A DNA stretch of 40,044 nt from an uncultured Oscillospiraceae bacterium (GTDB lineage Bacteria > Bacillota > Clostridia > Oscillospirales > Oscillospiraceae). Shown piece by piece: positions 1 through 40,044 of this stretch. Below the pieces are notes generated by a model that was not told where the DNA came from, did no database searches, and was given only the letters and a program-made list of their open reading frames with translations. Every line of letters starts with the position of its first letter. Position 1 is the first letter of the stretch. The translations under genes and the position numbers were made by a program. The DNA lies in the NCBI GenBank assembly GCA_947626785.1, contig CANQTO010000020.1, forward strand, positions 1 through 40,044. Reading direction: 5' to 3'.

Positions 1-39
1 TTTTTGTCTACTTTTTTCCTCGCTATAAGCTCTTCTTTC

Positions 40-58
40 CCACTAGCATAGCTAGTGG
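40..58. repeat. 19-bp palindrome
   Basis: CCACTAGC ATA GCTAGTGG is a perfect 8-bp inverted repeat with a 3-base centre. The CTAGCAAA motif recurs at 71-78. There is no gene around it; it may be the tail of a structure belonging to the gene left of the window. Nothing more can be said. Confidence 0.5.
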
Positions 59-81
59 TTGCCTTTGCTACTAGCAAAACT

Positions 82-114
82 AACAGCCCTGCGGCACAAA
101 ACCGCAGGGCTGTT
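82..114 (-). terminator. intrinsic terminator, possibly bidirectional
   Basis: A perfect 13-bp stem (AACAGCCCTGCGG with CCGCAGGGCTGTT) closes a 7-base loop. Read on the minus strand it is followed by AGTTTTGC, read on the plus strand by TTGG. It lies downstream of the minus-strand kinase-like gene and probably ends that transcript, and perhaps also one entering from the left. Confidence 0.65.
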
Positions 115-200
115 TGGAAAAGATAAAGAAGTACCTAAAGTAACGGCCGGGCCTCTCCTCGCGCAGAGAAAGCTATGGGCGCGGCGCTTTCTGAGCAGCG

Positions 201-1259
201 TCAGTCCATATACTTTTCCGCGAAGCTGCTGTCGGGCAGGACATCCGCCAGACCGGTCTGCACCAGGCGCAGCACATTGGGCAGCTCCGGCTGGGCGGCC
301 CGGAGAGCGCCGGCGAGAGGGGAGCGCCGGCAGAGGGAGGCCCGGACAGAGGTGCCCCGGCCGGGGCGGCTCTCCAGCAGCAGGGTGCCCCCGTGGAGCT
401 GGGCGATGCAGCGGGCCGCCGTCAGCCCCAGGCCGGTGCCCTCCGCTATGGCGGACATGGAAAAGCTGTGCCGGTAGCGGTCAAAGACCCGGTACAGCTC
501 CCCCGGCTCGATGCCGCAGCCGTCGTCGCTGACGGAGAGGATGACGCTCTCCCCGGAGTCGATGAGGGAGACGCGGATATCGGTGCAGCCCTTGGCGTGG
601 AGCAGGCAGTTGGAGAGCAGGTTCAAAAGCAGCTGGCTGACCATGGCCGGGTCCGCCGTGCAGCGGAGCTCCTGGCCCAGTTCCGCCGTAAAACGCTGCT
701 CCGGGCAGAAGAAGGCCACCGTGTCCAGCAGGTTCCGGCAGAGGGCGGAGAGGTCGATCTCCGCCGGGCCCGCCTGCAAAAGCCCCCGGGAGATATCCAG
801 CACCAGGGCGGTGTTGGCCACCAGCCGGTTGAGCCGGTACCAGTTGCGGGTGAGGGCCGCCACGTGGCCCAGCGCTGCCCGGTCCCCGGCCTCCTCCGCC
901 TGCTCCCGGAGCCGGTCCGCGGCGATGCCCATATTCATGAGCGTAGCCCGCAGAAAGCTCAAAAAGGCGTCGTTCAAAAGGGCGGGGGCCTCCTCCGGGC
1001 AGGAGAAAAAGATCAGCTTATCCTCCTCCGTCCGGGCCATGCGCAGGATGTACTGCTGCCCGGCGATGGTCACGCCGGCCACAAAGGAGCCGGCCTGGAC
1101 CCCGGCCACCTCGCTGCCGAAGACGGCCCGGACGCTCTTGCCCAGGCAGTCCGCCCCCAGGATGCCCGCCGCGATGGCGTTGGCGTAGGCGATCCTCCCG
1201 TGCCGCACCAGAACGGCGGCCTCCCCGGTGAGGGCAAGGATCTCAGATGCGTTGTTCAT
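201..1259 (-). CDS. soluble PAS-GHKL sensor kinase-like protein
   Basis: This 352-residue protein has an N-terminal PAS-like segment (about residues 5-90, with LVRHGRIAYANAIAAGILG) and a C-terminal GHKL ATPase domain. The N box is LLNLLSNCLLHAKG, the G1 box is SDDGCGIEPG and the G2 box is EGTGLGLTAARCIAQLHGG. The helical segment between them, where a HisKA domain would sit, shows no H-E/D-x-x-x-P motif: around FLRATLMNMGIAADRL there is no His. No membrane segment is visible, so it should be cytoplasmic. No response regulator gene lies beside it. I start at the ATG at 1259 because GGAGAAAGGG lies just upstream; an in-frame start at 1304 would add 15 residues of poor quality. It may act as an ATPase or switch rather than as a true phospho-donor kinase; that is inference. 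Confidence 0.8.
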   Translation of the reverse strand: MNNASEILALTGEAAVLVRHGRIAYANAIAAGILGADCLGKSVRAVFGSEVAGVQAGSFVAGVTIAGQQYILRMARTEEDKLIFFSCPEEAPALLNDAFLSFLRATLMNMGIAADRLREQAEEAGDRAALGHVAALTRNWYRLNRLVANTALVLDISRGLLQAGPAEIDLSALCRNLLDTVAFFCPEQRFTAELGQELRCTADPAMVSQLLLNLLSNCLLHAKGCTDIRVSLIDSGESVILSVSDDGCGIEPGELYRVFDRYRHSFSMSAIAEGTGLGLTAARCIAQLHGGTLLLESRPGRGTSVRASLCRRSPLAGALRAAQPELPNVLRLVQTGLADVLPDSSFAEKYMD

Positions 1260-1440
1260 AGGCGTTTCCCTTTCTCCGCAGCAAGGCGGACGACAACGGA
1301 CCATGCGTCCGGGCCGCCGGACGCCCCTACATCAAGAATTTTAACAGCAATCGACAAAATACACAAGAGTATCCGGAAAAAAAGCAAAAAATGAGCGAAA
1401 ATTTCGGCACTATTTTGCGAAGAATATAGGCTGTAAGAAC

Positions 1441-1470
1441 TTGATTTTTAGTGATATTATATGTTAAAAT
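1441..1470 (+). promoter_or_regulatory. sigma-A-type promoter for gap
   Basis: TTGATT (1441-1446) and TAAAAT (1465-1470) are separated by 18 bases, about 107 bases upstream of the GAPDH start, in an AT-rich stretch. The region 1260-1577 holds no other gene. Confidence 0.5.
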
Positions 1471-1481
1471 TCAGACGTTAA

Positions 1482-2603
<1,122 letters not shown>

Positions 2604-2616
2604 TTTCCCGCTGCCC

Positions 2617-2650
2617 AAACCCCGGAAGGCAAAAGCCTTCCGGGGTTTTT
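2617..2650 (+). terminator. intrinsic terminator of gap
   Basis: A 14-bp perfect stem (AAACCCCGGAAGGC with GCCTTCCGGGGTTT) closes an AAAA loop and runs into TTTTT, 14 bases after the gap stop codon. Confidence 0.93.
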
Positions 2651-2652
2651 CC

Positions 2653-2680
2653 TTGACAAAAGCCTTGCTTCATGTTAAAT
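2653..2680 (+). promoter_or_regulatory. promoter for the FAD-dependent dehydrogenase
   Basis: A perfect TTGACA (2653-2658) begins right after the gap terminator. A TTAAAT (2675-2680) follows after 16 bases and is preceded by TG. The leader of about 100 bases before the gene shows no clear riboswitch. Confidence 0.55.
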
Positions 2681-2786
2681 TTAATCAAGGATACTATGCG
2701 CCGCCTGAGAGGCTGCCGGTTCCCGCGGGACGGTAGCGTTCATGCCGGCGTTTGTTTTTTGTGTTTTTTTGGAAATGGAGAGTACG

Positions 2787-4160
2787 ATGGATTACGATGT
2801 CATTATTGTGGGCGCGGGTCCCGGCGGCATTTTCACCGCCTATGAGCTGACCAAGGAAGACCGGGGGCTGAAGGTGGCGCTGTTCGAGCTGGGCAAGCCT
2901 CTGGACCGGCGCAAATGCCCCATCGACGGGAAGAAGATTAAGGCCTGCGTCAAGTGCCCCACCTGCGCCATCATGAGCGGCTTCGGCGGCGCGGGGGCCT
3001 TTTCCGACGGAAAGTACAACATCACCAACCAGTTCGGCGGCACCCTGTACGAGTATATCGGCAAGGAGAAGGCCATCGAGCTGATGCGCTATGTGGACGC
3101 CATCAACCTGAGCCACGGCGGCGAGGGCACCAAGCTCTACTCCACCGCCAACACCCGCATCAAGCGCATGTGCCTGGAGAACGGCCTGCATCTGTTGGAC
3201 GCCCAGGTGCGGCATTTGGGCACAGATATAAACTATGTGGTGCTGGGTCAGCTGTATGCGGAGCTGGAGGGGAAGCTGGACTTTTTCTTTGAGACCGCCG
3301 TCTCCGGCGTGCGCCGCGTCGAGGGCGGTTACGAGGTGCAGACGGGGGAGCGGAGCTACAGCTGCCGCCGCTGCGTCATCTCCGTGGGCCGCAGCGGCAG
3401 CAAGTGGATGGAGAGCGTCTGCCGCAGCCTGGACATCCCTACCCGCTCCAACCGGGTGGACATCGGTGTGCGGGTGGAGCTGCCGGCGGAGATCTTCGCC
3501 CACCTGACCGACGAGCTGTACGAGAGCAAGATCGTCTACCGGACGGAGAAGTTCGAGGACATGGTCCGCACCTTCTGTATGAACCCCCACGGGGTGGTGG
3601 TCAACGAGAACACCAACGGCATCGTCACCGTCAACGGACACAGCTACGAGGACCCGGCCAAGCACACGGAGAACACCAACTTCGCCCTGCTGGTCAGCAA
3701 GCACTTCTCCGAGCCCTTCAAGGACTCCAACGGCTACGGCGAGAGCATCGCCCGGCTCAGCAACATGCTGGGCGGCGGCGTCATCGTCCAGCGCTTCGGG
3801 GACCTGGTCCGGGGCCGGCGCAGCACGGTGGCCCGGATCACGGAGAACTTTGTCACGCCCACCCTGGCCGCCACGCCGGGGGACCTGAGCCTGGTGATCC
3901 CCAAGCGCATCCTGGACGGCATCATCGAGATGATCTACGCCCTGGACAAGATCGCCCCGGGCACCGCCAACGACGACACCCTGCTCTACGGCGTGGAGGT
4001 GAAGTTCTACAACATGGAGGTGGAGATCGACCGGAACCTGGAGACCGCCAGCGAGGGCCTCTACGTGATCGGGGACTGCTCCGGCGTGACCCACTCTCTG
4101 TCCCACGCCTCCGCCAGCGGCGTCCACGTGGCCCGGCATATTCTGGAGATGGAAGAATAA
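2787..4160 (+). CDS. FAD-dependent dehydrogenase, COG2509 type
   Basis: The 457-residue protein opens with a dinucleotide-binding motif (YDVIIVGAGPGGIFTAYEL) and ends with the second FAD contact of this fold (GLYVIGDCSGVTHSLSHA). Between them a Cys-rich patch near residues 43-60 (RRKCPIDGKKIKACVKCPTC) precedes SGFGGAGAFSDGKYN. This arrangement matches the uncharacterized FAD-dependent dehydrogenases of COG2509; the substrate is unknown. The Cys residues could bind a metal or act in redox chemistry; that is inference. I start at the ATG at 2787 (GGAG eight bases upstream, and the Rossmann motif begins at once); in-frame ATGs at 2742 and 2775 are less likely. It is a single-gene unit between two terminators. 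Confidence 0.85.
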   Translation: MDYDVIIVGAGPGGIFTAYELTKEDRGLKVALFELGKPLDRRKCPIDGKKIKACVKCPTCAIMSGFGGAGAFSDGKYNITNQFGGTLYEYIGKEKAIELMRYVDAINLSHGGEGTKLYSTANTRIKRMCLENGLHLLDAQVRHLGTDINYVVLGQLYAELEGKLDFFFETAVSGVRRVEGGYEVQTGERSYSCRRCVISVGRSGSKWMESVCRSLDIPTRSNRVDIGVRVELPAEIFAHLTDELYESKIVYRTEKFEDMVRTFCMNPHGVVVNENTNGIVTVNGHSYEDPAKHTENTNFALLVSKHFSEPFKDSNGYGESIARLSNMLGGGVIVQRFGDLVRGRRSTVARITENFVTPTLAATPGDLSLVIPKRILDGIIEMIYALDKIAPGTANDDTLLYGVEVKFYNMEVEIDRNLETASEGLYVIGDCSGVTHSLSHASASGVHVARHILEMEE

Positions 4161-4176
4161 GTTTACATAAAATTTT

Positions 4177-4207
4177 CAAGGGAACGGGTCCGTTCCCTTG
4201 ATTTTTT
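4177..4207 (+). terminator. intrinsic terminator
   Basis: The 10-bp stem CAAGGGAACG / CGTTCCCTTG with loop GGTC is followed by ATTTTTT, 17 bases after the dehydrogenase stop codon. Confidence 0.9.
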
Positions 4208-4226
4208 ACACTTTTGCGAGTATAGT
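4198..4226 (+). promoter_or_regulatory. promoter for the flippase gene
   Basis: TTGATT (4198-4203) and TATAGT (4221-4226) are 17 bases apart. The -35 box overlaps the end of the preceding terminator stem and tail. Confidence 0.55.
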
Positions 4227-4267
4227 ATAAAAAGCCGATTTAGGTAATTGCGGCCCGGAGGCGGACT

Positions 4268-5875
4268 ATGGCGGAGAAAAAAGGACAGAATTATCTGCAC
4301 GGCGCGGCCATTTTGGGGGCCGGCGTCGTGATCATGAAGATCCTGGGCTTTATCTATAAGGTACCCATCGCCAACATCATCGGGGACGACGGCTACTCTC
4401 TGTTCCTGGTGACCTACAATGTCTATAATGTGTTCCTGACCCTGTCCACGGCGGGCCTGCCTATCGCGCTGTCCCGGATGATTTCCCAGGCCAACGCCGA
4501 GGGCCGCCCGGCCCAGGCCAAGCGCACCTTCCAGGTGGCCTGGTGGACCTTCCTGGTCATCGGCCTGGCGTGCACGCTGGTGATGTTCTTCTTCAACAGC
4601 TTCCTGGCGGACAGCATCATGCACAACCCGCCGGCGGCGCTGAGCATCCGGGCCATGGCCCCGGCGGTGCTGCTGGTGTGCATGGTCTCCGCCTACCGGG
4701 GCTACTGCCAGGGCTACGGCAACATGATCCCCACCACCGTGGGCCAGGTGCTGGAGGTGCTGGTCAAGGTCGTGGTGGGTCTGGCGCTGGCCGGGCTGGT
4801 CATGAGCATGGACCTGGGCAAGGAGGTGGGCTCCGCCGCCGCCATCTTCGGCGTGTCGGTGGGCTCTCTGGCGGCGCTGGCCTATATGTGGTACTACAAG
4901 CGGACCATCGACCGGGAGGAGCCCCCCGCCTATACCGACCGGCCGGACAGCCACAAGCGGATCTTCCGCCGCTTCATGCGCATCGGCATCCCTATCGCCC
5001 TGGGCTCCAGCGTGCTGGCCATCCTGAACCTGGTGGACTCCAGCCTCTGCATGGACCGGCTCCAGTCCGCCGCCGGCTTCTCGCTGCATGAGGCCCAGGT
5101 CCTCTTCGGGGCCTACGGCAAGGCCCAGACCCTGTTCAACCTGCCCGCGGCGGTCATCACCCCGCTGACCATCTCCATCGTCCCCGCCATCACCGCGGCC
5201 ATCGCCCGGGGGGACGACGACGGGGCCACCCGGATCTCCGAGGACTCCATGCGGATCGCGGCGGTTTTGAGCCTGCCCATGGGGGTGGGCCTGGCGGTGA
5301 TGGCAAAGCCCATCATCGGGGGCCTCTTCCGGGTCACCCATGAGTCCGGCCCGGCCCTGCTGGCCATTTTGGGCGTGGCCTCCTTCTTCGTGTGCCTGGT
5401 GCTGATGGAGAACGCCATCCTCCAGGCCAGCGGCAAGGAGATGCTGCCCATGTACTCCATGATCGCGGGGGGCCTCGTGAAGATCGCCGTCAACTGGTTC
5501 CTGGTGGCCGATCCCCGGATCAACATCTACGGCGCGCCGATCGGCACCCTGGTGAGTTACCTGGTGATGTTCGTGATGAACTTCATCTTCATGTGCGTGG
5601 TGCTGGATAAGAACCCCCGGCTCCGGGTCATCGTGCTGCGGCCCCTGCTGTGCAGCCTGCTGATGGGCGCCTGCGCCTGGGCGGTCTACGGGATCGCGGC
5701 CCACTTTATAGGGGACGCGGGCCGGATCCAGATGCTCGCCTGTCTGGCGGCGGCCATCCTGGCGGCGGTGGCGGTGTATCTGGTGTCGGCTATCGTTCTG
5801 CGGACCGTCACACAGGAGGATATGCGCCTGATCCCCGGCGGGATCCGCCTGGCCCGGCGGCTGCACATGCGTTGA
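4268..5875 (+). CDS. SpoVB/MurJ-like polysaccharide flippase
   Basis: The 535-residue polytopic membrane protein has roughly 14 hydrophobic segments and the N-terminal signature of SpoVB-type exporters of the MOP superfamily (ILGFIYKVPIANIIGDDGYS, then STAGLPIALSRMIS). Such proteins flip lipid-linked saccharides, such as peptidoglycan or spore cortex precursors, across the cytoplasmic membrane. The substrate cannot be read from the sequence. The start is ATG after CCCGGAGGCGGACT. The gene stands alone; the next gene (HU) has its own leader. The name spoVB is withheld because clostridia carry several paralogues. Confidence 0.85.
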   Translation: MAEKKGQNYLHGAAILGAGVVIMKILGFIYKVPIANIIGDDGYSLFLVTYNVYNVFLTLSTAGLPIALSRMISQANAEGRPAQAKRTFQVAWWTFLVIGLACTLVMFFFNSFLADSIMHNPPAALSIRAMAPAVLLVCMVSAYRGYCQGYGNMIPTTVGQVLEVLVKVVVGLALAGLVMSMDLGKEVGSAAAIFGVSVGSLAALAYMWYYKRTIDREEPPAYTDRPDSHKRIFRRFMRIGIPIALGSSVLAILNLVDSSLCMDRLQSAAGFSLHEAQVLFGAYGKAQTLFNLPAAVITPLTISIVPAITAAIARGDDDGATRISEDSMRIAAVLSLPMGVGLAVMAKPIIGGLFRVTHESGPALLAILGVASFFVCLVLMENAILQASGKEMLPMYSMIAGGLVKIAVNWFLVADPRINIYGAPIGTLVSYLVMFVMNFIFMCVVLDKNPRLRVIVLRPLLCSLLMGACAWAVYGIAAHFIGDAGRIQMLACLAAAILAAVAVYLVSAIVLRTVTQEDMRLIPGGIRLARRLHMR

Positions 5876-6052
5876 GCGGAAAAAACCCGCGTTTTGGGGA
5901 AATAGGGCTTGATTAATGGACGAAAATGTGGTAAATTTACAGGGCTGTGCACTGACGCGGAGCGTCCGTGCAGAAAATGAGTATTCTGCCGGAATTTGGG
6001 GCAGACTCATATCATACCCGGCAATTTGCCGCATCGATTAGGAGGAACTCGC

Positions 6053-6328
6053 ATGAATAAAGCAGAACTGGTAGCCGCAGTCGCGGAGAAGGCCGGCCTG
6101 TCCAAGAAGGACAGCGAGAAGGCCGTCAACGCCGCTCTGGACAGCATCGTGGAAGCTCTGGCCGCTGGGGACAAGGTCCAGCTGGTGGGCTTCGGCACCT
6201 TCGAAGTCAAGGAGCGCAGCGCCCGCGTGGGCCGCAACCCCCAGACCAAGGAGCCGATCCAGATCCCCGCTTCCCGCGCCGCTACCTTCACGGCCCGCAA
6301 GGCTCTGAAGGATGCCGTTGCCAAGTAA
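6053..6328 (+). CDS. hup: DNA-binding protein HU
   Basis: The 91-residue product is a full-length HU: an N-terminal helical pair (MNKAELVAAVAEKAGLSKKD), the central GFGTFEVKERSARVGRNP arm motif, and the DNA-contacting tip with P-ASRAATFTARKALKDAV at the C-terminus. HU is a dimeric nucleoid protein that bends DNA. The start is ATG at 6053 with AGGAGG nine bases upstream; the longer in-frame ORF from 5996 is not needed. A strong terminator follows, and the S4-domain gene after it matches the hup-rqcP order usual in Firmicutes. Confidence 0.96.
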   Translation: MNKAELVAAVAEKAGLSKKDSEKAVNAALDSIVEALAAGDKVQLVGFGTFEVKERSARVGRNPQTKEPIQIPASRAATFTARKALKDAVAK

Positions 6329-6342
6329 GAGCTGCATGTGAT

Positions 6343-6380
6343 AAAATACCCGTGTGTAAATAAACACACGGGTATTTTAT
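6343..6380 (+). terminator. intrinsic terminator of hup
   Basis: A 15-bp perfect stem (AAAATACCCGTGTGT with ACACACGGGTATTTT) with a six-base loop. It may be a partial terminator that allows some read-through into rqcP, which starts about 30 bases later. Confidence 0.88.
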
Positions 6381-6406
6381 ATTGTTGACGGGACAGGAGG
6401 AGCGCT

Positions 6407-6652
6407 ATGCGTCTGGACAAATATCTGAAGGTCTCCCGGCTCATCAAGCGCCGGACGGTGGCCAACGAGGCCTGCGACGGCGAGCGGGTCAGCGTCAACG
6501 GCCGGCAGGTGAAGGCCAGCTACCAGGTGAAGGTGGGGGACGTGATCGAGATCGCCTTTGGGCAGAGGACCCTGAAGGTGGAGGTGACCCAGGTCAGCGA
6601 GACAGCCAACAAGGCCGCCGCCCCGGCCATGTATAAGGAATTGGAGATATAG
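6407..6652 (+). CDS. rqcP: S4-domain RNA-binding protein RqcP
   Basis: The 81-residue protein is one S4 RNA-binding domain: MRLDKYLKVSRLIKRRTVANEAC, then GERVSVNGRQVKASYQVKVGD. The length and motif match RqcP (YabO) of B. subtilis, which works with RqcH on obstructed 50S subunits in ribosome-associated quality control. AGGAGGAGCGCT precedes the ATG. The usual downstream sporulation genes yabP/yabQ are absent; a structured intergenic region follows instead. The related Hsp15 of proteobacteria is the main alternative name. Confidence 0.88.
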   Translation: MRLDKYLKVSRLIKRRTVANEACDGERVSVNGRQVKASYQVKVGDVIEIAFGQRTLKVEVTQVSETANKAAAPAMYKELEI

Positions 6653-7010
6653 CATCAAATGCCATCCCGCTTTGTAGTGGACCATAAGGGTGCGCAGTTC
6701 GCTGACCACCCGGCGAGCCTTGTCGGTCTTGTGCGCGCATCCGGAAGTGTGACTTCTGCCAGTGTCTGCACCGGGGTATACCGGAAGGAAAGACTAAGGG
6801 CGACCTAAGAAGAGGTCTGTGGTGTCCTCTTCCCTGGAGGGGCCCCGGGGAGACTTCCCCGGGCGTCTTTCTCTTCGGTTCACTTCTCTTGCGACGGGGC
6901 AAGAGAAGTGAACATCTCACCAAGAGACCAAGCTATATTCCCGCTGGTGACCAAAGGAGACGGGCAGAGGAAAATGTCATTCAACAGGATCACAAAGCTC
7001 ATTAAAAAAT
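6653..7010. other. gene-free stretch with several hairpins
   Basis: No credible coding frame is visible. The region contains a hairpin GGGTG-CG-CAG-TTCG-CTG-AC-CACCC near 6689-6712, GAAGT/ACTTC near 6752-6764, GAAGAGG/CCTCTTC (6809-6832), CCCGGGGA/TCCCCGGG (6844-6863) and a 15-bp stem at 6878-6913. It could be a structured RNA or the decayed 3' region of rqcP. It matches none of the common housekeeping RNAs that I could test by eye (6S, SRP, RNase P, tmRNA). Confidence 0.4.
6878..6913. repeat. 15-bp perfect hairpin
   Basis: GTTCACTTCTCTTGC and GCAAGAGAAGTGAAC flank GACGGG. It has no T-run of terminator type. It looks like a dispersed REP-like palindrome, which would show as many copies across the genome; that is inference. 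Confidence 0.6.
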
Positions 7011-7012
7011 AT

Positions 7013-7038
7013 AACGGCCGCCCGGGAGGGCGGCCGTT
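7013..7038 (-). terminator. terminator of the fructoside operon
   Basis: The 11-bp stem AACGGCCGCCC / GGGCGGCCGTT has a four-base loop. On the minus strand it is followed by ATATTTTTTAA. It lies just past the stop of the YcxB-like gene, the last gene of the operon. Confidence 0.9.
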
Positions 7039-7045
7039 GTCGGTT

Positions 7046-7579
7046 TTAATCTATACTTTCTGGTAGGGCGGGCTCTTTTCCCGCGTCGATCAGCTGCCGG
7101 ACAAGGGCCTCGTCGCCCTTGGTAAAGGACTCCGGACGGAGCAGCACGCCGCCCTTCTCGTCGGTGAACAGGATCAGCAGCCGCTTGGTGCGCCGGATCT
7201 GTACGATCTGCTCATAGGAAAGCACCGCGTGGACCCCGGGGCCCTCGATCTCCAGATGGTCCTCATAGAAGCGGGTGGTCCGCTCCGGCTCAGCACCGGC
7301 CTTCTTCACCAGGGCCTTGTAGGCCGTCTTGGCGCTGCTGCGGGGGAAGAGGACAAAGAGCCAGAGGGCCATAAAGCCCAGGATCAGCAGCTCCATCGCA
7401 ACAGAGAAGGGACCCATCCCCAGCAGCACAGAGCCGCCTATCAGAACGGCCAGAAGGATCAGCAGCACCAGGCCCCACTTCTTGGCGGCCGGGCCGTAGC
7501 TGTCCCGGGACAGGGCCAGCCGCCCCTCTACGAACTCGGCCTTCGTGATGACGAAGCGGTTTTCAGCCAGAACTTCCAT
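7046..7579 (-). CDS. YcxB-like membrane protein
   Basis: The 177-residue protein has two adjacent membrane segments (about residues 36-54 and 57-76, GLVLLILLAVLIGGSVLLG then VAMELLILGFMALWLFVLF). A soluble C-terminal half follows, with YEDHLEIEGPGVHAVLSYEQIVQI and FTDEKGGVLLRPESF, the pattern of YcxB-like proteins. Their function is unknown; the C-terminal part resembles a PH-like fold. It starts 10 bases after the fructokinase stop, with GAGGAAGCGGCT before the ATG, so it is the last gene of that operon. A role in sugar use is not implied by its sequence. Confidence 0.75.
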   Translation of the reverse strand: MEVLAENRFVITKAEFVEGRLALSRDSYGPAAKKWGLVLLILLAVLIGGSVLLGMGPFSVAMELLILGFMALWLFVLFPRSSAKTAYKALVKKAGAEPERTTRFYEDHLEIEGPGVHAVLSYEQIVQIRRTKRLLILFTDEKGGVLLRPESFTKGDEALVRQLIDAGKEPALPESID

Positions 7580-7589
7580 AGCCGCTTCC

Positions 7590-8564
7590 TCAGTCCGCCT
7601 GGGTCCGGCAGAGCTCCTCCACCTGCTCCCGCTCGGGCATGGAGCGGATGGCGCCTTTCCGGGTGGTGACCAGGTAGGCCGCGGCGTTGGCGAAGCGGAG
7701 CATGTCCCCGATCTGCTGTTCCGTCAGACCCTCGATGCCGTTTTCCAGCACGTAGTTGAGCACGCAGGCGCAGAAGGTGTCCCCCGCACCGGTGGTCTCG
7801 ATGGTCCCGCCCAGGGTGAAGCCGGGGACGTGTACGCTCAGGTCCTGATAGAAGCCGTAGCTGCCGCCGGGGCCCGCCGTCACGTTGAAGACCTTGATCT
7901 GGGGGTACTTCGCCCGCAGGATCGCCGCGCCCTTATAGAAGTCGGTCTCGCCGGTCATGAACTCCAGCTCGTTGTCGGCGATCTTGAGGATATCGCACTG
8001 GCTCAGGCCCCACTCGATCTGCACCTTGGCCTCCTCCAGGCTGGCCCAGAGGGGCGGGCGGAGGTTGGGGTCGAAGGAGATCAGCGCGCCGCCGGCCTTG
8101 GCGCAGGCCACGGCCTTTTTGGTGGCCCGGCGGACGCCCTCATGGGTCATGGACAGGGTGCCGAAGTGGAAGATGCGGGCCTCTCCGATGGCGTCCAGAG
8201 GCAGCTCCTCCTCTGTCAGGAGCATGTCGGCCCCCGGATCCCGGTAAAAGGAGAAGTCCCGGTCCCCGTTGGGGAAGGTCTCCACAAAGGCCAGCGTGGT
8301 GTGGGCCGCCTTGTCCAGCAGCAGATAGTCCGTGCAGATGCCGGCCTCCTCCACCACGCTCCGCAGGCGGCGGCCGAACAGATCGTCGCCCACCTTGCCC
8401 ACGAAGGCGCAGCGCTTGCCCAGCTTGCGGAGCATGGCCAGCACGTTGCAGGGGGCCCCGCCGGGGTTTGCCTCCAGCAGGGGGTTGCCCTGCTCGCTTG
8501 TGCCGTTTTGGGTAAAGTCTATGAGCAGCTCGCCCAGCGCCAGAACATCCTGTTTATCAGCCAT
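7590..8564 (-). CDS. scrK: fructokinase (PfkB family)
   Basis: The 324-residue ribokinase-family enzyme should phosphorylate fructose with ATP to fructose-6-phosphate. N-terminal substrate motif: NPGGAPCNVLAMLRKLG followed by FVGKVGDDLFG. C-terminal PfkB signature: TTGAGDTFCACVLNYVLENG, with the Asp as catalytic base. TTRKGAIRSMP near the end is typical of bacterial fructokinases. The start is ATG at 8564 with GAGGAGG upstream; it overlaps the end of the GH32 gene by 8 bases (ATGGCTGA), which suggests coupled translation. Together the pair splits imported fructosides and feeds fructose to glycolysis. Confidence 0.92.
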   Translation of the reverse strand: MADKQDVLALGELLIDFTQNGTSEQGNPLLEANPGGAPCNVLAMLRKLGKRCAFVGKVGDDLFGRRLRSVVEEAGICTDYLLLDKAAHTTLAFVETFPNGDRDFSFYRDPGADMLLTEEELPLDAIGEARIFHFGTLSMTHEGVRRATKKAVACAKAGGALISFDPNLRPPLWASLEEAKVQIEWGLSQCDILKIADNELEFMTGETDFYKGAAILRAKYPQIKVFNVTAGPGGSYGFYQDLSVHVPGFTLGGTIETTGAGDTFCACVLNYVLENGIEGLTEQQIGDMLRFANAAAYLVTTRKGAIRSMPEREQVEELCRTQAD

Positions 8565-10074
8565 TGGCGGCCTCCTCTTCCCGGTCCATATCCAGGTCGT
8601 ATTTTTCCACATCCATCAGCACGTCCCCGTCGGCAAAGAAGCGGATGCCCTCGATGGAGGGGTCCGTGGGCACCGTCACGGTGACGGTCTGCGCGCCGTC
8701 GTTGATGAAGATCTCTGCGCTGAACCGGTCCAGGATCAGCCGGAAGCCCAGATATCCGCCGCTCCGGGGCACCAGGCAGCGGCGCTGGTGGATGATGGCC
8801 CGCCGGGAGCCGGAGAATTTCCGGTCGATCTTCAAAATGGACTCATAGGGCCGGAAGCTGATGCCCGTGTGGTATTTCTCGTTCCAGCCGAACCAGAGAG
8901 CGAACTTCTTGTAGACGTTTCCCTCGTCCGCGGGCCGCAGGGTGACGGTCAGATCCAGCTGGCGGCCCCGGATGCCCTCCAGGACCTGCTCGCCGGAGAG
9001 CTGCACGTTCTCATAGTGCACATAGCCGCTGCGCAGGGCCTCCAGCTCCCGGATGGGCCACTGGTAGAGCCGGCCGTTGCGGATGCTCAGCTCCCGGGGA
9101 ACGGTCATCTGGCCGAACCAGGCGGCTTTCAGGGAGGCGATGGCCAGGGTGTCCCAGTTCTGCATCCAGGCGATCATCACCCGCCGCCCGTCCGGGGTCA
9201 GCAGGGTCTGGGTCGCATAGAAGTCGATGCCGTAGTCCACGGCCTGATTGTGCTCCTCGTGGAAGGTCTTGCTCTCCTCATCGAAGGTCCCGATAAAGCC
9301 CACGGTGCCGTTGCCGTTGTGGTACTCAAAGCCGTCCGGCTCCATATCCTGGGGGCTGACCAGCAGCACGTGCTTCCCGTCCAGCGGGAAGAAGTCCGGG
9401 CACTCCCACATCAGGCCGAAGCGGTTCTTGTTCTCGTCCAGCACGCTCTCCAGCTTCCACTCAAAGCCGTCCTTACTGGAGTAGAGGAGGATCTGGCCGC
9501 TGCCGTCCTCGGGCCGGCTGCCCACCACGCAGCGGTATGTACCGTCCGGCTCTCTCCAGGCCTTGGGGTCCCGGAAGTCGTAGATGCTGCCGCCGTTAGG
9601 CAGGCCCTCGGCGGAAATGACGGGGTTGCCGGCGTACTTCACGTAGTCCCGCCCGTCGCCTACGGCCACGCACTGGGTCTGGTAGTCCTTGCGCGTCCCG
9701 TCCGGCTGCCGGGGCCCGGCGGCGACGGCAGTGTACATCAGCAGCTGCCGGCCGTCGTCCAGCTCCACCGCGCTGCCGGAGAAGCAGCCTGCGCCGTCGA
9801 GGGGCGTGTCGGGAGCCAGGGCGGCGGGCAGATACTCCCAGTGGAGCAGATCGTCGCTGACTGCGTGGCCCCAGTGCATGGGGCCCCAGGTGGAAGAGTA
9901 GGGGTAATACTGATAGAAGAGATGGTACTTCCCCTGATAATAGGAAAAGCCGTTGGGATCGTTCGTCCAGCCCGTTCTGGGGGAGAAGTGAAAGGCCGGC
10001 CGGGTGGAGGCGGGGATCGTCTGTTCGAGGATCTCCTCGTGCCGCCGGGCTTCAAATAAGGTGTTGCTTGTCAC
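8557..10074 (-). CDS. GH32 beta-fructosidase / sucrose-6-phosphate hydrolase
   Basis: The 505-residue glycoside hydrolase family 32 enzyme carries all three hallmark motifs: WTNDPNG (nucleophile Asp) with FHFSP just before, RDPK, and ECPDFF (acid/base Glu). The C-terminal third fits the usual beta-sandwich domain. No signal peptide is present, so it acts in the cytoplasm on imported sucrose or short fructo-oligosaccharides. Since the transporter is an ABC system rather than a PTS, unphosphorylated substrate is more likely. The start is GTG at 10074, five bases after GGAGG; the ATG two bases earlier is followed at once by TGA, and a TTG at 10086 would lie upstream of the ribosome site. It sits in an operon with scrK. 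Confidence 0.93.
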   Translation of the reverse strand: MTSNTLFEARRHEEILEQTIPASTRPAFHFSPRTGWTNDPNGFSYYQGKYHLFYQYYPYSSTWGPMHWGHAVSDDLLHWEYLPAALAPDTPLDGAGCFSGSAVELDDGRQLLMYTAVAAGPRQPDGTRKDYQTQCVAVGDGRDYVKYAGNPVISAEGLPNGGSIYDFRDPKAWREPDGTYRCVVGSRPEDGSGQILLYSSKDGFEWKLESVLDENKNRFGLMWECPDFFPLDGKHVLLVSPQDMEPDGFEYHNGNGTVGFIGTFDEESKTFHEEHNQAVDYGIDFYATQTLLTPDGRRVMIAWMQNWDTLAIASLKAAWFGQMTVPRELSIRNGRLYQWPIRELEALRSGYVHYENVQLSGEQVLEGIRGRQLDLTVTLRPADEGNVYKKFALWFGWNEKYHTGISFRPYESILKIDRKFSGSRRAIIHQRRCLVPRSGGYLGFRLILDRFSAEIFINDGAQTVTVTVPTDPSIEGIRFFADGDVLMDVEKYDLDMDREEEAANG

Positions 10075-10180
10075 ATGGCCCTCCAAAGATAAGAAATTTC
10101 TTTTGCAAGAATACTACATTTCCGTTGAAATTACTACCCCTGTTTTAAAATTTTCTCGTTCAAAATTTTCCTGGTTTCAA

Positions 10181-10207
10181 AATCCCCGCCCCAGAGGGGC
10201 GGGGATT
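10181..10207 (-). terminator. terminator after the solute-binding protein gene
   Basis: A 12-bp stem AATCCCCGCCCC / GGGGCGGGGATT closes the loop AGA; on the minus strand TTTTGAAACC follows. It separates the binding-protein/permease genes from the GH32-scrK genes and is likely a partial terminator that keeps the binding protein mRNA abundant. I could not find a convincing separate promoter for GH32. Confidence 0.85.
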
Positions 10208-10231
10208 CCGATAGGTATAAACTTTTGCGGA

Positions 10232-11911
10232 TTATGCGCCCACGTTCTCCAGATAGGCGTCGAAGTACTTCTGGTACAGGGCCACGTACTCCTCAACACC
10301 GTAGGCCTTCAGGTCGGACTGGAACTGATCCCAATCCGCGTCGGTGAAGCCTTCCATAACGGCGCGGGACTTGAACTCGTTGACGCACTTGCCGATGTCA
10401 GCGCCCAGGTTGGAGTCCAGCGTGGTGTCGTCCTGGGTCATGAACATGTTGGGCAGGCAGTAGTCCATGTTGCAGGCGGGGGTGTAGATCTCCTTGATCC
10501 AGTCGAGCCGGTAGGCGGCGTCGTCGGGCAGGGTGACGTACACATTGTAGTAGCTGTCCAGGATGGCGAGAGGACCGTTGACGCTCTCGGCCTCGCGGAC
10601 CTCAACGGGGGACTGGTCGCCCAGAGGCGCATGCTTCAGCATGGGCTCGCCGTTGGCGTTGGTGCTCATCTCGAAGATATCGAAGCCGTCATCCTCGCCG
10701 TAGGTGCCCCAGTTGTTCTGGGGGCTCTGGATGGGAACGTACATCTGATCCAGCCAGGCGCAGACCAGAGCGGGGTTCTTGCAGGTGCCGGTGACGACGC
10801 AGCGGCCGCGGTCAAAGCCGGAGGTGAAGGCGGCGGTCTCGGGGGTCAGGTTGACGGTGTCAGCCTCCAGCATGGGCAGGGGCTCCCAGCCTTCCAGGGA
10901 GGGGACAACGTTGGCCACGTCCCAGTCAAAGCAAACGCCGTAACGGCCGCTCTTGCCCTTGGCCACGTAGGTGTTGCCGTCCTGAGTGAAGGCGTCCTTG
11001 TCGATCAGGTTCTCTTCATACAGCTTGTGCAGCCACGCGGTGCCTTCCTTGAAGCCCTCGGACATAGCATCGCAGACGACCTGCCCGTCGTTGTTGACCA
11101 TCAGGTGCTTCCAGCTGTCGGGGTCGCCGTAGCCTTCGCCAAAGCCGTTGATCAGGTTGTAGGGGTCCTGGTTGCCGTCATTGAGCCGGCAGGACATGGG
11201 GATAACGTCGCCCTCGATGTTGAACTGGGCCTGCAGCTGGGCGGCATTGTCGCGGAAAGCGATCAGGACCTGCTCAAACTCGTCGGTGGTGGTGGGCATC
11301 TCCAGGTTCAGGAAGTCGAGCCAGGCGGTGTTGATGAAGGGCATGTTGCCGATCAGCTGGATAGCGGTCTTGTTGGAGCCCAGCTGCTCGATCCAGGGCA
11401 GAGCCCAGATATGGCCGTCAGAGTCCAGGCACATGGCCTTGTACTCGGGGACCTGCTCAAAGACCTTGGTCAGGTTGGGCATATAGGCGTCGATGTAGTC
11501 CTCCAGGGGGATGATGGCGCCGTTCTTGCCGTACTTCAGAAGGTCGGCGTTGCCGAAGCCGGCGTCGAACACGAAGTCAGGCAGGGTCTTGGCGTTGGAC
11601 ATCTCGAGCTGGATCTTGTCGCCCCACTGGTCGCTCTGGATGGCGCGCCACTCAACATGGACGTTGGTGGCCTCTTCCAGGCGCTTGAAGATGGTGCGGT
11701 TGTTGGGCTCGGACTCGGTGCCGGCGGGGAACTTGGTCAGGCCGGTGATGGTGGCGGTCTCAGCCAGGGGGAAGGTCAGCTCAGAGGCGTCCACTTCCTG
11801 GAATTCGCCGCTGGCGAGGTTGCTGCCGCCGGAGCCGCCGCAGGCGGTCATCAGGGCCACGGACATCGCCAGGACCATGACCAGAGCCAGCAGCTTAGTC
11901 ATTTTGCGCAT
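10232..11911 (-). CDS. lipoprotein solute-binding protein of a sugar ABC importer
   Basis: The 559-residue protein begins with a lipoprotein signal (MRKMTKLLALVMVLAMSVALMTAC; lipid-modified Cys 24) followed by a Gly/Ser-rich linker. Its length and its two LplB/LplC-type permease partners place it with the large LplA-like family 1 binding proteins of Firmicutes. It should capture an oligosaccharide outside the cell; GH32 and fructokinase next to it point to sucrose or fructo-oligosaccharides (inference). Codon use is highly biased, as in an abundant protein. AAGGAG lies nine bases before the ATG. Confidence 0.93.
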   Translation of the reverse strand: MRKMTKLLALVMVLAMSVALMTACGGSGGSNLASGEFQEVDASELTFPLAETATITGLTKFPAGTESEPNNRTIFKRLEEATNVHVEWRAIQSDQWGDKIQLEMSNAKTLPDFVFDAGFGNADLLKYGKNGAIIPLEDYIDAYMPNLTKVFEQVPEYKAMCLDSDGHIWALPWIEQLGSNKTAIQLIGNMPFINTAWLDFLNLEMPTTTDEFEQVLIAFRDNAAQLQAQFNIEGDVIPMSCRLNDGNQDPYNLINGFGEGYGDPDSWKHLMVNNDGQVVCDAMSEGFKEGTAWLHKLYEENLIDKDAFTQDGNTYVAKGKSGRYGVCFDWDVANVVPSLEGWEPLPMLEADTVNLTPETAAFTSGFDRGRCVVTGTCKNPALVCAWLDQMYVPIQSPQNNWGTYGEDDGFDIFEMSTNANGEPMLKHAPLGDQSPVEVREAESVNGPLAILDSYYNVYVTLPDDAAYRLDWIKEIYTPACNMDYCLPNMFMTQDDTTLDSNLGADIGKCVNEFKSRAVMEGFTDADWDQFQSDLKAYGVEEYVALYQKYFDAYLENVGA

Positions 11912-12006
11912 ACGTTTTTTCTCCTTTTCATTGTTTTGGGGGTCGCGTTATCTCATGCGGGCCGCTGCCCGCTGGGGCACGGGGAAGGGGAAGGGAGACC
12001 GGAAGA

Positions 12007-12921
12007 TCAGCCCTTCACAGCGCCAGCCATCAGGCCGCCGCCGAAGTACCGCTGGAAGAAGGGGTACATGATCAGCAGGGGCAGGCTGGAGATGATGATG
12101 GTGGAGTACTTTAGCAGCTCGGCCAGACGGGCACGCTCGGCCACAGACTGCATATCGGACACCATGCCCGGCTCAGGCTGGCTCTGGATCAGGATGGAGC
12201 GCAGGACCAGCTGCAGGGGCTGCTTGGAGGCGCTGTTCAGGTAGATCATGGCGTCGAAGTAGCTGTTCCACATACCCACGAAGCACCACATGGCGATGGT
12301 GGCGATGATGGGGGTGCAGACGGGCAGCAGGATCTGGAAGAAGTAGGTCATCTCGTTGGCGCCGTCGATTTCGGCCGCCTCCTCCAGGTCGCGGGGGATG
12401 CCCTGGTAGTAGGTGCGGGCCACGATCATGTTCCACACGCTGAAGGCAGGGGGCACGATGATGGCCCAGATGGTGTCCATCATGTGCAGGTTGTTGATCA
12501 GCAAGTAGGTGGGGATCAGGCCGCCGCCGAAGAACATGGTGATCATGAAGATCAGGTTGTACAGGCCCTTGCCCTTGAAGTCCGCGCGGGACATGGGGTA
12601 GGCGGCCAGCAGGGTGATGACCACGGACAGGACCGTGGAGGTGACGGAGTAGAGCAGGGCGTTGCCGAAGCCGACCCAGATCTGCTCGTTTTCCATGACG
12701 CGCTGGTAGGCGGTCAGGGTCCATTTACTGAAGTCGAAGGTCAGGCCCTGGTTTTGCAGGGTGATGGGGTCCACGAAGGAGGCCAGGATGATGTAGATCA
12801 TGGGGACGATGATGGCCACCATGAACAGGCCCAGGATGGCATAGCAGATGACCAGGAGGACCTTGTCGCCGGCAGGCTGACGGGCGAACTCGCTCTTTTT
12901 CTTGGTTTTCGTAGCTTCCAT
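12007..12921 (-). CDS. sugar ABC transporter permease, LplC/AraQ type
   Basis: The 304-residue inner-membrane permease has about six membrane segments and the cytoplasmic coupling motif EEAAEIDGANEMTYFFQILL (EAA loop) that docks the ATPase. The C-terminus ends in FFQRYFGGGLMAGAVKG, typical of the AraQ/LplC branch. It starts 18 bases after the first permease gene. No ATPase gene is in the cluster; Firmicutes systems of this type use a shared MsmX-like ATPase encoded elsewhere (known of the family, inferred here). Confidence 0.94.
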   Translation of the reverse strand: MEATKTKKKSEFARQPAGDKVLLVICYAILGLFMVAIIVPMIYIILASFVDPITLQNQGLTFDFSKWTLTAYQRVMENEQIWVGFGNALLYSVTSTVLSVVITLLAAYPMSRADFKGKGLYNLIFMITMFFGGGLIPTYLLINNLHMMDTIWAIIVPPAFSVWNMIVARTYYQGIPRDLEEAAEIDGANEMTYFFQILLPVCTPIIATIAMWCFVGMWNSYFDAMIYLNSASKQPLQLVLRSILIQSQPEPGMVSDMQSVAERARLAELLKYSTIIISSLPLLIMYPFFQRYFGGGLMAGAVKG

Positions 12922-12939
12922 TGTTCAGCTCCCCCTCTC

Positions 12940-13887
12940 TTAGTAGATACCCTTGCCGTCGTTGACCTTCTTGGCAAGAGCGTTCATGGAGATCAGCAGG
13001 ATGACGTTGATGACAGTGTTGAAGAGGCCCACGGCAGTGGAGAAGCCGTAGTCGCCGTCGATAAGGCCCTTCTTGTACACGTAGGTGGAGATGATCTCGG
13101 AGGCGTCCATGTTCAGGTCGGTCTGGAGGGCGTAAGCCTTTTCAAAGCCGACGGACATGATGTTGCCCACCTGCATGATGAACTGGATCATGACGGTGTC
13201 CTTGATGGCGGGCCACTCGACCACCTGGATCTGCTGGATGATGTTGGCGCCGTCAATGACGGCCGCTTCCTTCAGTTCCTTGCTGGCGTTGGACAGGGCC
13301 GCGGTGTAAATGATGGAGCCCCAGCCTGCGCCCTGCCAGATACCGGACGCTATGTAGATGGTTCGGAAGGCCTGAGGCATCGTCATCAGGTTCCAGTCGG
13401 TCCCCAGGAGCATGTTGATCATGCCGGTGGGGGCGAGCATGATGCGGACGATACCGCAGAGCACGATGACAGAGATGAAGTTGGGCATATACAGCACCAG
13501 CTGGATCTTCTGCTTGATGGAGGAGCTGAGGATGCGGTTGAGCAGGAAGGCCAGCAGGATCGGCGCCGGGAAGCCCCACAACAGGCCGTATACGCTCAGC
13601 TTCAGGGTGTTCGTCAGGTAGCTCAGGAAGTCCGGGGACGACAGGAAACGGGAAAAGTGCTTGAATCCGACCCATTCACTGCCGAAGATCCCACGGAAGG
13701 GGTTGTAGTCGGTGAAGGCGATCATCACGCCGCCCATGGGGATGTAGCGGAAAATGATCGTCAGCACCAGCGCGGGCATCATGAACAGTAGATACAGCTG
13801 CCAGTGCTGGCGCATGTACACCAGCGTGTAGTGCAGCTTGCTGTTCACATCTTTTTCTTTGGTAGCAACTGCTGCAGGTCTGCTCAT
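12940..13887 (-). CDS. sugar ABC transporter permease, LplB/UgpA type
   Basis: The 315-residue permease has about six membrane segments and the coupling loop EAAVIDGANIIQQIQVVEWP. The N-terminus carries YLLFMMPALVLTIIFRYIPM and VMIAFTDYNPF, typical of the LplB branch. It is the first gene of the minus-strand operon; AAGGAGGAACACT precedes the ATG. It pairs with the downstream LplC-type permease to form the transmembrane channel. Confidence 0.94.
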   Translation of the reverse strand: MSRPAAVATKEKDVNSKLHYTLVYMRQHWQLYLLFMMPALVLTIIFRYIPMGGVMIAFTDYNPFRGIFGSEWVGFKHFSRFLSSPDFLSYLTNTLKLSVYGLLWGFPAPILLAFLLNRILSSSIKQKIQLVLYMPNFISVIVLCGIVRIMLAPTGMINMLLGTDWNLMTMPQAFRTIYIASGIWQGAGWGSIIYTAALSNASKELKEAAVIDGANIIQQIQVVEWPAIKDTVMIQFIMQVGNIMSVGFEKAYALQTDLNMDASEIISTYVYKKGLIDGDYGFSTAVGLFNTVINVILLISMNALAKKVNDGKGIY

Positions 13888-13956
13888 AGTGTTCCTCCTT
13901 CATACTCTCCTCTGAATTTGGTGAAGAGACGCGCTTTGCCGGGATTTTCGAGAGCA

Positions 13957-13985
13957 ATTTTACTATTTTGTGAAATAGAAGTCAA
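13957..13985 (-). promoter_or_regulatory. promoter of the fructoside operon
   Basis: On the minus strand TTGACT (13985-13980) and TAAAAT (13962-13957) are 17 bases apart, about 70 bases before the LplB-type permease start. Two TTTGCACA copies lie directly upstream (14000, 14020). Confidence 0.75.
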
Positions 13986-13999
13986 TACGGGAATTGCCA

Positions 14000-14174
14000 T
14001 TTGCACAACGATTTTATGCTTTGCACAGTTTTTAAGCCTGATTTTTGGTGATTTTGAAGAAAATATTTCAGAAAGGCGAAAGATTGCCACCATTTTTTAC
14101 CAAATATAAGGAAAATCCTGGAATCTGGTTTGCTGATTTGCACAGTTGACTACTATATAAATTGACATTTGCAC
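14000..14174. promoter_or_regulatory. four TTTGCAC repeats, candidate operator sites
   Basis: TTTGCACA occurs at 14000-14007, 14020-14027 and 14137-14144, and TTTGCAC at 14168-14174, all in the same orientation. The first two are exactly 20 bases (two helical turns) apart, upstream of the operon promoter; the last lies inside the spacer of a LacI-gene promoter. They may bind the adjacent LacI-type protein or another regulator. They are not the usual single palindrome of LacI operators. Confidence 0.45.
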
Positions 14175-14190
14175 CTCTTTGTGATAAACT
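14162..14190 (+). promoter_or_regulatory. promoter P1 for the LacI-type regulator
   Basis: A perfect TTGACA (14162-14167) and TAAACT (14185-14190) with a 17-base spacer. The spacer contains a TTTGCAC copy, as expected for autoregulation. Confidence 0.55.
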
Positions 14191-14218
14191 CGTCACAGCT
14201 TATAAAAAGTCCGGATAT

Positions 14219-14248
14219 TTGACATTTATACCCGCTCCATGGTACTAT
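14219..14248 (+). promoter_or_regulatory. promoter P2 for the LacI-type regulator
   Basis: A perfect TTGACA (14219-14224) and TACTAT (14243-14248) with an 18-base spacer, 40 bases before the start codon. Confidence 0.5.
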
Positions 14249-14287
14249 AAACACGGAAAAATCCGTACAGGCAGAAGGAGCAGGGAC

Positions 14288-15316
14288 ATGAAAAGAGTTA
14301 CGATCCAGGACATCGCGGACGCGCTTGGCCTTTCCCGGAACACCGTCTCAAAAGCCATCAACAACAGCGAGGGCCTGGCGGACGCCACCAAGGAGAAGAT
14401 CCTCCAAAAGGCTGTGGAGATGGGGTACAAGCAATTCGCCTATGTGGCGGCCCACGCCACGCTCTTCCCCGGCGGGCCAAGCCCGGAGGAGCACGGGGAG
14501 ATCGCCCTGTTCACTACCCAAAATCTGTTCCGCTGGACCAACCATTTTGCCGTGCCCACGGTGGACCGGCTCAAGGTGGAGCTGGCCCAATTGGGCTACG
14601 CGCTGACCTTATACAAGGTGGAGCAGGAGGACATGCGCCGCCGGAGCTTTCCGGCCGCCTTTGACAGAGAAAAGGCCGCCGGGATCGTCTGCATCGAGAT
14701 GTTTGACCGGGCCTACGGGGAGATGATCTGCTCTCTGGGGCTGCCGGTGCTCTTTGTGGACGGGCCCAACAAGCGGGGCGGCTATTCTCTCCCGGCCGAC
14801 CAGCTCTATATGGACAACACCACCGGCATCTCCGCCCTGGTGACAGATATGATCCGGCGGGGCAAGCGGAAGATCGGCTTTATCGGCGACTATGAGCACT
14901 GCCAGTCCTTCTTTGAGCGCTACACCGCCTTCCGCAGCGCCATGGGCCTGGAGGGCATGCCGGTGGACGAGAGATTCATCATAAAGCGCAACGACGGGAC
15001 CGGCGCGGCGCTGGCCGCGCTGGATGAGCTGCCGGAGCTGTTCGTCTGCGCCAATGACTTTGTCGCGGCCGACGTTTTGCAGGAGCTTGGCAAGCTGGGG
15101 GTCTCCGTCCCGGAGGACGTGCTGCTCAGCGGCTTTGATGATTCGCCCGAGTCCCGCATCATGACCCCGGCGCTGACCACCGTCCACATCCACACCCAGA
15201 TCATGGCCTACACCGCCGCGGACCTGCTCCTCAGCCGCATCGAGGAGCCGGAGCTGGACTACCGGACCGTCTACACCCAGACGGATCTGATCTACAGGGA
15301 ATCCACAAAATATTGA
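14288..15316 (+). CDS. LacI-family transcriptional regulator
   Basis: The 342-residue protein has the N-terminal LacI helix-turn-helix and hinge (VTIQDIADALGLSRNTVSKA, then ATKEKILQKAVEMGY). A periplasmic-binding-protein-like effector domain follows, including FVCANDFVAADVLQELGKLG and a C-terminal SGFDDSPESRIMTPALTTVH. The start is ATG at 14288 after AAGGAGCAGGGAC. It is divergent from the fructoside operon and very probably controls it in response to a sugar or sugar phosphate. It seems to share a transcript with the next two genes. Confidence 0.93.
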   Translation: MKRVTIQDIADALGLSRNTVSKAINNSEGLADATKEKILQKAVEMGYKQFAYVAAHATLFPGGPSPEEHGEIALFTTQNLFRWTNHFAVPTVDRLKVELAQLGYALTLYKVEQEDMRRRSFPAAFDREKAAGIVCIEMFDRAYGEMICSLGLPVLFVDGPNKRGGYSLPADQLYMDNTTGISALVTDMIRRGKRKIGFIGDYEHCQSFFERYTAFRSAMGLEGMPVDERFIIKRNDGTGAALAALDELPELFVCANDFVAADVLQELGKLGVSVPEDVLLSGFDDSPESRIMTPALTTVHIHTQIMAYTAADLLLSRIEEPELDYRTVYTQTDLIYRESTKY

Positions 15317-15354
15317 TTTTAAGCCAATGACACGATCCTATCAGGGGGCAAGGA

Positions 15355-16011
15355 ATGAATTTTCTCTCGTATGACAGCAAATTCGGCCGGATCTTCACCA
15401 AATTCTTTGACGGCTGCTATCTGAACCTGCTCTGGTTCGTCTGCTCGATCCCCATCTTCACCCTGGGCGCGGCCAGCGCGGCGCTCTGGTCCGTCACGCT
15501 GAAGATCGCCAAAGATGAGGAGAGCTCCTCCATCACCCGGATGTTCTTCCGGGCCTTCAAAGAGAATTTCCGGCAGGGGACCGTGCTGTGGCTGATCCTG
15601 CTGGCCGTGGGTCTGCTGCTGGCCGGGGACGGGTACATCCTCTACCATCTGCGCGCCTCCGCCTCCGGGACCCTGGCCATCTTCTGGACGCTGCTGCTGG
15701 CGGTGCTCATCGTGGGGGTCATCGCCTATGTGATCATCCTGTTCTACATCTTCCCCCTGATCGCCAGCGTCTCCAACACGAATTTCGCCATGCTGAAGTT
15801 CTCCTTCCTCATCGGCATCCGCTATCTGTTCTGCACCATCCTGATGTTTGGCGTGTATTTCGCCATGTTCTTTATCATCGTCCGGGTGTTCAGCCCCGCC
15901 GTCATTTTCGGCCAGGGCATGTGCGCCATGATCATCTCCCACTTCCTATATAAAATAATAGACGAGTGCTCCTATGTGCCGGAGGAAGACGAGGAGGCTG
16001 GCGGCGAATGA
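15355..16011 (+). CDS. YesL/DUF624 membrane protein
   Basis: The 218-residue protein has about five membrane segments and the DUF624 opening (FDGCYLNLLWFVCSIPIFTLG followed by a Trp-containing helix). YesL-like proteins are common beside carbohydrate ABC transporters of Firmicutes, but their role is unknown. It begins 38 bases after the regulator gene, with AAGGA upstream, and ends with an ATGA overlap into the next gene. The acidic C-terminus (PEEDEEAGGE) is cytoplasmic by prediction. Confidence 0.85.
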   Translation: MNFLSYDSKFGRIFTKFFDGCYLNLLWFVCSIPIFTLGAASAALWSVTLKIAKDEESSSITRMFFRAFKENFRQGTVLWLILLAVGLLLAGDGYILYHLRASASGTLAIFWTLLLAVLIVGVIAYVIILFYIFPLIASVSNTNFAMLKFSFLIGIRYLFCTILMFGVYFAMFFIIVRVFSPAVIFGQGMCAMIISHFLYKIIDECSYVPEEDEEAGGE

Positions 16012-16736
16012 AGCTGTCCCCCCAGGAGAAGGCCGAGCACCGGGCCGCCTTCCGGCAGATGACCCCGGCAAAGAAGCTGGACCACATCATCACCTATTAT
16101 AAAATACCCATCTTCCTCATCCTCTGCGGCCTGTTCGTGCTGGGGGAGGTGAGTTACCGGCAGCTGACCAAGCGAGAGCCCCTGCTCTACGGGGCGTACA
16201 TGAACGTTACCGTGGGGGAGGAGCTGGACCAGGCGCTGACGGACGGCTTTGTCAGCTATGCGGGCGAGGACCCCAAGAAGAGCCAGGTGGAGGTCTACCG
16301 GGAGCTCTATCTGTCCGCTGACCCGGATACGCAGAACCACCAGTACGCCTACGCCTCCCGGATGAAGCTGCTGGCCACCATCCAGGCCCAGGAGATCGAC
16401 CTGGCGCTGATGAATCAGGAGGCCTATGACCTTCTCTCCGGCGAGGGCTATCTGGCCCCGCTGCCGGACATCCTGGAGGGGGAGCTGGCCGCCCGGCTGG
16501 AGCCCCTGCTGACGGAAAACACCGTCATTTTGGAGGACAACTCCATCGAGCTTGCCCTCAACGAGGCCGATGCCTATGAGGCCGTCACGGAGCAGTCCCT
16601 CAACGCCCTGAGGGTCAACGAACTGCCGCTGTTCCAAAACGCCGGCTTTACCGGGCCGGTCTATCTGGGCGTCATCGGCAACAGCCCCCGGCTGCCCCAG
16701 GTCTTCCAATATATGAACTATCTGCTTTCAGCTTGA
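16008..16736 (+). CDS. membrane-anchored protein of unknown function
   Basis: I do not recognise this 242-residue protein. It has a basic, amphipathic N-terminus, one membrane segment near residues 32-47 (IPIFLILCGLFVLGEV) and a large extracytoplasmic domain rich in Glu and Leu, including NVTVGEELDQALTDGF and QEIDLALMNQEAYDLLSGEG. The latter half resembles the lobes of solute-binding proteins in style only. It is coupled to the YesL gene by an ATGA overlap, so the two probably work together at the membrane. A terminator follows. Confidence 0.7.
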   Translation: MKLSPQEKAEHRAAFRQMTPAKKLDHIITYYKIPIFLILCGLFVLGEVSYRQLTKREPLLYGAYMNVTVGEELDQALTDGFVSYAGEDPKKSQVEVYRELYLSADPDTQNHQYAYASRMKLLATIQAQEIDLALMNQEAYDLLSGEGYLAPLPDILEGELAARLEPLLTENTVILEDNSIELALNEADAYEAVTEQSLNALRVNELPLFQNAGFTGPVYLGVIGNSPRLPQVFQYMNYLLSA

Positions 16737-16749
16737 GATTTCAAAAAGC

Positions 16750-16797
16750 TTTGCCCCATGCCTCCGTGTTTTCCGGAGGCGTGGGGCAAAATTTTTT
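16750..16797 (+). terminator. intrinsic terminator
   Basis: TTTGCCCCAtGCCTCCG pairs with CGGAGGCgTGGGGCAAA with one internal mismatch and a short loop; ATTTTTT follows. It ends the LacI-YesL transcript. Confidence 0.92.
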
Positions 16798-16855
16798 GAA
16801 AAAGTGAAATATTTTTTCCTGAAAAGCTACTTGGGAAGAGAAGGGAGGGTCTTGT

Positions 16856-17413
16856 ATGACAGACAGTCTGATACTGGAGCTCTATTGGGCCCGGTCGGAG
16901 AGAGCGATCGAGGAGAGCCAGCGCAGCTATGGACCCTACTGCTACCGGATCGCAAGCGCCATCCTGAACGACCCGCGGGACTCGGAGGAGAGCGTCAACG
17001 ACACCTGGCTGGGCGCCTGGAACGCCATACCGCCGGCCCGCCCTCTGAATCTGAAGGCCTTTTTCGGGGCTCTGACCCGGCGCATCTCCATCCGCCGGCT
17101 CCGGGAGCGGACGGCGGCGAAGAGGGGCGGCGGCGAGGCCCTGGCCGCCATCGACGAACTGGCCGAATGTATCCCCGCCCGCTGGAGTATGGAACAGGAG
17201 ATCGAGGAGAAGGAGCTGGTCCGGGCCTTTGACGCCTTCCTGGCCGCCCAGCCGCAGACGGAGCGGGATCTGTTCGTGGCCCGCTACTGGTACGGCCTCC
17301 CGGTGGCCCAGCTGGCCGGCAAATTCGGCCTTCGGCAGAACACGGTGCTGACCAAGCTGCGCCGCACCCGTATCCGCCTTCGCGAGCAATTGAAAAAGGA
17401 GGAGCTGCTGTGA
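16856..17413 (+). CDS. sigma-70-family (ECF-like) sigma factor
   Basis: The 185-residue protein has sigma region 2 (residues about 20-80, YCYRIASAILNDPRDSEESV and NDTWLGAWNAIPPARP) and region 4 (residues about 120-180, with a helix-turn-helix at GLPVAQLAGKFGLRQNTVLT). It should direct RNA polymerase to a small set of promoters. The start is ATG after GAAGGGAGGGTCTTGT. Its stop overlaps the next start (GTGA), so the pair is translationally coupled. The protein encoded at 38483-39043 is a clear relative (same NDxxLGAWNAIPPARP motif). Confidence 0.87.
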   Translation: MTDSLILELYWARSERAIEESQRSYGPYCYRIASAILNDPRDSEESVNDTWLGAWNAIPPARPLNLKAFFGALTRRISIRRLRERTAAKRGGGEALAAIDELAECIPARWSMEQEIEEKELVRAFDAFLAAQPQTERDLFVARYWYGLPVAQLAGKFGLRQNTVLTKLRRTRIRLREQLKKEELL

Positions 17414-18327
17414 ATAAATTTCGGTTTTTTGAACTATTCGGCGAGATCGACCCGGCCTTTGTGGCGGCCGCGGAGGAGATTTTGGAACAGGAAGCGAGGC
17501 CGCGCCCGGCGTTCAGCCGCAGAAAGGTCTTCGGCGCCGCCCTGCTGGCGGCGGTCCTGGCGGCTCTCCTGACCGTCACCGCCTATGCCGCCGGCCTTTT
17601 CGAGCTGCGGCTGCAATTTCCCCGGAGGGGGGAGACGCAGACCTACTCCTTTACGCTGGAGCTGCCGGACGGAGAGCCGCTGACCCAGACGGCGGAGGCC
17701 GGCGCGGGCCTGATCCTCCGCTTTGACTCCCAGCGGGAGGGGACGCTCTGCGCTTTCCGCCCCGGCTGGCTGCCCGCCGAGCCCACCGGGTCCTGGAGCC
17801 TGGCGGAGGAGGCCGGGGATCTGGCCCGGGACCGGCTGGGGATGCCTTTGCCAGCGGCTGACCAGGAGGAGCAGGCCCTTGTGGACGCGGAGACGAAAAA
17901 GGTGCTGGGCGAGATGGGCCTGAGCGCCGAAGAGGCGGCTCTCTGGAGCGTCCGCTGTGAAGCAAATACGGTGGAGTTCCCCTATCAGATCAGCCTCTCC
18001 AACTGCTCCGACCTGTACGAGCTGGACCTGCTGGTGGGCGGCGGCGGGGAATCCGTGGAACTGCTGAAGGACGAGACAGCGGCAGAGGAACGGAGCCTCT
18101 GGCTAAAGGTGTCGAGGGAAGACGGAAGCGGGGACTCTCTCTACCCCTACCATATCGTCCTGCGCTTCAGCCAGGCGGAGGGCTGGCTGCTCAGCGTGAC
18201 CGGCACCATGGAGCCTGAGACCCTGGGCAGGATCGCGGAGAACACGGAGATCCGGCAGACCGGGTACAAAACGGAGGCCCCGCGGACGGAGCGCAGCTTC
18301 GCGACTCTCTCCCTGGCCAGAGGTTGA
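17410..18327 (+). CDS. membrane-anchored putative anti-sigma protein
   Basis: The 305-residue protein has a cytoplasmic N-terminus of about 37 residues (FRFFELFGEIDPAFVAAAEE), one membrane segment (about 39-62, KVFGAALLAAVLAALLTVTA) and an extracytoplasmic domain of about 240 residues. The single-pass layout and GTGA overlap with the sigma gene point to an anti-sigma or sensor role. No zinc-finger H-x3-C-x2-C motif is present in the cytoplasmic part, so this is not the ZAS class. Start: GTG at 17410 after AAAGGAGGAGCTGCT. Function is inferred from position. Confidence 0.7.
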   Translation: MNKFRFFELFGEIDPAFVAAAEEILEQEARPRPAFSRRKVFGAALLAAVLAALLTVTAYAAGLFELRLQFPRRGETQTYSFTLELPDGEPLTQTAEAGAGLILRFDSQREGTLCAFRPGWLPAEPTGSWSLAEEAGDLARDRLGMPLPAADQEEQALVDAETKKVLGEMGLSAEEAALWSVRCEANTVEFPYQISLSNCSDLYELDLLVGGGGESVELLKDETAAEERSLWLKVSREDGSGDSLYPYHIVLRFSQAEGWLLSVTGTMEPETLGRIAENTEIRQTGYKTEAPRTERSFATLSLARG

Positions 18328-18355
18328 AAACAGTTTTTCAAAAAGGAGGGGAACT

Positions 18356-20530
18356 ATGTCCAAAGCAAAACACGCAAAACCCCGGAAAAAAACAGGCGCA
18401 GGAGTCCTGCTCCTGCTGGCCTTTCTGATCTGCCTGGTGATCGGCGCGCTTTTTATCCACAGAAATACGGCGGAGCTTGCTCCCGGACAGAGGGACCGGG
18501 AGGGGACGGCGCTGGGAGCCCAGGGGGGCAAGACCATGTTGGCCCCCTACCGGGAGAGCTATGCTCCCTTTTCCGGGGAGTTTAGTGCCGCAGACGTTGC
18601 CCGGCAGGGGGACAGGCTGCTGTTCCTGGGCCGCGGCGCGTCGGGGGATGTTCTGGCTCTGGCCGGGTACAGCCTGACAGACAGCGGCCGGATCGAAGTC
18701 TCTGAGGCTGAACCGGTGAGCCTGGACGCACCCGGTGACTTAAACGAGGCCGCGGTCTATGATATCTCTGCCGGGGGAGACGGGGCTTTTTACGTCCTGA
18801 CGGGCAGCGCCCCGGAGGACGGACCCGGCGAGCTTGCCGTCCTGCGCTACTCCCCGGACGGGACCTTTCAGGAGAAAATGACGGTCTCCGCCTTCCCGGA
18901 GGACAGGGCGGGCCTGAGCCTCTGTGCGGGGAAGGACGGGGAGCTGGTCCTGCTGGGTATCGACTATGTGTACTTTCTCCCCTGGCAGGGGACGCCTACG
19001 AACCGCCAGAGCGTGGAGCGGCTGTCCTTCACCGGCGCGGTGTCCACCAAAGACGGGCTCGTCCTCTCCGTGCACAACTACCTGCTGGACGCCAGCCCCT
19101 TCTACCGCATCGAACCCCAGTCCGGGAACATGAGCCGCCTGGACATCACGAACCCCGTGGACCCCTCGGTGGACGTGGCCGGCTTCAAGCTGGTGTGGGG
19201 CGGCAGCGAGGCCCCCTGCCAGGGCCTGGACGGGGAGTATATCAGCAACTCCGGCGAGAGCTTTGTGGAGTTCGATTTCGCCAATGACAGCTACCGGGAG
19301 CTTTTCCGCTGGAACACGTCCAACGCCCTTGCGGGCCCGGCCTGCCGCCTGGGGGAGAGTGCCTTCATCTGCGTGGAGCCCGGCAGCGGCAGCCTGCTCC
19401 TGACCGGCTTGGAGGAGGTCCCCTATGTGGAGAAGAGCGTAGTCCAGGTGGCGGTCGTGGGCCTGAACGGAGACGCGCATATTCCCGAGATGAATGAGAA
19501 GCTCCAGAATTATGACTATCAGGTCACGAGATATGAGCCGGGGGAAGAGGACCGCTTCCTGACGGAGCTCATTTCGGGAAAACCCTTTGACCTGGTCCTG
19601 TTCAACGACGGGGTCAATACCAGCTCCGACTATTTCGCGGACCTCTATCCCTTCCTTGACGGGGACGCCGATCTGTCCAGGGACTCTTTCCTGCCGAATC
19701 TTCTGGAGAGCACCTCTGTCCACGGCCAGCTCCACCAGCTCTGGGACCAGACGGCCGTCACCACCCTGGCGGGGAAACGCTCCTATGTGGGGGACGGAGA
19801 GGGGCTCACCACCTCCGACTATCTGCGCATGGTCGAGGAAAACGACCAGATCCTGGCGGTGTTCGACACCTTCATGTCCGGCGAGTCCCTGCTGGCCCAT
19901 GCGGCGAATGTGGGCGTGAGCGCCTTCGTGGATAAGGAAAACGCGGTCTGCTCGTTTGACAGCGAGAGCTTCTCCGACCTGCTGATGTGGTGCAAAGAGA
20001 TGGGCCCCGGCACAGCCGAGGGCTCTGGGGGCCCGGTCTATGAGCCGGATGAATACATCCTCAGCCCCGCCTTGATCACCGCCCCGATCGCGGAGAGCGC
20101 CGGAGACCAGGTCTCCTACGTGGGCTTCCCCAACGGCGGCACAGGCTATCATTTCTACAGCCCCTTCTACGGCTTCGGCCTCACCATGGCGATCCCGGCC
20201 AACAGCCAGAACAAGGACGGGGCCTGGGCCTTCATCAAAGAGCGGCTCTCTACGGACACCCAGCTGAACCTGGGGGAGATCAGCGCGCTGCCGGTGAATA
20301 TGGAGGCGCTGAAACGCCTGGCGGAAGCCTCCTCCACCGAAGCGGGGCGCGAGGAGCTGTATGGGCTGCTGGAGAAGACAAAATACGCGGAGACCTTTTC
20401 GGACGAGCCCCTGCGGGAGATCATCGTCGAGAGCGGCCAGAGCTACCTCAACGGCGGCAAATCCCTGGAGGAGACGGTCCGGCTCATCCAATCGAAGGCG
20501 AGCATCTACGTGGCGGAGCAGTACGGTTGA
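18356..20530 (+). CDS. anchored propeller-like plus solute-binding-like fusion protein
   Basis: The 724-residue protein has a basic cytoplasmic tail, one membrane segment (residues about 14-34, GVLLLLAFLICLVIGALF), then about 320 residues of repeated beta-rich segments (LLFLGRGASGDVLALAGYS, GDGAFYVLTGSAP, KDGELVLLGIDYVYFLP) that look like beta-propeller blades. From about residue 360 on it resembles an extracellular solute-binding protein (VQVAVVGLNG, FDLVLFNDG, YVGFPNGG, GAWAFIKERLS, SALPVN). AAAAAGGAGGGGAACT precedes the ATG. With the sigma and anti-sigma-like genes it forms one unit and could be the external sensor or the target. No lipobox is present; the anchor is the helix. Confidence 0.75.
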   Translation: MSKAKHAKPRKKTGAGVLLLLAFLICLVIGALFIHRNTAELAPGQRDREGTALGAQGGKTMLAPYRESYAPFSGEFSAADVARQGDRLLFLGRGASGDVLALAGYSLTDSGRIEVSEAEPVSLDAPGDLNEAAVYDISAGGDGAFYVLTGSAPEDGPGELAVLRYSPDGTFQEKMTVSAFPEDRAGLSLCAGKDGELVLLGIDYVYFLPWQGTPTNRQSVERLSFTGAVSTKDGLVLSVHNYLLDASPFYRIEPQSGNMSRLDITNPVDPSVDVAGFKLVWGGSEAPCQGLDGEYISNSGESFVEFDFANDSYRELFRWNTSNALAGPACRLGESAFICVEPGSGSLLLTGLEEVPYVEKSVVQVAVVGLNGDAHIPEMNEKLQNYDYQVTRYEPGEEDRFLTELISGKPFDLVLFNDGVNTSSDYFADLYPFLDGDADLSRDSFLPNLLESTSVHGQLHQLWDQTAVTTLAGKRSYVGDGEGLTTSDYLRMVEENDQILAVFDTFMSGESLLAHAANVGVSAFVDKENAVCSFDSESFSDLLMWCKEMGPGTAEGSGGPVYEPDEYILSPALITAPIAESAGDQVSYVGFPNGGTGYHFYSPFYGFGLTMAIPANSQNKDGAWAFIKERLSTDTQLNLGEISALPVNMEALKRLAEASSTEAGREELYGLLEKTKYAETFSDEPLREIIVESGQSYLNGGKSLEETVRLIQSKASIYVAEQYG

Positions 20531-20960
20531 GCAAAGACATCTGTGGGAGATCGGAGAAAATGCGGTCCTGGTCAGCCGGGAGGACAGCAGAAAATCGCCG
20601 GATGACCGTGCGACCGGTATTTACAATTTCTATGGCGCTGTGAGGACTGCCGAAGGTATCAGGCCTGTAAAGCTGACCGTCAAAGAGTTTCAGAACGCTG
20701 AGCAGGATGTTCCGAAGGAAATCCGCGCCTATATGGAGCGGGAGGGCAAAAAAAGCACTTTGCCTCAATCTATGGCAGCAAAGTACTGGTTCTGGAGAAC
20801 ATAGAAGAAAATGCCACCAGTTCAGCGGCCCTCCAGGCTGAGCAAAGCCCCGCCCCGACTGACCACCTGGCGACATCTTCTGAACTCAGTATAAAGGAAC
20901 TGCTGGCTCTTATCAACAAAAAGCAGCCGTTCCTGATACAATGTTTTAGCAAATTTCAAG
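20531..20960 (+). pseudogene. LPD-like mobile-element protein fragment, frameshifted
   Basis: Reading through from the preceding gene in the +1 frame gives ATGIYNFYGAVRTAEG and IRPVKLTVKEF, resembling the large-polyvalent-protein-associated domains found in clostridial conjugative elements and phages. After a run of seven A (20748-20754) the frame is lost; the continuation in another frame is FASIYGSKVLVLENIEENAT and STSSELSIKELLALINKKQ-like sequence. No start codon belongs to it. It marks the first accessory DNA after the resident genes. Family assignment is tentative. Confidence 0.6.
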
Positions 20961-20963
20961 GGC

Positions 20964-21318
20964 TTATTTTTGAGAATCGTTCAACTCGCGCTGGCAGAAG
21001 GCCAACACCTTGGGAATATCGTTACAGGCTGTTTCCCAAAGTATCCTCTCATCCGTTTCCGCATAGGAGTGAGCCAGCCAGTTTCGCATCCCGCGGATCA
21101 TGCCCCATGGAAGCTGATCCTTTGTCACATCCCGAAATTCATCTGAAAGGCCGTTAGACAGTTCTCCGATCTGGAGGATGCACATAGCTACGGCGTTGAA
21201 GTAAGCGCGGTCTGCTGTGAACGCGTCAAAATTCCGGCCAAAGCGTTCAATAAATTTCTCCACATCCTCGCAAATAGGTGCGGATGTGCAGCAATCGCTG
21301 CCAGTCACCACGAGTCAT
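20964..21318 (-). pseudogene. hepT: HepT-like toxin gene with an N-terminal frameshift
   Basis: The body (MCILQIGELSNGLSDEFRD, then IRGMRNWLAHSYAETD) is a HepT/DUF86 HEPN RNase, with the R-x4-H motif intact. The expected start is the ATG at 21318, which overlaps the mntA stop (ATGA) and encodes MTRGDWQRLLHIRTY. After that the frame breaks at 21271-21276 (TATTTG where TATTG is expected), and CEDVEKFIERFG continues one frame over. A GTG at 21311 could give an odd N-terminus in the working frame. Either the toxin is dead or it is rescued by that start or slippage. Known HepT toxins act with the MntA nucleotidyltransferase as antitoxin. Confidence 0.7.
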
Positions 21319-21632
21319 ATCAGTCGTATCCTTTCAGCCTGTACATTCTGGATGAACGATGGAGCTCGCTGCCGGGTGCTGGCCTGCTCCAGCATCTGTG
21401 TCGTCACAAGGTCCACTTCTTTGCCAACGCTGGCGCAGAGGTCTTCGTACAGCCCGCCCATTTCAAACATCCCACGGATTTTAGAGCCGGTGCGGTCGAT
21501 AAGAATGTCCACATCGCTCTGCTCAGTAGCCTCACAACGGGCATAGGAGCCAAACAGATAGACTTCCCGCAGGCCGTATTTCTTAGCCACGGGTTCTATC
21601 CTCCGTTTCAGTTCTTTCACAGAGTAGATCAT
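21315..21632 (-). CDS. mntA: MntA-like nucleotidyltransferase antitoxin
   Basis: The 105-residue protein is a minimal nucleotidyltransferase with the GSYARCEATEQSDVDILID motif (G-S-x10-D-x-D metal site) typical of MntA. In characterised pairs MntA inactivates HepT by adding AMP to it. The start is ATG at 21632 with GAGG six bases upstream. It precedes and overlaps hepT, the usual order. The motif is intact although the partner gene is frameshifted. Confidence 0.85.
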   Translation of the reverse strand: MIYSVKELKRRIEPVAKKYGLREVYLFGSYARCEATEQSDVDILIDRTGSKIRGMFEMGGLYEDLCASVGKEVDLVTTQMLEQASTRQRAPSFIQNVQAERIRLI

Positions 21633-21794
21633 GGTGCACCTCACAATGTTCAGTATAACACAAGTTTGATGAGCTTAAAAGATATTTTGCAGTATATCAG
21701 GCGGTCTTTTCTACGAAGGAAAGTTATAAAAGCTCCGTTTACTTTATTATATCTCATTCTCGCTTTTATGGCAAGGTGTTCCAGGACGTATTCC

Positions 21795-21876
21795 ACAGCG
21801 TCGAAAAAGCTCTGAAGACGATGTGCCCACATAAATGCGGCCCCATCCGTCGGTCAGAGCTTTTTCGCCTTTTCCC
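21795..21876. repeat. structured repeat, copy 1
   Basis: An 82-bp unit shared with 22228-22309, with only a few differences. Outer stem of 14 bp: CGAAAAAGCTCTGA (21802-21815) with TCAGAGCTTTTTCG (21854-21867). Inside, AGACGATG pairs with CATCCGTC (one bulge) and the tip is CCACA-TAAA-TGCGG. Confidence 0.85.
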
Positions 21877-21953
21877 TATGACCCCCCAGCGCTATTTTGA
21901 AACTTCGCATGGGGGGGCGAGTTTGAGAGGGAATGGGCTTCCCCTCTTACAAG

Positions 21954-22123
21954 AGTGAAATCGTGCCTTTGGCACGGTGAAATCAAGGGCTGACGCCCTT
22001 GGTGAAATCGGCGCTTTGCGCCGGTGAAATGAGATCCGTCCCTCACCCTGCGAAGCAGGATCTCACCGCGAAGCGATTTCACCCCGCGAAGCGGGATTTC
22101 ACCCGTCCGCAGGACGGATTTCG
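21954..22123. repeat. mirrored comb of hairpins joined by GTGAAAT / ATTTCAC
   Basis: Left half: GTGAAAT at 21955, 21977, 22002 and 22024, separated by hairpins CGTGCC/GGCACG, CAAGGGC/GCCCTTG and CGGCGC/GCGCCG. Centre: GAGATCC (22031) with GGATCTC enclosing CCTGC-GAA-GCAGG. Right half: CGC-GAA-GCG, ATTTCAC (22076), CCCGC-GAA-GCGGG, ATTTCAC (22096), CCGTCC-GCA-GGACGG, ATTTCG. Linkers of the left half are complementary to those of the right half, so the whole can fold as a long stem carrying side hairpins. Stem sequences differ; only the linker is conserved. Confidence 0.85.
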
Positions 22124-22124
22124 T

Positions 22125-22160
22125 TGCAAAAACCCAATGCTTTCGCATTGGGTTTTTGCA
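22125..22160. repeat. 16-bp perfect hairpin, terminator-like
   Basis: TGCAAAAACCCAATGC (22125-22140) and GCATTGGGTTTTTGCA (22145-22160) flank TTTC. The arm contains T5/A5, so it might terminate in either direction. It adjoins the hairpin comb. Confidence 0.8.
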
Positions 22161-22229
22161 GTGCCGGTGGTGGGACTCGACCTGCCCTGCGGGGCAGGCC
22201 GGGTCGCGGGGCAAACGTGCCACCGGCAC
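22161..22229. repeat. 69-bp inverted-repeat element
   Basis: GTGCCGGTGG (22161-22170) pairs with CCACCGGCAC (22220-22229). Inside are CCTGCCC/GGGCAGG with a CGCA-type loop and CGACC/GGTCG. On the minus strand TCGAGTCCCACCACCGGCAC looks like a tRNA 3' end, but no anticodon arm or CCA is present. Confidence 0.7.
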
Positions 22230-22309
22230 AGCGTCGAAAAAGCTCTGAAGACGATGTGCCCGCATAAATGCGGCCGCATCCGCCGGTCAGAGCTCTTTCG
22301 CCTTTTCCC
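22228..22309. repeat. structured repeat, copy 2
   Basis: The second copy of the 82-bp unit. Outer stem CGAAAAAGCTCTGA (22235-22248) with TCAGAGCTCTTTCG (22287-22300), one mismatch. Tip CCGCA-TAAA-TGCGG is perfectly paired here, whereas copy 1 has one mismatch. Confidence 0.85.
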
Positions 22310-22331
22310 ACGAAAGTCTCTGCTTTCGTGG
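22308..22331. repeat. 9-bp hairpin
   Basis: CCACGAAAG and CTTTCGTGG flank TCTCTG. It abuts repeat copy 2. Confidence 0.7.
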
Positions 22332-22412
22332 AATACCCAGAAACACCGCTCCCGTTCGAGTCCCAATCTGTTCATCACTACAAAGGGCGGCCCCACAAGG
22401 GGACTCTGGGGG

Positions 22413-22441
22413 CCCCATAAAAGCCTCTGGCTTTTATGGGG
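22413..22441. repeat. 13-bp perfect hairpin
   Basis: CCCCATAAAAGCC and GGCTTTTATGGGG flank a TCT loop. It has no terminator tail. Confidence 0.8.
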
Positions 22442-22448
22442 AAAAGGA

Positions 22449-22512
22449 AGACTAACCCTGACCGACGGATGGAGCCCCGCTTGCGGGGCCCCATCGTCTT
22501 CAGGGTTAGTCT
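22449..22512. repeat. structured repeat, copy 3 (opposite orientation, different stem)
   Basis: AGACTAACCCTGA (22449-22461) pairs with TCAGGGTTAGTCT (22500-22512). On the minus strand the inner core is TGAAGACGATG ... CATCCGTCGGTCA, the same as in copies 1 and 2, while the outer stem sequence is entirely different yet perfectly paired. The tip is GCCCCG-CTTG-CGGGGC on the plus strand. Confidence 0.8.
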
Positions 22513-22628
22513 GACGTGGTACGGGTGGCGTTATAGGATTTGCAAAAAAAGCCCGGAATTTCAAGGTTTTTTTGAAGTCAAGAAGCAGTATTTACTAAAT
22601 TTTATAATACCTGACCATGTATTTTAAG

Positions 22629-22657
22629 GGCGTTCCTTTGTTGGGACGCCTTTTTTT
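22629..22657 (+). terminator. intrinsic terminator upstream of parB
   Basis: GGCGTTCC / GGGACGCC (one G-T pair) with a six-base loop is followed by seven T. It would stop transcripts leaving the hairpin block before parB, or act as a leader attenuator for parB. Confidence 0.8.
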
Positions 22658-22691
22658 ATGCCCAAAAGCACTTGCAGAAAGGAGGAAATTG

Positions 22692-23612
22692 TTGGAAAAA
22701 GAAACAGCTTCAAAGAAGCAGAAATGCGGGCAGGCAAGAGCGTCCCTCAAGGGTCTGCCCCAGGTGGAGGCGGTGGTCCGCATACCGCTGGACCGGCTGC
22801 ACCCATTTCTCGACCACCCGTTCAAGGTCCGGGACGATGCCGCTATGCAAGAGACGATAGAGAGTGTCAAAACATACGGCGTCCTAACTCCGGCCATCGT
22901 TCGCCCCGTTGAGGACGGCTATGAGATCATCTCCGGACACCGGCGCTGCCGCGCTTGCGAGCTGGCCGGTCTGCCGGATATGCCCGCCATTGTGCGGGAT
23001 ATAGACGACGATACGGCCACGATCCTCATGGTGGACAGCAATCTCCAGAGGGAGATTATTCTGCCCAGCGAAAAAGCCAAGGCGTACAAGATGAAGCTGG
23101 AAGCCATCAAACGGCAAGGGGCCAGGAACGATTTAACTTCTGACCAAGTTGGACAGAAATTAAAATGGTCAGTTGAACGTGTGGCCGAGGAAGCCGGAGA
23201 GAGCAAAAGTCAGGTACAGCGGTATATTCGCCTGACCGAGTTGAAGCCGGAACTGCAAGAGATGGTGGACACCGGCAAGATGGCTATGACCCCTGCTGTG
23301 GAACTTTCCTACCTGAAGCCAAAGGAACAGGAGCTGTTGCTGGAAACCATAGACAGCGAACAGGCGACGCCCTCGCTCTCCCAGGCCCAGCGGATCAGGA
23401 AACTAAGTCAGCTGGGCGGACTGAATGAGGACACGATGCTCTCCATCATGTCGGAACAGAAAAAGCCCGATCTGAGCAGCAACATCGTCCTGTCCGGGGA
23501 AAAACTGAGCAAGTATTTCCCCCGGTCATATACCCCTGCACAAGTCGAAAATACCATCTTCAAACTGCTGGATTCATGGCTGCTGAAACGGCAGCGGAGT
23601 CAAAGCAGGTAG
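22692..23612 (+). CDS. ParB/Spo0J-family partition protein
   Basis: The 306-residue protein has the ParB N-terminal domain (IPLDRLHPFLDHPFKV, SVKTYGVLTPAIVRP, ISGHRRCRACELAG with the GxRR-type motif) and a helix-turn-helix at about residues 165-185. The sequence NLQREIILPSEKAKAYKMKL is the usual helix before it. It should bind a centromere-like site and CTP, aiding maintenance of the mobile element. I start at TTG 22692, six bases after GGAGG; the ATG at 22617 would read through the terminator hairpin. No ParA gene is nearby, so it is an orphan here. Confidence 0.88.
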   Translation: MEKETASKKQKCGQARASLKGLPQVEAVVRIPLDRLHPFLDHPFKVRDDAAMQETIESVKTYGVLTPAIVRPVEDGYEIISGHRRCRACELAGLPDMPAIVRDIDDDTATILMVDSNLQREIILPSEKAKAYKMKLEAIKRQGARNDLTSDQVGQKLKWSVERVAEEAGESKSQVQRYIRLTELKPELQEMVDTGKMAMTPAVELSYLKPKEQELLLETIDSEQATPSLSQAQRIRKLSQLGGLNEDTMLSIMSEQKKPDLSSNIVLSGEKLSKYFPRSYTPAQVENTIFKLLDSWLLKRQRSQSR

Positions 23613-23619
23613 CCACTGC

Positions 23620-23646
23620 ACCGGATACGGAAAACCCGTATCCGGT
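23620..23646. repeat. 11-bp perfect hairpin after parB
   Basis: ACCGGATACGG and CCGTATCCGGT flank AAAAC, eight bases after the parB stop; TATCCGG recurs at about 23654. No T-run follows, so it may be a ParB-related site rather than a terminator. Confidence 0.65.
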
Positions 23647-23671
23647 ACACTCATATCCGGAAACGCCGTGA

Positions 23672-23737
23672 GAATAAAATACTAAGATATAAAAATATTA
23701 AATAATAAAATATATAAAAATAAATATATATAATCTA
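23672..23737. other. extremely AT-rich tract
   Basis: About 65 bases with almost no G or C (repeats of ATAAAATA, ATATATAA), directly downstream of parB and its hairpin, in otherwise balanced DNA. It could be an unwinding element or curved DNA; no iterons are evident. Confidence 0.5.
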
Positions 23738-23859
23738 TCCTTCTGTCTTTCTTTCCTTCAGTCTCCTGAGTAGAAGATAGACAGACTGACAGAAGTACAT
23801 AGATGATGTGAAAAAGGGCCGCCAACCGAAGTTGACCGCCCTTGCTGCTTTTCCAGGCC

Positions 23860-24513
23860 TTATTTCGTTGCTCCACAGGAGGCGCACACCGCGCCGGTGA
23901 CCACTTCCTCGTCCCAGGCGTCCCGGAGGACCCTCGTTTCGTAATGGGAGATCTCCGGGCTGCCTTCGACCCACACCTGATCAGACCGGGTGCTGTCGGT
24001 AAAGCCTCCATGACCTTCGCCGTTCGCTTCAGAGTGGGAGTAATAATCAGCGGCGCTTGTAAATTCCGCCCCGCAGCGGCAGACCACTACGGGATAGGTC
24101 CCGCCCTTAAAATGCCCTTCCGTGGCCGGCTGATCGACTACCTTCACTTCCTCGGTCGCGGCCTCATGGTGAATTGTCTGCGTGACGCTCTGCCAATCGT
24201 GGACATGGACCGGAGCAGCGGATATCGGTGCGGCCTCCGGCTTCGGGACACTCTGCCTTTCAGCAGAGGCCTCCGGGACCGGAACAAGTTCAACAGGCGT
24301 TTCTGTTTCCACCGGCGCGGGTGGTGGAGTAACAATGACCGGCGTTTCCACACGCTGAACCTTCGCGGGGACTTCCACCTGGGCAACTGCCTGGACTACC
24401 GAGACGGGGGCCTCCGGTAAAACTTCCTCTCTGGAGGTTATGGCACAGGAGCTGGCTGAAACCGCCATGCCTGCCGCAAGCAGCACACTCAACATCTCCA
24501 AGGACTTATTCAT
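23860..24513 (-). CDS. exported Cys/His-motif protein of unknown function
   Basis: The 217-residue protein begins with a signal peptide (MNKSLEMLSVLLAAGMAVSASSC, possible lipid-modified Cys 23, although the residue at -3 is atypical). A Pro/Val/Glu-rich linker of about 80 residues follows, then a C-terminal part with paired Cys and His motifs: VHVHDWQSVTQTIHHEA, VVCRCGAEFTS...YSH, ISHYETRVLRDAWDEE and CASCGATK. These look like short metal-binding repeats seen in surface proteins of clostridial elements. The start at 24513 is set by AAGGAGAACAAAGCG. It is divergent from the Cys-rich VLP gene. I do not know its function. Confidence 0.75.
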   Translation of the reverse strand: MNKSLEMLSVLLAAGMAVSASSCAITSREEVLPEAPVSVVQAVAQVEVPAKVQRVETPVIVTPPPAPVETETPVELVPVPEASAERQSVPKPEAAPISAAPVHVHDWQSVTQTIHHEAATEEVKVVDQPATEGHFKGGTYPVVVCRCGAEFTSAADYYSHSEANGEGHGGFTDSTRSDQVWVEGSPEISHYETRVLRDAWDEEVVTGAVCASCGATK

Positions 24514-24645
24514 CGCTTTGTTCTCCTTCCGCTGGCTTTTTTGTCGGCTCCATTGTCGCATTTTGCCGCGAAGACCGCAAGGATGCCAGACTTTTCCGGG
24601 CGAGAGCAAAGCAGGCACACTCGAAAAACAAAGAAAGGAGAGAAA

Positions 24646-24996
24646 ATGCAGGATATTATCCGAATGACAGAGGGGCAGGCCCGGCGGGTGGGCGCTCTGA
24701 TAAGGAAAATCTGCTGCAACTACGCAGGCGGTCAGTGTATCGTCCTCGACTGCCCCTGTCCTCAACTCATCACTCGCTCCCTGATCTGCAAGTGGTTCAT
24801 CCGGGCTGTACTTCCGACAGACGTGCCCCTCCACACAGAGCTTTCCGGCAGCCGCGGGCGGACAAAGGCTTGCGCCGTCTGCGGCAAGCCTTTTCTTCCA
24901 CGCTCCAACAGGGCAAAATACTGCGAGGACTGCGCCCGGACCGTGCAGCGACAACAGCAGCGGGAACACATGAGAAAAAGGAGGGGTGCATGTTGA
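24646..24996 (+). CDS. Cys-rich VLP-domain protein
   Basis: The 116-residue protein carries a Cys-rich N-terminal domain (LIRKICCNYAGGQCIVLDC, then C-x8-SLICKWFIRAVLP), which matches the cysteine-rich VLP family of clostridial mobile elements. A C-terminal zinc-ribbon-like motif follows (CAVCGKPFLP, KYCEDCART) and a basic tail. It probably binds metal and nucleic acid; the role is unknown. AAGGAGAGAAA precedes the ATG. It overlaps the following tiny ORF by seven bases. Confidence 0.85.
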   Translation: MQDIIRMTEGQARRVGALIRKICCNYAGGQCIVLDCPCPQLITRSLICKWFIRAVLPTDVPLHTELSGSRGRTKACAVCGKPFLPRSNRAKYCEDCARTVQRQQQREHMRKRRGAC

Positions 24997-25052
24997 AAAA
25001 TAGGCCCTTAAAAAGCCTTGAAAACACTGACTTTTTTGAGGCCACTTTTTAG
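24990..25052 (+). CDS. putative 20-residue leader peptide
   Basis: The frame encodes MLKNRPLKSLENTDFFEATF. GGAGGGG lies five bases before its ATG, and it overlaps the end of the Cys-rich VLP gene. Its first 15 bases are one arm of an inverted repeat whose other arm is at 25091-25105. It may be a real small protein or a translation-linked leader for the genes downstream. Confidence 0.4.
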   Translation: MLKNRPLKSLENTDFFEATF

Positions 25053-25105
25053 GGAGGAATATCATTGACCTCCGGCCCGGAAAAGCCAGTCCTATTTTTC
25101 AACAT
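24990..25105 (+). repeat. 15-bp inverted repeat spanning the leader ORF
   Basis: ATGTTGAAAAATAGG (24990-25004) and CCTATTTTTCAACAT (25091-25105) are perfectly complementary over 86 intervening bases. Pairing in RNA would occlude the leader start codon. Confidence 0.75.
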
Positions 25106-25151
25106 TTTGACCGGGCAAGCGGCATGATTGACGGTCCCGGCCTGGAGGACT

Positions 25152-25208
25152 ATGCTGGAACAAAGAACAGCGCAAAACGAACTGCGCGGAAAGGATGGAA
25201 AGCTATGA
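25152..25208 (+). CDS. putative 18-residue ORF coupled to tnpV
   Basis: The frame encodes MLEQRTAQNELRGKDGKL. CTGGAGG lies four to five bases before the ATG. Its TGA overlaps the tnpV start (CTATGAAC), a layout suited to translational coupling. Too short to assign by similarity. Confidence 0.35.
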   Translation: MLEQRTAQNELRGKDGKL

Positions 25209-25558
25209 ACAAGCTGAACTATATCAAGAATGGGGACTACCTGATCCCTGACCTGAGCCTGACCGAGACAAAGGATGCCCCGCTTGGCAGATACGGACGG
25301 ATGCGGAGACGGTATCTGGAGGAACACCGTCCGGTGCTGTTTGGCAGCCTGCTCCTGTCGGAGAAGCTGTATCCCCATCTGCGGGAGATCGAGACAGCGG
25401 CCAACCGCTGGATGGAGCAGATGATACCCGGCCTGATGAACGCGGCAGGGATCACGGAGAAGCTGAAAGCGGAGGACCCGCTGCGCTGGACCGGCCTGAT
25501 GAACAACTGCAAGGCCCAGGCAGAAGAGCTGATCTTACAGGAACTGATTTACAGCTAA
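25205..25558 (+). CDS. tnpV: transposon-encoded protein TnpV
   Basis: The 117-residue protein matches the TnpV family: YIKNGDYLIPDLSLTE, LGRYGRMRRRYLEEHRP, and YPHLREIETAANRWMEQMI. Members accompany Tn4451-like and other clostridial elements; the function is unknown. The start is the ATG at 25205. A longer in-frame reading from 25124 is possible but has no family support. Confidence 0.88.
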   Translation: MNKLNYIKNGDYLIPDLSLTETKDAPLGRYGRMRRRYLEEHRPVLFGSLLLSEKLYPHLREIETAANRWMEQMIPGLMNAAGITEKLKAEDPLRWTGLMNNCKAQAEELILQELIYS

Positions 25559-25718
25559 ACAGGTTAGAAAAAGAGAATATGCCACGATCTCCAAAGACGA
25601 GGCCCGGCCCCAGCCCCTGCGCCGGGGCCGGGCCTCCGTCCGTTCCAAGCTGCGGCAGCAGCCGTCCGGGGAGAAACCCACTCCGGCCAAAAGGAAAAAG
25701 AAAGAACAGGAGCGTTGA
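25557..25718 (+). pseudogene. 54-codon open frame without a start codon
   Basis: Between tnpV and mobC a frame reads EYATISKDEARPQPLRRGRA, then ASVRSKLRQQPSGEKPTPAK and a basic end, closing with TGA two bases before the mobC ATG. It has no ATG, GTG or TTG. It looks like the 3' end of a lost gene in the mobC operon; I do not recognise the family. Confidence 0.35.
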
Positions 25719-25720
25719 GC

Positions 25721-26062
25721 ATGGCGAAAAAACGTGTGCGGGACATACCGCTGCTCTTTTGGGTGTCCCCGGAGGAGCGGGAGATGATACAGACCAGAAT
25801 GGAGCAGATAGGCACCGGTAACCTTAGTGCCTATCTGCGGAAGATGGCCATTGACGGGATGATCGTCAACCTGGACTTGCCGGAGCTTCGGGAGCTGCTG
25901 TCTCTGCTGCGCCGGTCCAGCAATAACCTCAATCAGCTTACGCGCCGGGTCCATGAGACGGGCCGCATCTATGACGCCGACCTGGAGGACATTCGGCAAA
26001 ACCAGGAAAAGCTATGGAAAGCCGCCAGCGAGGTCCTGTCCTCACTGGCGGCCATTCGGTGA
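25721..26062 (+). CDS. mobC: MobC-family relaxosome protein
   Basis: The 113-residue protein has an N-terminal ribbon-helix-helix-like part (RDIPLLFWVSPEEREMIQTR) and the MobC core (NLDLPELRELLSLLRRSSNN and LNQLTRRVHETGRIYDADL). MobC helps a relaxase melt and recognise the transfer origin. GGAGC lies before the ATG. A relaxase gene normally follows at once; here only its two ends remain at 26979-27254, so the protein has lost its partner. Confidence 0.9.
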   Translation: MAKKRVRDIPLLFWVSPEEREMIQTRMEQIGTGNLSAYLRKMAIDGMIVNLDLPELRELLSLLRRSSNNLNQLTRRVHETGRIYDADLEDIRQNQEKLWKAASEVLSSLAAIR

Positions 26063-26064
26063 TT

Positions 26065-26295
26065 TTATTCATTTTTCAAATCTTCTTCTGAATCCGGGAT
26101 AAACTTCACAATACTTTCTGCTTGGCAGTCAAGCACCCGGCATAGCTTTTCCAACGTATAGAGTGTGATGCTCTTGTTGCGTTTTAAGTTCGTAATGGTG
26201 TAGGGGCTGAAATTATGCTTGTAAATGAGAGCGTATGTCGTAATCTGCTTTTGTTTCATTGTTTCCCATAAGGGAGCATAGCTAATCAAGCCCAT
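26065..26295 (-). CDS. XRE-family regulator
   Basis: The 76-residue protein is a single small Cro/CI-type helix-turn-helix domain: YAPLWETMKQKQITTYALIY, ITNLKRNKSITLYTLEKLCR, LDCQAESIVKFI. Proteins with this opening are common regulators in clostridial elements. The ATG at 26295 fits the family start, although the ribosome site is weak (GAAAAGTGGTG). It runs convergent with mobC, leaving two bases between stops, and lies inside what was the mobC-relaxase interval. Confidence 0.85.
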   Translation of the reverse strand: MGLISYAPLWETMKQKQITTYALIYKHNFSPYTITNLKRNKSITLYTLEKLCRVLDCQAESIVKFIPDSEEDLKNE

Positions 26296-26405
26296 CACCA
26301 CTTTTCTCGCACGATTTATTTTATTATCGCCGAAAAGAAAGCAGTTGAGTATTAACAAGTATTTGTCTATAATGGTAGTGCGGCAAAGAGATGATAAAAT
26401 AGGTC

Positions 26406-26533
26406 ATGACATTCTGCGGGCACAAAAAAGTTTCTGACCCGGACAAAGTGCGGGCATGGTTGCGCTGTGTCTGGAAAGACTTATCCAGGAGGGAGCCGCA
26501 GAATTTTACCTGAGCGGCTGCGGCGAGTGCTGA
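26406..26533 (+). pseudogene. SLOG-like (DUF1273-type) gene remnant
   Basis: The ATG at 26406 opens MTFCGHKKVSDPDKVRAWL, the typical start of small SLOG-fold proteins on these elements. The frame then shifts near 26465-26470, and LERLIQEGAAEFYLSGCG continues in another frame to a TGA. The rest of the protein is missing. Confidence 0.6.
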
Positions 26534-26610
26534 CCGCTGGCGTATCCTTGCAGCGAAACAAAAATGGCCGTATGCTTTATTCTCAAATAAAACGGAAGGA
26601 GATTTGCCTC

Positions 26611-26916
26611 ATGCTGACTTTTGAAAATGTACTGGACGCCTTTGCGGATTATCTGAAAGAGGATCAGGATTTGGAAGTCGTGCTGACCCGGCACGGGTAC
26701 ACTTTGCTGATTTGGGACAATGAGCAAAAGAATTGGGAAACGTCAGAGAGCTGCGCCACGCCGGAGATTTTGCTGGAGCATTTGGAGAACGCCTATAAGA
26801 TTTTTTCCTTTGTGGAACTGACCAAGGGCAGACGGGAGCTTTTGCCCGCAGACCGGGAGAAAATTCAGGCTGAGTGTGCGGCTCTCCGAGAGCGGTGCTT
26901 CGCTCCGGCTGAGTAA
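26611..26916 (+). CDS. small element protein of unknown function
   Basis: The 101-residue protein (MLTFENVLDAFADYLKEDQD, LTRHGYTLLIWDNEQKNWET, ELTKGRRELLPADREKIQAE) belongs to a set of small acidic hypothetical proteins I associate with clostridial mobile elements. It has no membrane segment and no catalytic motif that I can see. AAGGAG lies nine bases before the ATG, and a terminator follows 15 bases after the stop. Confidence 0.75.
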   Translation: MLTFENVLDAFADYLKEDQDLEVVLTRHGYTLLIWDNEQKNWETSESCATPEILLEHLENAYKIFSFVELTKGRRELLPADREKIQAECAALRERCFAPAE

Positions 26917-26931
26917 AACGGCATAGAAAAC

Positions 26932-26957
26932 GGCCCGCGTCTGCGGGCCAATTTTTT
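26932..26957 (+). terminator. intrinsic terminator
   Basis: GGCCCGC / GCGGGCC with loop GTCT, followed by AATTTTTT. Confidence 0.9.
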
Positions 26958-26978
26958 ATAGGGGAGGAATGTTTTGTA

Positions 26979-27254
26979 GCCACGACCCGCATAATCTCGC
27001 TCCATACCGGCAAGGGCCGGAGGCTGGGGGCCGCGATCCGGGACATCCTCTAATCTGAAGCAAATGGCGCAGACAGTCAACTATCTGACGGAACACAAGC
27101 TGCTGGACTACGACGAACTTTCCGAAAAACAGCGGCGGCCTCCGCACGGTATAACGAGCTGTCTGCTCAAATCGAGGCGGCGGAAAAACGCATGGCTGAG
27201 ATCGCCGTTTTGAAAACGCACATTGTCAACTATTCCAAGACCCGCTCTGTCTGA
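26979..27254 (+). pseudogene. relaxase remnant: N-terminal and C-terminal ends joined
   Basis: After GGGGAGGAATGTTTT, codons from 26979 read ATTRIISLHTGKGRRLGAAI, the usual N-terminus of the MobA-type relaxases that follow MobC in these elements, but the ATG is replaced by GTA. At 27051 the frame ends in TAA. From 27055 the usual C-terminus follows (KQMAQTVNYLTEHKLLDYDE). After a one-base deletion near 27128 it goes on as AAASARYNELSAQIEAAEKR and ends NYSKTRSV. The several hundred residues between, including the HUH catalytic core, are gone. Confidence 0.8.
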
Positions 27255-27362
27255 AAAAAACCGTAGGCAAAAATCCCGCTGCTACATGCGCTTAATTAGA
27301 AAAAGGCGCAAAATGCGCCCCCGGCTGGCCTCTAAAAGAGGTAGCCGGTAGGCGCTGCGCTA

Positions 27363-27635
27363 TCAAAACAGATCGCTGTGTGTCCCCGTCCGGGTCAGGT
27401 ATAGAACTAAGTCCCCGGCTATGATCTCATAGACCAATAACCAGTCCGGGGATATGTGACATTCTCTACACCCAATATAATCCCCGCTTAAAGGGTGATC
27501 TCTGTATTCTTTCGGTAGGGGTTGGCCCGATGCCAGGATCTCAATAACCTTTTCAAGCAGCCGTGTGTCATATCCCCGCTTCTTGATCCGCTTATAGTCT
27601 TTCTTAAAAGCGCTCTGATATTTAATCGTCAGCAT
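27363..27635 (-). CDS. yafQ: YafQ/RelE-type mRNA-cleaving toxin
   Basis: The 90-residue protein matches YafQ-type toxins: FKKDYKRIKKRGYDTRLLEK, PLPKEYRDHPLSGDYIGCRE, CHISPDWLLVYEI and the C-terminal TGTHSDLF, whose His is catalytic in the family. Such toxins cut mRNA on the ribosome. Its start overlaps the antitoxin gene by 14 bases. The pair is probably intact and aids element maintenance. Confidence 0.92.
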   Translation of the reverse strand: MLTIKYQSAFKKDYKRIKKRGYDTRLLEKVIEILASGQPLPKEYRDHPLSGDYIGCRECHISPDWLLVYEIIAGDLVLYLTRTGTHSDLF

Positions 27636-27894
27636 TTAAGTCCTCCATCAGCTCGGCCACGGAGGAAAAACCACGGCTTAACCCTATTCCCTTTCTTGCG
27701 TTCTCTATGGCCTGGAGGGTTTCAAAGTTCGGCTTCGGGTTCCCTACTCTAAAGGGGATCGCCTGTTCACGGACAGCTTGCCGCAGAAAGATATTGATAG
27801 CCCCGCTTAAACTCAATCCAAAATCTTCAAAAAGGGTTTGCGCTTGCTCTTTTAATGTCGGGTCTATCTTTATGGTTGTACTAACCGGCGTCAT
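27622..27894 (-). CDS. dinJ: DinJ/RelB-type antitoxin
   Basis: The 90-residue protein has the ribbon-helix-helix start STTIKIDPTLKEQAQTLFED followed by FGLSLSGAINIFLRQAVREQ, diagnostic of DinJ/RelB antitoxins, and an acidic C-terminus that should wrap the toxin. AAAGGAGGCGCAGACA precedes the ATG. It lies upstream of and overlaps yafQ, the standard order, and should repress its own promoter. Confidence 0.93.
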   Translation of the reverse strand: MTPVSTTIKIDPTLKEQAQTLFEDFGLSLSGAINIFLRQAVREQAIPFRVGNPKPNFETLQAIENARKGIGLSRGFSSVAELMEDLNADD

Positions 27895-27917
27895 TGTCTG
27901 CGCCTCCTTTCACCTCT

Positions 27918-27959
27918 ATTATACGTCTATTATAATGCTTTTGTAAATACTTTTGGCAA
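27918..27959 (-). promoter_or_regulatory. dinJ-yafQ promoter with tandem TATAATAGA
   Basis: On the minus strand TATAATAGA occurs twice, two bases apart (27915-27923 and 27926-27934). Each TATAAT can be a -10 box, with TTTACA (27947-27942, spacer 18) or TTGCCA (27959-27954, spacer 19) as -35. The repeat may also be the antitoxin operator. Confidence 0.65.
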
Positions 27960-28099
27960 ATTTATTTTGTGTCCCATTTGCAAACTTTATGCTCTGCCCT
28001 GTTCCATTGAGCAGATCAAAGCGCTTGCCTTTACGCCGTGAATTTGATACAATGGCCGCTGCAATCCCTAATCTATATTTCATGCGAGGTAATCCGACA

Positions 28100-29224
28100 A
28101 TGATCCAGAAAGAAGTCAATGAACTGAGACGGCGCTTTAACCCTGAGAAATCTGCCGTCACTCATATCCACGGCTGCTATGTAAACACCCAGAAGGAAGT
28201 TATTGCGTATATAGATGAACCTCTCGGCACCATGCCAAGAGAGGAGGCCGGGCAGTATCTGTCTCTCCTGAAAAAGCCCCTGTCTGGACAGCTGGGGAAA
28301 AACCTGATTGACATCGTGTTCTCTACGCAGCAGGTCATGGGCAGCGATGAACACCGGCTGCTCACGGGCCTGCGTGATTCTGAATTGAAGGACACAGAGC
28401 TGCTCAACGTCTTTTATCAAAAGATCATCCAGTCTCTGGACATGGGGGACAGCAACTATGTGATCCTTCTCGCTTATGACGCTTACGACGTTCCCTACCG
28501 GGGGAAAAACGGCTTCCGCCAAGCGGACAATTCTGATCTTTTGTTCCGCTATATTCTCTGTGCGGTCTGCCCGGTCAAAAACGGCAAGCTCGCCCTGGGC
28601 TATTTCCCCGGTGAAAATGAGTTCCACAACTGTGCAGCCAGTCAGATCGTATCTGCGCCGGAGCTGGGCTTTCTGTTCCCAGCCTTTGACGACCGCAGCG
28701 CCAACATCTACAACGCGCTCTTTTATGCCCGCAAGCCGGAGGAACTGCATCAAGAGTTCATCGACGCGGTGTTCAAAGTAGAAGCCCCCATGTCTTCGGC
28801 AGAACAGCGGGAGATATTCCAGACAGCGTTGGCAGACTCCGGCCTCTCCAACATAGAGGTGATCCGGGCCATCCATGAGCAGCTCAAGGCCCGTATTGAT
28901 GCCCACAAAGAGAGCAAGGAGGACGAGCCGCTTAGTGTCTCCGTGGATGACATCTGCGCTATCCTTTATGACTGTGGCATAACGGAAGAGAACGTCAAAG
29001 CCTTTCGTGAGCGGTACGCGGAGAACTTCGGTCTCAACACGATGCTTGCCCCGGAGAATATCATTGAGAGTCGGCGTTTTGAACTGAAAACCGGCGAGGC
29101 CAAGGTGAGCGTTCACCCGGAGTTCAGCTACCTCATCGAGACGCAGATGGTAGAAGGGAAAAAATACATCTTGATCCCTGCTGATTCTGAAGCCGAGATC
29201 AACGGCTTTCCTGTTCAAGTCTGA
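28100..29224 (+). CDS. DUF4317 protein
   Basis: The 374-residue cytoplasmic protein matches DUF4317: NELRRRFNPEKSAVTHIHGC near the start, IVFSTQQVMGSDEHRLL, NYVILLAYDAYDVPYRGKNG and a central C-A-V-C-P-V-K motif. Members are frequent in clostridia and their elements; no function is known. The start at ATG 28100 agrees with the family N-terminus; the ATG at 28082 is an alternative. A strong terminator follows. Confidence 0.85.
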   Translation: MIQKEVNELRRRFNPEKSAVTHIHGCYVNTQKEVIAYIDEPLGTMPREEAGQYLSLLKKPLSGQLGKNLIDIVFSTQQVMGSDEHRLLTGLRDSELKDTELLNVFYQKIIQSLDMGDSNYVILLAYDAYDVPYRGKNGFRQADNSDLLFRYILCAVCPVKNGKLALGYFPGENEFHNCAASQIVSAPELGFLFPAFDDRSANIYNALFYARKPEELHQEFIDAVFKVEAPMSSAEQREIFQTALADSGLSNIEVIRAIHEQLKARIDAHKESKEDEPLSVSVDDICAILYDCGITEENVKAFRERYAENFGLNTMLAPENIIESRRFELKTGEAKVSVHPEFSYLIETQMVEGKKYILIPADSEAEINGFPVQV

Positions 29225-29276
29225 CTTTCCCTGATCCTCTCTGCCAGCGTGGTATATACCGATACACACCCTATTG

Positions 29277-29312
29277 CCCTGTATGGAATTTTTCATACAG
29301 GGTTTCTTTTTT
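29277..29312 (+). terminator. intrinsic terminator
   Basis: CCCTGTATG / CATACAGGG with an eight-base loop, then TTTCTTTTTT, about 50 bases after the DUF4317 stop codon. Confidence 0.92.
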
Positions 29313-29452
29313 ATAAGCGTTTCGCAGAAACGCGCAGCCAGCACCGACACCGGCGCTGTTTATGGGGGATTGGGGGCGTTGCCCTCAACAAGCAAAATGC
29401 AAGAGTGTATTAACACTTGCCCTGCTTGCCAGTTGTGGATTTTGTTTTAGAG
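29313..29452. other. intergenic remnant with a short inverted repeat
   Basis: No gene is seen. CAAGAGTGT-ATTA-ACACTTG (29400-29419, one extra A) lies after a G-rich stretch (GGGGGATTGGGGGCG). Short inverted repeats beside such stretches occur near transfer origins of mobilizable elements, but there is no relaxase gene here to support that. Confidence 0.3.
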
Positions 29453-30760
29453 TTACGGAGTGAAATACAAATCTATTATTGTTCCATCGTCATATGAGCC
29501 AGATAGAGTTACTGCTGTGATCTTTTCCGGCTCTACCAGCCGGGAAAAACCATATTTACCATTCCACTCCGAAGTGAGCAGGCCAACAGTGGTATTGTCT
29601 ATAAACTGTTGATCGCTCACAGCCACATATTCAGAACCGTCATCAAAGTGGATCACAAGCTCCTGATTGGATATATTCTGACCGTGGTGTTTTTCAAAAA
29701 TCGGAGAAGATACACGGATACCCAGCGGGGATACTTGAACCATAGAACCATCTTCGCTACAAAAAGCAGCAGCAGGGACAAGATCACTCAACGGGACATC
29801 TAAGGTCAATTCTTCTCTTGAATGAGGTAGTTCAAAACTGGAGCAGTTGATCCTAAGTGTGTCATATTTGCCAGGATCATCGAAACTACCCAAATACGCG
29901 ATCACTTGTTTCTCCGTGTCCGAGCCACCCTCTGCCAAAAAGCTCTTGTCGTCGATCAGAGCTGAACCTTCTCCCCTTTCTCCAAGGCTTTGCTCCTGAT
30001 TGTTTGTCGGGCTGTTACTACTTATCAATTCAAAATAGATGTTGGGAGAAACGATCCCATCCTCCAAATCAAAGGAGAACGTCTTGTAGTCCTCGTCTAT
30101 CCGAAGCGCCTGAAACCCATCATGATTTTCCATCGTATAGGTGAGTACACCAAGACCGTTTTCATCCATTACAAAAGACTGAAATGTAAATGTATATCCC
30201 CCGATGGTTACCGCCTTATCTATATCTACCATCTGCGGGCCCAGCAGCTTATCCGCCAATTCCTCGTCTACGGACACCCGCTCCATGGCAGGACGCTTGA
30301 GTACGTCCTCTTTATAGGGAACCTGCCAGTCGTTAGCCTCTGTACCCTTGATCGCGTTGTTTCCAAATACCGCCTGAAACCACGCACTTTCTGTGATCGT
30401 ATGCGAAGCAGCAGAAATAAAACCTGAACTGTCGGCAAATGCAGTTATACCGAGTAAGGCTACCACAAGTATCGCTGCTACCAACGCAGCACTTAACCGG
30501 GGATGTTTTTTGCGGACAACAGGTTTTTCCGAATACTCATTCAGCCCAAGCGTCGCCATAAGACGGGCTTGCGCCGCATCTGCTTCTTTAGCGATTGACT
30601 GGACCTCCGGACGAGATGCATATTCGTCCAGTAATGCAGACAAAAAAGCATAATCCGGTTTCTGCCCACCGGGGAACTGGTCAATAAGCGCTTTAAGCTC
30701 CGCCGTCGTTAGGTCCTTCAGAACATATGGAGTTTTTTCACGACTGTCGTGTGGAAACAT
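29453..30760 (-). CDS. membrane-anchored putative anti-sigma protein
   Basis: The 435-residue protein has a cytoplasmic N-terminus of about 87 residues (LKDLTTAELKALIDQFPGG), one membrane segment (about 90-109, LSAALVAAILVVALLGITAF) and an extracytoplasmic domain of about 325 residues with beta-rich patterns (GGYTFTFQSFVMDENGLGVL, LTLDVPLSDLVPAA). It lies 46 bases after the sigma gene on the same strand, so it is probably its anti-sigma or sensor partner; DUF4179-type proteins have this layout. No zinc-binding anti-sigma motif is seen. Confidence 0.72.
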   Translation of the reverse strand: MFPHDSREKTPYVLKDLTTAELKALIDQFPGGQKPDYAFLSALLDEYASRPEVQSIAKEADAAQARLMATLGLNEYSEKPVVRKKHPRLSAALVAAILVVALLGITAFADSSGFISAASHTITESAWFQAVFGNNAIKGTEANDWQVPYKEDVLKRPAMERVSVDEELADKLLGPQMVDIDKAVTIGGYTFTFQSFVMDENGLGVLTYTMENHDGFQALRIDEDYKTFSFDLEDGIVSPNIYFELISSNSPTNNQEQSLGERGEGSALIDDKSFLAEGGSDTEKQVIAYLGSFDDPGKYDTLRINCSSFELPHSREELTLDVPLSDLVPAAAFCSEDGSMVQVSPLGIRVSSPIFEKHHGQNISNQELVIHFDDGSEYVAVSDQQFIDNTTVGLLTSEWNGKYGFSRLVEPEKITAVTLSGSYDDGTIIDLYFTP

Positions 30761-30806
30761 ATCGTTAAACCCTCACTAAATACATTTCGATCTGCGGCAT
30801 AGTTGT

Positions 30807-31331
30807 TTATCCTAGAAAAAACGCCTTTGTCAGATGTTTTCGTATACGCTCCATCTTTTTCCAAATCGTTGCTGGAGCTTTATTCATCTCTTTAGCCAAA
30901 GCCGTCATGGATGCTCCCTCGTAATAAACACGGTAGTAAAGTTTATATTCTTCCGGTGACAAAACCGCTTGAACAGACGTCATGACATCAATATTATCCA
31001 GTTCATCCGGTGCAGGGATATACGCTTCTAATTCCGATATTTCTACATCTCGTTGCTTTCGCACGGATTTCCTTTCATACCAATTTATGACGAGGAACCG
31101 AAGCGCTTTTGCAAGCCATCCGTCCGGGCTGGGACTTTTCATCAATTTTTCAATTCGCTCCGCAGCCAGAACGAAAACGTCTTGAACTAAATCTTCTGCC
31201 TCGTCCGGAGGAAGGAGCGACCGGGCATAGGTGTAAAGACCGCGATAATGCGCTTGACAGAGATCGGTCAAAAAGGCGGCTTGCTCTGCTGTCAGCGATA
31301 CCTTGATGTCAGTCTGCCGACTTTTTTTCAT
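30807..31331 (-). CDS. ECF-type sigma factor
   Basis: The 174-residue protein has region 2 (GLYTYARSLLPPDEAEDLVQ, DVFVLAAERIEK, then WLAKALRFLVINWYERK) and region 4 (VLSPEEYKLYYRVYYEGASM, TALAKEMNKAPATIWKKMER). AAGGAGG precedes the ATG. It has its own promoter and is divergent from the lipoprotein/ABC genes at 31521-35397, which are likely targets. Its sequence is not close to the NDxxLGAWNAIPPARP group in this window. Confidence 0.87.
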   Translation of the reverse strand: MKKSRQTDIKVSLTAEQAAFLTDLCQAHYRGLYTYARSLLPPDEAEDLVQDVFVLAAERIEKLMKSPSPDGWLAKALRFLVINWYERKSVRKQRDVEISELEAYIPAPDELDNIDVMTSVQAVLSPEEYKLYYRVYYEGASMTALAKEMNKAPATIWKKMERIRKHLTKAFFLG

Positions 31332-31367
31332 ATCCCAGGTCCTCCTTTCTCAAATATCTATGAGGCT

Positions 31368-31397
31368 ATATTAAGTGCATCACCCCTTTTTTGTCAA
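31368..31397 (-). promoter_or_regulatory. promoter of the sigma/anti-sigma operon
   Basis: On the minus strand a perfect TTGACA (31397-31392) and TAATAT (31373-31368) are 18 bases apart, 37 bases before the sigma start codon. It looks like a housekeeping-type promoter. Confidence 0.7.
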
Positions 31398-31520
31398 CCG
31401 TTTGCCACAGGTGAACTTATGGCAAACTTATAAATTTTTAATTATCGTGTCAGGATTTGCATTTATAAACCGATGTACTTATTAGGACGCCAGGATAGTG
31501 TCCCAGGAAGGAGAGCATCT

Positions 31521-32228
31521 ATGAACAGAAAAATAATTTCTTTAGCTATGATCGTCGTGCTGCTTATCTTCTGCACAGCCTGTGGAAAGTCAAAGTCACT
31601 GGATCAGGTGGACACCATCTCTATCGGAGAAGTATTCAGTGATCCGAGCGAGGTCGCAGAGAGAACAATGACCTTCACCGTCAACCGAGCGGAGGTCTCA
31701 AGCAACATGAAAGAACTCGGTGTTGATCCCTACTCAATAGAAGGACCTGACAACTTTGTGTGGTATTACGGTGAGAACGGGAAATTTACTTCTATCCAAT
31801 ACCCGGACTATGTGAACCTGGAGAACGGGCAGTTGAAAGATGGCTTTGTTTTTGTCCTTGTAGACATCACCGCCACAAATATAGACGCCACCTCCAAAAC
31901 AACGGGTGATAGCTCCGGCGATTTTGACAGCGATTATATGTTTCTCTCGTCACGCTTCAATTTGAGCGACCTATCCCAAAAGGAATTGAACGACAAGGGA
32001 AAGGAACTGTCCACCTATATGACTGTACGACAACTATGGTGCAGTCAGCAGGATATACGGGGATATTATGAACTGTGCCCCGGCGAAAGCAAGAATTTTC
32101 AACTCGGATTCGTTATCCACTGTGCGGCCGAAGATTACGGGTCCCTTTATCTTACCAATGCAAGCGCACTTGATTTAGCCATTCCTAATCTGTTGCTTGT
32201 TGACCTGGACCTGGGAACAAACGGCTGA
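31521..32228 (+). CDS. lipoprotein of unknown function
   Basis: The 235-residue protein opens with a lipoprotein signal (MNRKIISLAMIVVLLIFCTAC; Cys 21 followed by GKSKS). The mature part is acidic and beta-rich (DGFVFVLVDITATNID, YYELCPGESKNFQLGFVIHC), reminiscent in style of DUF4352-like immunoglobulin-type lipoproteins. AAGGAGAGCATCT precedes the ATG. It is the first gene of a five-gene plus-strand run with ABC-2 transporter genes, and it may be a surface partner or sensor for that system. Confidence 0.8.
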   Translation: MNRKIISLAMIVVLLIFCTACGKSKSLDQVDTISIGEVFSDPSEVAERTMTFTVNRAEVSSNMKELGVDPYSIEGPDNFVWYYGENGKFTSIQYPDYVNLENGQLKDGFVFVLVDITATNIDATSKTTGDSSGDFDSDYMFLSSRFNLSDLSQKELNDKGKELSTYMTVRQLWCSQQDIRGYYELCPGESKNFQLGFVIHCAAEDYGSLYLTNASALDLAIPNLLLVDLDLGTNG

Positions 32229-32244
32229 ATAAGGGGCCATTACA

Positions 32245-33084
32245 ATGGGAAAAGAACTGCACATCGAATGTAAAAAGATGATAAAAAGCCGCACTCTGGC
32301 TTTTTCGGTTCTGTTTGGCGTTTTGATTGCCATGATAAATGTTGTAGAAAATTACACGCTCAAACAATGGTTTTTGAGCGTCCCTGTCAAGATGCCCGGA
32401 TATGCTACATTGAGCATTTTTACAAATTGGATCGACGGCGGCCAGAGTACAGCCGGGGAGATGATTTTCTTTACCGTTTTCCCGCTTCTGGCCTCCTTAC
32501 CCTTTTCCTGGTCGCTGCTTAGTGAAAAAACAACAGGATATGTCAATCACGTCTTAACAAGAACTACCAGGGTGCATTATCTTTCGGCTAAGTTTATCGC
32601 CGTCTTTCTCTCTGGCGGGATCGTTATCTCCGTAGCCATGTGCCTTAATTTTATTGCAAACGCCTGGGTGTTGCCTATCATACCGACAACACCGCAGCTT
32701 TCAATATCTGGCGACGGCTATTTTCTGTCGGCACTTCTTATGACTAACCCTGCCGCCTATGTGGTTATCCGCATATTCACCGGATTTATGTGGGGAGGCA
32801 TACTTGCCTGTCTTTCTTTGGTTATCAGCCTCTTTTTGCATAACACAGTCCTGACAGTGCTTTCCTCTTTCATTCTGATGTTTGGCAGTTCCATTCTGAA
32901 TGAAACGCTGATACCCTCGACCTCCGGGCAGACAGGACGCCTGGAGACAAGCCCTTTGCAACTTCTCCACGGCATTACATTCAATTACAATCCCGCTTGG
33001 TACGTCTGGGCAGTCATGCTTGGACTACTGGCAGCAGAACTGGTCGTATTCTTTGCGCGAGGGACAAAAGATGAAATGGTATAG
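32245..33084 (+). CDS. ABC-2-type permease
   Basis: The 279-residue integral membrane protein has about six segments: one near residues 14-32 (TLAFSVLFGVLIAMINVVEN), then a periplasmic-side loop, MIFFTVFPLLASLPFSWSLL, FIAVFLSGGIVISVAMCLNF and others. The N-terminal MGKELHIECKKMIKSRTL amphipathic start is typical of ABC-2 transporters. The gene begins 16 bases after the lipoprotein gene, with a weak site (AAGGGG). It likely pairs with the next permease and with the ATPase at 34067. Confidence 0.82.
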   Translation: MGKELHIECKKMIKSRTLAFSVLFGVLIAMINVVENYTLKQWFLSVPVKMPGYATLSIFTNWIDGGQSTAGEMIFFTVFPLLASLPFSWSLLSEKTTGYVNHVLTRTTRVHYLSAKFIAVFLSGGIVISVAMCLNFIANAWVLPIIPTTPQLSISGDGYFLSALLMTNPAAYVVIRIFTGFMWGGILACLSLVISLFLHNTVLTVLSSFILMFGSSILNETLIPSTSGQTGRLETSPLQLLHGITFNYNPAWYVWAVMLGLLAAELVVFFARGTKDEMV

Positions 33085-33916
33085 GCTGCTCAAATACGAC
33101 ATTCAAAACGGTATTCTTCACAACTGGACGTTTTGCCTTGCTCCGTTTGGAGCGCTCTTTTTGTGCCGTCAATGCCATCAGATACTTTCCATTTACGGCT
33201 TGGAGGGAACTTGGGCCACTTATCTCATGTATTGTTTTAAGGGCCTGGAAACAATCTCCCGGCAAACGCTGTCAGGCAGCCTTCATGTGCCGATCCTCTG
33301 GATGATGATATTAATTCTGCCTCTGTTTATCTGCCTGAACTATCCTTATCAGGATATGAAAACGGTCGGGCAACAAATCCTGATACGGAGCGGGAGCCGG
33401 GTCCGTTGGTGGAGCGCCAAATGTGTGTGGAACATCAGCTGCACAGTCATTTACTTTCTCATACTTTACTTGACGGTCACACTGTATTGCTTTTACTGCA
33501 AAATTCCAATCACGATGCGTGTTTCTGCCCAGCCAGTCCTGGCCCTTTTCTCACAGGCCGAGATAACGGACCGTGTGCAGACACTTACCGCTGGGCAGAT
33601 CGCTTTTGCTGTGAACCTTTTGCCGCTTCTTGTAGTTGCGGCTTTGGATATGTTGGAAATGCTTTTAAGCCTGTTTTTCCGGCCGGCTTATAGTTTCTTG
33701 CTATGTGTTGCTGTTGTGGCAGGATCGGCTTTTGCCACTACGCCCGTACTGATTGGGAACTATGCTAACCTTACTCGTTGCGGTTTGTTCATAAATAACG
33801 GCTTGAACGGCAAAATAGGGCTTGTCCTTTGTCTGGGCGTTCTTATTGGCTCTGTCGCAATCGGAATACTATTTTTCCACAGGCAGAATGTTTTGCCGGA
33901 CTATAAGGAGATTTAG
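33071..33916 (+). CDS. second ABC-2-type permease
   Basis: The 281-residue membrane protein has about six segments (WMMILILPLFICLNYPYQDM, CTVIYFLILYLTVTLYCFYC, FLLCVAVVAGSAFATTPVLI). The start is ATG at 33071, inside the end of the previous gene (overlap 14 bases), with GAGGGACAAAAG upstream. The two permeases probably form a heterodimer. The export substrate is unknown; such pairs serve in bacteriocin immunity, lipid or peptide export. Confidence 0.82.
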   Translation: MKWYRLLKYDIQNGILHNWTFCLAPFGALFLCRQCHQILSIYGLEGTWATYLMYCFKGLETISRQTLSGSLHVPILWMMILILPLFICLNYPYQDMKTVGQQILIRSGSRVRWWSAKCVWNISCTVIYFLILYLTVTLYCFYCKIPITMRVSAQPVLALFSQAEITDRVQTLTAGQIAFAVNLLPLLVVAALDMLEMLLSLFFRPAYSFLLCVAVVAGSAFATTPVLIGNYANLTRCGLFINNGLNGKIGLVLCLGVLIGSVAIGILFFHRQNVLPDYKEI

Positions 33917-33934
33917 TGTGATAAATCACACTAA
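33913..33934. repeat. 22-bp palindrome at the permease stop
   Basis: TTAGTGTGA-TAAA-TCACACTAA is a perfect 9-bp inverted repeat that includes the TAG stop of the permease gene. It may be an operator or an RNA hairpin between the permease and ATPase genes. Confidence 0.7.
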
Positions 33935-33988
33935 TATGATAAAAACGGCGTGCCGCTCGCCGCAAAAGCGGCAACCGCAGCACATGCC

Positions 33989-34022
33989 GAAAATCCCCAT
34001 TCAGCCGCAGTTGGGGTTTTTC
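33989..34022 (+). terminator. weak terminator-like hairpin before the ATPase gene
   Basis: AAATCCCCA pairs with TGGGGTTTT (one mismatch) around an 11-base loop, and TTTTTCATTT follows. It sits in the 150-base gap between permease and ATPase and may reduce read-through. Confidence 0.5.
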
Positions 34023-34066
34023 ATTTCTGCTTGTGCTACTGGGGTTGCGGCAGAACGGGGATTAAC

Positions 34067-34720
34067 ATGGAGATTATTTTAGACAACATAACAAAAACGC
34101 TGCATGGCACAACTGTTATAGACGGGATCAGCGCCCGTTTCAACAGCGGTCATGTGTATGGGCTGCAAGGGTATAACGGCTCCGGAAAGACTATGCTCAT
34201 GCGTTTGATAGCGGGTCTGCTGCTCCCTACCAGTGGTTCAGTACAGATTGACGGCAAAACACTTGGGAAGGATATGGACTTTCCGCCATCCATTGGTGTG
34301 CTGCTGGAAAACCCTGCTTTTCTGCCCAGCTATACAGGCGTCGAAAATTTGCAGTTGATCGCATCTCTGCGCGGTGTTGCAGATGACGCGCAAATCAAAA
34401 CCGCAATTAGTCGCGTGGGGCTTGACCCGGAGGATAAACGGAAATACAAAAAATACTCCCTGGGCATGAAACAGCGGCTCGGTATTGCCTGTGCTGTGTT
34501 TGAAAAGCCGGACATCATTATTTTAGACGAGCCCACCAATGCGCTGGACACAGATGGCGTGGAGTTAGTAGCAGAGATCATTTCTCAAGAGCGGGCGAGA
34601 GGGGCGCTTATTGTTCTGGCATCTCACGAAAAGGAGTATCTTTACAGCCTTACAGACGAGATATACACCATTGAAAATGGCCGCATCAAAGGAAGTATGA
34701 GAGGGTACGCGACAGCATGA
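34067..34720 (+). CDS. ABC transporter ATPase
   Basis: The 217-residue ATP-binding protein has Walker A GYNGSGKT, a Q-loop region around VLLENPAFLPSYTG, signature YSLGMKQRLGIA, Walker B DIIILDEPTNALD and the H-loop LASH. The signature Leu-Gly-Met-Lys-Gln form is usual for drug and bacteriocin-type exporters. The start is ATG at 34067; GAACGGGG is upstream. It should energise the two ABC-2 permeases. Its stop overlaps the next start (ATGA). Confidence 0.93.
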   Translation: MEIILDNITKTLHGTTVIDGISARFNSGHVYGLQGYNGSGKTMLMRLIAGLLLPTSGSVQIDGKTLGKDMDFPPSIGVLLENPAFLPSYTGVENLQLIASLRGVADDAQIKTAISRVGLDPEDKRKYKKYSLGMKQRLGIACAVFEKPDIIILDEPTNALDTDGVELVAEIISQERARGALIVLASHEKEYLYSLTDEIYTIENGRIKGSMRGYATA

Positions 34721-35397
34721 AAAAGAGTATCAGGTTGTTTTTGATATTTCTGTTTGCGGTCATCTTACTTGGAATAACGGTGTGGCGTAATCATCAAATC
34801 GTGGCCGCTTTGGACGCTGAATATGGCATTGAAACACACGATCACACTATGGGTGAAGTTGTTCAGTTTGGCGAGAACCACCAGGATTATAACGATGAAC
34901 CAAAAGACGGGTATTCCATATGTGTGGACTGCGCAGAAATTCTGTCATACGGTGAGCTGCTTACACGTTTTGATTTGGATGCACAAGATCTCCGTGAGCG
35001 GCTGGGCATCTTATCAGAGACTGTGCCGGAAAAAGTGTGCCTGATTTCAGCGTCGATGTTCAACGAAAACAGCACTTCCAATACAGGACCCGGCCTTTCC
35101 TATTTTTCCTGTTCCGGCGTGAACTACGAGATGTATTTTAATGGGGCGTTGACGATCATGGTCAACGACAGCCTTCGTGAGATATATCAGGATAATTTAC
35201 TGGCAAACTCTACGGCCCCTCTGGAGTTCACTCTAAAAAGCGGCGCGAGAGAAGATGTTTACCTCGTTTATGATTATCATAGGAGTTTTTTTAATGATCG
35301 TCATTGGGAACACTTAGAGGCGGACACTCTAACTTTAGATTTCACATGGTATCCCGTAAAAGAGCGAGTTTTCATATCCTTCTCCCAAGGCGAATGA
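34717..35397 (+). CDS. membrane-anchored or secreted protein of unknown function
   Basis: The 226-residue protein has an N-terminal hydrophobic segment (about residues 5-22, IRLFLIFLFAVILLGITVW) acting as anchor or signal, then an acidic domain with two early Cys in CVDCAE and EVVQFGENHQDYNDEPKDG. I do not recognise the family; similar small anchored proteins accompany ABC-2 exporters in clostridia. The ATGA overlap with the ATPase gene shows it belongs to the same operon. Confidence 0.75.
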   Translation: MKKSIRLFLIFLFAVILLGITVWRNHQIVAALDAEYGIETHDHTMGEVVQFGENHQDYNDEPKDGYSICVDCAEILSYGELLTRFDLDAQDLRERLGILSETVPEKVCLISASMFNENSTSNTGPGLSYFSCSGVNYEMYFNGALTIMVNDSLREIYQDNLLANSTAPLEFTLKSGAREDVYLVYDYHRSFFNDRHWEHLEADTLTLDFTWYPVKERVFISFSQGE

Positions 35398-35488
35398 GTT
35401 AGTTTTCGGCGTTTCTTTTATATTTTCAATCCGTATAGCAAGCCAGGCGCATGACGCAGCGCACTATATGAAGCAAGGAAGAATAGAA

Positions 35489-35671
35489 ATGGAACAACAG
35501 AAACGATCCTTATGGGTCCGGTGCCCAATATGCGGAGGCAAGACCCGGATTAAGGTGTGCGAGGATACAGTCCTTGTAAAATTTCCCCTTTTTTGTCCAA
35601 AATGTAGAGAAGAAACAAGAATTACGGTAGTAAATCTTCAAATGGTCTTATGCAACGAGCCGGACGCATAA
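35489..35671 (+). CDS. Cys-rich KTR zinc-ribbon protein
   Basis: The 60-residue protein has two C-x2-C pairs (RCPICGGKTRIKV and FCPKCREETRITV) around LVKFPLF and ends in EPDA, which is the pattern of the cysteine-rich KTR family seen in Tn916-like and other elements. It should bind one zinc; the role is unknown. I start at ATG 35489 (AAGGAAG upstream); the ATG at 35468 would add seven residues. Confidence 0.87.
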   Translation: MEQQKRSLWVRCPICGGKTRIKVCEDTVLVKFPLFCPKCREETRITVVNLQMVLCNEPDA

Positions 35672-35676
35672 AGCGC

Positions 35677-35718
35677 AGAGCCTGCATCCTCTTTCAAATG
35701 AGGGCGCAGGCTCTTTTT
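35677..35718 (+). terminator. intrinsic terminator
   Basis: AGAGCCTGC / GCAGGCTCT with an inner CCTC/GAGG pair, followed by TTTTTAT. It ends the KTR transcript and, on the other strand, lies just after the XRE gene. Confidence 0.88.
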
Positions 35719-35727
35719 ATATAGGCT

Positions 35728-36078
35728 TTATTTTATGGTGGCTTTTTGATCGTCCCGTATTGCAGAAAGAACGGCTTCCAAAACTGGCAGCAGCGTGGCG
35801 GCCTCCTGCTCCGTGCAGTCTGAAGTCAGAAACCGCAGCTTGCGGACGGATGGGCTATCTGCCCGCACGTTTGGCTCAAATATGGCTCTGGCATCTAATT
35901 TGAGCTTTCGGACCAGCGGAAACAAGGTGCTGAATTTGGGATTGTCTCTGTAATTCTCAATATTCATCACAGTCCTTACATCTACACCCGTCATTTCTGC
36001 TACTTGGTCCTGTGTAAGCCCCTGCTCCAACCGGGCGGCCTTTACTGCGTCGCCTAAGATTTTCTCTATGTCCGGCAT
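35728..36078 (-). CDS. XRE-family regulator
   Basis: The 116-residue protein has an N-terminal helix-turn-helix (AARLEQGLTQDQVAEMTGVD, VRTVMNIENYRDNPKFSTLF) and a C-terminal half of unknown fold (SVRKLRFLTSDCTEQEAATL). It probably controls the surrounding element genes. A GGGGGTG site precedes the ATG. Upstream, TTCACC-type repeats (36127-36171) may be its operator. Confidence 0.87.
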   Translation of the reverse strand: MPDIEKILGDAVKAARLEQGLTQDQVAEMTGVDVRTVMNIENYRDNPKFSTLFPLVRKLKLDARAIFEPNVRADSPSVRKLRFLTSDCTEQEAATLLPVLEAVLSAIRDDQKATIK

Positions 36079-36207
36079 TATACTTCACCCCCGGACTATT
36101 TTACAATACAGTTTCTGTTGTTAAAATTCACCGCATTTCACCCTTTACCTGTAATTTACTTCACTTTTTATATGAAAAGAGGTGTGTCTCGTATTGTTTT
36201 GCCCGTT

Positions 36208-36300
36208 CTATGCTGAGAGCGTGAATTTCAATGCAGCATAGAGGGCTACTGCACCCAGAAACATGAACTGCATTACACCTGGGCCAACAAAGGGTATCAC
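36208..36300 (-). CDS. hidden 30-residue membrane peptide
   Basis: The minus-strand frame from GTG at 36300 encodes a 30-residue peptide that starts MIPFVGPGVMQFMFLG (Val codon read as Met), goes on as AVALYAALKF and ends TLSA: one membrane helix with a single Lys near the end. A perfect AGGAGG (36315-36310) lies nine bases before the start. An inverted repeat (TCTATGCTG/CAGCATAGA, 36206-36241 region) covers its 3' end. Size and helix resemble type I toxin or small regulatory membrane peptides, but no family is recognised. Confidence 0.5.
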   Translation of the reverse strand: MIPFVGPGVMQFMFLGAVALYAALKFTLSA

Positions 36301-36318
36301 AGCAGAGCACCTCCTGAT

Positions 36319-36349
36319 CATTTCAATTTCCTTTCAAAAAATTGAAATG
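36319..36349. promoter_or_regulatory. 11-bp palindrome between divergent ribosome sites
   Basis: CATTTCAATTT and AAATTGAAATG flank nine bases. It lies between AGGAGG of the plus-strand sigma-like gene (36353-36358) and AGGAGG of the minus-strand peptide (36310-36315). It could be an operator for an XRE protein or an RNA hairpin in either leader. Confidence 0.6.
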
Positions 36350-36363
36350 TTTAGGAGGTCATT

Positions 36364-36858
36364 ATGTTTGACTCGCAAAGTGATTATGCGCTGAACAAAC
36401 GCGACCCGGAGGCTATTGTGTGCAAAAGCGTTACGGGCGTACATATCCGGCTGACCCGTGAGGACTTTTCCAGCGAGGAAGAATTTCTGTTCTGGAAGGA
36501 ATGGTCCAATGAGGACTATCATTCCGAGGAAAAGAGCGATCACATTCAGCTTAATCATACTCTGCCCTTGTGCGAAGCGTCCAAGGTGGTTGCTATACTT
36601 GATGGACCGGATGCCATTATTGAGCAAAAGTTTGAAGAATTAGAGCAAGCACAACATCTTGCCGCTGTCGTAGCGGATATGAGGGGACAACTCACTGATA
36701 AACAATTTCGCCGGCTCTGGATGCACTATGCAGAGGGGCTGAGTATCGAAACTATCGCCCGGTTGGAGGGTAAGGTCCATTCCAGTATCTCCGAAAGTAT
36801 CAATACCGCCAAAAAAATTTTAGTTTCTCTCCTGAAAAACCCGACGCAGAGACCCTAA
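36364..36858 (+). CDS. sigma-70-like region-4 protein of the element
   Basis: The 164-residue protein has an unusual N-terminal half (YALNKRDPEAIVCKSVTGVH, EDFSSEEEFLFWKEWSNEDY) and a sigma region-4-like C-terminus (LTDKQFRRLWMHYAEGLSIE, TIARLEGKVHSSISESINTA, KKILVSLLKN). Such small sigma-like proteins commonly precede the recombinase module in clostridial conjugative elements and are thought to regulate it. TTAGGAGGTCATT precedes the ATG. Confidence 0.82.
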   Translation: MFDSQSDYALNKRDPEAIVCKSVTGVHIRLTREDFSSEEEFLFWKEWSNEDYHSEEKSDHIQLNHTLPLCEASKVVAILDGPDAIIEQKFEELEQAQHLAAVVADMRGQLTDKQFRRLWMHYAEGLSIETIARLEGKVHSSISESINTAKKILVSLLKNPTQRP

Positions 36859-36872
36859 AAACGGCGGTTAGT

Positions 36873-37303
36873 GAGAGAGCAATTTCTCTCCTTTGTACTT
36901 TCAAAACTGAATAGGTGATATTGCAGGCACATAACCCGCATACGAGCGAATAAGGAGCGCCGCCGAGACGATGGTCTGACAGGGGGAGGTGGCATGAGAC
37001 AGACGATCCAGCGATCTACGCATCCTTAAACCCGGCATGGAACACCGGGCCGCCATAACTGTGCGGGGGCTAAAGATACTTGCTCACGCCCGCCCACAGA
37101 CTTGAGGCGGAACCCTGCGGCGCACGTTGGACGCGGCCTAAGTCCACAAAACGACGTTTGCGGAGTTATGACAGCCTTTTCCAGAGGCGGCCTGCAATAT
37201 CCCCTCCTGCCGGGGGGCGGAGCAAATACGGCAGGGAATACTGACAATATGAAAGCCGTGCCGTTGGGCCATAACAGGTTTCCAATCGGCACGGCTGTTT
37301 TTC
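36873..37303 (+). ncRNA. candidate long structured RNA of the recombinase module
   Basis: About 430 bases with no credible gene and many pairings: GAGAGA/TCTCTC (36873-36890), CCCGG/CCGGG (37031-37049), then CCGCC (37050) pairing with GGCGG (37110) around TGTGCGGGGGC / GCCCGCCCACA (37060-37098), TTGGAC/GTCCA (37127-37146), and a terminator hairpin at its end. The 5' part, TGTACTTTCAAAACTGAATAG, resembles the conserved spacer sequence of rRNA operons. Similar sequence precedes recombinase genes in related elements as far as I recall. Boundaries and function are inferred. Confidence 0.5.
37254..37303 (+). terminator. intrinsic terminator of the structured RNA
   Basis: AGCCGTGCCG pairs with CGGCACGGCT, with an inner TTGG/CCAA pair and one bulged T, then GTTTTT. 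It lies 20 bases before the tnpW start. Confidence 0.88.
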
Positions 37304-37322
37304 TTCTGCTGAGGTGATTTGA

Positions 37323-37514
37323 TTGAACCAAATGACTTTACCTAAGAAAAAGACAAAAAAGAGCAACGCCAGCGATAGTACGCTTGACGCTGCTTCTACA
37401 TATTCCGTGGAAGGCCGGACGTTTATCGTCCAACCGGTTTTCCAGACGGAGGGCGACTGTACCCTCGCTGCTCTGCTCCTGAACCTTATGAGAGCAGACA
37501 CCTTCTCTAAGTAG
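37323..37514 (+). CDS. tnpW: transposon-encoded protein TnpW
   Basis: The 63-residue protein has a Lys-rich start and the TnpW core YSVEGRTFIVQPVFQTEGD followed by LAALLLNLMRAD. These small proteins lie just upstream of the TnpX-like serine recombinase in Tn4451-type elements. I start at TTG 37323 because GAGGTG lies eight bases before it; the ATG at 37332 would be too far from that site. Confidence 0.85.
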   Translation: MNQMTLPKKKTKKSNASDSTLDAASTYSVEGRTFIVQPVFQTEGDCTLAALLLNLMRADTFSK

Positions 37515-37599
37515 ACTTCCGTATCCATGACAAATCCAGCCGGATGTGGTATAACGTGAAAGTAAATACTGCTTCTTTGGCTGTCAGGAAGGAGGAATT

Positions 37600-38031
37600 A
37601 TGAAACAGTCAAAAGGCAAAATTTCACGCGATACTACGGCGTTTCTGTATGAACGTCTATCCCGCGATGACAATTTGGACGGCGACAGCTACAGTATCCA
37701 AAATCAGAAGAAACTTCTTGTCAAGGTCGCAAAAGAGAAGGGCTTTACCAATCTGGTCCACTTCTATGATGACGGCATATCCGGCGTCACAATGGAACGC
37801 CCTGGCTTTATTTCCATGATACAGGAGATTGAAAAAGGAAAAGCGTCGGCGGTGTTTGTGAAAGACCTCTCCCGGCTGGGCCGGAACTACATCGAAGTTG
37901 GCCGGCTGACAGAAGAATTTTTCCCGGACCACGACATACGGCTGGTGGCTGTTTCGGATAACATTGACACGGATGAAGGAGAAAACGAGCTTGCCCCGAT
38001 CCGCAACCTGTTCAATGACAACACCGCATAA
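37600..38031 (+). pseudogene. truncated TnpX-like large serine recombinase
   Basis: The frame encodes 143 residues covering the resolvase catalytic domain only: FLYERLSRDDNLDGDSYSIQ (nucleophile Ser 21), FYDDGISGVTMERPGF, VFVKDLSRLGRNYIEVGRL, and EGENELAPIRNLFND. Intact relatives continue after IRNLFN with a long DNA-binding region (recombinase and zinc-ribbon domains, total about 500-700 residues). Here the frame enters unrelated sequence at about 38020 and stops. AAGGAGGAATT precedes the ATG. It should not be able to integrate or excise the element. Confidence 0.85.
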
Positions 38032-38397
38032 AGCATGACAACAACATCAGCGGTGTGACGGTAATCAGAAATCCAAAATATAAGACCAAACGCCCATTTC
38101 CGGCGGCTGGAAAGTGTCAGCCGTATCGGAGACGGGCGTTTGATTTTGACAGGCTTATACGGGAGCATTTGATCCAAAAAGCGCACCAAAAAACACTACG
38201 CTCACCACCTATATCCAGCAGCGCCCAGGTGCCTATTGCCAGACCGACGCAGACCCGGAAACGGGCTGCATGGAGTTTGACATTGAGAAAGGCCGCTTCT
38301 CTTTCCGTCTGACCGCCCCATACAGTGAGAAACGCCGGAGAGCCGCCAGCGAAGCGGCGAAAGCTGCCGCGAGCAATCTCAAGCGAAGTGTGGTATA
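38032..38397 (+). pseudogene. degenerate coding remnant
   Basis: Pieces in different frames look protein-like: RLESVSRIGDGRLILTGLYG, then after a frame change DPKSAPKNTTLTTYIQQRPG, AYCQTDADPETGCMEFDIEK and GRFSFRLTAPYSEKRRRAAS, ending KRSVV and TAA near 38397. It seems to be the C-terminal end of another element protein joined to the truncated recombinase by deletion. Family not recognised. Confidence 0.45.
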
Positions 38398-38403
38398 ATC
38401 TTA

Positions 38404-38432
38404 TTGAAAAAATTTTGGATTTGATGTAGTAT
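38404..38432 (+). promoter_or_regulatory. promoter for the second sigma/anti-sigma pair
   Basis: TTGAAA (38404-38409) and TAGTAT (38427-38432) with a 17-base spacer, 51 bases before the sigma start. Confidence 0.45.
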
Positions 38433-38482
38433 TCGCCGTAAAAACCGTAGTATATAGGTGAAGCCGGAAAGGAGGCGGTGAG

Positions 38483-39043
38483 ATGATAGACGATGAAAAA
38501 ATCATAGAGATGTTCTTTGAACGGTCAGAGCAAGGCATACGGGAGCTGGATATGAAATACGGAGCAATCTGCCACAACCTTGCGTATAACATTGTGAACA
38601 ACAGACAGGACGCGGAGGAATGTGTCAACGACGCTTACTTAGGCGCATGGAACGCCATTCCCCCGGCAAGACCCAACCCGCTACTCAGTTACATTGTGAA
38701 AATCGTTCGGAACATTTCACTCAAAATCTATTGGAGAAAGGAAACAGCCAAACGAAGTGGACACTACAAAATTGCCTTAGAGGAAGTCGAAAGCTATATC
38801 GCAGACCAGAAAACCGTGGAAGATGAAATCGAAACCAGAGAGTTAGCCCGCATCATTGAGGAATTTTTGGACACGCTGACCCTCGAAAACCGCGTCATTT
38901 TCATGCGCCGCTATTGGTTTGCTGATAGCTACAAGGACATAGCCGGGTTTATGGGGCTTTCGGAGAAAAACATCTCCGTCCGGCTGACCCGTATACGAGA
39001 GAAAATGAAACAATACTTGATAGAAAGAGAGGTTTTCGTATGA
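38483..39043 (+). CDS. sigma-70-family (ECF-like) sigma factor, mobile-element copy
   Basis: The 186-residue protein has region 2 (ICHNLAYNIVNNRQDAEECV, NDAYLGAWNAIPPARPNPLL) and region 4 (LTLENRVIFMRRYWFADSYK, DIAGFMGLSEKNISVRLTRI). It shares the NDxxLGAWNAIPPARP block with the sigma at 16856, so the two are homologous, but its codon use is AT-richer. GGAAAGGAGGCGGTGAG precedes the ATG. It overlaps the next gene by ATGA and forms a coupled pair with it. Confidence 0.88.
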   Translation: MIDDEKIIEMFFERSEQGIRELDMKYGAICHNLAYNIVNNRQDAEECVNDAYLGAWNAIPPARPNPLLSYIVKIVRNISLKIYWRKETAKRSGHYKIALEEVESYIADQKTVEDEIETRELARIIEEFLDTLTLENRVIFMRRYWFADSYKDIAGFMGLSEKNISVRLTRIREKMKQYLIEREVFV

Positions 39044-39663
39044 ACGCAAAAAAGTTTTCTGACGCAATGAGCGAACTTGATACAAAATATGTTGATGAAG
39101 CTCTTAACTACAAAAAGAAAGCAAAGAAACCCGGCTGGATTAAATGGGGGGCTATGGCAGCTTGTCTGATATTGGTTGTTGGAGTTGTCTTTTGGAATCC
39201 AGCAACTCACGATGGTAGGCGTGTAATTAGTGAATATCATACTAATTCGTCTGGCATGTATGCTACCCCGTCTCCCGGAGAGGTAAAATTTACAAGCGAG
39301 GTAAGGGAAGCCCGTAAGAAATATGAGGGGGAAAATGTAAGCTTTCTATTGGCTTTTTCTATATTCAAAAATAATGGGGAGCAAACTGTAGAACTATCAG
39401 ACGAGGAACGGATTGAGGAGTATCAACGGCTTATTTCACTGGGATATGAACTTTGCTCAGCAGAATGTTGGACTTATCAAGGGAAAGGAGAAAAACGATA
39501 CTACACTGTTGTTGTCGGCTATTTTACAGAAAGTCAGCTTTCCCTTTTTAGAAGCAATCCGGAATATGGATATATGTTTTACTTTGCGACGAATGGAGAT
39601 AATTCCGGCATTTCTGTTGATGAAACAGACATTATTACGAATTTTCCAACTAATCATTCATAA
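39040..39663 (+). CDS. membrane-anchored putative anti-sigma protein
   Basis: The 207-residue protein has a cytoplasmic start (NAKKFSDAMSELDTKYVDEA), one membrane segment (about 33-52, WIKWGAMAACLILVVGVVFW) and an acidic extracytoplasmic domain (KKYEGENVSFLLAFSIFKNN, EKRYYTVVVGYFTESQLSLF). The SELDTKYVDEAL-type opening is common in proteins paired with this sigma type. Coupling by ATGA supports a joint function. Anti-sigma activity is inferred from layout only. Confidence 0.75.
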   Translation: MNAKKFSDAMSELDTKYVDEALNYKKKAKKPGWIKWGAMAACLILVVGVVFWNPATHDGRRVISEYHTNSSGMYATPSPGEVKFTSEVREARKKYEGENVSFLLAFSIFKNNGEQTVELSDEERIEEYQRLISLGYELCSAECWTYQGKGEKRYYTVVVGYFTESQLSLFRSNPEYGYMFYFATNGDNSGISVDETDIITNFPTNHS

Positions 39664-39687
39664 GAAGATACAATAAATACCTACAAG

Positions 39688-39718
39688 GGGCAGCCGAGAT
39701 AATTGACTGTCCTTTTTT
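39688..39718 (+). terminator. probable intrinsic terminator
   Basis: GGGCAG pairs with CTGTCC (one G-T pair) around a 13-base loop, then TTTTTT. It lies about 25 bases after the anti-sigma-like stop. Confidence 0.6.
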
Positions 39719-39747
39719 ATGCCGACAGACAGAAGGAGCAACCAGCC

Positions 39748-39873
39748 ATGACGAAACCGAGAGAGAAAAGCCGCGAGGAATTGACCGCCGAGATTGAGGA
39801 AAGCAAGAAGAAAATCTGAGAGTATGAGAATAGAGAAAAGATGTTGGAGTCAATCATATCCCATAACAACTGA
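39748..39873 (+). pseudogene. DUF3847-like gene with an internal stop
   Basis: From ATG 39748 (AGAAGGAGCAACCAGCC upstream) the frame reads MTKPREKSREELTAEIEESK, then KKI, TGA at 39817, then EYENREKMLESIISHNN and a second TGA at 39871. Apart from the stop it follows the coiled-coil start of DUF3847 proteins (KKKI-x-EYENREK-L). The C-terminal part usual in the family is missing, so it is broken twice. Confidence 0.65.
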
Positions 39874-39990
39874 ATATGAAAAAAGATTGTTGGCTACCGC
39901 CCCCAAGTAAAAGATCCGTGCCCTGTTCTTAGAAACGGAAAACTAATAAGGGTGTGGGAATCCCACAAAAGAAGCAGGTGGGTACTCACC

Positions 39991-40032
39991 GGATTTGCTT
40001 GCTGCCCCTCCGGGGGCAGCGGGCAAAAATCC
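39991..40032. other. hairpin resembling a transfer-origin region
   Basis: GGATTTGC (39991) pairs imperfectly with GGCAAAAATCC (40022-40032), and inside GCTGCCCC (40001-40008) pairs perfectly with GGGGCAGC (40013-40020). The text after it, GAAGTGTAGCCA, is cut by the window end. I recall similar sequence just upstream of mobilization genes in clostridial elements; the assignment as oriT is a guess, and the following genes are not visible. Confidence 0.35.
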
Positions 40033-40044
40033 GAAGTGTAGCCA

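Follow-up and report, generated by a model that had tools for sequence, protein, structure and literature searches.

Two-hairpin repeats behind tRNA genes of Oscillospiraceae, a candidate mobile family that may act as folded single-stranded DNA

The window, by which we mean the whole stretch of 40,044 nucleotides (nt) analyzed here from an uncultured Oscillospiraceae bacterium, carries an array in which three copies of a structured element (w1, w2, and w3) lie close together. On one side of the array is a HepT-like and nucleotidyltransferase gene pair of the toxin-antitoxin type (20964-21311 and 21315-21644, both on the minus strand), and on the other side is a ParB gene (22617-23612, plus strand). 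The three copies had been pointed out in an earlier note made from the sequence alone, and both they and the fixed core described there are real: TGAAGACGATG is found at exactly three places, all of them element copies. With one mismatch allowed, this string gave 4 matches where 0.65 were expected; for the other half of the core by itself, with two mismatches allowed, the count was not above chance (3 matches, 1.85 expected). The earlier note had correctly seen the core hairpin (H1), but the unit extends further on both sides: H1 is preceded by a CGTC foot and followed by CCTTTTCCC and then by a second hairpin (H2). The features of the three copies are as follows.

21794-21876, plus strand: copy w1, with foot G-CGTC at 21798-21802; 93.3 bits with covariance model R1
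21802-21815 and 21854-21867, plus strand: the two arms of H1 of w1, with core TGA-A-GACG-ATG..CAT-C-CGTC-GG-TCA
21868-21876, plus strand: CCTTTTCCC behind H1 of w1
21882..21917, plus strand: weak, putative H2-like hairpin behind w1 (CCCCCC..GGGGGG), from the predicted fold; degenerate compared with w2 and w3
22227-22309, plus strand: copy w2 (element proper 22231..22309), with foot G-CGTC, H1, and CCTTTTCCC; 92.7 bits
22308..22331, plus strand: H2 of w2 (CCACGAAAG..CTTTCGTGG), from the predicted fold
22439-22521, minus strand: copy w3 (element proper 22439..22517), with foot A-CGTC at 22517-22513; 99.1 bits
22512-22449, minus strand: H1 of w3, with outer stem ACTAACCC/GGGTTAGT, then CCTTTTCCC
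22413..22441, minus strand: H2 of w3 (CCCCATAAAAGCC..GGCTTTTATGGGG), from the predicted fold
22517..22543, minus strand: degenerate tRNA 3'-end-like flank GCAAATCCTATAACGCCACCCGTACCA directly before w3, read by eye

All three copies fold far better than dinucleotide shuffles of themselves (z scores of -5.2, -4.1, and -7.8 for w1, w2, and w3, with none of 200 shuffles as good). Copies w1 and w2 are 95% identical over 83 nt and are therefore a duplication. A common outer stem had been ascribed to them, but the 3' outer arm of w2 reads GAGCTCTTT where that of w1 reads GAGCTTTTT. Nor is w2 a single base away from w1, as had been proposed, since it differs at more than one paired base (CGTC to CGCC, plus the change in the 3' outer arm); both 3'-arm changes give A-C on the plus strand and G-T on the minus strand. 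In w3, which has the opposite orientation, the outer stem and tip differ from those of w1 and w2 and the pairing is kept, just as had been stated. The interruptions of the core, previously taken to be of an AA/GG type, are one A against GG plus a bulged C. By eye, the flank of w3 is comparable to the tRNA-Leu end ..TTCAAATCCTGTTACCCGCACCA that precedes a copy at locus L064, and the flank at L109 is nearly the same.

Two other kinds of repeat are interspersed with these copies. The stretch between the window copies is an array of hairpins separated by GTGAAAT, with a match to Gut-1 RNA (RF01706) at 22055-22126 (minus strand, 69.5 bits) and a second at 21944-22013 (plus strand, 31.5 bits, under the cut-off); it has a 92% identical counterpart elsewhere in the window's genome (G000:C12), and similar stretches occur in several genomes of the family. 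Gut-1 is among the RNAs given in PMC2864571. The other repeat mimics tRNA T-arms (GGGAYTCGACC..hairpin..GTGCCGGTGG..TTCGARTCCC) and is found in the window at 22162-22376 and at loci L043, L066, L067, and L068. It stands behind tRNA-Ala, tRNA-Ser, and tRNA-Lys and twice in tandem behind a putative tmRNA that we read ourselves (ARAGORN called none in L066), and at L043, L066, and L068 the copy resembles the 3' end of its own upstream gene. Copy w2 seems to have been inserted in a unit of this repeat.

Model R1 was built from five copies, namely, the three in the window and two from a genome of another genus, both of which lie directly behind tRNA-Leu genes and were recovered by a pattern search and a DNA search of the region. 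A loose pattern search of 300 family genomes had matched 26, which is not above the reversed-pattern control, and only the window's genome (G000) and G163 were taken as real. With 11 candidates scored per genome, R1 matched 32 of 400 family genomes at an E value of 1e-3, representing 17 of 106 genera, so that the covariance-model search of relatives suggested in the earlier note returned far more than the window copies. A second model, R2, was built from 50 copies, and 150 candidates per genome were scored for copy number. The window's genome gave 44 matches at 43 places (one being matched on both strands), 3 in the window and 40 elsewhere, and seven relatives gave 31, 26, 24, 20, 6, 5, and 4 matches. 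At least 4 of the 31 are reverse strands of others, and the four copy-rich relatives hold about 20 to 27 places each. The genomes searched are mostly draft metagenome-assembled genomes. Among 391 genomes drawn from the class, none but the window's own matched at 1e-6.

The complete element is about 115 nt long and consists, in order, of a purine, CGTC, H1 with its conserved asymmetric core, CCTTTTCC, H2, and GGGnCCC. Several different H1 cores share a common outer frame, purine-CGTCAGAA ... TTCTTCCTTTTCC-H2. A scan for this frame (CGTCAGAA..TTCTTCCTTTTCC) in one genome per species, covering 84,980 species, gave 112 stretches; among the matches listed (80 of the 112), about 73 have titles naming Oscillospiraceae, Ruminococcaceae, Clostridiales, or Clostridia, many of them from rabbit, goat, deer, or rumen samples. 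R2 matched 71 of these loci. Of the 41 that it did not match, 31 were judged by eye to have the frame around a different H1 core, in most cases together with an H2, and the remaining 10 were dropped by eye as chance, 5 of them having C or T before CGTC and 1 (L244) being possibly real. CGTC is preceded by a purine in every one of the 101 loci left after this removal by eye (A in 62, G in 39). The L244 stretch (~1670-1744, minus strand), on a contig titled Patescibacteria, has the same frame, an H2-like hairpin, and tRNA-like sequence beside it; it represents a distant copy or else a misbinned contig. The commonest tip of H1 is CAAG on the top strand (46 of 130 H1s); a GNA triloop at the tip of H2 was considered and given up, as a census found triloops in 15 of 131.

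Tandem units in L209, L118, L064, and L190 are spaced 106 to 153 nt apart. In the arrays at L355, L209, L118, and L193, the unit nearest the tRNA, or the first one, is complete, and those downstream have a lost or damaged H1 5' arm, as if newer units had been added at the front. Subfamily B (L105, L106, and L161 to L180) is a longer composite of about 300 nt that often sits just past the end of a gene rather than behind tRNAs. It has a tail GAGGAGCAGCG..GCTTGCGACGACGAGGC, and many copies also have an upstream hairpin TCAAATGCG..CGCATTTGA. BLASTN of the region against plasmids and phages gave no match, and two pattern matches in viral contigs, neither with an R2 match at 1e-6, were taken as chance. 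No Rfam model reached its gathering score on the element in the window and 20 loci; at a loose threshold, the sole match to it was mir-5316 (22.4 and 18.8 bits, the cut-off being 70), again taken as chance. In the part of the literature covered, judged by title and the start of the abstract, the element is not described. These repeats apparently constitute a large and so far undescribed family of short, two-hairpin DNA elements.

The proposal that the stems change while their pairing is conserved was borne out by many further copies, from other genera too, whose stems differ. Across 48 distinct H1 sequences, 26 of 28 pairs show double-sided change, with 92.5% of cells paired and 313 double-change cells. 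The covariation score was 0.630, compared with 0.08 to 0.14 (maximum, 0.138) for slid partners and 0.200 for shuffles. The pairs were counted on an alignment (A4) that had itself been fitted to the same structure; relatedness is preserved in the slid control and disregarded by the shuffles. H2 varies as well: a stem of at least 6 bp is present in 103 of 120 distinct H2 regions versus 47 of 600 shuffles, with 38 different six-letter stem starts. One and the same tRNA site holds quite different H1 stems in different genomes.

The position of the element is far from random. Among 89 R2 matches from loci chosen regardless of tRNAs (a set that includes one reverse-strand match of a counted hairpin, in L198, and downstream units of arrays), 30 stand directly after the CCA of a tRNA or tmRNA gene on the same strand, at a distance of -1 to -4 nt from its 3' end. 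Twelve kinds of gene are represented upstream (Ser, 8; Leu, 7; Pro, 4; Arg and Gly, 2 each; Met, Lys, Cys, Thr, Gln, Ala, and tmRNA, 1 each). Random placement gave a mean of 0.08 abutting copies and a maximum of 2 in 2,000 trials. A single copy of the 89 adjoins a tRNA on the opposite strand, and 59 have no tRNA directly upstream. When copies with equal sequence and equal 60-nt flank were merged, 53 of the resulting 157 followed a tRNA-like end, as recognized by a simple text motif for the 3' end. According to a crude open reading frame (ORF) caller, the gene upstream of the other 104 is on the same strand in 66 cases, on the opposite strand in 30, and unknown in 8, and 36 of the 104 fall inside ORFs of at least 100 codons. 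The window's genome has 40 tRNAs above the cut-off, and an element directly follows only 2 of them (L100 and L101); among 20 further loci of that genome, mostly of subfamily B, none has a tRNA directly upstream.

Empty sites were found for two of these positions. Of 15 loci examined, 10 have both tRNA-Met and tRNA-Trp; the spacer between them is 7 nt in two (L344 and L350), and in the other eight it is 120 to 292 nt and holds the element directly behind the CCA, the spacers of L227 and L347 being identical. Similarly, tRNA-Phe and tRNA-Tyr stand 5 nt apart in L351 and have the element between them in the window's genome (L101), with no match in the two further loci examined for this pair. Such presence and absence at orthologous sites is expected of a mobile element, and it is from this comparison of sequences that movement may be inferred. 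At the left border, three of the eight filled tRNA-Met/tRNA-Trp loci have an extra CCR between CCA and CGTC. When one copy was compared with 35 genomes, dozens of matches had the same starting point, to within a base or two, at the purine of R-CGTC; on the right, many matches stop where H1 plus its tail is complete or where H2 is, and others start inside the element or run further. The target duplications that the earlier note had proposed looking for were not seen in the comparison of empty and filled tRNA-Met/tRNA-Trp loci at the right border, where there is also no duplicated tRNA end. At L107 and L108, sequence resembling a tRNA-Leu end lies downstream of the element.

In two genomes of the genus, a copy also splits a tyrosine-recombinase gene (L102, 2380-2510, and L116, 2150-2280). 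The insertion lies between ..KSAGLE and LHDLRHTF.., just before the HDLRHT box, and a few target bases seem to have been replaced at the right junction, as judged against a distant homologue in Vescimonas. A search for relatives of the interrupted recombinase in viral contigs found none.

The two strands of H1 do not fold equally well. Taking as bottom the strand opposite to the tRNA transcript, the minimum free energy calculated with RNA parameters favored the bottom strand in 132 of 154 H1s and the top strand in 16; with DNA parameters, the numbers were 123 and 15, and the gap in stability was larger with RNA than with DNA parameters. The bias recurs in each core class, although the classes are crude text patterns into which 3 of the 154 do not fall (class A, 70 versus 13, n = 83; class B, 40 versus 1, n = 44; class C, 20 versus 2, n = 24). 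It recurs in 53 representatives less than 80% alike (44 versus 6) and in the frame-only set, chosen without the covariance model (28 versus 0, n = 28). As a control, 46 tRNAs were folded in the same way: with RNA parameters the sense strand was better in 35 and the opposite strand in 5, and with DNA parameters there was no bias (13 top, 11 bottom), so that this control speaks to RNA only.

The mismatches tell the same story. On the tRNA-sense strand, H1s contain 161 A-C and 51 G-T mismatches, or 84 and 28 when distinct contexts are counted (P ~ 1e-7 if contexts are independent), and the pooled outer stems of the frame set contain 27 A-C versus 5 G-T contexts (P ~ 1e-4). The window agrees, the changes in w2 being A-C on the given strand and G-T on the other. 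A functional sense RNA would tolerate G-U and not A-C, and H1 shows the reverse. Because the model derives from the sense strand and counts G-U as paired, any selection bias would be expected to run the opposite way. In tRNA acceptor stems from the same loci, G-T outnumbers A-C by 16 to 1, a control limited to stems with at least six of seven standard pairs, which itself limits A-C; the energy control was unfiltered. The ratio of A-C to G-T in H1, 3:1, is weaker than this 16:1.

Candidates for an enzyme acting on the element were sought in the copy-bearing genomes. The Y1 transposase family (Y1_Tnp, PF01797) was not found in five of eight of them (G000, G216, G294, G327, and G095) and is present in G301 (with a stop), G163, and G358; 7 of 24 genomes searched have one. 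Its presence does not track copy number, and a Y1 transposase is not supported as the mover. Nor is the integron integrase (TIGR02249), with none over the cut-off in 20 genomes. Weaker matches to the tyrosine-recombinase family of the integrase occur in all 20, as they do in all 14 control genomes, and an ordinary tyrosine recombinase could therefore be the mover. The earlier note had also suggested looking for a shared neighbor gene; none emerged from the 122 nearest genes (crude ORF caller), the largest family accounting for at most 4.

The earlier note had offered three candidates: a new RNA motif, a recombination site used as a folded single strand, and a nonautonomous mobile element. The last two fit best, given the empty sites, the insertion at tRNA 3' ends, and the copy number. 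On balance, we lean toward regarding the window hairpins as copies of a nonautonomous mobile family of Oscillospiraceae that works as folded bottom-strand DNA and prefers the 3' ends of tRNAs. The element would move as, or be recognized as, a folded single bottom strand, and a putative recombinase or transposase supplied in trans would recognize H1 by its asymmetric internal loop and its bulge, features that give the hairpin a direction. This enzyme might then join the element behind tRNA 3' ends or look-alike sites, leaving the outer and tip stems free to change as long as pairing holds.

An RNA motif on the transcript of the flanking tRNA is unsupported because that strand is the worse folder, and the RNA candidate therefore shifts to the other strand. 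There, H1 and H2 would be helices of a structured RNA antisense to the tRNA, and the spread through genomes would be secondary or RNA guided. The tolerance of G-T on the bottom strand does resemble G-U in RNA, the energy gap is larger with RNA parameters, and the top-strand tip CAAG reads G(CTTG)C on the bottom strand, a loop that is extra stable in RNA and in DNA alike. However, its transcripts would extend into tRNA genes in antisense orientation, no Rfam model reached its gathering score, the mismatch ratio falls short of that in acceptor stems, and the arrays and the insertion into a gene suit a DNA element better; we consider such an RNA unlikely.

A sense-strand role as a 3' trailer, terminator, or processing signal of tRNA transcripts would account for the location directly behind the CCA of many kinds of tRNA in the same orientation, and for the excess of same-strand upstream genes among copies lacking a tRNA-like end. 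Yet the sense strand folds worse, the hairpin has no T run behind it, relatives have the same tRNAs only 7 or 5 nt apart, and 38 of the 40 tRNAs in the window's genome do without the element, all of which makes this role very improbable. The repeats might instead be passive palindromes spread by template switching, their arms kept complementary by hairpin-templated correction and not by selection. Local duplication of w1 and w2, tandem units with damaged 5' arms (L209, L193, L118, and L355), and the many combinations of outer and inner stem types seen by eye would all be in keeping with such a process. Such correction should nevertheless remove the A/GG loop and C bulge, yet both persist, and the CCA position, fixed left end, and strand bias would be left unexplained, so that we think passive spread improbable.

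If the reading as a mobile, folded bottom strand is true, gut Oscillospiraceae would harbor mobile repeats carried by structure more than by sequence, on the strand opposite the tRNA, and the family would target some of the most conserved sites in their genomes. DNA moving in the form of a folded single strand would then be known from one more system besides attC sites and REPINs, and the search for the family's enzyme would be defined as one for a protein binding an A/GG asymmetric loop with a C bulge. More generally, a strongly covarying sequence behind a tRNA gene is not necessarily a new RNA on the tRNA transcript, and a strand test separates the two possibilities.

Among known systems, several share single traits with the element. 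Gut-1 RNA is likewise hairpin-rich noncoding DNA of gut bacteria, but it differs in place and sequence, and no Rfam model, its own included, reached a gathering score on the element. An intrinsic terminator would have a T run after the hairpin, where CCTTTTCC or a similar sequence stands instead, and a MITE of a DDE transposon would have a target site duplication, which the tRNA-Met/tRNA-Trp loci do not show at the right border. Integrative islands with tyrosine recombinases that target tRNAs insert at their 3' ends; unlike these, the element is only ~115 nt long, contains no gene, and leaves no duplicated tRNA end at the tRNA-Met/tRNA-Trp right border. The ends of IS200/IS605 and palindrome-associated elements resemble it in having imperfect hairpins adjoining a preferred target motif, and IS200/IS605 insertion creates no target duplication. 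Here, however, the presence of Y1 transposase does not follow copy number, and H1 and H2 are not alike by eye.

The closest genomic pattern is that of REPINs, and the closest working model that of attC sites. REPs and REPINs, which are moved by RAYT, of the Y1 family, resemble the element in being short extragenic palindromes of high copy number without a gene of their own, with predicted single-stranded DNA hairpins, compensatory changes, and tandem clusters (PMC3116915). A REPIN, however, consists of two inverted REPs, whereas the element seems, by eye, to join two unlike hairpins (R2 matches H1s and array units and not H2), is often behind a tRNA CCA, and is strand biased. For attC sites, the choice of strand depends on extrahelical bases, and the folded bottom strand is reported to be stabilized by a nucleotide skew (PMC6393395). 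The element shares with them the precedence of structure over sequence, a better-folding bottom strand (defined here relative to the tRNA), unpaired bases giving direction, a variable terminal stem, and arrays of units behind a fixed site. It differs in that its site is the tRNA 3' end and not attI and in that array units of 106 to 153 nt leave no space for cassette genes. Membership in either group fails on the enzyme, Y1_Tnp being missing from five of eight copy-bearing genomes and no integron integrase passing its cut-off in the 20 examined. We tentatively suggest, as a possibility, a separate mobile system of cassette-less, attC-like bottom-strand units on tRNA and tmRNA 3' ends, in which each H1 core perhaps has its own recombinase.
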